This document shows, in pieces, positions 1 to 47,986 of a DNA stretch of 47,986 bases. Numbering within the stretch: position 1 is the first letter of the stretch; each line of letters begins with the position of its first letter. This DNA comes from Bacteroides sp. GTDB lineage: Bacteria; Bacteroidota; Bacteroidia; Bacteroidales; Muribaculaceae. The notes under the pieces are model-generated. The model was not told the origin of the DNA. It worked only from the letters and a program-made list of their open reading frames with translations, and did not search any database. The position numbers were made by a program, and so were the translations under genes. The stretch covers positions 1 to 47,986 of the forward strand of contig JAAVDH010000030.1 of NCBI GenBank assembly GCA_014801865.1, read 5' to 3'.

Positions 1-118
1 GGCATCGTGACCGATAATAACTCTTGAAAAGCACCCGAAAAATCCTTTGTGATGAAAGCAAAAATTTCCGAACTCTCTCATAATAATTAATTTGGTTTAA
101 ATTCAAACACTCTCTAAG
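1..118. repeat. Partial copy of dispersed repeat upstream of first gene
   Basis: The first bases (GGCATCGTGACCGA at 1-14) match the centre of the palindromic element at 16974-17164 (GGCATCGTGACTGA, one mismatch). Both copies continue with a loosely similar A-rich stretch. At 96-118 a TTTAAATTCAAACAC core recurs, as at 40779-40806 and 40915-40931. The left half would lie outside the window. No clear TAnnTTTG box is seen before the first gene. Confidence 0.4.
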
Positions 119-127
119 ACGACAATC

Positions 128-1240
128 ATGGAAATAGGAGATATAGTACGCTTCCTCAATACGACCGGAGGAGGAAAAGTGACACGCATAGAAGGACAGT
201 TGGCTTACGTGGAGGACGAGGACGGATTTGAGACTCCGACTCTCATACGCGAATGTGTGGTGGTTGCCGCCGCTCCTAAAGAACCAACCTCGAAATTCGA
301 GGACTTCAACCCTAAGCCGAAGACTCCCGACGCACCCCCCTCAAAATATAAGGCACCCGCTCCGGAAACAGTAAGAAAGAGCGACGAGCTGGCCCCGGTA
401 GAGGAGACTCCCGAGGGTGAAAAACTGACCGTGATGCTTGCATACGAACCGCGCGACATCCGTCAGCTCCAGACTACGACCTATGACGCATATCTGGTCA
501 ACGACTCAAATTATTATCTGCTCTTTACGTACATGACCCGCAGCGATGACTCACAGTGGACCATTCGCTATGCCGGACGCATTGAACCCGGTATCCAGCT
601 CTATCTGGGCGAGGTGAAGCGCGAGGATCTCGCGGACATGGATCGTGTGGCCATACAATATGTGGCCTACAAGGAGGATAAGGAATTTCGCCTTAAGTCT
701 CCCGGAGCCATGGAGGCGCGACTCGACACTACGAAGTTCTGCCGTCTGCACTGCTTCCGCGAGAATGAGTACTTCACCACTCCCGTCATAGCCGTAACGG
801 TGGTAAAAAACGATGTGATATACAAGCCTCTGGCTGTTGACGCCGTAAGTCTTGAGGCCGAACTTAAGGCTAAGAAGAGAATCGACATACCTGCGCGTCG
901 ACCGCTCCAGAAGAATACTGCCGGAAAGTCAAGACCCGCCGCATCCAAGAATCCTAACGAACCTCTGGTCGTCGACCTGCATATCACGGAGCTGCTTGAC
1001 GACCTGCGCGGACTGTCCAATGCCGATATGCTTAACTGCCAGATAGATGAGTTCCGCAAGGTGATGGACGAGAATCTGTCAAATCATGGCAAGAAGATAG
1101 TGTTTATCCATGGTAAGGGTGAGGGAGTGTTGCGACAGGCGCTGATGAAGGAGCTTAACTATCGCTACAAGAAGCAGAAGGTGCAGGACGCTTCATTTAA
1201 GGAGTACGGTTACGGTGCCACACAGGTGACTATTGTCTGA
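128..1240 (+). CDS. DUF2027 domain protein with C-terminal Smr domain
   Basis: A 370-residue cytoplasmic protein without signal peptide or membrane segment. The N-terminus (about 1-60) resembles the small beta-barrel start of DUF2027 proteins. A Pro/Lys-rich linker follows (about 55-95), then a beta-rich middle domain. The last 90 residues form an Smr domain, recognised by VVDLH near 281 and FIHGKGEG near 327. In MutS2 and related proteins this domain binds or nicks nucleic acid. The function of the DUF2027-Smr architecture is unknown, so no substrate is assigned. It is the first gene of a tight run with the next two (9-bp and 3-bp gaps), which suggests co-transcription. ATG 128 is the only plausible start. 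Confidence 0.85.
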   Translation: MEIGDIVRFLNTTGGGKVTRIEGQLAYVEDEDGFETPTLIRECVVVAAAPKEPTSKFEDFNPKPKTPDAPPSKYKAPAPETVRKSDELAPVEETPEGEKLTVMLAYEPRDIRQLQTTTYDAYLVNDSNYYLLFTYMTRSDDSQWTIRYAGRIEPGIQLYLGEVKREDLADMDRVAIQYVAYKEDKEFRLKSPGAMEARLDTTKFCRLHCFRENEYFTTPVIAVTVVKNDVIYKPLAVDAVSLEAELKAKKRIDIPARRPLQKNTAGKSRPAASKNPNEPLVVDLHITELLDDLRGLSNADMLNCQIDEFRKVMDENLSNHGKKIVFIHGKGEGVLRQALMKELNYRYKKQKVQDASFKEYGYGATQVTIV

Positions 1241-1249
1241 GCGTAACCG

Positions 1250-2017
1250 ATGATACTGCTGTTTTCTGGCACGGGCAACACGCGCCGTGTGGCGGAACTG
1301 CTCCGCAATGATGGTGAACAGGTCATTGAGATGACCCGCATTCCCGATGCGCCTCTTAAGGTGAAAGAGGGCGAAAGGGTGGTGTGGATGTTCCCCATCT
1401 ATGCCTGGGGAATGCCGCGTCCCGTAAGCCGATTTATCAAGAGCGCAATCATAGAGTCCGATGCGCCCCATTATATGGTGTGCACATGCGGCGATGATAT
1501 CGGTCTCACACATATTGACTGGCGACGATGCATTGTGAGGCGAGGATGGCGCCCCGTGGCTACATTCTCCGTAGCTATGCCGAACACATACGTGCTGCTC
1601 CCGGGATTTGATGTCGACCCTCATGACGTAGTGGAGGCTAAATTATCGGCGCTCCCTGCGCGTGTCGATAAAATAGCGAGAGCCATACGCCACGGAGCGA
1701 GAGTGGACGACGTCGTGCCCGGTGCCATGGCGTGGATTAAGTCGCGCATACTCCGTCCGCTGTTCAATGCCTTCCTGATGTCACCTAAGCCTTTCAAGGC
1801 TCTGCCGGCATGTGTAGGGTGTGGCAGATGTGCCCGGAAATGTCCGATGCAGAATATTACCATGAGTAACCTCACAGGAGGCTCGCCGACTCCGGTATGG
1901 GGCAAAAACTGCGCCATGTGCCTTGCCTGCTACCATGGGTGTCCCTATCACGCGGTTGCCTACGGTAGTAGTACGCGCCACAAGGGGCAATATTCCGGCC
2001 CAATGGACGTTAAATAG
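1250..2017 (+). CDS. EFR1-type flavodoxin/ferredoxin fusion protein
   Basis: A 255-residue protein with an N-terminal flavodoxin-like half and a C-terminal bacterial ferredoxin half. The start, ILLFSGTGNTRRVAE, is the FMN phosphate-binding loop of flavodoxins. The C-terminal part has two CxxCxxCxxxC clusters, C188/C191/C194/C198 and C221/C224/C227/C231, each followed at the fourth cysteine by proline, as in 2[4Fe-4S] ferredoxins. It is probably a soluble electron carrier or small oxidoreductase. The family is common in anaerobes, but its partner is usually unknown. It lies 9 bp after the DUF2027 gene and 3 bp before the TonB receptor, so all three are probably co-transcribed. That does not by itself show a common pathway. 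Confidence 0.88.
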   Translation: MILLFSGTGNTRRVAELLRNDGEQVIEMTRIPDAPLKVKEGERVVWMFPIYAWGMPRPVSRFIKSAIIESDAPHYMVCTCGDDIGLTHIDWRRCIVRRGWRPVATFSVAMPNTYVLLPGFDVDPHDVVEAKLSALPARVDKIARAIRHGARVDDVVPGAMAWIKSRILRPLFNAFLMSPKPFKALPACVGCGRCARKCPMQNITMSNLTGGSPTPVWGKNCAMCLACYHGCPYHAVAYGSSTRHKGQYSGPMDVK

Positions 2018-2020
2018 AGT

Positions 2021-4450
2021 ATGAAGTCACTGTTCACCTCTATAATATACCCATTATTATCACTCATCGTATTGGCAATGCCTCTGGGGGCACTTGCCGA
2101 TGTCACTATTCACGGCAAGGTGTCGGACAGCGAAAACCAGCCGGTGGAGTTCGTGACCGTAAAAGTGGCCGGAACGGCCATTGGCACAGTCACCGGACTT
2201 GACGGCGGATATCGTCTGAGTTGCGCCGAGCGCGATACTCTCGTAATCACCTACTCATGTATCGGTTACGAAGAGCAGCGCCGCACGCTGATAGACGCCA
2301 AGGGCGACCTGACGCTCAACATACGTATGCAATCCTCCTCGCGTCAGCTCGGCGAGGTCGAGGTGTCGGAGATTAAGAAGCAGACCGGGTCGATGCAGAA
2401 ACTTGACGCCGGGTCATACAAACTTGCGGCCGACGCCACGGGAGGCAGCGTAGAGAGCCTTATTACGACCATGGCCGGCGTAAGTTCTTCAAATGAGCTT
2501 TCGACACAGTACTCTGTGCGTGGCGGATCATACGATGAAAACTCGGTGACGATCAATGGTGTGGAGGTTTACCGTCCTCAGCTCATATCCTCCGGACAGC
2601 AGGAGGGCCTGAGCATCATCAACCCCGACATGGTAGGCTCCATAGGTTTCTCCACAGGTGGCTTCACCGCCGAGTATGCCGACCGCATGTCATCGGTGCT
2701 TGATATCACATACCGCCAGCCCGAATCATTTGAAGGGTCTGTAGGACTGAGCCTCATGGGCGTCAATCTGGCTCTCGGACAGAGCAGCCGTAAGTTCTCG
2801 CAGCTCCACGGATTCAGATACAAGCGCAATTCATCAATGCTCAGCTCCATGGAGACCAAGGGCGAATACGACCCCGAATTCATCGACTATCAGGCCAACC
2901 TCGTTTGGGCCGTCACACCACGGTTTAAGGCTTCGATACTCGGCAATATCTCGGTAAACAACTACCGGTTCACTCCAGTAAACCGCACTACTAACTTCGG
3001 TACCGCCGAAGACGCCAAGCAGTTTACCGTATACTTCGATGGCCAGGAAAAAGATAAATTCGAGACCTACTTCGGAGCACTCAATCTTGACTATAAGGTG
3101 AGTAATCCTACCACCCTGTCGCTACAGACATCGGCCTTTCTAACCAACGAATTGGTCACTTACGACATCTCGGGTGAATATTGGCTTGATCAGGCCGGTA
3201 CATCGGGCGACTCCAATGCCGGAGGCGTGGGTGGCGAACTTGGTGTGGGCAAGTATCTCGAACACGCCCGCAACCGCCTTAAAGCCTCAGTGTTCAACGT
3301 GGGCCTCAAGGGTGCCACCAATCTGCGCAACCATTCCATCGGCTACGGCCTTTCATTCCGTTCCGAGAAAATCATGGACCGTGCGCGTGAGTGGGAGCTG
3401 CGCGACTCTGCTGGCTACTCCCTCCCCTCTACCGGCGACGCAGTAAGAGTGGTGTACAACCTCTCGTCACACCACGATATTTCCTCCACCCGCTTTGCGG
3501 CATACGCTCAGGACTCATGGCGTCTCAACACCTCGCGAGGACTCTTCACGATCAACGGCGGCGTGCGCCTCAGCTACTGGAGCTTCAATAAGGAATTTCT
3601 TCTCTCACCCCGTATCAATGTGGGATTCGTGCCCGAGGAACACAACCGCTGGGCGTTCCGCTTTGCTACAGGACTATATTATCAGTCCCCCTTCTATAAG
3701 GAATATCGTATGCCCGTCACCGACGATATGGGCAACACCATCATTGAACTCAACCGCGACATAAAGTCGCAGCAAAGCGTCCACTTTATCCTCGGCACCG
3801 ACTATACGTTCCGTGCCTTTAACCGTCCGTTTAAGCTCTCCGGCGAGGCATACTATAAGGCCCTCTCCAACCTTGTGCCCTACGAGATTGACAATCTCAA
3901 GATAGTCTACTCGGGCCTCAATCAGACGAGCGGCTATGCTACCGGTGTTGACTTCAAACTCTTCGGACAGTTTGTGCCCGGCTCTGACTCATGGCTAAGC
4001 GTGTCGCTCATGCAGACACGCGAGACACTCAACGGAGTGAAAGTGCCCCTGCCACGCGACCAGCGCTACAATATAGCTCTCTTTTTCACCGACTATTTCC
4101 CGAAGTTCCCCAAACTGAAGTTCAGTCTGCGCGGCATATTCTCTGACGGCCTTCCCGCCATAGCACCCCGCTCATCGCGCGACAAGGGCTACTTCCGTAC
4201 CCCTGCCTACAAACGCGTCGACATAGGATTCGCATACGGCCTCCTCACTCCGCTTGCCGAGGGAGAATCTCGTAGCGGATTCCTGCGCAACTTCAAGAGT
4301 ATCTGGCTCGGCGTAGACGTGTTCAATCTCTTCGACATATCCAACGTAAGTTCCTATTACTGGGTTACCGATGTCAACAACATACAATACGCAGTGCCCA
4401 ACTACCTTACCCGCCGCCAAATCAACGTACGTCTCACCTTTGACTTCTAA
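2021..4450 (+). CDS. TonB-dependent receptor, SusC-like with CarboxypepD_reg domain
   Basis: An 809-residue outer-membrane receptor. A signal peptide ends near residue 26 (LAMPLGALA). A carboxypeptidase-regulatory-like beta-sandwich follows (about 28-105, starting VTIHGKVSD), then the plug (about 130-230, with QYSVRGGSYDENSVTING) and a 22-strand type barrel. The protein ends in an aromatic residue (RLTFDF), as expected for BAM insertion. Such receptors import glycans, siderophores, vitamins or peptides using TonB energy. No SusD partner gene follows, so this is more like the solitary FecA/Cir-type Bacteroidetes receptors than a complete Sus pair, and the substrate cannot be read from sequence. 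The start is 3 bp after the ferredoxin stop, implying translational coupling. Confidence 0.9.
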   Translation: MKSLFTSIIYPLLSLIVLAMPLGALADVTIHGKVSDSENQPVEFVTVKVAGTAIGTVTGLDGGYRLSCAERDTLVITYSCIGYEEQRRTLIDAKGDLTLNIRMQSSSRQLGEVEVSEIKKQTGSMQKLDAGSYKLAADATGGSVESLITTMAGVSSSNELSTQYSVRGGSYDENSVTINGVEVYRPQLISSGQQEGLSIINPDMVGSIGFSTGGFTAEYADRMSSVLDITYRQPESFEGSVGLSLMGVNLALGQSSRKFSQLHGFRYKRNSSMLSSMETKGEYDPEFIDYQANLVWAVTPRFKASILGNISVNNYRFTPVNRTTNFGTAEDAKQFTVYFDGQEKDKFETYFGALNLDYKVSNPTTLSLQTSAFLTNELVTYDISGEYWLDQAGTSGDSNAGGVGGELGVGKYLEHARNRLKASVFNVGLKGATNLRNHSIGYGLSFRSEKIMDRAREWELRDSAGYSLPSTGDAVRVVYNLSSHHDISSTRFAAYAQDSWRLNTSRGLFTINGGVRLSYWSFNKEFLLSPRINVGFVPEEHNRWAFRFATGLYYQSPFYKEYRMPVTDDMGNTIIELNRDIKSQQSVHFILGTDYTFRAFNRPFKLSGEAYYKALSNLVPYEIDNLKIVYSGLNQTSGYATGVDFKLFGQFVPGSDSWLSVSLMQTRETLNGVKVPLPRDQRYNIALFFTDYFPKFPKLKFSLRGIFSDGLPAIAPRSSRDKGYFRTPAYKRVDIGFAYGLLTPLAEGESRSGFLRNFKSIWLGVDVFNLFDISNVSSYYWVTDVNNIQYAVPNYLTRRQINVRLTFDF

Positions 4451-4633
4451 TCTCTTGTCCACCGATAAGAGAATCTCTATATCGACATCAGGAGACCGTA
4501 AAGCCTTCACGGCCCCACAGCCTCCGATAAGTCCAATAAGACACGAAGTGTTAGCAAAAGTTAAATAGTGGACTTTTCCACGCTCGTTACTACATTGTAA
4601 CACTACCGCCACTTCCCTGTAAAAAAGACCTCG

Positions 4634-4641
4634 TAATTTTG
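4634..4641 (+). promoter_or_regulatory. Candidate -7 box (TAATTTTG)
   Basis: TAATTTTG matches the Bacteroidetes -7 consensus TAnnTTTG exactly. No good TTTG -33 element lies 19-21 bp upstream, so the promoter is only half supported. No ORF starts downstream. The first strong feature is the terminator at 4769-4811. Confidence 0.35.
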
Positions 4642-4811
4642 TAGCGTAATCAAGAACGAGTTTCAAAAGGAACTCTTGCTTAGATAATACTGACGAACAA
4701 TCATTATCAATCCAATCAGATTGCGTTTTTGCAACATAGTAATTAAGAGACCAATAACAACCAATTTAAGCGCGAGCTGTCGTTGAAGACACCTCGCGCT
4801 TTCCTTTTTTT
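4642..4811 (+). ncRNA. Candidate small structured RNA, about 165 nt
   Basis: This stretch has no ORF. It lies between a -7 box (4634-4641) and an intrinsic terminator (4769-4811). It can form several short hairpins: CAAG..GAGTT against AACTCTTG near 4650-4680, GATAAT against ATTATC near 4683-4708, and TTGC-GTTTTT-GCAA near 4727-4740. The ends are not complementary to each other, so it does not look like 6S RNA. It could instead be a long 3' untranslated region of the TonB receptor transcript. The rest of the 716-bp gap (4451-5166) holds gene debris, a direct repeat and the DUF4373 promoter, each listed separately. Confidence 0.35.
4769..4811 (+). terminator. Intrinsic terminator, 8-bp GC-rich stem and T run
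   Basis: AGCGCGAG (4769-4776) pairs perfectly with CTCGCGCT (4793-4800). It is followed by TTCCTTTTTTT. This is the strongest terminator between the TonB receptor (stop 4450) and the DUF4373 gene, and it reads on the + strand. Confidence 0.7.
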
Positions 4812-4863
4812 CCATCGCTCCTCTCCACTCCACCCCTCCTCCATCCAAGCATAGCATCTTCAC

Positions 4864-4910
4864 ATATCGCCTGAATTTCTAATTTGTAAATAGCTGATAT
4901 TGCTATTGAA
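4864..4910 (+). pseudogene. Remnant related to the 164-aa cassette gene
   Basis: This stretch aligns with 6663-6710 inside the gene at 6564-7058, with five substitutions and a one-base gap in 48 positions. The shared core is AAATAGCTGATAT(T/C)GCTA. The gap shifts the frame and an in-frame TAG follows, so it cannot encode the protein. Weak similarity continues a little upstream and downstream. It is a decayed relic of a second copy of the cassette gene, now on the other side of the DUF4373 gene. Confidence 0.6.
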
Positions 4911-4960
4911 GCACCACTTAAATCACCCGAAATTTGTATGAAAGGCCATGACACAGTCTA

Positions 4961-4997
4961 TTTACGGAGCAGAAACCAAAGTTTACGGAGCAGAAAC
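4961..4997. repeat. Two 16-bp direct repeats, period 21 bp
   Basis: TTTACGGAGCAGAAAC occurs at 4961-4976 and again at 4982-4997, spaced exactly two helical turns apart. The pair lies 170 bp upstream of the DUF4373 gene. Same-face spacing is what a DNA-binding protein or a replication initiator (iteron) would use. No third copy is seen. Confidence 0.6.
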
Positions 4998-5113
4998 GCC
5001 ACATAGTATAGAATATATTATAGAAGAGAAAATCATATAAAATCAGACAACAGGAATAGAGAGAAAAAAGAGAGAAAGGGCGGATTCGTCATATAGTAAA
5101 AGTTAAACAAAAG

Positions 5114-5121
5114 TAAATTTG
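5114..5121 (+). promoter_or_regulatory. -7 box (TAAATTTG) of the DUF4373 gene
   Basis: An exact TAnnTTTG match 45 bp before the start codon at 5167. The -33 position has no clear TTTG. Confidence 0.45.
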
Positions 5122-5166
5122 CCGGAAATAAATTTCTGACTTTTTTATCCCCAACCCTCACACAAT

Positions 5167-6225
5167 ATGGCAAGACCAAGAAAACAAGGACTCGAGTATT
5201 TCCCTCTGGATGTAGATTTCTTTGATGACGAAAAGATAATAGCCATCTCAGGCAAATACGGAGTGACCGGTGAGATAGTCACCTTACGGCTACTTACCGC
5301 CATATATCGCCGCGGATACTTCATAGAGTGGACCGAGCTTCTGGGCTACAAACTCATTCGATTCATAGATGGTCTCACCCAGGAATTGCTTAATGACATT
5401 ATTCTTCATCTCGTAAAGTGCGACTTCTTTGATCGTCAACTCTTTGAACAACACAATATTCTTACTTCACGTGGCATACAGCACCGCTATTTCCACTCTG
5501 TGTCAAAACGCACGCTTGACGACGATCTTCCCTATCTGCTCGTAAACACTACTGAAAACAAATCCACAAACTCCCGTAGGAATACTCCTACCGCCAATGC
5601 CAGCTCTACAAATACGGAGAAACCCTGTGCTCCTAATACTCCAAACACGTCTTTCCATCCCCTTACGCCAACGTCCGAAAGACCTCTCCCCCTCTCCCCA
5701 ACATACAATATGACGGTAAATGAAGAGATTAAGACAATGCTCGACAACAAAGAATGGTGCGACAGCCTTGGCCAAATCAACAATCTTTCACCGGATGAAG
5801 TGAAGCTGTATCTCCGAAGATTCGCTACAGAGAATTGCGACACCAGACACACATCTATTGATGATGCACGCTCACATGTGGCCCGATGGATTCGCAAGGT
5901 AATGGGAAGCAACACGACAAAACGAAATTCTATCGTATTGTCAGCCGTTCGAAATTCGGAAGCCGAAATTCGCCGTCGCCGCGATGAACGTCAGCTTAAG
6001 GAACGGCTTGAACGCGAAGCACATAATCGCGAAAAACAGACAGCAACGGAATATCTGAAGTCAAAAGGATTTGACCCTACCACAAACTTGGCCGAGCTAA
6101 TACGCAATCAGATAGCCAAAGATGAGAGCGACATCGAGAACGGTATCCTGCCACTTGCCGGAGGCACGGTCAGAATCCGTCGGGACAACAGCTCCGCGCA
6201 AGTGACGGAGGAAGCCCCGCTATAA
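5167..6225 (+). CDS. DUF4373 (Lin1244/Lin1753-like) domain protein, 3' end rearranged
   Basis: A 352-residue soluble protein. Residues 1 to about 95 are a DUF4373 domain (begins MARPRKQGLEYFPLDVDF), a winged-helix-like module common in phage and mobile-element replication or DnaD-type proteins. A Thr/Pro/Ser-rich linker follows (about 130-180). A second helical domain spans about 182-242 and is frequent in Bacteroidales DUF4373 proteins. Then comes a charged coiled coil (about 258-300). The reading frame ends EEAPL-stop. A 98%-identical copy of its last 101 bp at 7082-7182 continues instead into a longer acidic tail, so the present C-terminus is probably shortened by rearrangement. Iteron-like repeats and a -7 box lie upstream. 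A DNA-replication role is inferred from the family only. Confidence 0.8.
   Translation: MARPRKQGLEYFPLDVDFFDDEKIIAISGKYGVTGEIVTLRLLTAIYRRGYFIEWTELLGYKLIRFIDGLTQELLNDIILHLVKCDFFDRQLFEQHNILTSRGIQHRYFHSVSKRTLDDDLPYLLVNTTENKSTNSRRNTPTANASSTNTEKPCAPNTPNTSFHPLTPTSERPLPLSPTYNMTVNEEIKTMLDNKEWCDSLGQINNLSPDEVKLYLRRFATENCDTRHTSIDDARSHVARWIRKVMGSNTTKRNSIVLSAVRNSEAEIRRRRDERQLKERLEREAHNREKQTATEYLKSKGFDPTTNLAELIRNQIAKDESDIENGILPLAGGTVRIRRDNSSAQVTEEAPL
6115..6215 (+). repeat. 101-bp direct repeat, copy A (partner 7082-7182)
   Basis: It differs from 7082-7182 at two positions only (6123 T versus A, 6193 T versus C). It is the 3' coding end of the DUF4373 gene. The two copies lie 967 bp apart and bracket the two-gene cassette. 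Confidence 0.95.
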
Positions 6226-6290
6226 TATCTCTTCAACATTGATATCGCCCGACTCTACGAAGCGAAGCTGGTGAGAGATTCTCATACCCT
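6226..6290 (-). pseudogene. Fragment of a helicase 3' coding region (HTH_40-like)
   Basis: Read on the minus strand, this stretch encodes ISHQLRFVESGDINVEEIL. That matches the C-terminal helix-turn-helix of the neighbouring helicase (MSHLLRFVESGDLNLEEII). The nucleotide match is to about 7391-7440, with roughly 11 mismatches in 50. It is much more diverged than the adjacent 101-bp repeat (98%), so it may come from a different allele or paralogue, not a simple local duplication. It lies immediately after the DUF4373 stop, whereas the intact arrangement has about 130 bp more between these two sequences. Confidence 0.7.
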
Positions 6291-6372
6291 CCATCCCGGC
6301 ACACATTTGTATGAACATACACGTAATCTCAGATGTTCTTTTAACAAAGAATAAAGATAATAGCCTAAAATA

Positions 6373-6403
6373 TTTGCAGCTATTATAAAAAGTAGTAACT
6401 TTG
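6373..6403 (+). promoter_or_regulatory. Complete Bacteroidetes promoter of the two-gene cassette
   Basis: TTTG at 6373-6376, a 19-bp spacer, then TAACTTTG at 6396-6403. This is an exact match to the TTTG / TAnnTTTG consensus with ideal spacing. Transcription would start near 6410, about 20 bp before the ATG at 6430. Confidence 0.85.
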
Positions 6404-6429
6404 CAATATACAACCACTAAATTATAAAT

Positions 6430-6564
6430 ATGGAAACGACAAACACAATCCGAATCCCGAATCCTTCTAAGGAGTTGGTCGCTTTCATAAAGGAATCGCA
6501 GCAAGAGAAGAAGGAGCGCATGAAAAAAACCTGTGACAAATACCGTAAGCTAATCCACGGATAA
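6430..6564 (+). CDS. 44-aa small charged protein, putative antitoxin
   Basis: A 44-residue ORF starting METTNTIRIPNPSKELVAFI and ending in a Lys/Glu/Arg-rich helix. The TIRIP start followed by an amphipathic helix is reminiscent of a ribbon-helix-helix beta-strand plus helix, but the protein is too short to assign. It begins about 20 bp after a perfect promoter. Its TAA stop overlaps the next ATG (TAATG at 6562-6566), so the two genes are translationally coupled. A very small charged first gene overlapping a larger second gene, inside a mobile-looking segment, is typical of toxin-antitoxin or similar two-gene modules. Function is inferred from layout only. Confidence 0.6.
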   Translation: METTNTIRIPNPSKELVAFIKESQQEKKERMKKTCDKYRKLIHG

Positions 6565-7058
6565 TGGAATCTGTAGAAACTTTAATTCCCGATAATGAGG
6601 GCAATCATTTAGTGATTGTCCTCAGTTTTTATGAGGATAGCCAAAAGATAGATACATTTCAAATACCACCTGAATTTTCCAATTTGGAAATAGCTGATAT
6701 CGCTATTGAAAAACTTAATCCTAACTATACTTTAGGCCTTAGTGCATTTCATTTGATGTGCAGATGGTTAATCGAGCAATTTTCTCTATTTCCAAATGCC
6801 GTATTCACTTTTATCTGTTCTACAGATCCTCTGGAAACTACTCATGGAAAGATTACACCTGAACAGTATCGTTGGAATTTATTTGAGGCCTTCTATCAGC
6901 GCAATATTAATAAGCTGAATATTCTTGGAATCGAATCCCAGGATATAGTAGTTGGACCCTATGGATACCAGACTTTTGCAAGAGTCTTTTACAGGAGTAG
7001 ACATGCCCCTATTATCCATCTTGTTATAGACCATATCAACAATAAATACACCCATTAG
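6564..7058 (+). CDS. 164-aa protein of unknown function, second gene of cassette
   Basis: A soluble 164-residue protein without signal peptide. It is rich in hydrophobic beta segments (HLVIVLSFY, AVFTFICSTD, VVGPYGYQTF, IIHLVIDHIN) and has a central helix (SAFHLMCRWLIEQFSLF). The block ICSTDPL..EQYRWNLFEAFY resembles the core of small Bacteroidetes proteins such as DUF6169. That is a remembered similarity, not a search result. It overlaps the 44-aa gene by one base and shares its promoter. Codon use is more AT-rich than in the neighbours, suggesting transfer. A decayed relative lies at 4864-4910. It could be a toxin, an effector of another two-gene module, or an unrelated accessory gene. Confidence 0.65.
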   Translation: MESVETLIPDNEGNHLVIVLSFYEDSQKIDTFQIPPEFSNLEIADIAIEKLNPNYTLGLSAFHLMCRWLIEQFSLFPNAVFTFICSTDPLETTHGKITPEQYRWNLFEAFYQRNINKLNILGIESQDIVVGPYGYQTFARVFYRSRHAPIIHLVIDHINNKYTH

Positions 7059-7081
7059 GCAAATTTGAAATAGTCGAAATT

Positions 7082-7264
7082 GCCAAAGAAGAGAGCGACA
7101 TCGAGAACGGTATCCTGCCACTTGCCGGAGGCACGGTCAGAATCCGTCGGGACAACAGCCCCGCGCAAGTGACGGAGGAAGCACCAGCGGATCAGCCGGC
7201 CGAAGAGCCGGCTCCGGTTGATGAATCGACAGAGGTGTCAGCGTCAGCAGCCGATGCGCGATAA
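7082..7264 (+). pseudogene. Orphan C-terminal tail of the DUF4373 gene, repeat copy B
   Basis: An open frame without its own start. The first 101 bp repeat 6115-6215 at 98%. The frame then continues through an acidic tail (PADQPAEEPAPVDES..) to TAA at 7262-7264. It overlaps the helicase 3' end (stop 7192) in antisense. The likely ancestral gene ran from 5167 straight into this tail, before the cassette separated them. The sequence just before it (AATTTGAAATAG, about 7064-7075) resembles the internal cassette-gene motif AATTTGGAAATAG at about 6681, which may mark the recombination junction. Confidence 0.75.
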
Positions 7265-9597
7265 TGGCGGATGACGGCATAGATATCGGTGGGATGTATT
7301 CCCGGGAGATGTTGCTGAAGCTCGGCAACGGGAGTTTCCGGTCCATATTGAGCCACGACACGATTGATGGCCTCAGCCTGATTCACGCCTATGATTTCTT
7401 CGAGATTAAGGTCACCCGACTCTACGAAGCGCAGCAGGTGGGACATAATGGTCGATGGCGCCAACTGACGTTCCTGTGCTATCTCCTCGCGCGTTGCACC
7501 CTCACGGAAGCGCTTATAGGTAACATCCCACGACTTGGGCTGATTAGCCTTTTCTATACGTTTACGCTCTCTTTCGGCCTCGCGCGCCAGCCGACGCTGC
7601 TCACGGGCCTCTTCACGAGCCTCTTCGCGCTGCCGGGCCCTCTCTTCACGCGACGGGCCCGAAATCTGACCCATAAATGCCCTGCGCTTTTCGTCCGATA
7701 TACTTCCTGATGTCCTTGCCATCGTCTTACGCGGGCTCCGTCCTGAAGCTTTGCCCGCAGCCTTGCCACCACCGCTGAGTATTGCCTTCTGCTTGAAGCG
7801 CAGATAATTCTCCACAGTGAAGCCCGACTCTGCGATATTCTTAAGCAACAGCACCTTATGGGAGTATGCCAATACGAGGTCATCGCGTATGGCGTCGAGG
7901 CGCTTCATGACCGTCTTATTGCCGCTATTGACCGACTTCACATCCTTGATACGCTGCCCTATGAGGTCAAGCATCTTATCCATGAAGTATCCTGCACTCT
8001 TACGAACTCTCACACCAAACTCCTCTCCGGTAAGAAATTCGTAAGGCTGCGAAAGTATGAGCCGGCTCCATTTGTGCGACACCTCCGTAACCTCCGTTGC
8101 CATACGCTTCATCACCTCACCTTGGTCACGGGTCACTCCGGGGAACATATTGTGAAACGACTCGGCAAGTATACGTGTCAGTCTCTCCTGCACCTCCGCC
8201 AGTTCGGCAAAGTCAAACAGCTTGATAAGCAATGTCGAGAAGTAAGCCCGTTCTATTTCGGGCAGACGATTGATAGAGCGCTCCGCCTCCGATTCCTGAG
8301 TGGAGATAAACCGCTCCACACGTCCGTCCACCGTGATGGCAGCCGGAGTAATAGGCGAACTCAGTACCAGCCCCTCGAGCGTGCGGCAACGGCTCAGAGC
8401 CACATACACCTGCCCCGGAGCAAATGACTGCCCTGCATCTATGATGGCATGCTCGAACGTCAGACCCTGACTCTTGTGTATCGTTATGGCCCACGCAAGC
8501 CTAAGTGGCAACTGCGAGAATACACCCTGCACCTCGGTCGTCACCTCCTGAGTCTCGGCATTGACCACATAGCGCGCATTTTCCCATTTCTGAGGACCCA
8601 CTACTATGTCATAGTCTTCACCTACGCAGCGCACGGCCACACCATCCTCCTCGAAACCGACCACATGGCCTATCTTGCCATTGTAATACTTACGGTCAGG
8701 CGACGGATCGTTGCGCACGAACATCACCTGCGCCCCTATCTTGAGCGTCAGAGCCGAGTCGGTAGGATATGAATAATCCGGAAAAGTGCCCTGCACCTGA
8801 GCGTGAAACGTCTGCTGCGCCCCTTTCAACAGTAACAACTGCGTATGATTATAGTCGTCAGCGTATGAGTTATGAGTCGTAAGACGTATATAGTCACTCC
8901 CGTCAGCCGGACGGAAGGCCGGGTCATATTTCGCCGCCAATGCCTTCAGGTCGGCCTCCGTGAGGCAATTATCGCGTACATTGTTGAGCAGCGATATAAA
9001 CCGCTCGTCCTGCTGGCGAAACACCTTCGTGAGCTGTATCGTCACATAGTCAATCTGCGCCAACGCCCGGCTACTGAAAAAATAGGGCGTATCGTAGTAA
9101 TTATGGAGCACCTCGAGATCGGCACCCGTCACTACGGGCGACAGCTGCTGCAAGTCGCCTATCATCAGCAACTGTACTCCACCGAACGGTAGCGAACTAC
9201 GGCGTATACGTCGCAACACATGGTCTATGGCATCAAGAAGGTCGCCCCTGACCATAGATATTTCGTCAATTACCAGGAGGTCGAGCGCACGGATTATACG
9301 CAGTTTATCCTTCGAAAACGAATACTTATCCTTCACATCCGAGCCGGGGATATATGGCGTCAGCGGCAGTTGGAAAAACGAATGAATCGTCACGCCACGC
9401 GCATTGATGGCGGCCACACCCGTAGGAGCCACCACAGCCATCGTCTTGCAGCTGTGTTCGCGCAGATAGCGCAGAAACGTTGTCTTACCCGTGCCGGCTT
9501 TACCGGTAAGAAAAATGCTGACGCCCGTGGTCTCCACGAAGCGCCAAGCATTAATCAGTTCAGGAGTCTGTGTCTGGATATTCTGTATTTCCATCAA
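7192..9597 (-). CDS. PIF1/RecD-like SF1 helicase with C-terminal HTH domain
   Basis: An 801-residue ATP-dependent DNA helicase. Walker A is GKAGTGKTT (32-40) and Walker B LLVIDEIS (107-114). The SF1B C-terminal motifs TIHKSQG and VYVALSR lie near 370-405. A middle segment (about 430-620) precedes a highly charged Arg/Glu-rich coiled region (about 650-690). A helix-turn-helix of the HTH_40 type follows (about 700-740: TREEIAQERQLAPSTIMSHL), then a low-complexity tail. The architecture is common in Bacteroidetes and is usually called AAA-family ATPase or helicase. A role at stalled forks or G-quadruplexes is inferred from PIF1. The gene lies 45 bp after prfB on the same strand. Part of its 3' region reappears in degraded form at 6226-6290. 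Confidence 0.88.
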   Translation of the reverse strand: MMEIQNIQTQTPELINAWRFVETTGVSIFLTGKAGTGKTTFLRYLREHSCKTMAVVAPTGVAAINARGVTIHSFFQLPLTPYIPGSDVKDKYSFSKDKLRIIRALDLLVIDEISMVRGDLLDAIDHVLRRIRRSSLPFGGVQLLMIGDLQQLSPVVTGADLEVLHNYYDTPYFFSSRALAQIDYVTIQLTKVFRQQDERFISLLNNVRDNCLTEADLKALAAKYDPAFRPADGSDYIRLTTHNSYADDYNHTQLLLLKGAQQTFHAQVQGTFPDYSYPTDSALTLKIGAQVMFVRNDPSPDRKYYNGKIGHVVGFEEDGVAVRCVGEDYDIVVGPQKWENARYVVNAETQEVTTEVQGVFSQLPLRLAWAITIHKSQGLTFEHAIIDAGQSFAPGQVYVALSRCRTLEGLVLSSPITPAAITVDGRVERFISTQESEAERSINRLPEIERAYFSTLLIKLFDFAELAEVQERLTRILAESFHNMFPGVTRDQGEVMKRMATEVTEVSHKWSRLILSQPYEFLTGEEFGVRVRKSAGYFMDKMLDLIGQRIKDVKSVNSGNKTVMKRLDAIRDDLVLAYSHKVLLLKNIAESGFTVENYLRFKQKAILSGGGKAAGKASGRSPRKTMARTSGSISDEKRRAFMGQISGPSREERARQREEAREEAREQRRLAREAERERKRIEKANQPKSWDVTYKRFREGATREEIAQERQLAPSTIMSHLLRFVESGDLNLEEIIGVNQAEAINRVVAQYGPETPVAELQQHLPGIHPTDIYAVIRHYRASAADADTSVDSSTGAGSSAG

Positions 9598-9642
9598 GGG
9601 AGGAAGTGGTGAAGGATATGCGGTACGATGAGAGAGAGACGA

Positions 9643-10762
9643 TTATTCTTCGGCTGTTTCGGCAAACTGCATGAGATATGCCTTGATGAATCCGTCGAGG
9701 TCGCCGTCCATTACGCCACCCACGTCCGAAGTCTGATGGCCGGTGCGGTGATCCTTCACGCGACGGTCATCAAACACGTAGCTGCGTATCTGGCTACCCC
9801 ACTCGATTTTCATTTTTCCGGCCTCAATCTTAGCCTGCTCCTGCATACGGTGCTGAAGTTCCTTATCGTAGAGTATCGACTTAAGCTGACGCATGGCGTT
9901 CTCCTTATTCTTAGGCTGGTCACGCGTCTCGGTATTCTCGATAAGGATTTCCTCCTTCTCTCCGGTATAGGGGTCGGTAAACTGGTAGCGCAGGCGTACA
10001 CCTGACTCCACCTTGTTCACGTTCTGACCGCCGGCGCCACCACTTCGGAACGTATCCCACGACAAGAGCGCGGGGTCTACCTTCACCTCTATGGTATCAT
10101 CGACAAGCGGCGTTACAAACACCGACGCGAACGAGGTCATGCGCTTGCCCTGAGCGTTGTAGGGCGACACACGTACCAGACGGTGCACACCGTTCTCACT
10201 CTTAAGATAGCCGTAGGCGAAGTCACCCTCCACATTGATAGTGGCCGACTTGATACCCGCCTCATCACCCTCCAGAAGGTTGGCGATAGACGTCTTGTAG
10301 CCGTGGGCTTCACACCAGCGCAGATACATACGCATCAGCATCGATGCCCAATCCTGACTCTCGGTGCCTCCGGCTCCGGAGTTGATCTTTAGTACCACAC
10401 CGAGCTTGTCTTCCTCGCGGCGCAGCATATTGCGCAGCTCCAGCTTCTCTATCTTTTCTATGGCGTCGGCATACAGAGCGTCGAGCTCTGCCTCCTCCAC
10501 AAGCCCCTCCTTGATAAAGTCGAAGGCAAGCGAAAGCTCTTCAACGGCCTTTTCTATTTCCGCATAGCCGTCAATCCATGCCTGAAGATCCTTGATCTTC
10601 TTCATCTGTATCTGCGCCTCCTTGGGATGTTCCCAGAAGTCGGGCACATGAGTGCGCAGTTCTTCTTCTTCTACTTGTATTTTCTTGCTGTCGATGTCAA
10701 AGATACCTCCTCAACGCGAGCTTGCGTTCAAAGGTCTCTTTTAATTGTTCCTGAGTAATCAT
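9643..10762 (-). CDS. prfB: Peptide chain release factor 2 with programmed +1 frameshift
   Basis: RF2 ends translation at UGA and UAA. The gene has two frames. ATG at 10762 opens 21 codons (MITQEQLKETFERKLALRRY..) that reach an in-frame TGA at 10699-10697. Skipping one T continues in the main frame (DIDSKKIQVEEEELRTHV..) to the stop at 9643, giving 372 residues, the usual RF2 length. The catalytic GGAGGQ loop is present. The codon-recognition motif reads SPY where E. coli has SPF. An ORF caller starting at the internal GTG 10647 would lose the N-terminus. Neighbours on the same strand are the acyl-CoA ligase upstream (60-bp gap) and the helicase downstream (45-bp gap). Confidence 0.95.
10696..10711 (-). 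promoter_or_regulatory. prfB: prfB autoregulatory frameshift site
   Basis: Read on the minus strand the site is AGGAGGTATCTTTGAC. The Shine-Dalgarno-like AGGAGG (10711-10706) lies three bases before the slippery CTT, which is followed by TGA and C. This is the canonical RF2 signal: low RF2 lets the ribosome slip by one base and make more RF2. The strong internal SD stands out in a genome whose starts mostly lack one. Confidence 0.95.
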
Positions 10763-10805
10763 AGCGAACAGTATGTGAGAAAAAAAATTAAAAATATTCT
10801 GATTC

Positions 10806-10834
10806 TTACTGATACATATTTTTACTGATACATA
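10806..10834. repeat. 13-bp tandem duplication at the acyl-CoA ligase stop codon
   Basis: TTACTGATACATA occurs at 10806-10818 and 10822-10834. The second copy encodes the last residues (MYQ) and stop of the ligase. The first is an out-of-gene echo, consistent with a small slippage duplication. Confidence 0.7.
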
Positions 10835-12621
10835 GCCTCAATCTCGCGCGCATAGCGATGATTGATTACCGGACGGCGCAGTTTGAGAGTATTCGTAAGC
10901 TCACCCGCCTCGAGAGTGAAGGGGTTGGGAAGCAATGTAAATTTCTTTACGCGCTCGAAGCTGGCGAGATTGCTCTGCATCTGATTGATGCGCTCGCCTA
11001 TCATCTTACGTATGTCGGCATCCTTGACCAGATCCTCTATCGTACGGTACTTGATATGCATCTTGCGGGCATACTCTTTGAGAGCTTCGAAGGCGGGCAC
11101 TATTATGGCGGTCACGTACTTACGCTGGTCACCTATGATAGCCACCTGCTCTATATACTTATCCTCGCCCAGACGTGTCTCAAGCACCTGGGGGGCTATA
11201 TACTTACCGTTGGAGGTCTTGAACAGGTCCTTGATGCGTTCGGTGAGTATCAGTGCGCCGTTCTCGTCAATGCGTCCGGCATCGCCCGTACGAAACCATC
11301 CGTCGGCGGTAAAGGCCGCCTCTGTCTCCTTAGGTTTATTGAAATACTCGCGCATCACCGTAGGACTCTTGATAAGTATCTCGTTGTCCTCCCCTATCTT
11401 CACCTGAATTTTGCCGATGGTCGTACCAACGGTACCTATTTCATAACCCTCATAGGGGTAGCATGTCACCGTAGCTGTAGTCTCCGACAATCCGTAACCC
11501 ACCACGATTTCTATGCCGACCGAACGGAAGAAGCGCACAATGGTGTTGCTTATCGGAGCACCCGCAGTAGGAAATATATTACCGTTCTCCACACCCATCA
11601 CCTTGCGCATGGGCATAAACACCTTGGAGTTGAAGAACTGATACTGCTTTTCAAGAAGCCAGGGCACGGGAAGACCCTTGCGTACATATTCGAGATTACG
11701 CTCTTTGCCTACCTTGATAGCCCTGCGGGCCAACATCCCCTGCACACCGGTCATCGACGAAAGCTTCTCCTGAATGGCAGCGTAGGCTTTCTCCCAGAAT
11801 CGGGGTACGGAGCACATACATGACGGGCGCACTTCTGTGATAGCCTTCTGTATCTCGTGAGGGTCTAAATTTATAGCCACTCTTACGCCACGGGTAAGGC
11901 AGAAGAGTGTCCACCCCTTCTCGAAAATATGGCTCATGGGCAGGAAGCACAGCGAAAGGTCCTTATCGGTCACCGACGTAAGGCGTTCGGCATGCCACTC
12001 CATCTGCACATTGAAGCAAGAGTGAGGCAACACGGCTCCCTTAGGTTCACCCGTGGTTCCTGAAGTGTATATTATGGTGGCAATGTCATCGGGCAATGCT
12101 GCCTCACGACGCGACCTAACTTCGTTGACAGTCGAAGGTGTAGCCTTTGACCCCAACTGAAGTATATCGTCAAATGACATGGTGGTAGTATCGTCATCAT
12201 CCTTTTTCAGGGGTATGTAGGTGACGATCTGTTTCAGACCGGGATAGGCCTTCTGCACCTCACGCGCCTTGCGATACTGCGTTTCGTCGCCGACAAAGAG
12301 CATCGAGGCCCCGCTGTCGCGCACGATATACTCTACCTGAGCAGGTGTCGACGTGGCGTAAAGAGGCACCGAGTAAGCCCTGTTGGAGAAAGCCGCAAAC
12401 TCAGTGACAAGTATCTCCGGGCGATTCTCCGAAAAGATAGCCAGAGGCGTATTCTCCTTGACACCAAGTATTTCAAAGGCACATGCCGCCGTCTCAACCT
12501 GACGGTTAAACTCCAGCCATGATATGGGACGCCACTCGCCGTCAATCTTGAATCGCAAAGCTTCGCGATCGCCGTACTTCTTTGCCTGCAGCTCTATGAG
12601 ATTTGTCAGAATATTTGACAT
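10822..12621 (-). CDS. Long-chain fatty-acid-CoA ligase (AMP-forming)
   Basis: A 599-residue ANL-superfamily adenylating enzyme that activates fatty acids to acyl-CoA through acyl-AMP. The P-loop motif YTSGTTGEPKG is at about 185-195. VGYGLSETTA (motif A4/A5) and GWFRTGDAG (the C-terminal domain hinge region) are present, and LTERIKDLFKTSNGKYIAP is the conserved A8 region with its lysine near the C-terminal domain. I choose the ATG at 12621 (MSNILTN). The frame is open further upstream, but a -7 box lies at 12681-12688, so longer starts would sit before transcription begins. It is probably membrane-associated and feeds phospholipid synthesis. Chain-length preference cannot be seen. Confidence 0.9.
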   Translation of the reverse strand: MSNILTNLIELQAKKYGDREALRFKIDGEWRPISWLEFNRQVETAACAFEILGVKENTPLAIFSENRPEILVTEFAAFSNRAYSVPLYATSTPAQVEYIVRDSGASMLFVGDETQYRKAREVQKAYPGLKQIVTYIPLKKDDDDTTTMSFDDILQLGSKATPSTVNEVRSRREAALPDDIATIIYTSGTTGEPKGAVLPHSCFNVQMEWHAERLTSVTDKDLSLCFLPMSHIFEKGWTLFCLTRGVRVAINLDPHEIQKAITEVRPSCMCSVPRFWEKAYAAIQEKLSSMTGVQGMLARRAIKVGKERNLEYVRKGLPVPWLLEKQYQFFNSKVFMPMRKVMGVENGNIFPTAGAPISNTIVRFFRSVGIEIVVGYGLSETTATVTCYPYEGYEIGTVGTTIGKIQVKIGEDNEILIKSPTVMREYFNKPKETEAAFTADGWFRTGDAGRIDENGALILTERIKDLFKTSNGKYIAPQVLETRLGEDKYIEQVAIIGDQRKYVTAIIVPAFEALKEYARKMHIKYRTIEDLVKDADIRKMIGERINQMQSNLASFERVKKFTLLPNPFTLEAGELTNTLKLRRPVINHRYAREIEAMYQ

Positions 12622-12680
12622 GCTTACTAAGTCGAATAAAAAAATGGCCAACAAGGATATGTCAACCCGTAATTTAAGAA

Positions 12681-12688
12681 CAAAGATA
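12681..12688 (-). promoter_or_regulatory. -7 box (TATCTTTG) of the acyl-CoA ligase gene
   Basis: CAAAGATA on the plus strand is TATCTTTG on the minus strand, an exact TAnnTTTG match 60 bp before ATG 12621. No TTTG is seen at -33. Confidence 0.45.
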
Positions 12689-12851
12689 GACCAATAATCT
12701 TGATAGAGTAACATCCGGAGCCGTCAAAGTAGCCGTGCGTTAACACTCGTTGATAATCGTCAAACTGATTTTTACAACATTTAACCATTTTCACACCCTC
12801 TTCAAACATGTGCAAAAGCGCCTTTCCCGCAGCATACTCACATTTTTTAAG

Positions 12852-12859
12852 TACTTTTG
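12852..12859 (+). promoter_or_regulatory. -7 box (TACTTTTG) of the sulfatase gene
   Basis: An exact TAnnTTTG match 24 bp before the ATG at 12884, giving a short leader. No convincing TTTG lies 19-21 bp upstream. Confidence 0.45.
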
Positions 12860-12883
12860 TGATGTGAACCAATACACATCGCC

Positions 12884-14425
12884 ATGAACCATCATAACAT
12901 ACTCTCTGCCCTATGCCTGACGGGATTCGCCTGTCTGACAGGATTGTCTGCCGAAGCTGCATCCAAATCGCGTAATACTCCGCGTCCAAATATCATATAC
13001 ATAATGTGTGACGACATGGGCTACGGCGACCTCGGATGCTACGGACAGCCCTATATCAACACCCCCAATATCGACTCGCTCGCCCGTCACGGCATGCGCT
13101 TTACCCAGGCATATGCCGGTAGCCCCGTGAGCGCACCTTCGCGCGCGTCGTTCATGACGGGGCAGCACTCCGGCCACTGCGAAGTGAGAGGCAATAAGGA
13201 ATACTGGAGCATGAATGACACGGTTCACTACGGCGACCTCGTTGATTTCGCGCGTGTGGGTCAGCATCCCTACGATCCCGACCATGTCATTATACCTGAA
13301 ATCATGAAAGCCAACGGCTACAATACCGGCATGTTCGGCAAATGGGCCGGAGGCTACGAAGGCTCCGCTTCGACTCCCGACAAGCGCGGTGTTGACGAAT
13401 ACTTCGGCTTCCTCTGCCAGTTTCAGGCCCACCTCTATTACCCCAATTTCCTCAACCGCTACAGCAAGGAAGCGGGCGACACAGGGGTAATCAGAGTCAT
13501 CATGGAGGAAAACATAAAGTATCCCATGACAGGCGAGGGATATGAGAAGCGGCCGCAGTATTCGGCCGACATCATTCATGAGAAGGCGATGGAGTGGATT
13601 GACAAGCAGTCGGCCGACACTCCGTTCTTCGGTGTGCTCACCTATACGCTGCCCCACGCCGAACTCGTGCAGCCCAACGACACCATACTCGAACATTATA
13701 AGAAGCAATTCTACAATGACCGAACATGGGGCGGACAGCCGTGGTCGCGCTACAACGCCACCACCCATACCCACGCCCAGTTTGCAGGCATGATTACCCG
13801 CCTTGATGCCTACGTAGGCCAAGTCATGGACAAACTCCGCGAAAAGGGACTGGAGGACAACACACTCGTCATATTCACAAGCGACAACGGTCCCCACGAA
13901 GAGGGGGGAGCCGATCCCGTGTTCTTCGGACGCGACGGAAACCTCAAGGGCCTCAAGCGCGAGTGTCACGAGGGTGGCATACGTATTCCCTTTATAGCCT
14001 ATTGGCCGGGCAAAGTCCCCGCCGGAACGGTCAATGACCATCAGCTGGCCTTCTACGACCTCATGCCCACCTTCTGCGACATTGCCGGACAGAAAGATTA
14101 CGTAAAGCGCTTCACCAACCGGAGTAAGGACAACGACTACTTCGACGGCCTTTCATTCGCCCCCACTCTGCTGGGCAACGACGCGCAGCAGCCACGCCAC
14201 GACCACCTCTACTGGGAGTTCGCTGAGACCGATCAGATCGGTGTGAGAAAAGGTGACTGGAAACTGATAGTCAAGCACGGTATTCCCGAACTCTACAATC
14301 TCGCCACAGACCTGCATGAAGACCACGATGTAGCCGCCTCACACCCCGACATCGTCAACGATCTCATCGCCATCATCCACCGCGAGCACACCCCCAGCCC
14401 CCACTTCCCCGTCACCCTCCCCTGA
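12884..14425 (+). CDS. Sulfatase, S1 family, serine-type
   Basis: A 513-residue secreted sulfatase. The signal peptide is residues 1 to about 26 (ending AEAA). The metal-binding start IIYIMCDDMGYGD supplies two Ca2+-ligand aspartates (43-44). The modification site is S83-A84-P85-S86-R87, so the catalytic formylglycine must come from serine, which requires the anaerobic radical-SAM maturase (anSME). No maturase gene is in the window. TSDNGPHEEGG is the second metal and sulfate-binding motif. The protein resembles arylsulfatase A-like enzymes that desulfate host or dietary glycans in Bacteroidales. It stands alone, with no SusCD or glycoside hydrolase beside it. It converges on the formyl-THF cyclo-ligase gene. 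Confidence 0.92.
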   Translation: MNHHNILSALCLTGFACLTGLSAEAASKSRNTPRPNIIYIMCDDMGYGDLGCYGQPYINTPNIDSLARHGMRFTQAYAGSPVSAPSRASFMTGQHSGHCEVRGNKEYWSMNDTVHYGDLVDFARVGQHPYDPDHVIIPEIMKANGYNTGMFGKWAGGYEGSASTPDKRGVDEYFGFLCQFQAHLYYPNFLNRYSKEAGDTGVIRVIMEENIKYPMTGEGYEKRPQYSADIIHEKAMEWIDKQSADTPFFGVLTYTLPHAELVQPNDTILEHYKKQFYNDRTWGGQPWSRYNATTHTHAQFAGMITRLDAYVGQVMDKLREKGLEDNTLVIFTSDNGPHEEGGADPVFFGRDGNLKGLKRECHEGGIRIPFIAYWPGKVPAGTVNDHQLAFYDLMPTFCDIAGQKDYVKRFTNRSKDNDYFDGLSFAPTLLGNDAQQPRHDHLYWEFAETDQIGVRKGDWKLIVKHGIPELYNLATDLHEDHDVAASHPDIVNDLIAIIHREHTPSPHFPVTLP

Positions 14426-14481
14426 CCCAACCACGTAGATAATGCCACAACCGCGCCCGAAGGTCGCGGATATATACGTAG

Positions 14482-14514
14482 CCCCGATCACCGACCGAAG
14501 GGAGGTGATCGGGG
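14482..14514 (+). terminator. Hairpin after the sulfatase, 10-bp stem
   Basis: CCCCGATCAC (14482-14491) pairs with GTGATCGGGG (14505-14514), followed by TTATT. A smaller CCGCG/CGCGG hairpin precedes it at 14451-14469. It lies between convergent genes. Confidence 0.6.
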
Positions 14515-14572
14515 TTATTGTCGCGTCGGAGAGACGGCGCCCGGAGACCGCCGATGTCAGATGGGTGCCGTA

Positions 14573-14632
14573 AAAACAGTTTGCCGGATACACGGGTAAT
14601 GAATAAATACCTTGTATCCGGCAAACTGTTTT
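14573..14632. terminator. Bidirectional terminator, 19-bp perfect stem
   Basis: The arms 14573-14591 and 14614-14632 are perfect reverse complements (AAAACAGTTTGCCGGATAC and its complement) with a 22-base loop. The A/T-rich stem base gives a short T tract in both directions. It would end transcripts from the sulfatase (+) and the cyclo-ligase (-). Confidence 0.75.
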
Positions 14633-14652
14633 ATCGGGAGGGGGACAGAGCA

Positions 14653-15216
14653 TCAGCGGCGGTGGCGCACAGTGACTATGCAGCGGTCAGGGGTAATGAC
14701 GATGTCGACAGGCACATCATGCTCATCGGCCTCAATCTCATCAAACAACTGACAGCTGTAGGCCACACCCACTTTAAGCGCACGGGAGTTGGACAGCAAC
14801 CGATCGTAGAATCCCTTGCCACGCCCTACGCGATTGCCACGGCGATCGTATGCAACAGCCGGCACCACTATAAGATCTATATTCTCCACATCTACCACTT
14901 CATCACCTTCAGGCTCCTCTATCTGGAAAGCGCCGTGGCGCAGATGACTGCGGTCGTATGGGAGTATGTCAAGGTTCACGCCATTGACGCGCGGAAGGAA
15001 AAAGGATTTCGCCGTGTGCCACTTGTCAAGGAAGTCAAGAGTGGAAAGCTCATCGGGGAGCGAGTGATACATCAGCACATTTTCAGCCATCATAAAAGCC
15101 GCCAGACCCTCGAGGCGTGAGAACACGTCGCGAGCTGCATCGCGGCGTTCTGTATCAGACAGCAGAGCCTTATCAGCTCTGACCTTGCGTCTTATATCAT
15201 CTTTCTTCATATTCAA
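14653..15216 (-). CDS. 5-formyltetrahydrofolate cyclo-ligase
   Basis: A 187-residue cytoplasmic enzyme converting 5-formyl-THF to 5,10-methenyl-THF with ATP. Family signatures are the basic N-terminus (IRRKVRADKALLS), the central FLPRV, and the C-terminal VVPAVAYDRRGNRVGRGKGF, the conserved nucleotide and substrate loop. Length is normal. A second ATG lies two codons in (15210), so the start may be either. The gene is the last of a minus-strand set with the S41 protease (49-bp gap) and dCMP deaminase, a grouping seen in other Bacteroidales. Confidence 0.92.
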   Translation of the reverse strand: MNMKKDDIRRKVRADKALLSDTERRDAARDVFSRLEGLAAFMMAENVLMYHSLPDELSTLDFLDKWHTAKSFFLPRVNGVNLDILPYDRSHLRHGAFQIEEPEGDEVVDVENIDLIVVPAVAYDRRGNRVGRGKGFYDRLLSNSRALKVGVAYSCQLFDEIEADEHDVPVDIVITPDRCIVTVRHRR

Positions 15217-15265
15217 AGTCGATTAATACGTCTGATTAACACCCGAGGCATGAAAATAGTTTGAC

Positions 15266-16885
15266 CTATTCGGCTACAGCGGGCTCAGGTATCTCGAAGC
15301 TATCCAGCGCACGGGATATTACGGGATCATAGTCGTTCATCACTTCATAGTAAGCCGACGTACCGAGTGCATCGCGTGCTATAAGCGCCTTTACCACACT
15401 GAGAATAAGATCGCGGGAAATATTGATATAATACCATCGCGGTGCGAGTCCACCCTGTGACTGTGCAAATGACACGAACTGCGACAGCAACTGATCGTCA
15501 GAGGGAAGCATCTCAAGAAGTTCTCCCACTGAGCCTGACGCCGAAAGCTGCTCGCGATTGTCATCTACATATCTGAAGGCATACTTATGGAAGAGTCCCT
15601 TATTAAGCGCGTTGATATAATATGAAGTAGCTCCGGTAGTATCGTTTGGCACAAAGACATCGGGCATTATGCCGCCGCCGCCATATACCTCGCGGCCACC
15701 GATAGTATAGAAGGTCTCGCTCTTGTCAAGTTTCACACTGTCTACATTGAACGACTCGCCACGGGTGTAGCGGTCAATGATTTCCATCTCATAGTCATGA
15801 ATCTGACCGGGAGCGAAGGGCTTCTGTATGCATCGACCCGAAGGAGTGTAATATCGGCCTATCGTAAGGCGTATGGCGCTATTGTCGGGAAGCGACAGCT
15901 GATTCTGCACGAGTCCTTTACCGAATGAGCGGCGTCCTACGATAGATGCACGGTCATTGTCCTGCATCGCACCGGCGAATATCTCACTCGCACTAGCAGA
16001 TATCTCATCCATAAGCACCACAAGCCCCGCATCGATATACGATCCTGTACCGTCAGCCACTATCTCGTCCTTAGCCGACGATATACGGCCGCGGGTAGAC
16101 ACTATAGGACGTCCTCTCTGCAGAAACTCATTGGCCATCAGCACTGCCATCTCCATAAATCCGCCGCCGTTGCCGCGAAGATCCACGACATAACGTGACG
16201 CCCCTTCATCGGCAAGCTCCTTAAGCGATGTGATGAATTCACTGTAGGTATTGCGGCCGAACTTGTTGACCTTGACATACCCCGTAGTGTCATCGAGCAT
16301 ATAGCGCGAATCAATAGTAGTGACGGGAATCTCGCCACGTACCACACTGAACGACAGCAACGAGGGGTTACCGCCACGCTTCACACCGAGCTTCACCTCC
16401 GTACCCTCATGGCCACGAAGCTGCTTAATGATATCCTTGTCGCTTATATTGCGTCCGGCTACAATGGAGTCATTGATAGTCACTATACGGTCGCCTGCGA
16501 GCAATCCCACTTTCTCGGAGGGACCGCCGGATATAACCTCAAGCACGGTAATCGTGTCGGTCTGCATGTTAAACGTGATACCGATACCGCTGAACGACCC
16601 GTCGAGATCTTCGTTCACACCCTGCACGTCGTCGGCAGGTATATATACGGTGTGAGGGTCAAGCTTGGCCAGTATATCGGGAATAGATTTTTCGAGTATA
16701 CTGTCGGTATTCACCTCATCGACATATTGGTTCTCGATGAGTGACATGATATTGCTTATTTTTTCTGTAGCTCCCCACTGTCTGCCAGTGACAAAGAATC
16801 GGCTACCTATCCATAATCCTGCGGCAAAGGATAGCGCCACAAGAAGAGGCGCCCAAACTGATGTGCGTTTCCAGGAGTTATTCAT
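15266..16885 (-). CDS. S41 family C-terminal processing peptidase (CtpA-like)
   Basis: A 539-residue periplasmic protease with an N-terminal signal-anchor (about 11-33: VWAPLLVALSFAAGLWIGS). A PDZ domain spans about 90-175 (SFSGIGITF.. and GLLAGDRIVTINDS). The S41 catalytic core has DLRGNGGG at 235-242, the nucleophile in SASASE (S298 by alignment to E. coli Prc S452) and the base K323 in GRRSFGKGLVQ. Such enzymes trim the C-termini of envelope proteins. A C-terminal extension (about 400-539) is normal for Bacteroidetes copies. It lies between the dCMP deaminase and cyclo-ligase genes. The gap to the deaminase contains the palindromic element at 16974-17164. Confidence 0.92.
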   Translation of the reverse strand: MNNSWKRTSVWAPLLVALSFAAGLWIGSRFFVTGRQWGATEKISNIMSLIENQYVDEVNTDSILEKSIPDILAKLDPHTVYIPADDVQGVNEDLDGSFSGIGITFNMQTDTITVLEVISGGPSEKVGLLAGDRIVTINDSIVAGRNISDKDIIKQLRGHEGTEVKLGVKRGGNPSLLSFSVVRGEIPVTTIDSRYMLDDTTGYVKVNKFGRNTYSEFITSLKELADEGASRYVVDLRGNGGGFMEMAVLMANEFLQRGRPIVSTRGRISSAKDEIVADGTGSYIDAGLVVLMDEISASASEIFAGAMQDNDRASIVGRRSFGKGLVQNQLSLPDNSAIRLTIGRYYTPSGRCIQKPFAPGQIHDYEMEIIDRYTRGESFNVDSVKLDKSETFYTIGGREVYGGGGIMPDVFVPNDTTGATSYYINALNKGLFHKYAFRYVDDNREQLSASGSVGELLEMLPSDDQLLSQFVSFAQSQGGLAPRWYYINISRDLILSVVKALIARDALGTSAYYEVMNDYDPVISRALDSFEIPEPAVAE

Positions 16886-16973
16886 TTACGAAGCTGAAGA
16901 TAATGTATTTAAGCTAATTGAAATCTATATAATAAGACTTGAGTCTGTTAAGACATCAGTCTACTGAATCGCG

Positions 16974-17164
16974 CTATAGAAACTGTTTTAATTTATGTGC
17001 GAATGATTTTGAGAATATTTTTGGATGGATTTTGCAAGTTGAGGAAGGAGCGATGCGGGCATCGTGACTGACGAAATCTTGTCAAAATACGCCAAAAATA
17101 GCTCAAAATCAGAGCACACGGCATGTAGTAAAAAATTTGACATAAATTTAAACAGTTTCTATAG
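16974..17164. repeat. 191-bp near-perfect palindromic (MITE-like) element
   Basis: The ends are 25-bp inverted repeats with one mismatch (CTATAGAAACTGTTTTAATT.. at 16974-16998 and its complement at 17140-17164). Further in, GATTTTGAG..ATTTTTGG..ATTTTG..AAG (about 17006-17037) pairs with its complement at about 17079-17110. The centre CGATGC-GG-GCATCG (about 17051-17064) closes the hairpin. There is no ORF. Each inner arm carries a TATTTTTG (TAnnTTTG) box, one per strand. The element separates the dCMP deaminase from the S41 protease. Related pieces are at 1-118 and 40779-40876. Confidence 0.85.
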
Positions 17165-17172
17165 AGTCTTTG

Positions 17173-17616
17173 TCAAAGTTCGGGAATATGTACACACTCT
17201 ATCCCGGCCCGTTCAAGGAGGTCTATCCCATCGGTCATGCGGTAAAGCTCGTTGAAAACCACGCGCCTTATGCCGGCCTGAATAATGAGCTTGGCACATT
17301 CCAGACAAGGTGAGGCCGTAACGTAGAGCGTTGAGCCGTCGCTGGAATTATTGCTACGGGCCACTTTCGTTATGGCATTTGCCTCAGCATGAAGCACGTA
17401 TGGCTTAGTGACACCATGTTCATCTTCACACACGTTCTCAAATCCCGCCGGAGTACCATTGAAGCCGTCTGAGATTATCATCTGTTCCTTGACAAGAAGA
17501 GCCCCTACCTGACGGCGGGTACAATAAGAATTCTCGGCCCAGATTCCGGCCATGCGCAGGTAACGTCTGTCAGTAGTCTCCTGCTTGAAATTCGATGAGT
17601 TAGATATACGTTCCAT
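17173..17616 (-). CDS. dCMP deaminase (deoxycytidylate deaminase family)
   Basis: A 147-residue zinc enzyme that deaminates dCMP to dUMP for dTTP synthesis. Zinc ligands and the catalytic glutamate are H76 and E78 (HAEANAI) and C104/C107 (SPCLEC). The N-terminal RYLRMAGIWAENSYC..RRQVGALLV is typical of the family. I start at ATG 17616 (MERISNS): a -7 box lies at 17628-17635, so the longer open frame from 17649 would begin upstream of the promoter. It is the first gene of the set with the S41 protease and the cyclo-ligase, although the long hairpin behind it may attenuate read-through. Confidence 0.9.
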   Translation of the reverse strand: MERISNSSNFKQETTDRRYLRMAGIWAENSYCTRRQVGALLVKEQMIISDGFNGTPAGFENVCEDEHGVTKPYVLHAEANAITKVARSNNSSDGSTLYVTASPCLECAKLIIQAGIRRVVFNELYRMTDGIDLLERAGIECVHIPEL

Positions 17617-17627
17617 GAATTGCGCCA

Positions 17628-17635
17628 CAAAGTTA
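17628..17635 (-). promoter_or_regulatory. -7 box (TAACTTTG) of the dCMP deaminase gene
   Basis: CAAAGTTA on the plus strand reads TAACTTTG on the minus strand, 11 bases before ATG 17616. The leader would be only a few bases long. This box decides the start codon. Confidence 0.55.
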
Positions 17636-17911
17636 CGCTTTTTTCCCACATATTATTATTCTCGCAGAGGCAAAATATGACCGATGTGACCGCATTATCG
17701 CAATTAACATATCTTCGCATTTAGTTTAAATAATCTCAAAATACATCCCACGTCTCTAACCTTCACCATGCTCAAAGGTTGTAGAAATAAATCCCAAGTA
17801 CTTGCTGACCGTACATAGCCAGCAGTCTTGGCCACTATTGGTCTATCTAACAAACTATTTTATTCACCCTCGATGGCTTAGTGCCATAGTCTCTTAAAAT
17901 TACTATTCCCT

Positions 17912-18418
17912 ATGAGCAACACTTCATTCCGTTCACGTCTGATAGGTTTGCAGACTAATTTACTCAATTTCGCAATTGTGCTTACCTCCAACAAAGACGA
18001 TGCCTACGACCTGCTTCAGGATACCACCCTCAAAGCTCTCGACAACGAAGAAAAATACACCGACAACACCAACTTCAAAGGATGGGTGTTTACCATCATG
18101 CGCAACATTTTTATCAACAAATACCGTCGCATGATGCGCGCTGCCACGATTATTGATACCAGCGACGACCTCTATCAGCTCAACCTCCCACAGAACTCCG
18201 GCTTCGACTCACCCGAAAGCTCTTTTGCCGTCAATGAAATAATGGGAGCGATACAAGCCTTCCCCACCGAGTATCGTGTACCGTTCAGCATGCACCTCGC
18301 GGGCTTCCGCTACAGCGAGATTGCCGAAAAGATGCACCTTCCCCTCGGCACTATCAAGAGCCGCATATTCTATGCCCGCCAGAATCTTCGCTCCACCCTC
18401 AAGGACTACCAGCAGTAA
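17912..18418 (+). CDS. RNA polymerase sigma factor, ECF-like sigma-70 family
   Basis: A 168-residue protein with sigma region 2 (about 10-80: DAYDLLQDTTLKALDNEEKY and FKGWVFTIMRNIFINKYRR) and region 4 (about 112-162: FPTEYRVPFSMHLAGFRYSE, then the helix-turn-helix MHLPLGTIKSRIFYARQNLR). The short acidic linker and lack of region 3 mark an ECF or small group IV factor. No FecR-type or other anti-sigma gene is adjacent, so control must act elsewhere. Bacteroidales have a family of such stand-alone factors. The 300 bp upstream show no match to TAnnTTTG, so it may depend on another sigma factor or on itself. Confidence 0.92.
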   Translation: MSNTSFRSRLIGLQTNLLNFAIVLTSNKDDAYDLLQDTTLKALDNEEKYTDNTNFKGWVFTIMRNIFINKYRRMMRAATIIDTSDDLYQLNLPQNSGFDSPESSFAVNEIMGAIQAFPTEYRVPFSMHLAGFRYSEIAEKMHLPLGTIKSRIFYARQNLRSTLKDYQQ

Positions 18419-18433
18419 CCGTACCACACATAA

Positions 18434-18490
18434 GGAGATAAAAAAACGTCCGCGTGTCAGATCCTGACACGCGGACGTTTTTTTATCTCC
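18434..18490. terminator. Bidirectional terminator, 27-bp perfect palindrome
   Basis: The arms 18434-18460 and 18464-18490 are perfect complements around a 3-base loop. The sequence is GGAGAT, seven A, CGTCCGCGTGTCAG, loop ATC, then the complement with seven T. It ends the sigma factor gene (+) and directly abuts the stop codon of the PCMD gene (-, 18491), serving both. Confidence 0.95.
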
Positions 18491-19468
18491 TCATAGCTCC
18501 ATCCCTACATTGTCAAGGTAGAGGGTGAGTCCCTCTGTTCCCACGTAAGGCTCGGCACTGCCGGCGCTAAGCATCATTATCATATGGGTAGGAGTCTCAT
18601 CCGCCGAAGCCCAGCCTACCTCCTCGACAGGCACAAGTTTGCCTTTGGAATTAAGTGCGTAATAGGCATTGTCGCCACGGCGCAGTCCTACTGTAGCGTC
18701 CTTGCCATACTGCGCTGAGGCATCGCCGTACTTAAGCGGCACACGATGGCCCGTAGTCCAGTCTACCGACTTGCCGTAACGCTCGGCTCCGGTAGCCACT
18801 CTCTTGGCGTATATCTTGCCGTCAGCTGTCTCCCAGCGTTTCTGAAGAAGCACAAACACCATGGCTTCGTCATGCCCCGGTATCTCCTTCTTGCTGCTGA
18901 ATCCTGTAGAGCGCACACGCGAATTAGCTCCTTTGGGCATCTCTACCTTATAGTCCATCACCATTGCCGTAGGACGCGACGTATAGGGTATGCCCATATC
19001 CATCTTTGAGTAGGGATTAGAGGTAGAGGTGATCGGCTCATACATTCGTCCGAGGAATACCGACCCTGCCACCATCACGTCCATATTGATTATCCCTAAT
19101 ACCTTTACGGTCTCTATCTTGGTCGTAAGACGAGCACACTTATTGCCACCGCCTCGGTCAAAGGGATACACGGCATTCGACGTTTTCGTCACGCCCGACA
19201 CATGAGCATAGACATTGCTCGTAGCCCAAGGCGAATTACCTGCAGGCACATACGCCTTATTGCCATTGATAGTAGCCGTAGGGCCTATCTCGTACACTGT
19301 CTTTTCATGACCGCCTATGATGGCCGATTCCTTAAGATTGCGGGTCACCCAATTGTTGAAATTACCATATCGTATGGGCTCCACTTTGCCTTCGGCAGCC
19401 ACCATACCGGGAACACTCCCGAGGCACGCGGCAAGCATAAGACCGTGTAAGATTCCTCTTTTTTTCAT
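18491..19468 (-). CDS. PCMD-domain (putative carbohydrate metabolism) exported protein
   Basis: A 325-residue exported protein. I start at ATG 19468, which gives a clean signal peptide (MKKRGILHGLMLAACLGSVP.., cleavage near AAE). The longer open frame lacks one. Most of the protein is a beta-rich jelly-roll module typical of PCMD proteins (Pfam PF13201), with the conserved end HMIMMLSAGSAEPYVGTEG then LYLDNV. In Bacteroidales these are surface or periplasmic and often linked to glycan or fimbrial loci. The exact ligand is unknown. No lipobox or sorting tail is seen. The gene converges on the sigma factor, sharing the 27-bp palindromic terminator. Confidence 0.8.
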   Translation of the reverse strand: MKKRGILHGLMLAACLGSVPGMVAAEGKVEPIRYGNFNNWVTRNLKESAIIGGHEKTVYEIGPTATINGNKAYVPAGNSPWATSNVYAHVSGVTKTSNAVYPFDRGGGNKCARLTTKIETVKVLGIINMDVMVAGSVFLGRMYEPITSTSNPYSKMDMGIPYTSRPTAMVMDYKVEMPKGANSRVRSTGFSSKKEIPGHDEAMVFVLLQKRWETADGKIYAKRVATGAERYGKSVDWTTGHRVPLKYGDASAQYGKDATVGLRRGDNAYYALNSKGKLVPVEEVGWASADETPTHMIMMLSAGSAEPYVGTEGLTLYLDNVGMEL

Positions 19469-19558
19469 AACCAAAAATATTAACGCACGACCGTGGCAGT
19501 TGAAACGATTCTTTGCCGGACTACCCGGCGCGGCCATGCAGAGACCAATAATTCTTTG

Positions 19559-19566
19559 CAAATTTA
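19559..19566 (-). promoter_or_regulatory. -7 box (TAAATTTG), candidate promoter of the PCMD gene
   Basis: CAAATTTA on the plus strand is an exact TAnnTTTG on the minus strand, about 90 bp before ATG 19468. No -33 TTTG is evident. Confidence 0.4.
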
Positions 19567-19748
19567 ACACTTTGACACGATATATGGTTCTGCCACGCCG
19601 TTACAATTCTGTAGAAACAACCCTACTTTTATCTACAAAAAGAGATGGACCGCTCCGCCTCTGCGAAACGATCCATCAGGTTAGAAATCAATTCTATTAT
19701 TATTACTAAGTCACAATTTTAATCTGTAGTGTGGTCACTCATTCTTCC

Positions 19749-20954
19749 TTATTCGGGCAGAGAGAAGATCACTATGCGGTTCCAGTTATTGGTGTCATAC
19801 ACCTGAGTGTCAGAGCCGAAGCCTTCTACTGCGATACGTGAGGAGGCGATGCCATAGTCGTTGACCAGTGCGTCAGCCACAGCCTGAGCACGACGCTTCG
19901 AGAGATCCATGTTGTAGCTTGAAGAACCGGTATCCTTGTCGGCATAACCGCGAACCAGAATCTTCACTTCAGGATTAGCCTTAAGCCATTCGGCGGTGTT
20001 GTACACATTTACCATCTCTTCGTTGCTGATGCGGGCAGAGTTGATGCGGAAGCGTACGCTGGCCATCATGGGCGCCTCGACTGTGGTGGTCTGTTCTACG
20101 GCCACTACTTCGGGGCAGGGAAGCTGAGCCTCAGCTGTAGCGAGAGCTGCTGAAGTGGCAGCGAGATCTGCGCGGAGGTCGTTGACCTGATTGTTCAGAG
20201 TATTGATGTACGACATATAGTCACAGGGATTGTAGCGGGTATACTTTCTGCCACCTATATTGATGATGAAACCGCCGTAAACCTGACCGATGACATCGAT
20301 TGAGCGATGGTTGACAAAGTTATTGAGATTATCGCCATAAGCGTTCATACGACCTTCTGCGAAGAAGTCAACATACTTGCACAGACGCAGGCGGAGCTGA
20401 ATACCGGCTGATACGGGAAGTGTCCATGAGTTGCTCTTGGGCTTGCCGTCTTCGCCATTGATGTTAACGTAGCTGTCACCGTAGTCCCAAGTGTAAGTTC
20501 CGCCGAGACCTACGAAGGGAATGATGCTGAACACACGGTTGGGGTTGGGACCGGCGATAGAATTAAGCATATCCCACATGAAGTCAACGTTGAGGTTGGC
20601 ATACTTAGCCTTGTTATACTTCACTGCGTCCCAGTGCATCGCACCATAATAACCCGAGAAGCGGAAACCCATATAAGGGCTAAACCAGTGGCCTACGCCT
20701 ATATTGTAGAGAGCTGTATAGTGAACCTTCGGGTCACCTACCTCGAGGTTTCTTTCGGTAAAGTTACCGAACACACCGGCGCCAAGCTGAATATTCCAGT
20801 TGTCACGCCATGAACATGAGTAGTGATCCTTACAATCTACTGACTCGGTGAGCACGACCTCTTCTACGCTTACGGTTGTATCCTGTGCGTGAAGATTATT
20901 AGCTGACATAAACATGCCGCCTACAGCAGCCAGAAGTAATAAGTTCTTTTTCAT
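19749..20954 (-). CDS. OmpA family outer-membrane protein
   Basis: A 401-residue outer-membrane protein. The signal peptide ends near residue 23 (ANNLHAQ). The N-terminal two thirds is a beta-barrel (alternating aromatic strands such as YTALYNIGVGHWFSPYMGFR). A short coiled coil (about 250-280: YINTLNNQVNDLRADLAATS) links it to a peptidoglycan-binding OmpA domain (about 295-401), with the conserved VRGYADKDTGSSSYNMDLSK and RRAQAVADALV. It ties the outer membrane to the cell wall and is usually abundant. The leader contains a hairpin (21020-21060). The gene is monocistronic between the PCMD gene and the divergent yqgE operon. Confidence 0.92.
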   Translation of the reverse strand: MKKNLLLLAAVGGMFMSANNLHAQDTTVSVEEVVLTESVDCKDHYSCSWRDNWNIQLGAGVFGNFTERNLEVGDPKVHYTALYNIGVGHWFSPYMGFRFSGYYGAMHWDAVKYNKAKYANLNVDFMWDMLNSIAGPNPNRVFSIIPFVGLGGTYTWDYGDSYVNINGEDGKPKSNSWTLPVSAGIQLRLRLCKYVDFFAEGRMNAYGDNLNNFVNHRSIDVIGQVYGGFIINIGGRKYTRYNPCDYMSYINTLNNQVNDLRADLAATSAALATAEAQLPCPEVVAVEQTTTVEAPMMASVRFRINSARISNEEMVNVYNTAEWLKANPEVKILVRGYADKDTGSSSYNMDLSKRRAQAVADALVNDYGIASSRIAVEGFGSDTQVYDTNNWNRIVIFSLPE

Positions 20955-21019
20955 CTCTCTTAGAAATACTTAATTAAACAATCTAAATAACCAATATTAA
21001 AACATTTCTTTTGTTAAAA

Positions 21020-21060
21020 GTAACTGTCGCGAGAATCATTATCGTATCCCCGGCAGTTAC
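21020..21060 (-). promoter_or_regulatory. Inverted repeat in the ompA upstream region
   Basis: GTAACTG (21020-21026) and CAGTTAC (21054-21060) form a 7-bp stem around a 27-base loop, 66-106 bp upstream of the OmpA start codon. It could be an operator or a leader hairpin. No TAnnTTTG box is found nearby. Confidence 0.35.
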
Positions 21061-21142
21061 AAATCAAACATCCTAAAGTCGCAAAAGGTTTGCTCACCGC
21101 TGAAAAAAATTGCGAAAAAAGACGAGAACAGCATTTTCCTCC

Positions 21143-21177
21143 GTTATTAAAAAACAGGGAGCACACTCCTTAATAAC
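21143..21177 (+). other. Stem-loop upstream of the yqgE operon
   Basis: GTTATTAA (21143-21150) pairs with TTAATAAC (21170-21177). Inside, GGAG-CACA-CTCC forms a second stem. It lies 44 bp before the ATG at 21221, so it would sit in the leader or near the promoter. Confidence 0.4.
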
Positions 21178-21220
21178 AGCAGCATGCTCCTCAACCCTCC
21201 TAACCCACATACTCCTGAAT

Positions 21221-21823
21221 ATGAAATTCGATTCCATCCTCTTCAACATAAACCTCCCCACCGCCAACCCCCATCAGGGCGCACTCCTTGTAGCCGAACC
21301 CTTCCTGAAAGACGACTACTTCCTTCACGCCGTGATATGTCTTATCGACTATGACGGCGGCGACAGCCCCGCCATGGGGATAGTGCTCAACCGCCAGACA
21401 GCCTACTCCCTCCAGGACCTCATCGAGAACATCACTGTCGAAGAAAAGATACCCGTCTATTGCGGTGGCCCTGTGTCGTATGACCGTCTCTACTTTCTCC
21501 ATACCCTCGGCGACATTCTCCCCGGCGGACGTGAGGTGCGTCCCGGCCTTTGGGTCGGAGGCGACTTTGAGGCTATGATTGACTACATCAATTCGGGCTA
21601 CCCCATCGATGACCGCATACGCTTCTTCGTAGGCTACAGCGGATGGACCAAAGGCCAGCTCAGTCAGGAAGTTGAAGCCCACACATGGGCCGTAGCCGAG
21701 ATCGAGTCCAACGACAAACTCTTCACCCTGAGCGAAGATGAGCTATGGCACGATGCCGTGCGCTCTCTCGGCCACGAACATCGCGGCTGGCTTTTCCATC
21801 CCCGCAACCCTCACGCCAACTGA
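21221..21823 (+). CDS. YqgE/AlgH family (UPF0301) protein
   Basis: A 200-residue cytoplasmic protein. The family signatures are present in order: GALLVAEPFLKDDYFLHAVI, GIVLNRQT, PVYCGGPVSYDRLYFLH and RFFVGYSGWTKGQL. The biochemical role of this family is unsettled; AlgH was linked to alginate regulation in Pseudomonas. I start at ATG 21221 (MKFDSIL), where family similarity begins. The upstream part of the open frame is unrelated. It leads a tight operon (8-bp gap) with a glycosyltransferase, flippase and head-GIN lipoprotein. Confidence 0.9.
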   Translation: MKFDSILFNINLPTANPHQGALLVAEPFLKDDYFLHAVICLIDYDGGDSPAMGIVLNRQTAYSLQDLIENITVEEKIPVYCGGPVSYDRLYFLHTLGDILPGGREVRPGLWVGGDFEAMIDYINSGYPIDDRIRFFVGYSGWTKGQLSQEVEAHTWAVAEIESNDKLFTLSEDELWHDAVRSLGHEHRGWLFHPRNPHAN

Positions 21824-21831
21824 TCCCCCAC

Positions 21832-22887
21832 ATGCCTACCCCACTGTTTTCCATCATCTTACCCATGTATAATGCCTCGGCACACATCGCCGAGGCCATC
21901 CGTGCCGTCAAGGCGCAGACCCTTTCCGACTGGGAAATGATCATCGTCGATGATGCCTCTACCGACTCCTCCCTCGATGTAGCCCACCGCTGTGCCGAAG
22001 GAGATGAACGTATCCGTATCTTTTCGCTCAAGGAAAACTCCGGCAGTGCCTTCCGTCCGCGCCTTGCTGCCCTCCAGGATGCCGCCGGAGAATACATCGT
22101 AGAGCTTGACGCCGACGACACCATCGAGCCCGCCTACCTCCTCAAACTCTCCCGCGCCCTCACCTCCCCCCTCCCTCTCCCCTCTTCGTCCCCCGCATCG
22201 TCGCTTGCGACGAATCCCCCCTTCAATTCCCCTCTTCCCTCCCTTCCCATTGATGCCGCCTTTGCCCGGTTCATCAGACCCGATACCACCCCCGTCCTCT
22301 CCGACGAACTCCCCCCCTCCACCCACCTCACCGGAGCCGAGGCCCTCGCCGCCACTTTCGGCGGATGGCGCCACAGCGCTATGGGAGCCATACGCCGCCG
22401 CCTCTACACCGATGCCCTTGAGCGCTTCGGCATGCCCGATGCCGGCATCTGCAGCGACGAAGTGCTTACCCGGCGCATACTTGCCTGCACCTCCGAGGTC
22501 GTGATTACCGATGCCCTCTACATCTACACCCCCAACCCTCATTCCGTCACCCGCCGCCCCACGCTCAAGCTCTTCGACCCCATAGAATCGGCCTTTGCCG
22601 CCCTCTCCCTCTCCAATCTCGTAGGCTCGCGCGACGTCTGGCAATCCGCCTCACGAGAGTTTTACCATGCCTTCATCCACATGGCACACCTTTACCACAC
22701 CTTTGTATTTGAGTCGCAGGCCGACAACAATGATGTCCGCCTCCGCCTCCGCAATATGTTCGACCGTCTTGCCGACCAACGCTTCCGCCGCGTCATCCCC
22801 CTGCCCCACCGTATGGCCATGAAGACCGGATTCGCCACATTCATGAAATTAATCGCTCTCAGAAAGCGACAAGTAAGTAAGAATTAA
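21832..22887 (+). CDS. Family 2 glycosyltransferase with in-frame repeat insertion
   Basis: A 351-residue GT-A fold glycosyltransferase. PMYNASAHIAEAIRAVKAQT begins the nucleotide-sugar domain. IIVDDASTDSS (about 40-50) and the DxD-type ELDADDT (about 93-99) bind sugar-nucleotide and metal. The C-terminal half ends in a basic amphipathic tail. It probably acts on the inner membrane face in surface polysaccharide synthesis, with the flippase that follows 19 bp later. Residues about 112-138 are a Pro/Ser-rich stretch created by a dispersed palindromic repeat (22185-22214) and its polypyrimidine flanks. This would be an unusual insertion between the catalytic core and the acceptor region. The start is ATG 21832. 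Composition is strikingly C-rich. Confidence 0.88.
   Translation: MPTPLFSIILPMYNASAHIAEAIRAVKAQTLSDWEMIIVDDASTDSSLDVAHRCAEGDERIRIFSLKENSGSAFRPRLAALQDAAGEYIVELDADDTIEPAYLLKLSRALTSPLPLPSSSPASSLATNPPFNSPLPSLPIDAAFARFIRPDTTPVLSDELPPSTHLTGAEALAATFGGWRHSAMGAIRRRLYTDALERFGMPDAGICSDEVLTRRILACTSEVVITDALYIYTPNPHSVTRRPTLKLFDPIESAFAALSLSNLVGSRDVWQSASREFYHAFIHMAHLYHTFVFESQADNNDVRLRLRNMFDRLADQRFRRVIPLPHRMAMKTGFATFMKLIALRKRQVSKN
22185..22214. repeat. 30-bp dispersed palindromic repeat, copy 1 (inside CDS)
   Basis: It starts TTCGTC and ends GACGAA, with an inner CGTCGC-TT-GCGACG hairpin. It is 29 of 30 identical to 25326-25355 and 26088-26117. All three copies sit in C/T-rich tracts. This one is read through in frame by the glycosyltransferase. 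Confidence 0.9.
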
Positions 22888-22906
22888 TAAAAGTGTCTGG
22901 ATTTAA

Positions 22907-24430
22907 ATGACCACTCACGACAACTCCTATAAGGGCATTCTGCGCAACATGTCCGTTTTCGGCGGAGTACAGGTGCTTCAAATCGTCGCCGGACTACTGC
23001 GCGGAAAGATTGCCGCCATCTTCCTCGGCCCCGCAGGTATGGGCATTTCCGCTCTGTTCACAGCCTCATCTACCACGCTGCAACAACTCTCCTCACTCGG
23101 CCTCCAGCAGTCCATCGTCCGTGAGACGGCCGCCGTTGAAGACAAAATAGCCCATGAGCCCTCAGACGATGAATCTGATAGACCTCTTACTCAGGCATCC
23201 GCTCATACTACGGAGCTTAACCGCGTCATCGCCGCAAGCCGCTTCCTGCTCACACTCACTGCCCTCATCGGTGCCATCATCTGTCTGGCTCTCTCCACTC
23301 CCCTCAGCCATTGGAGCTTCGGCTCGGGCGAATATATCGGAGGCTTCATGCTCCTGTCCGTCATGGTATTTTTCACCACCCTTGCCAATGGTGAACTCGC
23401 TATCCTCCAAGGCCTCCACAGAGTCAGGCGTATAGCCACCGCCACCATCGGTGCCTTGCTCATCGGACTCCTCTCCATCCTGCCTTTCTACTGGTTTATG
23501 GGCACATCCGGCATTGTCCCTGCTATGGGAGTCAATGCCGTAGCCACATTCCTCTTCTACCGCTACTGCTCCGGCCGCGAAGTTCGCGTCACTGACGCGC
23601 CACCCGTTTGGCGTACCCTTTCTACCTACCGCTCAATAATCTGGCGCATGGTGTCACTCGGCGTCGTCCTCATGGCCGCACAGCTTCTCGGCTCACTCTC
23701 CACCTACCTTCTCAACGCCTTTGTGCGCTACGCCGGCTCTACCTCCGACGTAGGCCTCTATCAGTCTGCCAACTCACTTACCACGCAGTGCGTCACGCTT
23801 GTCTTCGCCGCCATGGCCATGGAGTTTTTTCCACGGCTCACCACCGTAGCCACCGACAGTGCCAAAACCTCACTCATGGTCAACCGCCAGATAGAGGTAG
23901 TCTCTCTCGTAGCCGCCCCTATTGCCGCCCTCATGATACTCTTCGCCCCCCTTGCGGTGCGTATCGTTCTCTCCGAAGAATTTCTCACCTCCGTACCGCT
24001 CATACGCTGGATGAGCCTCGGCATACTCTTCAAAGCCATCGCCTACCCCCCCGGCTACATCTCCTTTGCCAAGGGCGACAGACTCACCTTTTTTCTCGTC
24101 GAAGGCGTTGCGGGCAACCTCCTCATGGTAGGCCTCAGTATCATCTGTTACCATTTATGGGGACTAATCGGACTTGGTGTCGCCTCCTCTGCAACCTTTC
24201 TGCTCTTTATCGGCGTCTATATTGTAATGACGGGTCGTCTCTACGGATATCGCCCCACCCGCAACGTTGTTGTGATATCCCTGAGCCTCATCGCCATGCT
24301 CGGCTGCTGCTTCGCCGCCTCGATGCTCACCTCCGAGGCCGTGTCCGTAGCCGCCATGGCGCTGATTACCGTATGCATCTCACTCTACTCATTCTTTAAC
24401 CTACGTCGCCTCATGAGTCGACGGTCATAA
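22907..24430 (+). CDS. O-antigen/polysaccharide flippase (Wzx-like, MATE/MVF fold)
   Basis: A 507-residue integral membrane protein with about 12-14 transmembrane helices. The first is preceded by NMSVFGGVQVLQIVAGLLRG, the typical start of Bacteroidales O-antigen translocases. It moves undecaprenyl-linked oligosaccharide across the inner membrane. There is an acidic cytoplasmic insertion (about 70-105, with DKIAHEPSDDESDRPL) between the early helices. The preceding glycosyltransferase (19-bp gap) and this gene form a minimal surface-glycan pair, although a Wzy polymerase and a phosphoglycosyl transferase are missing from the window. Confidence 0.88.
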   Translation: MTTHDNSYKGILRNMSVFGGVQVLQIVAGLLRGKIAAIFLGPAGMGISALFTASSTTLQQLSSLGLQQSIVRETAAVEDKIAHEPSDDESDRPLTQASAHTTELNRVIAASRFLLTLTALIGAIICLALSTPLSHWSFGSGEYIGGFMLLSVMVFFTTLANGELAILQGLHRVRRIATATIGALLIGLLSILPFYWFMGTSGIVPAMGVNAVATFLFYRYCSGREVRVTDAPPVWRTLSTYRSIIWRMVSLGVVLMAAQLLGSLSTYLLNAFVRYAGSTSDVGLYQSANSLTTQCVTLVFAAMAMEFFPRLTTVATDSAKTSLMVNRQIEVVSLVAAPIAALMILFAPLAVRIVLSEEFLTSVPLIRWMSLGILFKAIAYPPGYISFAKGDRLTFFLVEGVAGNLLMVGLSIICYHLWGLIGLGVASSATFLLFIGVYIVMTGRLYGYRPTRNVVVISLSLIAMLGCCFAASMLTSEAVSVAAMALITVCISLYSFFNLRRLMSRRS

Positions 24431-24441
24431 CTCCCTGCCCC

Positions 24442-25272
24442 ATGTCAAAGAACATCATCTTAGCCACCCTCTTCGCTTGCAGCCTCCTCACCACCGTTTC
24501 ATGCAGCTCATCATCTTCATCTTCCTCTTCCTCCTCCTCTACCTCCGTAAGCCGGTCCGCCACTGCTACGGCTTCCGATGAAGACACCGCCACGGCTTCC
24601 GACAAACGTATGCGCACCACACAATCCTTCGAGTCTCCGTTCACATCCATTGACGCCGCCACCGGACTTTGCGTGCGATACATCCAAGGCTCCCCGGCCT
24701 CAATGACCATCGAAGGCTCCAAGAGAGACATCTCCATCATAAAAGCATACGTCAAAAGCGGATGTCTCTACCTCGAGCGCCACACCGAAAAGAAAAAGGG
24801 GCTGAAGGGCATGTTCCAACCCCAACAGTTCAGCGGCAACGTGCAGATTACCGTCACCGCCCCCGATGTCAACGAATTTGACTGCTCGACCGGAGTAATC
24901 CTTACCATTGACGCCATCAACAATTACAAGAAAGTTGATATCGAAATGGGCACAGGCGGCTCACTCAAGGCCGGAACCATCAAATCACCCCTGGTAGATA
25001 TCGATTGTTCCACCGGAGCAACAGCCACCATTGACAACCTTGAAGCCGACAAAGCCTCTATTGACGCATCCACCGGTGCCACAATAAACGTTTCCGGCCA
25101 AGCCGCAGAAGCATCCTTAGACGCCTCTACCGGAGCCACCATCAATGCCGGCAACCTCATCTGTGAAGTCGCCTCCGTCGACGCCTCCGTCGGTGCCTCC
25201 ATCACCTTCAACGCCACCCGTGCCTCCACCGACACATCTACCGGCGCCACCGTCCGCAACCTCCACAAGTAA
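24442..25272 (+). CDS. Head-GIN (DUF2807) lipoprotein with DASTGA repeats
   Basis: A 276-residue lipoprotein. The signal peptide ends at lipobox TTVSC (C21), followed directly by a run of 12 serines (22-33) and a Thr/Ser/Ala linker that would hold the domain away from the membrane. From about 58 on it is a head-GIN (DUF2807) right-handed beta-helix. The C-terminal part shows a repeated xDxSTGATIxx unit (about 175-270) at roughly 19-24-residue intervals, matching successive helix rungs. The function of this family is unknown. It is last in the yqgE-glycosyltransferase-flippase run (11-bp gap), which hints at an envelope role. Confidence 0.85.
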   Translation: MSKNIILATLFACSLLTTVSCSSSSSSSSSSSSTSVSRSATATASDEDTATASDKRMRTTQSFESPFTSIDAATGLCVRYIQGSPASMTIEGSKRDISIIKAYVKSGCLYLERHTEKKKGLKGMFQPQQFSGNVQITVTAPDVNEFDCSTGVILTIDAINNYKKVDIEMGTGGSLKAGTIKSPLVDIDCSTGATATIDNLEADKASIDASTGATINVSGQAAEASLDASTGATINAGNLICEVASVDASVGASITFNATRASTDTSTGATVRNLHK

Positions 25273-25325
25273 TCCCTCCAATCCCCTCCAATAATCCCCT
25301 CTCTTCGTCTCCAATAATCCCCCTC

Positions 25326-25355
25326 TTCGTCTCCCGCATCGTCGCTTGCGACGAA
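25326..25355. repeat. 30-bp dispersed palindromic repeat, copy 2
   Basis: It is identical to the copy at 26088-26117. It lies in a C-rich spacer after the head-GIN gene among CCAATAATCCCC units. A truncated left end (CTCTTCGTCTCC) lies just upstream at 25301-25312. Confidence 0.9.
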
Positions 25356-25388
25356 TCCCCCTCCAATCTCCCTAATCCCCTCTATACG

Positions 25389-25435
25389 CGATTAACCCCG
25401 AGCACCTACCGCAGTAAGGTGCTCGGGGTTAATCG
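25389..25435. terminator. 19-bp perfect stem between convergent genes
   Basis: The arms 25389-25407 and 25417-25435 are perfect complements (CGATTAACCCCGAGCACCT) with a 9-base loop. There is no T run on either side, so termination efficiency is uncertain. Its position between the head-GIN gene (+) and the lipoprotein gene (-) fits a bidirectional terminator. Confidence 0.65.
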
Positions 25436-25439
25436 TGAG

Positions 25440-25958
25440 TTATAGATTACAGCGCCCGTAATTCGCCGACTTAAAAAATGGCTTTGAGCGCGAGATATTG
25501 ATTTTGGTCACCTCATCTTTTCCACCCACCTTGCCAAAGACTTTGACGTCTCCATAGTACGCATAGATATTATCATCCGTGCGGTCTTCAAATCTTATCC
25601 TTAACTGATTGTCATTCTCGAGCGTCACGAATATACCCGTTTCTTCAGCAGTTGACTCTGTTGAAGAGCTACCTCCCGTTTCGAGAACGCATGGTTTGTC
25701 AAAGCGAGTTTCAATGTCGAGATGGCGGCAGTTATTACACTCCAGAAGCAGTTCTCCGGAAGTGAAATAAGAGTGGACAAAATACTCTTTCACCACTATA
25801 CCCGGTCCCATATCCGAGCTATGATAATACACTCGTATTTCCGTTGAATCAGAATTCTCAACAACATCAAACTGCAAAGGAGCCTCATTCTCCTTTCGAC
25901 ACGACGCTACGCTAAACAGCAGCAACACACTCACCAGACATAACAGCCCTTTCTTCAT
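25440..25958 (-). CDS. Hypothetical lipoprotein
   Basis: A 172-residue protein with a lipoprotein signal (MKKGLLCLVSVLLLFSVASC, C20 lipidated) followed by KENE. The acidic residues after the cysteine agree roughly with the Bacteroidetes lipoprotein export signal. The mature part looks all-beta (ENSDSTEIRVYYHSS, GIFVTLENDNQLRIRFED), with a central CNNC pair and a Ser/Thr-rich insert. I do not recognise a family. The start at 25958 is chosen for the signal peptide; an open frame extends 12 codons further up. Confidence 0.75.
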   Translation of the reverse strand: MKKGLLCLVSVLLLFSVASCRKENEAPLQFDVVENSDSTEIRVYYHSSDMGPGIVVKEYFVHSYFTSGELLLECNNCRHLDIETRFDKPCVLETGGSSSTESTAEETGIFVTLENDNQLRIRFEDRTDDNIYAYYGDVKVFGKVGGKDEVTKINISRSKPFFKSANYGRCNL

Positions 25959-26087
25959 AATCAAATCCGCAACAAAGTTTGGTTCCACATGCAAAGATAC
26001 TAAACTCTAACATAAGTTCAGATGATAATCCCTCCAATAATTCCGATTATTCCAATAGTTCCAATCCCCTTCCAATAATCCCCCATC

Positions 26088-26117
26088 TTCGTCTCCCGCA
26101 TCGTCGCTTGCGACGAA
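26088..26117. repeat. 30-bp dispersed palindromic repeat, copy 3
   Basis: It is identical to copy 2 and lies just past the 3' end of the ygiQ-like gene, again flanked by CCAATAATCCCC. Copies 2 and 3 bracket the lipoprotein gene at 25440-25958. Confidence 0.9.
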
Positions 26118-26139
26118 TCCTCTCCCCAATCCCTCCGAT

Positions 26140-28074
26140 TCACCTGCGTCTTCTTTTTGGGGCAGATGAGTTGCGCTCGAGGCGTGAGGGTCTCTTTGGG
26201 CCTGCTACCTGGGCCGGTTTGTTGGCATAGGGATTCTTACCGTAGAGCTTGTCAAGGATATCCGTGCGGTGCAGGCGGTGCAGCGAACGGATTATATCAG
26301 GCCTATACGTGCGGTCATACCAGAAGAAGTATTTGCGTTGTGCCAGCTTCTCCTCGGGAGTTGTGGCGGTAAATATCCTCTCGCCGGTATACGGGTGGAC
26401 GCCCGAGTAATATATCTCAGTGGCCACGGTCATAGGCGTAGGCGTAAAATCCTGCACCTGCTCCAGATGCATCTCCAGCCCCTTGGTAGTGGCTGCAAGC
26501 TCGGCCATATCCTCCTCGCGACATCCGGGATGACTGCTTATGAAGTAAGGTATCAACTGCTGGCGCAGGCCGTAGCGGTCATTTACGCGGTCAAATATCT
26601 TCTTGAAGTCATAGAACAATCTGAACGAGGGCTTACGCATGACGCTTAGCACATGGTCGCACGTGTGCTCCGGAGCCACTTTAAGGCGTCCTGACACATG
26701 GTTGCGTATCAGCTCCTCATTGTAGCGCGCATTGACGGCATTTATGCGGTCATCACCCGTCTGATGCATCGACAGGTCATAACGGACACCGCTGCCCACA
26801 AACGACTTCTTCACTCCCGCCACGGCATCGACACTGCGGTATATGTCTATCAGCGCCGAATGGTCGGTGTTGAGGTTGGGGCACACTTTCGGATGCAGAC
26901 ACGACGGGCGCAGACATTTCTGACACACACTAAGGTCTTTTCCTCCAAGTGTGTACATATTGGCCGACGGACCTCCGAGATCGCTGATATACCCCTTGAA
27001 GTCAGGCATTTTCACCACCTGGCGCACCTCGCGCATGATTGACTCCTTGCTGCGTGAGGCTATAAACTTGCCCTGATGGGCCGAGATCGTACAGAAAGCA
27101 CACCCGCCGAAACACCCGCGGTGCATATTTACCGAGTGGCGTATCATCTCATAGGCAGGTATGGTCTTCCCCTTGTAGCGCGGATGGGGCATACGGGTAT
27201 ATGGCAGGTCAAACGACCTGTCGATTTCCCCCGTGGTCATAGGAGGATACATCGGTGTAATCTTCACCACACGCTCGCGGTCAAGCTGCTGCCATAGCGT
27301 GGCGCCGTTAAAGCGGTTGCTCTGCTGCTCCACATGACGGAAATTGGCCGACTGGCGCGTCTTGTCGCGGCGACACACATCCCAACTGTTGAGTATTATA
27401 TTCTCCTCATCGGCCTGAGGCATCTCCGCGAGAGGGCGTATCACGGCGGTCTGCATCACATCGGTCAACTCCCCTACAGCCTCTCCGCCATCAAGCCTGC
27501 GAGCTATCTCCAGTATGGTCTTCTCACCCATACCGTAGCTGAGTATATCGGCCGGAGCATCGGCGAGTATCGACGGGCGCAGACGGTCTTCCCAGTAATC
27601 ATAGTGCGACACTCGGCGCAGCGATGCCTCTATACCACCTATGACGAGTGGCACATCCGGAAACTCCTGCTTAAGTATCTTGGAGTACACTATTGTGGGA
27701 TAGTCAGGGCGCATGCCATGTTTGCCTCCGGGCGTATAGGCGTCGTCACTGCGGCGGCGGCGATTGGCCGTATAGTGGTTGACCATCGAGTCCATGGCTC
27801 CGGCCGACACTCCGAAGAAGAGTCGCGGACGCCCGAATTTCTTGAAGTCGCGCAGATCATCGCGCCAGTTGGGCTGAGGCACTATCACCACTTTATATCC
27901 GGCCGCCTCGAGCACACGTCCTATTACGGCCGCGCCAAACGAAGGATGATCCACGTATGCATCGCCTGTAAAGAGTATGACATCGGGCTGTTCCCATCCG
28001 CGCAGCTTCATCTCCTTGACTGATGTCGGAAGCCACAGTCGCAGGTCAGTCGGATATTCCGTAAGAGTACTCAT
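26140..28074 (-). CDS. YgiQ family radical SAM protein (UPF0313)
   Basis: A 644-residue radical-SAM protein with an N-terminal B12-binding-like half (PDVILFTGDAYVDHPSFGAA). The iron-sulfur motif is C321-x3-C325-x2-C328 (HRGCFGGCAFC), and YISDLGGPSANMY is typical of YgiQ. A second cysteine group, CQKCLRPSCLHPKVC, follows. The tail is very basic (SAPKRRRR). The family's reaction is unknown. It starts 5 bp after the uvrB stop, so the two are co-transcribed. That does not imply a repair role, since the pairing may be historical. Confidence 0.92.
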   Translation of the reverse strand: MSTLTEYPTDLRLWLPTSVKEMKLRGWEQPDVILFTGDAYVDHPSFGAAVIGRVLEAAGYKVVIVPQPNWRDDLRDFKKFGRPRLFFGVSAGAMDSMVNHYTANRRRRSDDAYTPGGKHGMRPDYPTIVYSKILKQEFPDVPLVIGGIEASLRRVSHYDYWEDRLRPSILADAPADILSYGMGEKTILEIARRLDGGEAVGELTDVMQTAVIRPLAEMPQADEENIILNSWDVCRRDKTRQSANFRHVEQQSNRFNGATLWQQLDRERVVKITPMYPPMTTGEIDRSFDLPYTRMPHPRYKGKTIPAYEMIRHSVNMHRGCFGGCAFCTISAHQGKFIASRSKESIMREVRQVVKMPDFKGYISDLGGPSANMYTLGGKDLSVCQKCLRPSCLHPKVCPNLNTDHSALIDIYRSVDAVAGVKKSFVGSGVRYDLSMHQTGDDRINAVNARYNEELIRNHVSGRLKVAPEHTCDHVLSVMRKPSFRLFYDFKKIFDRVNDRYGLRQQLIPYFISSHPGCREEDMAELAATTKGLEMHLEQVQDFTPTPMTVATEIYYSGVHPYTGERIFTATTPEEKLAQRKYFFWYDRTYRPDIIRSLHRLHRTDILDKLYGKNPYANKPAQVAGPKRPSRLERNSSAPKRRRR

Positions 28075-28079
28075 CTTAT

Positions 28080-30191
28080 CTACTGCTCCTTTTTGGTAGC
28101 TATATACTGCTCCATCTTCACTATCTCATCACGCAGACGGGCGGCCTCGATAAATTCCATCTGTTTGGCGGCCTCCACCATCTGACGGCGCAGGTTGGTC
28201 ACCTGATTCTCAAGCTCGCTCACCGACATGTAGCTCACCACCGGATCGGCTGCCACGGATATCTCTCCCGTATATTCGCGTTCGTATGGCAGCGGGGCCT
28301 CCTGCTTCTTGCCCTTGCGGCTGTCGCGTTTGTCGCGGGCCTTGACGGGCGGCGGAGCGGGAGCAAACTCGCTGGTGCGTGTATTCTCCTCCTCGCTGTC
28401 TATACCTATTATCTTGTTGCGGGCTTTGACTATTGCCTTGGGGGTTATACCATGCTCTTCGTTATAGGCGAGCTGTATCTGACGTCGGCGGTTGGTCTCG
28501 TCGATCGTCTGCTGCATGGAATCTGTAATCTTGTCGGCATACATAATCACCTTACCCTCAAGATTACGTGCCGCGCGGCCCACGGTCTGCGTCAGCGAGC
28601 GATGGGAGCGCAGGAAGCCCTCCTTATCGGCGTCAAGTATGGCCACGAGCGACACCTCCGGCAGGTCAAGACCCTCACGGAGCAGGTTTACGCCGATAAG
28701 CACGTCATACGTACCCGCACGCAGATCATCGAGTATACGTATGCGCTCCAGGGTGTCCACATCGCTATGGATATACGCGGCCTTGATACGTATCTTTTGC
28801 AGATATTCGTTCAGCTCCTCGGCCATGCGCTTCGTGAGGGTGGTCACGAGCACTCGCTCTGACTTCTCCACACGGTCGTTTATTTCGTTTATAAGGTCGT
28901 CTATCTGATTGAGTGTGGGGCGCACGTCGATAATCGGGTCAAGCAACCCGGTAGGACGGATTATCTGCTCCACAACCACGCCCTCGCTCTTCTGCAGCTC
29001 ATAGTCGGCGGGAGTGGCGCTGACATATATGGTCTGAGGCGTAAGACGCTCAAATTCCTCGAACTTCAGGGGACGATTGTCAAGCGCAGCATTCAGTCTG
29101 AATCCATACTCCACAAGATTCATCTTGCGCGAACGGTCGCCGCCATACATCGCCCTGATCTGAGGTATCGTTACGTGACTCTCGTCTATGATGGTGAGGA
29201 AATCGTCGGGGAAATAGTCAAGCAGACAGAAAGGACGCATACCAGGCTTACGGCCGTCGAAGTAGCGGCTGTAGTTTTCTATGCCGGAGCAGTGCCCCAC
29301 CTCGCGCATCATCTCTATGTCGTAGGTCACGCGCTCATACAGTCGCTTGGCCTCCAACTCCTTGGCCTCACGCTCGAAGGCTGCCACCTCGGTGCCTAAG
29401 TCAAGCTCTATCTGAGCCAGCCCCGAGGCCATACGCTCGGGTGAAGTTACGAATATGTTCGCGGGATATATCTTGAAGCTCTCCTGAGGTCCGAGCTGAA
29501 TATTATCCTGCGGCAGATAAGTGGATATCGATTCTATCTCATCGCCCCAGAACACCACGCGCAACACTATCTCCTCGTAAGCAAGATAGATATCCACCGT
29601 GTCGCCCTTCACACGGAACGTACCGCGATGAAAGTCCGTCTCGTTGCGGCTGTACAGGGCATTGACCAGTTCGCGCAGAAAGCGGTTGCGGGCCACCTTC
29701 TGCCCTACCCTGATGTCTATGACATTGCTGTTGAAATCCTCGGGATTACCCATGCCGTAGAGACATGACACGGAACTGACCACCACTATATCCTTGCGCC
29801 CTGAAAGCAGCGCCGAGGTGGTTGACAGTCGCAGTTTGTCAATCTCCTGATTGATCATCAAGTCCTTCTCGATATACTTGTCTACCGACGGGATATACGC
29901 CTCGGGCTGATAGTAGTCGTAATACGACACGAAGTACTGCACCGAATTCTCGGGGAAAAATCCCTTGAACTCGCTGTAGAGCTGTGCGGCAAGCGTCTTG
30001 TTATGGCTGAGGATAAGGGTTGGTTTCTTGACCTCCTTAATGACGTTGGCCATCGTGAAAGTCTTGCCCGAACCGGTCACACCGAGCAGCGTCTGCGCGG
30101 GAATACCGGCCCTTACCCCCTCCGACAGTTGCCTGATAGCCTCGGGCTGGTCGCCTGTAGGAGCATATTGCGAAGATAACTTGAAGTCCAT
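28080..30191 (-). CDS. uvrB: Excinuclease ABC subunit B
   Basis: The 703-residue damage-verifying helicase of nucleotide excision repair, which loads at the lesion from UvrA and recruits UvrC. Walker A is GVTGSGKT (37-44). The beta-hairpin region [20 protein letters not shown], the DEAD-like IIDESHVT and the motif VI region QTVGRAARN are present. A charged linker (about 600-640) precedes the C-terminal UVR domain (about 660-697: [20 protein letters not shown]), which binds UvrC. Full length. It lies 66 bp after nadC and 5 bp before the ygiQ-like gene on the minus strand. Confidence 0.97.
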
Positions 30192-30257
30192 GCTATAGGA
30201 TTCTCCCCAAAGATTGATACATAAACCTTTATATATCTTATATATCTCTTATTCGGC

Positions 30258-31121
30258 TTATACCGCCTTGAAGCTCATATCGAGCCCCTTTACCGAATGT
30301 GTGAGCGCACCTACCGATATAAAGTCCACGCCACACTCCGCATAGTCACGTAGAGTATCGAAAGTAATACCGCCCGATGACTCGAGCTCCACACGTCCGC
30401 CCACGATTTCCACAGCCTTACGGGTATCCTCGGGGGTAAAGTTATCGAGCATTATGCGGTCTACTCCTCCGAGAGCAAGCACACGCTCAAGCTCCTCGAA
30501 GTTTCTCACCTCTATCTCTATCTTGAGGTCTTTGCCCTTTTCGCGGCAATACTCGCGGGCGCGGTTTATTGCGTTCTCTATACCGCCGGCAAAGTCCACA
30601 TGATTATCCTTAAGCAGTATCATGTCAAACAGACCGATTCGATGATTTACACCACCACCGATCTTCACTGCCATCTTTTCGAGGATACGCATTCCGGGGG
30701 TCGTCTTGCGGGTGTCGAGCACACGGGTGCGGGTTCCTTCAAGGCGCTCCACGTAGCGGGCGGTCATGGTGGCTATGCCACTCATTCGCTGCATTATATT
30801 CAGCATCAGGCGTTCGGTCTGGAGCAGGCTGCGCACTTTGCCGCGCACTATCATGGCCACATCGCCGGGCTTCACCTTGGAGCCGTCGGGTATCAGTACC
30901 TCAACCTCCATCTCGGGGTCGAAACGGCGGAATACCTCCTTGGCTATTTCGATACCGGCCAGTATGCCCTCCTCCTTGATAAGCAGGCGTGAGGCACCCA
31001 TGGCATCATCAGGGATACATGACAGCGTAGTGTGGTCACCGTCGCCTATATCTTCTGCAAATGACAGATCTATGAGGCGGTCTATCAACTCGCGTGAAAC
31101 TTTTTCGTCTAAATATGACAT
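30258..31121 (-). CDS. nadC: Nicotinate-nucleotide pyrophosphorylase (carboxylating)
   Basis: A 287-residue enzyme of de novo NAD synthesis: quinolinate + PRPP gives nicotinate mononucleotide, CO2 and PPi. Conserved features are EDIGDGDHTT near the N-terminus, LNIMQRMSGIAT, DTRKTTPGMR (PRPP and quinolinate binding) and GGGVNHRIGLFDMILLKDNH. The C-terminal VELESSGGITFDT and FISVGALTHS close the barrel. Normal length. NadA and NadB are not in the window. Spacing to coaE upstream (80 bp, with a direct repeat) is longer than within the coaE-ybbR pair, so it may have its own promoter. Confidence 0.96.
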   Translation of the reverse strand: MSYLDEKVSRELIDRLIDLSFAEDIGDGDHTTLSCIPDDAMGASRLLIKEEGILAGIEIAKEVFRRFDPEMEVEVLIPDGSKVKPGDVAMIVRGKVRSLLQTERLMLNIMQRMSGIATMTARYVERLEGTRTRVLDTRKTTPGMRILEKMAVKIGGGVNHRIGLFDMILLKDNHVDFAGGIENAINRAREYCREKGKDLKIEIEVRNFEELERVLALGGVDRIMLDNFTPEDTRKAVEIVGGRVELESSGGITFDTLRDYAECGVDFISVGALTHSVKGLDMSFKAV

Positions 31122-31152
31122 ATCTGTAATTTCTATATTATTTAACTTCTAC

Positions 31153-31196
31153 ATTACTGTTACCGACAGGTAAATCCCGTATTACTGTTACCGACA
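31153..31196. repeat. 16-bp direct repeat, period 28 bp, between coaE and nadC
   Basis: ATTACTGTTACCGACA occurs at 31153-31168 and 31181-31196, in the 79-bp space between coaE and nadC. The repeat unit contains no promoter-like motif. It may be a slippage duplication or a regulator site. Confidence 0.7.
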
Positions 31197-31200
31197 CAGA

Positions 31201-31815
31201 TTAATCACGGGGCTTGTAGCTTGTCAGCAATTCGTTTATCCTCGCTATCAGAGATTCTGACCCGTCGTTGAATATGATATGGATAAGTATTTCCTTTGGC
31301 AGGCGGTCTGACTGATTCCTGATTCTCGCCTCAACTTCCCCGCGGCTCATACCATTGCGTTTCATCACCCGCTCAATCCTTACTTCTTCAGGAGCGGTGA
31401 CTACCCATGCCTGGTCCACCATACGGTCAAGTCCACTCTCCGTGAGAATTGCCGTCTCTACAAATACGATTCCCTTTCCGGCTTGAGATTCAGCCCATGC
31501 GCTGATATCATCAAGCACAGCCCGATGAGTTATAGCGTTCAGACGCGCCAGAGCCGCGGAGTCGCCAAACACACATTCGGCCAGCCTACGGCGATCTATG
31601 CGCCCCTCGATTACGGCCTCTTCACACACCTCGCGCGCTATACGCTCTATGATGGTCAAGTCGCAATCCATTATGCGCCGGGCATTGCTGTCACAGTCAT
31701 AGACCTCATATCCCATAGCGCGCAACATTCTGCTCACCACGCTCTTCCCCGCACCGATACCTCCGCTGAGAGCTATCAGTATGGGGCGCTCCGATAGTTT
31801 ATCGTGGCGGTTCAT
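31201..31815 (-). CDS. coaE: Dephospho-CoA kinase
   Basis: A 204-residue P-loop kinase doing the last step of CoA synthesis (dephospho-CoA + ATP). Walker A is GGIGAGKS (18-25). Next come YEVYDCDSNARRIM (CoA-site region), IVFVETAILTESGLDRMVD and the lid region RVMKRNGMSRGEVEARIRNQ. Normal length. Its start overlaps the ybbR-like stop by four bases (31812-31815), a clear sign of translational coupling in the nusB-yajC-ybbR-coaE order. Confidence 0.95.
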   Translation of the reverse strand: MNRHDKLSERPILIALSGGIGAGKSVVSRMLRAMGYEVYDCDSNARRIMDCDLTIIERIAREVCEEAVIEGRIDRRRLAECVFGDSAALARLNAITHRAVLDDISAWAESQAGKGIVFVETAILTESGLDRMVDQAWVVTAPEEVRIERVMKRNGMSRGEVEARIRNQSDRLPKEILIHIIFNDGSESLIARINELLTSYKPRD

Positions 31816-32795
31816 TGGGTGCGCTCGATTATAAATTCCACACTGTCAGGCGATATGACTATGTCGCGATATATTTCAGGCACCAGCGAGTGATGAAGCT
31901 TAAGGCGCGAGGAGGTAGGGGTTAGTTCGTCAAAGTCGACAAACACACGTACGGGACACTCGTCATTGTAGGCACTCATAGGCACGAGATATGACACTTT
32001 CGCCTTCGAGGGAAATGTTATCATGTCTGTGCCCTTAGGCAGATTGTTTATGCTTACGGGTGTTTCAAAATTCTTGGAAATCAATGGCTCTACAGGTACG
32101 GTCACAATCACCCTGTCGGGTATGATACGCAATCCTTCCTGAGGACGCAACCTTACTTCAAAGCGAGTCGTATCCGTAAGGTCATGGCTCTCGATACGCA
32201 TGGTTTCCACATGGGTAAGCGAACGGGGCACACCGTTAATGCCATACACCAGCACTGAGTCGCAATTAGCTTTCACCGGACCGCTGATGATGTATTGCAG
32301 AGCAGGATGCACGTCACAGTCCACCATAAGCTTCACCTTCACTCCGGGCATCGTCGTGTAAGGCACCTTGATGGAGTCGGGACGCACGGAGTTGATGAGC
32401 ACACCCGATCCAAGATAGTCGCGCAGACGGCTGTCTATCTTCACACGCGACATCTCGAAGTAGTGGTCGGGGCCTATATAGTCGGTCATTCTGATTTTCA
32501 TCATAGGCATGTTGCCCCAACTATAGCGGAGCAACTGATACCCCTTGGCCTGAACTCCGACACTGAGCGACGATGGTACTGAGCCCACAAGCGTTATGCT
32601 GTCAGGCACATTATCAACCTCAAACGGCACCTCGATTTCACGCTGTACCTCAGTATCAAGTGACATGGCCAGCCAGAACGCAAAGGCCACACACAAGAAA
32701 AGCAGGTAGAGAAGTACATCCCTACCCTGCGATGAGTGTATGGCGTCCGTGACGCTACGTGTAAACCTGTCCCACTGTTTACCGAGGTCCATCAT
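31812..32795 (-). CDS. YbbR-like domain protein (CdaR-like)
   Basis: A 327-residue protein with one N-terminal membrane helix (about 28-46: LLYLLFLCVAFAFWLAMSL) and an extracytoplasmic part. The latter is built of YbbR-like beta domains (EVPFEVDNVPDSITLVGSVP, VPVEPLISKNFETPVSINNL). In Firmicutes, CdaR of this family regulates the c-di-AMP cyclase. No cyclase gene is adjacent here, so that role cannot be assumed. It overlaps coaE by 4 bp and lies 24 bp after yajC, an order common in Bacteroidales. Confidence 0.85.
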   Translation of the reverse strand: MMDLGKQWDRFTRSVTDAIHSSQGRDVLLYLLFLCVAFAFWLAMSLDTEVQREIEVPFEVDNVPDSITLVGSVPSSLSVGVQAKGYQLLRYSWGNMPMMKIRMTDYIGPDHYFEMSRVKIDSRLRDYLGSGVLINSVRPDSIKVPYTTMPGVKVKLMVDCDVHPALQYIISGPVKANCDSVLVYGINGVPRSLTHVETMRIESHDLTDTTRFEVRLRPQEGLRIIPDRVIVTVPVEPLISKNFETPVSINNLPKGTDMITFPSKAKVSYLVPMSAYNDECPVRVFVDFDELTPTSSRLKLHHSLVPEIYRDIVISPDSVEFIIERTQ

Positions 32796-32819
32796 GACAC
32801 GTGGTTGCTAAGTAAGCTC

Positions 32820-33155
32820 TTACTTGTTGTCGGCCTCACGCTGCACGTCGTTCTGCACGTCCTGAGCTGAGGGATAGATTGAGCCGCGGTCAATGTTGAT
32901 GATAACATTGTTGGCTATCTCGAGCGACACGACATTCTCTTTGAGTTTGCGCACCTTGCCGTAGATACCTCCGGCGGTAACTACCTGGTCACCGGTCGAG
33001 ATACCGTCGCGGAATTTCTTGATTTCTTTCTGACGCTTCTGCTGGGGACGGATCATGAAGAAGTAGAACACTGCTATGAGCGCCACGATCATGATAAGGT
33101 TCATCGCGCCGGCGTTACCACCGCCAACCTGCAGGAGAATAGAGTTGTGTAACAT
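32820..33155 (-). CDS. yajC: Preprotein translocase subunit YajC
   Basis: A 111-residue single-pass inner-membrane protein of the SecDF-YajC complex. The membrane helix (about 18-39: MNLIMIVALIAVFYFFMIRP) is followed directly by QQKRQKEIKKF and the conserved GISTGDQVVTAGGIYGKV cytoplasmic domain. Normal length. The 118-bp space to nusB contains a TTAGAGTATG tandem (33243-33262). Confidence 0.95.
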   Translation of the reverse strand: MLHNSILLQVGGGNAGAMNLIMIVALIAVFYFFMIRPQQKRQKEIKKFRDGISTGDQVVTAGGIYGKVRKLKENVVSLEIANNVIINIDRGSIYPSAQDVQNDVQREADNK

Positions 33156-33273
33156 AATTCAGAGGGTATTTTTTATTAAAAATTTTTCTTTGTTTTGGGA
33201 ATTTTATTCGCCAAGTCACCGTTAGATAGGCTCTTGACGCACTTAGAGTATGTTAGAGTATGTTCACATAGGC

Positions 33274-34719
33274 TTAACGTACTTCAAAAGGTTTGCCGAG
33301 CTCTCCCTTTTCGTGAAGGTCTTTAAGTACTGAGTACAGAATGCCGTTGATAAACTGGCCACTTTTGGCGGTGCTGTAATAGTGGGCTATTTCGATATAC
33401 TCGTTGAGACTTACGTTGACAGGTATCGAGGGGAAATTAAGTATTTCGGCGAGGGCGCAGATGAGTATCACTACATCCATAAAGGCCACACGCTCGCTGT
33501 CCCACTGGGCGCTGTTGACAAATCTGTCGATGAGCGCACGGTAAGCCTCGTGATTCTCCACAGCGTAGAGGAACAGGCGGGGACCGAACTGTGAGTCCTC
33601 CTCATCTTTATACTCGGGCAGCAGATGCACTCCCTTACCTTCGTCAGAGGCCGCAAACTTCTTTATGGTCTTGATGGCGAAAGTACCCATGATTACGACA
33701 TCATCATTCCAGTACACCGACTGAGACTCAAGAGCCTCGGCAAGATCATCGGAGGGAAGTATGATATTCTTCATCGCGGCGCGCCAGAATTCACAGTCGC
33801 TCGCCCAGTCGGTAGCAGGTGCCTCCAGATACTCGCGGTAAAGGTCTGAGGCGAGGATATTGTCAAGCAGTCGCTTGATTAGCACATCATCGTCAAGCAG
33901 GTTGATAGGATTGTCAGCCAGATAATCCTGCATATCCTGATTCGCCTCTATAGCCTTCACAAACTCATTGTCTATGAGGCGGGTATTGGGATTGAGGTCT
34001 TCGGCCGAGGGTACATACTTGTTGCGGTTGGCATCCAGACGGCGCTCCTGCTCGCGGGTAATGGCCACAGGGAGCATCAGAAGACCGTGATAAAGCTCGT
34101 AGGCCTTATCCAGCGAACGGTCCAGCGAATTACGGGCCTCGGTCAACAGTGTGCGGGTATCAGTGTAGTCGCTCAGTGTGGCGGCCACCATATCAAAGGC
34201 CTTCTCAAAGCCGTTTGAGGTGAAGTCGGGTGACTTGCGGGCCACTTCGAGCACCTCTGTATTCTTGCGGATAACGGTGTTGAGCATAGTCAGCCAGAAG
34301 TTCACGTCGGTCTTGAGGTCGCGATCCTTCAGGCGTATGAATGAGCGATATGCTGCGGAGGTAATTATTTCGTTATAGAGCTTGGCGGCCACAGTGTCAA
34401 AGTCGGCTATCGACGATGTGCCGCGCAGTATCAGAGTGCGTATCTGGTCATCGGTACTCAATGACTTCACCATGCGATTGCCGGTAAGGTATTTGTTGAG
34501 TCCCGCTTCAGGCACCGGCAGACTCTTATGGCCTCCCTGCACCTTGACGCCCGACAGCTCAAGCACCAGCAGCAGCAGGTCAAGATAGAACGAATAGGCA
34601 TACCGCTTGTCCTTCGACGTAGTTTCGGGTGCGGCTTCGATTTTAAACTCGCTACGGGTAAGCAGATATGAATACAACATCTGCACTACCTTTATTCTAA
34701 TCAAAATACGGTTGATCAT
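33274..34719 (-). CDS. nusB: NusB antitermination protein, elongated by internal duplication
   Basis: NusB binds boxA RNA with S10 in rRNA antitermination. The C-terminal 110 residues carry the NusB core (ERVAFMDVVILICALAEI.. then LNEYIEIAHYYSTAKSGQFI). The N-terminus MINRILIRIKVVQMLYSYLL is also typical. Bacteroidales NusB proteins are usually about 300-320 residues; this one has 481. The extra length seems to be a second copy of the helical middle region: LYNEIITSAAYRSFI (about 112-126) echoes LLDNILASDLYREYL (about 285-299), and the segments after both align loosely (VNFWLTMLN and CEFWRAAMKN). It starts the operon nusB-yajC-ybbR-coaE. A -7 box lies at 34778-34785. Confidence 0.88.
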   Translation of the reverse strand: MINRILIRIKVVQMLYSYLLTRSEFKIEAAPETTSKDKRYAYSFYLDLLLLVLELSGVKVQGGHKSLPVPEAGLNKYLTGNRMVKSLSTDDQIRTLILRGTSSIADFDTVAAKLYNEIITSAAYRSFIRLKDRDLKTDVNFWLTMLNTVIRKNTEVLEVARKSPDFTSNGFEKAFDMVAATLSDYTDTRTLLTEARNSLDRSLDKAYELYHGLLMLPVAITREQERRLDANRNKYVPSAEDLNPNTRLIDNEFVKAIEANQDMQDYLADNPINLLDDDVLIKRLLDNILASDLYREYLEAPATDWASDCEFWRAAMKNIILPSDDLAEALESQSVYWNDDVVIMGTFAIKTIKKFAASDEGKGVHLLPEYKDEEDSQFGPRLFLYAVENHEAYRALIDRFVNSAQWDSERVAFMDVVILICALAEILNFPSIPVNVSLNEYIEIAHYYSTAKSGQFINGILYSVLKDLHEKGELGKPFEVR

Positions 34720-34777
34720 CTCTCTTGACTCTCTTAAAGGGTTTTCTCTATCCGATTGTTCTCTTCAATTTCAGCCG

Positions 34778-34785
34778 CAAAGATA
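34778..34785 (-). promoter_or_regulatory. -7 box (TATCTTTG) of the nusB operon
   Basis: CAAAGATA on the plus strand reads TATCTTTG on the minus strand, 58 bp before ATG 34719. It is the left arm of an imperfect palindrome shared with the rlmH promoter. Confidence 0.5.
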
Positions 34786-34806
34786 GCTATTATCCCCCAC
34801 AATAGC

Positions 34807-34814
34807 TAATTTTG
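34807..34814 (+). promoter_or_regulatory. -7 box (TAATTTTG) of rlmH, implying a leaderless mRNA
   Basis: An exact TAnnTTTG match only five bases before ATG 34820. Transcription would start at or next to the start codon. It forms the right arm of the palindrome CCGCAAAGATAGCTATT / AATAGCTAATTTTGCGG (34776-34817), so the two divergent promoters are near mirror images. Confidence 0.5.
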
Positions 34815-34819
34815 CGGCC

Positions 34820-35293
34820 ATGAAGATTGTATTAATGACGGTAGGAAAGACTACCACCGAGTATTTGCGCAAGGGCATAGAGATGTATACTGCCCGCATA
34901 AACAGATATATGCAGTTTGAACTCAACGAATTGCCCGACATTCGCAACACTAAGTCGCTCACCGAAGCGCAACAGAAGGAGCGCGAGGGCGAACTCATAC
35001 TCTCGGCGCTGCAACCATCCGATGCTGTAGTGCTTCTTGATGAGCGTGGTCGCGAAATGACCTCTCGCGAGTTTGCCGATGAGATCGACCGTTACGGCAT
35101 CCGCGGCACAAAGCGTCTAGTCTACATCGTAGGAGGCCCCTACGGGTTCTCGGCTAAAGTATACGACCGCGCCAATGCCAAGCTGTCGCTATCACGCATG
35201 ACCTACCCCCACGAGATGGTGCGCCTCTTCTTCACTGAGCAGATCTACCGCGCAATGACCATCCTTCGCGGCGAACCTTACCACCACGATTAA
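34820..35293 (+). CDS. rlmH: 23S rRNA pseudouridine-1915 N3-methyltransferase
   Basis: A 157-residue SPOUT-class methyltransferase acting on helix 69 of 23S rRNA in the assembled ribosome. The trefoil-knot motifs are VVLLDERGREMTS, LVYIVGGPYGFS (SAM loop) and LSLSRMTYPHEMVRLFFTEQ, then IYRAMTILRGEPYHHD at the C-terminus. Normal full length. It is divergent from nusB, with a mirrored promoter and probably little or no 5' leader. Confidence 0.97.
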   Translation: MKIVLMTVGKTTTEYLRKGIEMYTARINRYMQFELNELPDIRNTKSLTEAQQKEREGELILSALQPSDAVVLLDERGREMTSREFADEIDRYGIRGTKRLVYIVGGPYGFSAKVYDRANAKLSLSRMTYPHEMVRLFFTEQIYRAMTILRGEPYHHD

Positions 35294-35347
35294 TCCGGGT
35301 TAATATCGCTAAATCCTGATTACTCTCGATAAACCTCGATAAATCCT

Positions 35348-35366
35348 GTTCAATCCCGATTAATCC
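35348..35366. repeat. CGATTAATCC-type degenerate repeats after rlmH
   Basis: The space between the convergent rlmH and hemW stops is a tandem of loosely repeated units (CTAAATCCTGATTA, CGATAAACC, CGATAAATCCTG, CCCGATTAATCC; 35308-35366). Its last unit GTTCAATCCCGATTAATCC (35348-35366) runs into the hemW stop codon. It recurs with a one-base gap, in inverse orientation, at 42726-42743 beyond the SulP gene. Confidence 0.55.
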
Positions 35367-36502
35367 ACCTCAATAAGATCCACAATCACTCGGTCGCTTA
35401 TCAGCCAGTGAGCCTCATCCATACGCAGGTAGCCATCCTCCAGGCGGAGAGCCCGAGAGCTAACCCAGGGGGAAGCAGCGCGCATCAGCCTCTCTCGTCG
35501 TGCGGGTGTGAAGTCTGACAGCCGTAGCCCCTCTTTGGTACGCAGAGCAGTGAGTATCAGGTCATTGGTTTTCTCGGTCTCACTCTCGTGTTCGACGACA
35601 TTCACCACCCCATTGGCCGCGATATAGTCGCGGAGGCTCGAGGAATTATAGCTTCTGTCACCCATCGTAAGGCTATGAGCCGATGGGCCGAGCCCGAGAT
35701 AAGGTACCCCCCGCCAGTATGATGAATTGTGGCGCGACCTCCGACCCGGAAGTGCGAAGTTTGATATTTCATAATGCTCATACCCCCTGGCGCGTGTCAG
35801 CGAACAGAGCGTCGCGTACATCTCTTCGGCCAATTCCTGCGTAGCCTCCGCGACCTTCCCTGCCGAGCGCATGGCCGTTAGTCGGGTACCCTCTTCATAC
35901 GAGAGCAGATAGGCCGACAGATGCTCGGGCCTCATATCAAGCAGCGATATAAGTGACTCACGCCATGATTCAAGGCTCTGCTTCGGTAGACCGTATATAA
36001 GATCAAGCGATATGTTTTCTATACCCGCATCCCTCAGGCGCTTGTAAGCCTCCACGGCCTCCCGAGCCGTATGACGACGTCCTATGACACTGAGTTCGCG
36101 GTCATTGAGGCTCTGCACACCCATACTCACGCGATTTACGGGCGAACGACGCAACCACTCGCAGAACTCCCCCGTGACATCCTCGGGATTCACCTCCATC
36201 GTAACCTCCATAGTCATCTCAATATCAGCAGCTTCATCCATCGTCTCCCCTCCCCGCCCGACAGGTAACACGCTGATTATGCGGTCAAGCTGAGTCAAGG
36301 GAAGTGAGGAGGGGGTGCCACCACCGAAATAGATAGTTCGGACAGGTTGGTCAAGCTCACCGCGGCGATGTTCCCATTCGTTAAGCAGCGCATCGGTATA
36401 CCCAGCATATTTCTCTTCACGCCCCTTCAGAGGCATGGAGTAAAAGTCGCAGTAAGCACACTTACTGTGGCAAAAAGGCACATGTATATAGATTCCTGCC
36501 AT
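35360..36502 (-). CDS. hemW: Radical SAM heme chaperone HemW (HemN-like)
   Basis: A 380-residue radical-SAM protein. I start at ATG 36502 (MAGIYIHVPFCHSKCAYCDF), which places the cluster cysteines at C11/C15/C18; the longer frame overlaps the upstream gene. YFGGGTPSSLP and NPEDVTGEF are SAM-binding motifs, and SLDLIYGLPKQSLESWRESL is typical of HemW. The HemW-type enzymes insert heme into proteins; they lack oxygen-independent coproporphyrinogen oxidase activity despite annotation as such. It lies 20 bp after the AddB-like gene, probably in one transcript with it and holB. Confidence 0.9.
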   Translation of the reverse strand: MAGIYIHVPFCHSKCAYCDFYSMPLKGREEKYAGYTDALLNEWEHRRGELDQPVRTIYFGGGTPSSLPLTQLDRIISVLPVGRGGETMDEAADIEMTMEVTMEVNPEDVTGEFCEWLRRSPVNRVSMGVQSLNDRELSVIGRRHTAREAVEAYKRLRDAGIENISLDLIYGLPKQSLESWRESLISLLDMRPEHLSAYLLSYEEGTRLTAMRSAGKVAEATQELAEEMYATLCSLTRARGYEHYEISNFALPGRRSRHNSSYWRGVPYLGLGPSAHSLTMGDRSYNSSSLRDYIAANGVVNVVEHESETEKTNDLILTALRTKEGLRLSDFTPARRERLMRAASPWVSSRALRLEDGYLRMDEAHWLISDRVIVDLIEVD

Positions 36503-36522
36503 AATACTGTCTGAGACATTTT

Positions 36523-39500
36523 TCACTCCACTACACGGCCACAGATAGGCTTGAACTGACAGTATTTGCAAGCCTTCGTATCGTCAGTTTGTGTAAAATT
36601 CAATTGCGGATCAAATATTTCAGCTATTCGCGAGTTCATCAAAGGAACAAATCCCTCATTTACAGTACGATAATCCTCGATTTCCACCCCATTTATTCGC
36701 ACAGGAGGTATCCCTCGATCCACAGCCATACGACGAAAAGCGTAAATCATCGGTTGGATGGCACCACTGTAGCCAGTCTCTGCGCTAAAGATATTTGCGT
36801 AAAACAGCAATTGGAATATAGCTTTATCGCGTTTTGACGCTCCGCCATTGAGAGTATTCACAATTGACGGTGTTGAAAGTGCATCTCCCCCCGTTTTGTA
36901 ATCGATAAAGCGTAGGTTTCCATTGCTAAGCCGATCTATGCGGTCTATAATCAATTTTACGTTTACTGTCAGCGATGGGCTTACGACATATCGCGTTTTT
37001 ACCTTTTTCTCGCCTTGAACGAAAGTGAAAATTTCGTTATTTTCCGCCTCATACCTGAGCATGTCTCTCATGCACTTTTCTATGATTTTGCCGAGCACCA
37101 TAGACTCACCTTTGAGAGTATTGTTTCGATCCTTCTCCTTGGCTTTACTATAGTGTTCGTTAACGGCTTCCGTGACGAATCTCCCCAATCGCGTATCTGT
37201 CTTGTCAAGATAGGCTCTTAGTTTTTCGGCCGTAATCACAATGTTGAGGTCCTTATCGCTGTCGGCGGGTATATCTCTGTTGCCCAAGCTCTTGTATATG
37301 CGTTCGGCGACGGCATGCACAATCGTGCCGAAAGTCGACGAATCCATGTATTCCGTCACATCCTTTTCCTCGCCATAGCCCTCGACGTATTGCAGATAAA
37401 ACTTCAGAGGGCAATCGAAGTAAGCGTTCAGCGCACTTGCCGACAGCCACTTACGGTCTTCCTTATCCTCCGAGGTAAATCGTGCGAGCTTCTTCATCAC
37501 GGCCTCTGATTTGGGTATGCTCAGTTGTCGCGGTTCAAAGTAGCTGCCGTCGTATACTCCTAAGGAGTGGCGTATTTGCCCCTCCGCGTTGTACACGTAG
37601 AGAAGTTGCGAAAGATAGCGCGACATCTCGGTAGACTTTCCCCCTACGCGGCGGGCATCGTAAAGCAGCGTGACGCGCTCAGCCCTCGACATCAGGCGAT
37701 AGAAGTAATATGCGAATATACTCTCCTGAAAGTCCATGGTGGCCATTCCGAATCCTCTGCGCAGGGTATCGGGAATGAATGAGGCGGTATATTGTTTGCG
37801 TGGAAACACCCTCTCGTTCATCGATAGCATGATGATGTTGCGGAAGTCAAGCGAGCGGGTTTCGAGCACACCCATCACCTGTAGTCCTTCGAGAGGTTCG
37901 CCAACGAAATTGACGGTTTCGCCTCCCAAAGCTCGTTCCACAAGGTGAAAGAATGTGCCGTGGCGCATCTCTATCTTATACCCCGAGGCAGCTTCGTAAA
38001 GGCTGTCAAGCGCGGCTGCGCAGGTCTGCAGGAAGTGGACGCGCAGACGTATATCCTCCTCACTATTGCGGGGCGTCACAGCTGGCACCTCCCCGTCGGC
38101 ATCCGAAGCCACATTTTTACCCAGCTCTAAACCTTGGGCATCAATCAGATAGTCAATCAGCGTATGGAGATAAGCGTAGGTGCTCTCCAGAGTATTTCCG
38201 TCCTTTACCGGCTCAAACAGCGGGCGCAGACGCGGATATGTGTCTGCCAGCTGTCGGGCCGGAATGGTAAAGCGGCGATTGATACGTATATCTTTGAGGA
38301 TATCTTCGCAATCTTTCGGTGAGAGGGCGCGTATAAGGGGCTGCGACAACAGCGAGCGCACATCGTCGTAGAAGAAGTGAATCAGCCCCTGCACCTTACG
38401 TGCCCTGAGCTGCATGGAGGTTATGGAGCGGAGCACCGATGCCAACGGGGTGCTTCGCAGCGGCAGGCCCATAGTGATGTTGAGCTTCGATATGCTTGTA
38501 GGCACGGAGTGCATCACCGGTATGAACATACCCTCATCAGGTAGCACTACGGCAGTGTCTATAGCGTTCGACGGATCAGTGATAATACCGTCATTGACCC
38601 ATCGGCTTATCACCGTACCGGCCATTTTGGCCTGCCCCGATTCCGATGGTACGCCAATGATGTCTATTTCAGGGAATCCGCGTTGCTCCTGTTCGCCGAT
38701 ATTGTAACGCGATGGAAACTCTTTGACATTGGCCGAGATGAAGCGCGTAGCCCGGTTATGAGGCAGGGCGAAAGCCGGGGAGTTGTAATCCCAGTAGAAG
38801 TCAGCCACCTCCATTCGCTGCAACGTGCGGAATATCTTGAGCTCTGATGTCGAAAGCACATTGAACCCCACGAAAATATAGCGCCTGTAGGGCAACTCCG
38901 CCTCCGATACAGTCGTGAGATAATCTACGGCATGGCGGTAGTACATGCCCGAAGTCGACAGACCGCGCTTACGCAACTCTGCCTTAAAGCCTGTAAAGAG
39001 CGGATAAAGTATTTCCCACAGTTTCAGAAACTTCTGCTGCGAGCGATGGTCTTTTCCCTCCTCCCCGTGGCTCACGTGAGTCCAGAACTCCTCCACAAAC
39101 TTATGAGGCTGATCATCACCCCAGAATCGGCGCACGATGGCCAATTGCTCTTCGGTAAGATATGTGGAATTGATCTCCTTGAGGTCACGTACATTAGTAA
39201 AGAGGCTGCGGGGATCGACAAGATAGCGGTCAACGTCATTGAAATCGCTTATCAGCATCTCGCCCCAGAAGAGAAACTTGTCAAAGTCTGCGATCTCGGC
39301 GGATAGCTTCTTATATTCATTATAGAGCACAAACAGCTGCTCATAGCGGGTAGCCTCCACGAGAGATGAAAAGCCGGTGACGAATTCACTCACCGTCTTT
39401 ATATCGGGCATGATGAACATTCCGCCCCGATCTCCCTGACTATCCCTCTGCTGTTCCGCATGATTCTTCATCAGAGCGCGGGCGAAGAAAGCGCCGCTTC

Positions 39501-39591
39501 GCTTGTTTGGAAACACAAAACAATATTCCGACAATCTGTCGCGCTCAGCCGTAAGGTATGCGTCGGCCACTAAATCAAGAAACGCTTCCAT
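36523..39591 (-). CDS. AddB-like PD-(D/E)XK nuclease/inactivated helicase
   Basis: A 1022-residue protein resembling AddB. A helicase-like body with degenerate motifs precedes a C-terminal RecB-type nuclease. The nuclease lysine motif is D897-Y898-K899 (RFIDYKTGGD). Four cysteines fit an AddB iron-sulfur cluster: C727 (YFDCPLKFYLQY) and C1008/C1011/C1017 (CKYCQFKPIC) at the very end. AddAB resects double-strand breaks and makes the 3' tail for RecA. The AddA partner (UvrD-type with its own nuclease) is not in the window; neighbours are holB (29-bp gap) and hemW (20-bp gap). The start at 39591 is supported by MEAFLDLVADAYL and close spacing. Confidence 0.85.
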   Translation of the reverse strand: MEAFLDLVADAYLTAERDRLSEYCFVFPNKRSGAFFARALMKNHAEQQRDSQGDRGGMFIMPDIKTVSEFVTGFSSLVEATRYEQLFVLYNEYKKLSAEIADFDKFLFWGEMLISDFNDVDRYLVDPRSLFTNVRDLKEINSTYLTEEQLAIVRRFWGDDQPHKFVEEFWTHVSHGEEGKDHRSQQKFLKLWEILYPLFTGFKAELRKRGLSTSGMYYRHAVDYLTTVSEAELPYRRYIFVGFNVLSTSELKIFRTLQRMEVADFYWDYNSPAFALPHNRATRFISANVKEFPSRYNIGEQEQRGFPEIDIIGVPSESGQAKMAGTVISRWVNDGIITDPSNAIDTAVVLPDEGMFIPVMHSVPTSISKLNITMGLPLRSTPLASVLRSITSMQLRARKVQGLIHFFYDDVRSLLSQPLIRALSPKDCEDILKDIRINRRFTIPARQLADTYPRLRPLFEPVKDGNTLESTYAYLHTLIDYLIDAQGLELGKNVASDADGEVPAVTPRNSEEDIRLRVHFLQTCAAALDSLYEAASGYKIEMRHGTFFHLVERALGGETVNFVGEPLEGLQVMGVLETRSLDFRNIIMLSMNERVFPRKQYTASFIPDTLRRGFGMATMDFQESIFAYYFYRLMSRAERVTLLYDARRVGGKSTEMSRYLSQLLYVYNAEGQIRHSLGVYDGSYFEPRQLSIPKSEAVMKKLARFTSEDKEDRKWLSASALNAYFDCPLKFYLQYVEGYGEEKDVTEYMDSSTFGTIVHAVAERIYKSLGNRDIPADSDKDLNIVITAEKLRAYLDKTDTRLGRFVTEAVNEHYSKAKEKDRNNTLKGESMVLGKIIEKCMRDMLRYEAENNEIFTFVQGEKKVKTRYVVSPSLTVNVKLIIDRIDRLSNGNLRFIDYKTGGDALSTPSIVNTLNGGASKRDKAIFQLLFYANIFSAETGYSGAIQPMIYAFRRMAVDRGIPPVRINGVEIEDYRTVNEGFVPLMNSRIAEIFDPQLNFTQTDDTKACKYCQFKPICGRVVE

Positions 39592-39620
39592 AGAGAGTAT
39601 GTGTGTGGGGGGGGATGCTG

Positions 39621-40760
39621 CTATTTTTCAACTCCGGCCTTGATAAGCAGGATTATTTTTATTGCGAGGTCGAAATTCACTATCTTACCGTTGGTGTTGG
39701 CGGCTATGTCGCGGCGAGCATCATCAAACACCGTCACCATTCTCTCGACATTATGCTCATTGATAAATCGGGCGAAGTTGACACTGAAATCCGCCTCCTG
39801 ACGATTGAGATAGTTGAGCTGAGGCACACGGAAATTATACACGAAGTTCTCGCGCATCATTCGCAACGCATAGTCATAGAAGGCCATCTCCTCCTCACGT
39901 CCCAAAGCACTAAGTTCCTCCGACCATTCTTTAAGCTCCTTCACCTTGCGCTGATAAGCCAGCCGCATCAGCGCCACGAAGCGCTCGAAGCGTTTTGTCA
40001 CATCGGCACTGCGACATAGATTTGCCAAGGCTGTATTAAGATTGCCCTCGGCGAGATGAGCCTGCGCCACGGCATCCGTGTCGGACAGCCCCGAATGTGC
40101 CATAAGGAACTGTGCCACCACTCCATCGGAGTAACGCTTCATCTCCACACGTTGCACACGCGAATATACCGTCGGAAGTATCATATCGGGGGCATCACTT
40201 ACCATCAGGAATATGGTGTCATGATACGGCTCTTCGATAATCTTCAGCAGTTTGTTGGCTGTCTCCACATTCATTCTCTCAGGGAGCCAGATGATGACTA
40301 TTCGATAGCGTGACCCATGCGATGTGAACGCAAGTTTGTGTATCAGGTTTTCACTCTCAGTGACGTAGATTACCGGCTGAGCATTCTTGCGTGGAAATAC
40401 CTTTCGCCACGCCTCAAAGTCGGCCCAGGGGTACGATGCCAAGAAGTCCTTCCAGTCATCCGCAAAGTCATCGGACACCGGGGGTGTATTATCCTTCTCT
40501 CCCTTCACCACGGGATACACGAAGTGAGTGTCGATATGATTGAATGCCTGATGCTGTAGACAGGACGGACAGCGTCCGCACGGCTCGCCATCATGTCGGT
40601 CTGTACAGTGGATATACTGCGCGAAAGTTCGTGCCATAGCGAGTTTGCCCGTGCCCTGCGGCCCCTCGAAGAGGAGTGCATGAGGCAGGCGGTCAGTGTC
40701 GGCCATGGCCCGCAACCGCTCCTTGACGGAGTCATGTGACGGTATGTCGCTGAATTTCAT
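39621..40760 (-). CDS. holB: DNA polymerase III delta' subunit
   Basis: A 379-residue clamp-loader AAA+ subunit. Walker A is GPQGTGK (33-39). Zinc ligands are C52, C61, C64 and C67 (CGRCPSC). The sensor-like IIEEPYHDTIFLMVSDAPD and arginine-bearing YSRVQRVEMKR region are conserved. It joins gamma/tau and delta to open the beta clamp. A promoter with both boxes lies at 40843-40874, inside a dispersed repeat. It heads a probable operon with the AddB-like gene (29-bp gap) and hemW. Confidence 0.93.
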   Translation of the reverse strand: MKFSDIPSHDSVKERLRAMADTDRLPHALLFEGPQGTGKLAMARTFAQYIHCTDRHDGEPCGRCPSCLQHQAFNHIDTHFVYPVVKGEKDNTPPVSDDFADDWKDFLASYPWADFEAWRKVFPRKNAQPVIYVTESENLIHKLAFTSHGSRYRIVIIWLPERMNVETANKLLKIIEEPYHDTIFLMVSDAPDMILPTVYSRVQRVEMKRYSDGVVAQFLMAHSGLSDTDAVAQAHLAEGNLNTALANLCRSADVTKRFERFVALMRLAYQRKVKELKEWSEELSALGREEEMAFYDYALRMMRENFVYNFRVPQLNYLNRQEADFSVNFARFINEHNVERMVTVFDDARRDIAANTNGKIVNFDLAIKIILLIKAGVEK

Positions 40761-40778
40761 CGTGAGGGATATAAGAGG

Positions 40779-40806
40779 GTGTTTGAATTTAAACAGTTTC
40801 TAAGAG
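40779..40806. repeat. Dispersed GTTTGAATTTAAACAGTTTCTAAGAG motif
   Basis: GTGTTTGAATTTAAACAGTTTC occupies 40779-40800. The GAATTTAA part recurs at 40915-40931 and inverted at 96-118. The AAACAGTTTCTA part recurs at 17150-17164, at 42681-42692, and in shorter form at 47248-47257. ATTTGCAT (40809-40816) and ATGCAAAT (40868-40875) frame a hairpin that includes the holB promoter. Confidence 0.7.
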
Positions 40807-40842
40807 TATTTGCATGAGGACTCATCACGGAGTCTCTGACTA

Positions 40843-40874
40843 CAAAAATAGCCTTTTTGCACCGTTTATGCAAA
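40843..40874 (-). promoter_or_regulatory. Two-box promoter of the holB operon
   Basis: Read on the minus strand: TTTG (40874-40871), a 20-bp spacer, then TATTTTTG (40850-40843). Both boxes match the Bacteroidetes consensus with near-ideal spacing. It lies 83 bp before the holB ATG, within the dispersed repeat element. Confidence 0.7.
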
Positions 40875-40896
40875 TCCCCCACCCCTCTATATCCAT

Positions 40897-42204
40897 CTAT
40901 CTCATGCTTAGAGTGTGTTTGAATTTAAGAGAGTATTTACGCGAGGAGGTGGGGGTGGTGACGATGTATACGCCCGCGGGCAGGGTTACTGCGGCCTCAT
41001 CCATTACTGTTCCGCGCCACAGAGGCAGTCCCTGCAGCGACCATACGGTCACCTCCGTAGGAGTACTTGCAGCGATATGCAGTTCCCCACGGTCGCTCCT
41101 CAGGCTAACTTGCGGCTCCGACATCTCAGCGGTTTCGCAGACCGGCCCTTCAATAGCCGCATTCTCTTCCCTGAGATACTCGCTCATCGGACGTATCTCA
41201 CCGAAATCGCGCCAATAATACGCTTCTCTGTACGCCTCCATCGCCTCATCAGGCACATACAGTACCGCATTGTCTCGGTAGACCGTTTCTCTATCTATTT
41301 GATTTATTAACAGTATTTCAGGGGGAGTCTCAGCTTGTGAAATTACCCGTATTGATTTAATCCCTACCATACGGTAAAATGGGAAATCGCATAAATCCAA
41401 TATAATGTGTTTGCATGGACGTATTACAACATATTCTTCTGACTCTGAGTTTATGTCGTAATAGCTGTAGCTGTACCTTAGATGCAGGGTATCACATTTT
41501 GGATAGGTTATCTTATGAAATTCAGGTAGTTGCGCATTTCGTTTATATAAGGGACGAAAACTATTTCTAATATAAAAACGTGATGGCTTATATCCGTCTT
41601 GATTACTGAGAACAAACTCGGTTAGCTCCGTATCATTAAATGATGATGTAATAGATGTGAGTTTAGAAGGATAGTGAATTTCTTGTAAATTAGAACAATA
41701 CCCTAAATGACTATCCAGTACGGTAAGGCTATCGTGATACACCACTTTTTGTAGATCCTTACACATATAAAAATGGCCAAAAGTGCTATAATCATAGTGA
41801 TCTATAGGAAAATCTACGTTAGAATTAAATACAACTGACCTTAAGCCTTTAGAAAAAGAAAAGGCATGTTGATTGACAGAAGCGACACGATATTTTTTAT
41901 CCTCAAATTCCACACTGTCAGGCACCACGATATCACCGGTATAACATCTATTAATTTCAGAATTATACGCGATATCAAGTATCTCTTCATAGAGACATTC
42001 CATAGCCATTGGTACCTTTAAGGTACTTTTTCTTACGAGATTAACTTCACCCTCTCCCGCGAATTCATAGTACAGTCCACGATATTCAAAATCATAGACG
42101 TCTTCTATGGTTTCTCCAGGCGTACCATATAAATATATGTAACACTTCTCTTTGGATTCTGTGCTTATTAAAGGTATAAGGGAGAGTAATAGGTTTATAA
42201 TCAT
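40897..42204 (-). CDS. BspA-like leucine-rich-repeat surface protein
   Basis: A 435-residue protein with a short hydrophobic start (MIINLLLSLIPLIS) that may be a signal peptide. LRR_5/BspA-type units follow (about 90-330: IVVPDSVEFEDKKYRVASVN, LQKVVYHDSLTVLDSHLGYC, LQEIHYPSKLTSITSSFN). The C-terminal 75 residues look like a type IX-type beta-sandwich tail (LHIAASTPTEVTVWSLQGLP, AGVYIVTTPTSSRKYSLKFK). The last residues (SLKFKHTLSMR) are read from the dispersed TTAAATTCAAACAC repeat, so the natural end may have been extended. The gene is more AT-rich than its neighbours. Adhesion to host or mucin is inferred from the family. Confidence 0.75.
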   Translation of the reverse strand: MIINLLLSLIPLISTESKEKCYIYLYGTPGETIEDVYDFEYRGLYYEFAGEGEVNLVRKSTLKVPMAMECLYEEILDIAYNSEINRCYTGDIVVPDSVEFEDKKYRVASVNQHAFSFSKGLRSVVFNSNVDFPIDHYDYSTFGHFYMCKDLQKVVYHDSLTVLDSHLGYCSNLQEIHYPSKLTSITSSFNDTELTEFVLSNQDGYKPSRFYIRNSFRPLYKRNAQLPEFHKITYPKCDTLHLRYSYSYYDINSESEEYVVIRPCKHIILDLCDFPFYRMVGIKSIRVISQAETPPEILLINQIDRETVYRDNAVLYVPDEAMEAYREAYYWRDFGEIRPMSEYLREENAAIEGPVCETAEMSEPQVSLRSDRGELHIAASTPTEVTVWSLQGLPLWRGTVMDEAAVTLPAGVYIVTTPTSSRKYSLKFKHTLSMR

Positions 42205-42241
42205 AGTAAATGCAGGTGTATCAATTGTTTATCCCATTAGT

Positions 42242-42431
42242 TTATCTTACAAGAATCATTTGCTGATCAAGCCATTCAGGGGAGTTTGTTCCACGAAGTA
42301 TTAAGTTATAGTAGCCCGAAGGAACATATAATGTGATAAATGCCGTCGCGGGTCACTATCGTTTTGGCGTGAAGCTACGGAGCAGTACCTAAAAACAGGC
42401 ATGTGACAGCTGCAAGGCGGATGAGTGACAT
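42242..42431 (-). pseudogene. Remnant of a small exported protein gene
   Basis: Two coding-like pieces on the minus strand. 42431-42375 encodes a signal-peptide-like MSLIRLAAVTCLFLGTAP, then a stop. 42352-42242 (no start; preceded by TAG TGA) encodes a small exported-protein-type C-terminus, with FITLYVPSGYYNLILRG and EWLDQQMILVR before TAA. The middle is lost. The rest of the 543-bp gap 42205-42747 has no ORF I trust: it holds this relic and the repeats at 42677-42743. Confidence 0.5.
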
Positions 42432-42676
42432 CGTCAGGGTGAATGGAAAGTGATGATTGGCCATAGGTATAGACATGAATTGACGTCGATCGGTATTAGT
42501 ATGAGGAATGGGAGCGCAAGTTAGTGATAATTCATTTATTATGCAAGTAATTGAGGGCGAAGTCAGCTGGGATAGGAGTAATAAAATAGTTGGATAGAGA
42601 GTGTGTGGGGGGGAGGTATAAAAACAGGCTACCGCCACAGCGAGGGATAGCCATGCTGCGACGGAAGCCGGAAAAT

Positions 42677-42718
42677 TTAGAAACAGTTTCTAAGAGTAAC
42701 TTAGAAACTGTTTAAGAG
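42677..42718. repeat. Paired GAAACNGTTT palindromes before the SulP 3' end
   Basis: TTAGAAACAGTTTCTAAGAG (42677-42696) is a near-perfect palindrome. CTTAGAAACTGTTTAAGAG (42700-42718) follows at once. Both belong to the motif family seen at 16974-17164 and 40779-40806. Confidence 0.75.
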
Positions 42719-42747
42719 TAATAAGGGATTATCGGGATTGAACGGGG

Positions 42748-44445
42748 TCAGCGGGCGTCGTTATCGGCGATGCGGTTGGCCATCTCTACTGCTTTGGTAA
42801 TGTGGTCGCAGATGTGGTCGGCGCCGATAAGGTCGTCGATACCGGCATGAAGCAGTACGCTGTGGACATTCTCGTTTACGCCTGAAAGCACTACATGGAT
42901 ATTCTCCTGGAGTGAGGAGCGTATGAGTATCTCGAGGTTGTGCACACCGGTGGAGTCGATGAAGGGGACTTTGCGCATACGTATGATACGCACTTTGGGC
43001 TTGGTGTGGATGGTAGAACGCATCATTTCGTCAAACTTGGTGGCCACACCGAAGAAGAAGGGGCCGTCAATCTCGTAGACCGATACACCCTTGGAGAGGT
43101 TAAGCACTTCGTGCATGGTGGTTTCCGTTCCGTCGGCTATATCTATCTGCTCGCCGTAGGCACGTATCTGGGTGTTCTCCATTACGCGGCGCAGGAAGAG
43201 GATGATAGCCAGCAGCAGGCCTATCTCTATGGCGATCGTAAGGTCAAAGATTACAGTGAGGATAAAGGTGACGACAAGGACGGAAATGTCGCTCTTGGGA
43301 TTGTGGAAGATGGCTCTGACCGTACGCCATCCGCTCATGTTGTAGCTCACCATGATAAGTACGGCGGCAAGACATGCCATAGGCACCATATTGATGAGGG
43401 GCATGAGGAACAGGAATATGAGCAGGAGCACGACGGCATGAATTATACCGGCCACGGGGGTGCGACCGCCGTTGGTGATATTGGTCATGGTGCGGGCTAT
43501 GGCTCCGGTGACAGGTATACCGCCGAACATGGGCACGATGATATTAGCTATGCCCTGCCCTATGAGTTCGGTGTTGGAATTGGTGCGCGAGCCTGTCACA
43601 CCGTCGGCTACAGTAGCTGAAAGCAGGCTTTCGATAGCGCCGAGGATAGCTATGGTGAAGGCCGAGGGCAGGAGGAGGTTGATGGTGGCCATATTAAGCT
43701 CAAATCCGTGAGGTTCGGGGATATCGGTAGGGAGATTTCCGAAACGGTCACCGATGGTCTCTACGGCAAACTCAGGGAAGAAGGGGGAGATAAGAGCTAC
43801 GGTCGCAGTGACAAGTATTATGGAGATGAGTGCTCCGGGCAGGCGTTTGGATATCTTGGGGGTGACGATGATAATGGCCAGCGATACGAGGCCTACTATG
43901 AGAGTGGGAAGATTGATGTTGGAGATGTTGGAGAGATACATGCCCCACTTGGGAATGAATTCGCTCGGCACACCCTTGAGGCCAAGACCGAAAAAGTCGT
44001 TCATCTGGGTGGAGAAGATGGTGAGTGCGATACCGGCGGTGAAGCCCACGACGATGGGGTAAGGAATGAACTTAATGACCGTACCGAGATGGAACAGGCC
44101 GAGGAGCACCAATATGAGGCCGGCCATCAGTGTGGCTATTGCAAGACCTTCGAGGCCGTAGGAGGCTATGATATTGTAGACTATCACGATGAATGCGCCT
44201 GTAGGACCGCCGATCTGCACGGAACATCCGCCAAGTGCCGACACGAGGAATCCACCGATTATGGCGGTGATGAGGCCTACTGTTGGGCTTACTCCACTGG
44301 CGATACCAAACGCGATGGCAAGCGGGAGCGCTACGATGCCCACCACGATACCGGCCACAAGGTCGGACTTGAATCTGTCAAATGAATAATTCTTCAGCGC
44401 TGAAATAATCTTAGGCTGAAAATCAATTGATCCTGAGAAATTCAT
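42748..44445 (-). CDS. SulP/SLC26 inorganic anion transporter with STAS domain
   Basis: A 565-residue inner-membrane protein. The membrane part (about 20-425) has 14 predicted helices in the 7+7 inverted UraA fold, with the conserved VGIVALPLAIAFGIASGVSP near helix 1 and GGPTGAFIVIVYNI near helix 3. A cytoplasmic STAS domain (about 450-550) carries the typical IRMRKVPFIDSTGVHNLEIL. Substrates in the family include sulfate, bicarbonate, chloride and dicarboxylates; sequence does not decide among them. A -7 box lies 79 bp before the start. Beyond its 3' end lie the repeats at 42677-42743. Confidence 0.93.
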   Translation of the reverse strand: MNFSGSIDFQPKIISALKNYSFDRFKSDLVAGIVVGIVALPLAIAFGIASGVSPTVGLITAIIGGFLVSALGGCSVQIGGPTGAFIVIVYNIIASYGLEGLAIATLMAGLILVLLGLFHLGTVIKFIPYPIVVGFTAGIALTIFSTQMNDFFGLGLKGVPSEFIPKWGMYLSNISNINLPTLIVGLVSLAIIIVTPKISKRLPGALISIILVTATVALISPFFPEFAVETIGDRFGNLPTDIPEPHGFELNMATINLLLPSAFTIAILGAIESLLSATVADGVTGSRTNSNTELIGQGIANIIVPMFGGIPVTGAIARTMTNITNGGRTPVAGIIHAVVLLLIFLFLMPLINMVPMACLAAVLIMVSYNMSGWRTVRAIFHNPKSDISVLVVTFILTVIFDLTIAIEIGLLLAIILFLRRVMENTQIRAYGEQIDIADGTETTMHEVLNLSKGVSVYEIDGPFFFGVATKFDEMMRSTIHTKPKVRIIRMRKVPFIDSTGVHNLEILIRSSLQENIHVVLSGVNENVHSVLLHAGIDDLIGADHICDHITKAVEMANRIADNDAR

Positions 44446-44523
44446 AATCTCTTTTATCTAAACAACTTAGTTTTATTTATTCTCACTTACCTATAAGAAA
44501 TATACTCTATTGAAAGTAGGGCG

Positions 44524-44531
44524 CAAAGTTA
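44524..44531 (-). promoter_or_regulatory. -7 box (TAACTTTG) of the SulP gene
   Basis: CAAAGTTA on the plus strand is an exact TAnnTTTG on the minus strand, 79 bp before ATG 44445. The -33 position shows no clear TTTG. The 334-bp gap 44446-44779 otherwise holds only the two hairpins listed below. Confidence 0.5.
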
Positions 44532-44691
44532 GTTAAAAAATGTAATAAAGTAGTGGGGTTGTTAACAAGTCGTAACAACTTATACTTAAGAGTAAGTCTA
44601 CAAAATTATTTTAATGTATGACGAGGAAACATTAGTGTCCACTAATGAAAGCAAATAAATAATTTACGGTGTTATCGACGTCAAAACGTAA

Positions 44692-44734
44692 GCAGTCCGC
44701 AACCAGTATTTATCTGATTGCGGACTGCATTTTT
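44692..44734. terminator. Terminator hairpin, 11-bp stem and T run
   Basis: GCAGTCCGCAA (44692-44702) pairs with TTGCGGACTGC (44718-44728), followed on the plus strand by ATTTTTA. The T run faces the plus strand, on which no gene precedes it. On the minus strand it would act as a second hairpin after the DUF4332 gene. Confidence 0.65.
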
Positions 44735-44741
44735 ATAAAGT

Positions 44742-44767
44742 CGCCTGACCATCCGGAAAGTCAGGCG
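44742..44767 (-). terminator. Hairpin directly after the DUF4332 gene, 8-bp stem
   Basis: CGCCTGAC (44742-44749) pairs with GTCAGGCG (44760-44767), 13 bp beyond the DUF4332 stop. On the minus strand it is followed by ACTTTAT. Confidence 0.55.
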
Positions 44768-44779
44768 TCAGGGCCTTAT

Positions 44780-45187
44780 TCAATATTTGATTCTGGGTTC
44801 GAGCTCTTTAGCCTGCTCAACCATCTTAGCCACTTCTGATTCAGCGGGTACGCGATTACAGAGATTTTTAGCTTCATTCACCTCCACGAGTTTGGCGTGA
44901 AGATTTGCGGGCACACGGTGACGAAGTTCCTTCACTGTATCTACACCCGATGCTTCGAGCAATTCAGCAAACTGGCCGGCGATGCCTTTGATTCGGAAGA
45001 GATCAGCATGGTTAGCCCATTTGAGAATCAGCTTTTCTGAAATGCCTGTTTCTTCAGCGAGAGCTTCACGACCTTTTTTGGTATCTGCCTTGTCAAGCAG
45101 ATCGTCAGTTGTTTTCACGCCGGCTGTTTCAAGTTTCTCAGCATATACACTGCCGACACCTTCAATTTCTACAATTTTGTAAGCCAT
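44780..45187 (-). CDS. DUF4332 helix-hairpin-helix protein
   Basis: A 135-residue soluble protein made of two helix-hairpin-helix-like units: IEGVGSVYAEKLETAGVKTT (about 8-27) and IKGIAGQFAELLEASGVDTV (about 66-85). Each is followed by a helical bundle. This is the DUF4332 pattern, related to the HhH modules of DNA-binding and ribosomal proteins. Small basic-acidic proteins of this kind are of unknown function; non-specific DNA binding is plausible. It is divergent from nhaA with 257 bp between, and followed by two hairpins. Confidence 0.85.
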   Translation of the reverse strand: MAYKIVEIEGVGSVYAEKLETAGVKTTDDLLDKADTKKGREALAEETGISEKLILKWANHADLFRIKGIAGQFAELLEASGVDTVKELRHRVPANLHAKLVEVNEAKNLCNRVPAESEVAKMVEQAKELEPRIKY

Positions 45188-45444
45188 AACTTAAATAGTT
45201 GAGGGGTTGATAATTAGTCTGTTATTAAAAGTGAGTTACGACTTACATGATATATTAGTCGTTACAACTTTATAACGATTCATGGCTACAAAAAGTTCTC
45301 AATAGTTTGCGACTTACTTAATAATTGCTACGATAGCTATAGCAGCAATTATAAACAGTGGAGCTCCGAACCATACTCATATCGGGTATGTTATCTTTTT
45401 ACATTACTTATAAGATTCAATACATCCATATTTGCATTAGTGAT

Positions 45445-46848
45445 ATGTCAGCACTTCATTACCGCGAACCGCTTCAGGAACCTCACAGTGTGTTCTATGC
45501 CGCCCGTCAGGCTATCCGCCGCCATGCTACAGGCGGTAATCTTCTCATATTAGCTACTCTGTTGGCTCTGATAGTAGCCAATATACCCGGCGTAAACGAC
45601 CTCTACTTCTCTTTCTGGAATCAGGAAGTGAGGCTACAGATCGGCGGATTTAACATATTCAGCCATGACGGGCACCCGATGAGTGTAATAGCCTTTATCA
45701 ACGATGCTCTGATGGCGGTGTTTTTCTTTACTATAGGTCTGGAAATCAAGCGTGAGATACTCGTAGGCGAACTGTCGTCATTTAAAAAGGCTCTGCTGCC
45801 TATCATCGGGGCCATAGGGGGTATGATCGTGCCCGTGGCCATATTCATGACAATGAGCGCGGGTACGGAATACACACGCGGGGGTGCCATACCTATGGCC
45901 ACTGACATCGCCTTCTCGCTCGGACTGCTCGCAATGCTTGGCAGCCGTGTGCCTCTGTCGCTCAAGGTTTTTCTCACTACACTGGCGGTGGTGGACGATA
46001 TCGGCGGCATTATAGTGATAGCCACGGCCTACTCTACCCATATCGAGGTGTCACTGCTACTGTGGGCTCTCGCTCTGCTCGGGCTGCTCGTATTGGGATC
46101 GGCATTGAGGATTCAGACCAAGATATTCTATATCGGTATCGGTGGCGTAATATGGTTTCTGTTTCTCAACTCAGGCGTCCACCCCACGATAGCCGGTGTG
46201 CTGATAGCCTTCTGCATACCCTCCAAACCGGTATTCGCCCCCCGAAAGTATATCAAGAAGATACGTGAAAGCATAGGTCATTTCCGTCAGGAGGATGATA
46301 CGCAGCTCGACCGTAAGAGCATACTGTCGCGCGACCAGATGAACTGGCTTAAGGAAATAGAGTCTGCATCGGATAAGGTCATCTCCCCTCTGCAGGATCT
46401 TGAGGACTCGCTTCATCCCGTGGTCAATTTCCTTATCATACCGCTCTTTGCATTTGCCAATGCGGGTATTTTCCTGCTCAATACCAATCCCGCGACCATA
46501 GTGGAGGGCCTGAGCCTCGCTATTATCTGCGGTCTTGTAATAGGAAAATTCCTCGGCATACTCGGTTTCTCGTGGCTGACAGTGAAACTCGGCTGGGCGC
46601 CTATGCCCGAGAAGGCCGACTGGAAGATGATGAGCGGTGTGGCCATGCTCGGGGGTATAGGATTTACGGTATCGCTCTTTGTGGCCAATCTGTCGTTTGA
46701 CAGTTCTACGCCCGCGGGGCAGCAGCTCCTTGACCAAGCCAAACTCGGCATAGTCATCGGCTCATTCGTAGCCGGGCTCGCAGGCTTCCTGATGCTCCGG
46801 GCATTCCTGCCCAAACATCCCGTGCAGGAGGATGCTGACGAGGAGTAA
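45445..46848 (+). CDS. nhaA: Na+/H+ antiporter NhaA
   Basis: A 467-residue inner-membrane antiporter exchanging two H+ for one Na+. Functional residues are conserved: D154 (MATDIAFSLG) and D184-D185 (VVDDIGG), matching E. coli D133 and D163/D164. About 12 helices are visible. The cytoplasmic loop near 290-345 (about KKIRESIGHFRQEDDTQLD) is longer than in E. coli, as usual in Bacteroidetes. I start at ATG 45445 (MSALHYREP). The open frame upstream adds 29 residues without family similarity. A near-consensus CATATTTG box (45427-45434) lies directly before the start. Confidence 0.95.
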   Translation: MSALHYREPLQEPHSVFYAARQAIRRHATGGNLLILATLLALIVANIPGVNDLYFSFWNQEVRLQIGGFNIFSHDGHPMSVIAFINDALMAVFFFTIGLEIKREILVGELSSFKKALLPIIGAIGGMIVPVAIFMTMSAGTEYTRGGAIPMATDIAFSLGLLAMLGSRVPLSLKVFLTTLAVVDDIGGIIVIATAYSTHIEVSLLLWALALLGLLVLGSALRIQTKIFYIGIGGVIWFLFLNSGVHPTIAGVLIAFCIPSKPVFAPRKYIKKIRESIGHFRQEDDTQLDRKSILSRDQMNWLKEIESASDKVISPLQDLEDSLHPVVNFLIIPLFAFANAGIFLLNTNPATIVEGLSLAIICGLVIGKFLGILGFSWLTVKLGWAPMPEKADWKMMSGVAMLGGIGFTVSLFVANLSFDSSTPAGQQLLDQAKLGIVIGSFVAGLAGFLMLRAFLPKHPVQEDADEE

Positions 46849-46889
46849 CGTAAAAATAAAGAGGTTGTGTAATAATTAACATATCCTCC

Positions 46890-47139
46890 AGCACACCCCG
46901 GAGGAGGTGTGCCGATAATAGCCGTGGGTGAGCCGCAGGCGTAACCCGCGGTTAATCATATATGCGAATAAGAAAAGACATCCCGGAGAGGATGTCCCGA
47001 TAGTCTATAATCCTTTATAATAAGAAATTATTTAGTTTATCGGGACATCCTCTCCGGGATGTCTCTTATTGTGTGTAACCTTATTTTCCGCGGGTTACGC
47101 CTACGGCTCACCCACGGCTATTGTCGGGGCATTTCCTCC
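46890..47139. repeat. Compound inverted repeat, about 250 bp (REP/BIME-like)
   Basis: The outer arms are 46901-46951 and 47088-47139, about 52 bp each with few mismatches; the core is AGCCGTGGGTGAGCCG(C/T)AGG. The inner arms are 46967-47002 and 47038-47070 and differ by a 3-base insertion. A 35-base AT-rich loop lies at the centre. Smaller hairpins are nested: GCACACC/GGTGTGC (46891-46912) and GACATCC/GGATGTC inside each inner arm. It fills most of the 443-bp gap between nhaA and rpiB (46849-47291), where I see no gene. Confidence 0.9.
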
Positions 47140-47291
47140 GGAATGCCTCCTTGGATAACACTATACAATCTAAAGTATTACAGACTCACCGGAAGGCGCG
47201 CCCACAGTATATGAGGTGTTGGCAAAGCCTTATCGCTGTTTTTAAAAGGAACTGTTTTAGAGTATAATATAATTTTTACGACTTACTCTTA

Positions 47292-47750
47292 TCAGCGCTT
47301 GAGATTGGGTATCTTGTCAATTCGGCGCTGATGGCGTCCGCCCTCGAAGGGGGTATCAAGGAATGTATCGACCATGACCTTGGCTTCTTCTACCGTTATG
47401 AATCGTGCGGGCATTACCAATATGTTTGCGTCGTTGTGTTCACGCGCCAGTCGCACGATATCAGGTTGCCAACACAGTGCGGCGCGTATGGCCTGATGTT
47501 TGTTGAGGGTCATGGCGATGCCATTGCCGGTGCCACACATGGCTATACCGGGATAACATTCGTGACGCTCCATGGCTGCCGCGCAAAGATGAGCGAAGTC
47601 GGGATAGTCGCAGCTGGTGCTGTCATAGGTACCGAAATCCTTGTAAGGGATACCATGATCGCAAAGGTACTGTTTTAACTGTTCTTTCAACTCATATCCG
47701 GCATGATCGCTGCATAAGGCCACCGGAAGACCTTCTTTGAGGATACTCAT
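47292..47750 (-). CDS. rpiB: Ribose 5-phosphate isomerase B
   Basis: A 152-residue RpiB/LacAB-type isomerase interconverting ribose-5-P and ribulose-5-P in the pentose phosphate pathway. SDHAGYELKEQL is the substrate-binding start. The catalytic C72 lies in CGTGNGIAMTLNKHQAIRAA. The histidine in LAREHNDANILVMPAR and the C-terminal FEGGRHQRRIDKI are conserved. Normal length. A -7 box lies 35 bp upstream, so it appears to be transcribed alone. Confidence 0.95.
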   Translation of the reverse strand: MSILKEGLPVALCSDHAGYELKEQLKQYLCDHGIPYKDFGTYDSTSCDYPDFAHLCAAAMERHECYPGIAMCGTGNGIAMTLNKHQAIRAALCWQPDIVRLAREHNDANILVMPARFITVEEAKVMVDTFLDTPFEGGRHQRRIDKIPNLKR

Positions 47751-47784
47751 TTGATGAATGTCTGATTAGAAAAATTCTGTAGTA

Positions 47785-47792
47785 CAAAGTTA
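47785..47792 (-). promoter_or_regulatory. -7 box (TAACTTTG) of rpiB
   Basis: CAAAGTTA on the plus strand, an exact TAnnTTTG on the minus strand, 35 bp before ATG 47750. No -33 TTTG at the expected place. Confidence 0.5.
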
Positions 47793-47846
47793 GGATTTTT
47801 TTTCGGTATTTTTTACTCTAATCGCTCCAATAGCTAAAACAATGAT

Positions 47847-47879
47847 GAGGCTGTGTCAAAATAGGCACAGCCTCTTTTT
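47847..47879 (+). terminator. Terminator hairpin GAGGCTGTG/CACAGCCTC with T5
   Basis: A 9-bp perfect stem (47847-47855 with 47866-47874) followed by TTTTT. The sequence GAGGCTGTGTCAAAAT resembles terminal sequences of some Bacteroidetes insertion sequences, so it may be an element end instead of, or as well as, a terminator. Confidence 0.55.
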
Positions 47880-47901
47880 GTAAGCTGCTGTAAAACATAA
47901 A

Positions 47902-47935
47902 ACAAAGCCCTGACTTTCGCAAGCCGGGGCTTTGT
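47902..47935 (+). other. Hairpin ACAAAGCCC/GGGCTTTGT
   Basis: A 9-bp perfect stem (47902-47910 with 47927-47935). Its TTTG (47931-47934) is exactly 19 bp before TAACTTTA (47954-47961), a near-consensus promoter pair reading toward the window end. Confidence 0.5.
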
Positions 47936-47960
47936 CATGTCAAAAAGTTTTTGTAACTTT

Positions 47961-47986
47961 ATGACAAACAAACAATTAAATGTCTA
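47961..47986 (+). CDS. Possible start of a gene cut by the window end
   Basis: ATG at 47961 opens a frame (MTNKQLN..) to the window edge. A second ATG in another frame lies at 47980, which fits better with the near-consensus promoter at 47931-47961. Too short to identify. An insertion-sequence transposase is possible, judging by the upstream hairpins. Confidence 0.2.

What the first reader, a model, noticed from the sequence alone, without database searches (positions are those of the whole stretch)
6115..7264. Two-gene cassette bracketed by a 101-bp duplication of a host gene's 3' end
The last 101 bp of the DUF4373 gene (6115-6215) are repeated at 7082-7182 with two differences. Copy A now ends the gene with PL-stop. 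Copy B continues in frame into what looks like the original acidic C-terminus (to 7264). Between them sits a 44-aa/164-aa gene pair with its own promoter. This is the arrangement left when an element integrates at a gene's 3' end and carries a replacement end. The 98% identity suggests a recent event. No integrase is present, so the mechanism is open.
Basis: partly seen in the sequence, partly recalled or inferred. Interest (0 to 1): 0.8.

Follow-up and report, generated by a model that had tools for sequence, protein, structure and literature searches.

The report
Mobile gene pair with duplicated flanks
A small, toxin-antitoxin-like pair of genes that is scattered through gut Muribaculaceae sits here between two slightly different copies of its neighbours' ends, apparently because DNA from a related strain was joined on imprecisely, so a transposase-free way for such gene pairs to move can be seen in the sequence.

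Summary
The 101-bp repeat is real (107 bp at 96%; 2 differences in the core), but it is one of three repeat pairs here. A 52-bp relic of the 164-aa gene lies at 4859-4910 and a 53-bp relic of the convergent helicase's 3' end at 6227-6279, in the order relic-DUF4373-helicase relic / 44+164 pair-DUF4373 tail-helicase. Differences between copies fall mostly at third codon positions (15 of 21). This favours two diverged alleles of one locus joined end to end over a duplication made by an inserting element. The 44/164 pair is a conserved, selected two-gene module (relatives in 44 of 397 family genomes; 44-aa partner in 34 of 35 loci), mostly without shared flanks. Another copy has an empty site in a relative. 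Direct repeats flank 10 of 43 cassettes against 3 of 966 controls. 'Insertion with long target duplication' is known for restriction-modification genes. The module has no named family; a sister family touches DUF6169 below cut-off, and the fold resembles GNAT weakly. Toxin-antitoxin function is inferred. No relative of the window's own locus was found, so its empty site could not be tested.

The parts
4859..4910 (+). relic of a 164-aa-type gene (about codons 32-49), 87% to 6658-6710; upstream of DUF4373
   Evidence: 0 of 500 shuffles; nearest of 41 cassettes is the window's own
5167..6225 (+). DUF4373 / Lin1244_N gene, phage-type replisome organizer (352 aa); left allele's intact copy
   Evidence: Pfam PF14297 E 1.9e-25; phrog_16706 'replisome organizer' E 7e-54
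6112..6218 (+). copy A of the repeat: last part of DUF4373 coding sequence (core 6115-6215); G+C 0.60 against 0.46 for the gene body
6227..6279 (-). relic of the helicase 3' end (codes ISHQLRFVESGDINVEE against MSHLLRFVESGDLNLEE), 79%; 8 of 11 differences at third codon positions
6334..6403 (+). short palindrome TGTTcttttAACA (6334-6346) and promoter-like TTTG (6373-6376) N19 TAACTTTG (6396-6403) of the gene pair
   Evidence: read by eye; promoter consensus recalled, not tested
6430..6564 (+). 44-aa first gene of the pair, predicted single long helix (H14-43)
   Evidence: against three relatives dN 0.04, dS 0.39-0.61
6564..7058 (+). 164-aa second gene, start overlaps the first gene's stop by one base; DUF6169-related, weakly GNAT-like fold
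   Evidence: against two relatives dN 0.12-0.13, dS about 2.2 (saturated), third undefined
7079..7185 (+). copy B of the repeat: remnant of the DUF4373 3' end on the right-hand allele (core 7082-7182)
7186..7264 (+). in-frame continuation of copy B; overlaps the helicase end on the other strand
7192..9597 (-). PIF1/RecD-like helicase with C-terminal HTH_40, convergent neighbour (801 aa)
7394..7446 (-). helicase segment that matches the relic 6227-6279

Best explanation
The 44/164 pair is a horizontally moving two-gene module that looks like a toxin-antitoxin pair (small helical first protein, larger second protein, promoter-like site). At this locus it is the seam of a mosaic. The left part (164-gene relic, DUF4373, helicase-end relic) and the right part (44/164 pair, DUF4373 tail, whole helicase) are two diverged alleles of one ancestral arrangement, gene pair - DUF4373 - helicase. 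One allele had lost the pair, the other most of DUF4373. An imprecise recombination joined them head to tail: homologous on one side, illegitimate on the other, as when DNA from a related strain is taken in. The cell thereby gained the pair and kept an intact DUF4373 and helicase, and the redundant ends remain as the repeats. Shown: three collinear repeat pairs, their codon-position bias, the spread and selection of the module, repeats at other copies, one empty site elsewhere. Inferred: the two-allele history, the recombination type, the toxin-antitoxin function.
For: Three repeat pairs in the same order on both sides. Differences lie at third codon positions in 8 of 11 (helicase piece), 3 of 4 (DUF4373 piece) and 4 of 6 (164-gene piece), although one copy of each is now a dead fragment: 15 of 21, p 0.0004 against one third, 0.013 against 0.45. 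L282 shows the same, 8 of 12. The relic 4859-4910 is nearest to the window's own cassette among 41. Module: 44 of 397 family genomes, sister-family matches and fragments included; 44-aa partner upstream in 34 of 35 loci; dN far below dS; 4 pairs with long shared flanks among 41 loci. Flanking direct repeats in 10 of 43 cassettes against 3 of 966 cross-locus pairs, Fisher 1.7e-12, and 4 of 34 against 8 of 1640 random positions, the eight from 3 loci. Empty site of the L086 cassette: G222 has both flanks at 82-83% with 43 bp between, against 798 bp in G191.
Against: Identity differs between the three pairs (96, 87, 79%), which one joining of two alleles explains only if divergence was uneven. 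Over all six coding repeat segments the third-position share is 24 of 39 (p 0.0003 against one third, but 0.028 against 0.45 and 0.10 against 0.5; a working copy alone would push the null above one third); L082 (1 of 4) and L097 (0 of 2) do not show it. No genome with either parental allele was found. The one clear empty site (L086) has no long repeat. No toxicity is shown, and no toxin or defence family was hit.
Confidence: 0.5

Rival explanations
1. Insertion with long target duplication. The cassette entered near the 3' end of DUF4373 and the target was copied on both sides, as described for restriction-modification genes in Helicobacter pylori; the copies then diverged.
For: Direct repeats of 14 to 107 bp flank 10 of 43 cassettes. 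In L274 (21 of 22 bp) and L276 (14 of 14 bp) they lie directly at the presumed cassette ends, and in three sister loci (L274, L276, L282) the left copy ends 94-99 bp before the small ORF. Precedent: passages of PMC1643837.
Against: Does not explain the relics at 4859-4910 and 6227-6279, the 200-bp length difference between the copies, or the third-position bias. Left ends are not fixed elsewhere: 71 bp in L284 and 136 bp in L097, about 180-280 bp in the main family. L284's repeat probably lies inside the cassette and it shares its site with L282.
Confidence: 0.25
2. Tandem duplication of a unit [44/164 - DUF4373 - helicase end] within one genome, followed by deletion of most of the pair in the first unit and most of DUF4373 in the second.
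For: The order relic - DUF4373 - helicase relic - pair - tail - helicase is what it predicts.
Against: After duplication the dead fragments should drift over all codon positions and diverge alike, but 15 of 21 differences are at third positions and identities are 96, 87 and 79%.
Confidence: 0.17
3. Assembly artefact: reads of two strains were joined in the metagenome assembly, making a false tandem of two real alleles.
For: 70.8%-complete assembly in 46 contigs; the two halves look like alleles of one locus.
Against: The same kind of flanking repeat occurs in several other assemblies, and a false tandem would still need reads that cross the 6279-6430 seam.
Confidence: 0.08

Closest known systems
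Insertion with long target duplication of restriction-modification genes (Nobusato et al. 2000; seen only as cited in passages of PMC1643837 and PMC4978471)
   Same: A gene unit flanked by long direct repeats of the target and variable between strains; described there as suggesting a new mechanism of gene mobility.
   Different: Other genes, other phylum. Here copies differ mostly at third codon positions and a second and third repeat pair surround the site, so duplication at insertion is not the favoured origin.
Homology-facilitated illegitimate recombination, and effector-immunity module displacement in Vibrio cholerae (passages of PMC5361080; start of the abstract of PMC3240628 in the listing)
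   Same: A small gene module enters by homology on one side and an illegitimate join on the other, leaving 3' ends of displaced genes behind.
   Different: No secretion cluster; the repeated ends belong to unrelated neighbours (DUF4373, helicase, others).
DUF6169 (PF19666)
   Same: A sister family member (L100) matches it at E 4e-4, 20.9 bits; the sister profile finds the window protein at E 2.5e-13.
   Different: Below the curated cut-off of 27; the window protein itself has no DUF6169 match at E up to 1.
GNAT-type toxin-antitoxin pairs (AtaT/TacT, recalled)
   Same: Small partner gene plus a protein whose structural neighbours are largely GNAT enzymes (Foldseek E from 2.3e-3).

Membership tests
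Type II toxin-antitoxin system | two-gene operon, small first gene directly before the second | tested here: met
   34 of 35 loci, 26 of the 34 with a one-base overlap; sister family 18 of 19 loci, L285 the miss
Type II toxin-antitoxin system | second protein toxic, first neutralises it | not testable with these tools
   needs expression
Type II toxin-antitoxin system | sequence match to a described toxin, antitoxin or defence family | tested here: not met
   44-aa and 164-aa proteins: nothing above a curated cut-off in Pfam or NCBIfam, nothing at E up to 1 in PADLOC
Type II toxin-antitoxin system | patchy, horizontally spread distribution | tested here: met
   44 of 397 family genomes; 4 pairs with long shared flanks among 41 loci (DNA-level comparison of 3 kb per side)
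Insertion with long target duplication | unit flanked by long direct repeats, more than chance | tested here: met
   10 of 43 against 3 of 966
Insertion with long target duplication | copies arise from the target at insertion (empty site with one copy) | tested here: inconclusive
   no relative of this locus; codon-position bias speaks against it; L086 empty site has no long repeat
DUF6169 (PF19666) | score above the curated cut-off | tested here: not met
   window protein none at E up to 1; 1 of 10 members scanned matches, 20.9 bits against 27
GNAT acetyltransferase | GNAT fold with acetyl-CoA site | tested here: inconclusive
DUF4373 / Lin1244_N | Pfam PF14297 above cut-off | tested here: met
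   89.8 bits against 25

The most novel reading that the evidence does not exclude
The 44/164 module is itself a minimal transposase-free mobile element: one of its proteins, or a host factor acting on its ends, directs it to the 3' ends of genes and makes target duplications of variable length (14 to about 107 bp), with a left end about 96 bp before the first gene in part of the family.
Probability: 0.07. Interest if true: 0.85.

Novelty: new variant of a known kind. Interest (0 to 1): 0.55.

Why it matters
How toxin-antitoxin and other small selfish gene pairs spread without a transposase is an old question, and the evidence I know of comes largely from restriction-modification genes in Helicobacter (recalled). 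A family of small modules with dozens of copies, measurable flanking repeats, an empty site and decayed copies makes the question testable in gut commensals. The codon-position test used here can separate 'duplicated at insertion' from 'two alleles joined' without an empty site.

Tried and rejected
tRNA-type integration: no tRNA in 1-10000; only four proteins of the window were scanned against Pfam, none a recombinase. Plasmid or phage carriage: no tblastn match of the 164-aa protein at E up to 0.01 in plasmids or phages; two IMG/VR contigs. Known family for the pair: weak matches only, Pfam E 0.012 and 0.07 below cut-off, PHROGs E 0.18 and 0.33, none in NCBIfam or PADLOC, none among solved-structure sequences. 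Empty site of the window: none (0 of 39 loci hold both DUF4373 and helicase). Empty site of L088: only a 32% relative of the left gene beside the pfkA-like gene in G286 (one of 19 relatives looked at), weak. L069 and L079 searches gave no clean empty site in their listings; the loci were not read. A third 164-gene relic at 7062-7091 beats 1000 shuffles against the first relic but not against the gene (170 of 1000 reach it) and was looked at after the fact: not counted. Repeats of L284 (probably internal, same site as L282) and L080 (far from the ends) are weak members of the ten. One search placed L284's small ORF wrongly by 23 bp; one search gives the corrected edge, which breaks a pattern that I had first read as four of five. 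Rows dropped: fragments L091, L093, L094, L096, L098, L285, L286, and flanks too short L078, L084, L112, L279, L280. The gene caller is crude (longest ORFs) and some of its loci share a site. Literature: no paper holds the word DUF6169; the listings (3 of 3 papers; 12 of 50; 12 of 22; 15 of 19) show no title on this module; no wider claim is made.

Full report
Observation. The 101-bp repeat is present as described and extends to 107 bp at 96% identity. Two further repeat pairs belong to the same locus: 4859-4910 matches the inside of the 164-aa gene (87%), and 6227-6279 matches the helicase 3' end (79%). None of the three scores is reached by 500 dinucleotide shuffles. The order on the left is gene-pair relic, DUF4373, DUF4373 end, helicase-end relic; on the right gene pair, DUF4373 end, helicase.

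The genes. DUF4373 here is a phage-type replisome organizer, with a paralog on contig C6 of the same assembly. Its last 107 bp have G+C 0.60, like copy B and the following bases (0.62), against 0.46 in the gene body. The 13 relatives examined end differently and none has a match to the copy-B tail better than E 0.37. The 'original acidic C-terminus' reading is therefore unproven; the same bases code for the helicase end on the other strand.

The module. The 164-aa protein has relatives in 44 of 397 genomes of the family, sister-family matches and fragments included, and at 33 loci in a collection of 84,980 species. The 44-aa protein precedes it in 34 of 35 fetched loci, in 26 of the 34 with a one-base overlap. 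Against three relatives both genes show purifying selection, although dS of the larger gene is saturated and once undefined. A sister family has the same two-gene layout with a similar 44-aa partner in 18 of 19 loci scanned; one member touches DUF6169 below cut-off. The model of the 164-aa protein is confident (pLDDT 88), but its structural matches are weak, largely GNAT enzymes. The 44-aa protein is predicted as one long helix.

Mobility. Of 41 loci compared over 3 kb per side at the DNA level, four pairs share flanks of 2 kb or more and six share shorter stretches, so most copies lie at sites without detectable common flanks. For the L086 cassette, G222 carries both flanks (82-83%) with 43 bp between them instead of 798 bp, and G245 has a decayed cassette at the same place. 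Neighbours are convergent in 11 of 34 loci against 34 of 243 background pairs, p 0.010, with a crude gene caller and some loci that share a site.

Flanking repeats elsewhere. With random positions as control, 4 of 34 cassettes against 8 of 1640 positions (the eight from 3 loci) have a strong left-right repeat, p 6e-5. With left and right flanks of different loci as control, 10 of 43 against 3 of 966 reach score 12; leaving out the five known before that test, 5 of 38 (Fisher 3e-6). Examples: L088, 76 bp, a terminator-like hairpin plus the last 18 bp of a pfkA-like gene; L282, 68 bp, the end of a 521-aa gene including its stop; L274, 22 bp across a stop codon; L276, 14 bp. The other 33 of 43 show no repeat beyond the control range at that score.

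Mechanism. If the copies were made by the insertion, the now useless copy should drift at all codon positions. Instead 8 of 11, 3 of 4 and 4 of 6 differences at this locus (15 of 21; p 0.0004 against one third, 0.013 against 0.45), and 8 of 12 in L282, are at third positions. Over six coding segments it is 24 of 39; two loci (L082, L097) do not follow. The simplest account is that two alleles which had diverged while still coding were joined by an imprecise recombination, one bringing the gene pair. Insertion with long target duplication (cited in PMC1643837, passages) and in-place tandem duplication remain possible. No parental allele was found, so confidence is moderate.

Comparison. The outcome resembles insertion with long target duplication of restriction-modification genes and the displacement of effector-immunity modules, for which its authors propose homology-facilitated illegitimate recombination (PMC5361080 passages). 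Flanking repeats around moved genes are also reported in Arabidopsis (PMC2869330 passages). What I have not met in these searches is the gene family and the two-allele signature.

Noticed in passing
window 4961-4976 and 4982-4997: Exact 16-bp direct repeat TTTACGGAGCAGAAAC, starts 21 bp apart, upstream of DUF4373.
   Followed up: no
window 6430-7058: Against the same relatives the 44-aa gene has dS 0.39-0.61 while the 164-aa gene has dS about 2.2 or undefined; the two halves of the operon may have separate recombination histories.
   Followed up: no
L283, L278, L275 left of the small ORF; several main-family loci: A TGTTAATAAT-like motif, in L283 part of an inverted repeat TGTTAAT-N18-ATTAACA, lies near the left end of several cassettes: a candidate operator (read by eye).
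   Followed up: no
window 4726-4799: Short matches (32 and about 74 bp) to this intergenic stretch in G014 and G016, left of the site.
   Followed up: no
L017 (own contig C6, 10500-16500): A DUF4373 paralog sits directly before a frame that looks like a DNA cytosine methyltransferase, as in a prophage (methyltransferase by eye).
   Followed up: no
L135, L136: Two IMG/VR contigs carry the gene pair; whether they are viral or bacterial flanks was not examined.
   Followed up: no
window 7062-7091: Weak resemblance to the gene-pair relic at 4881-4911, noticed after the fact.
   Followed up: partly
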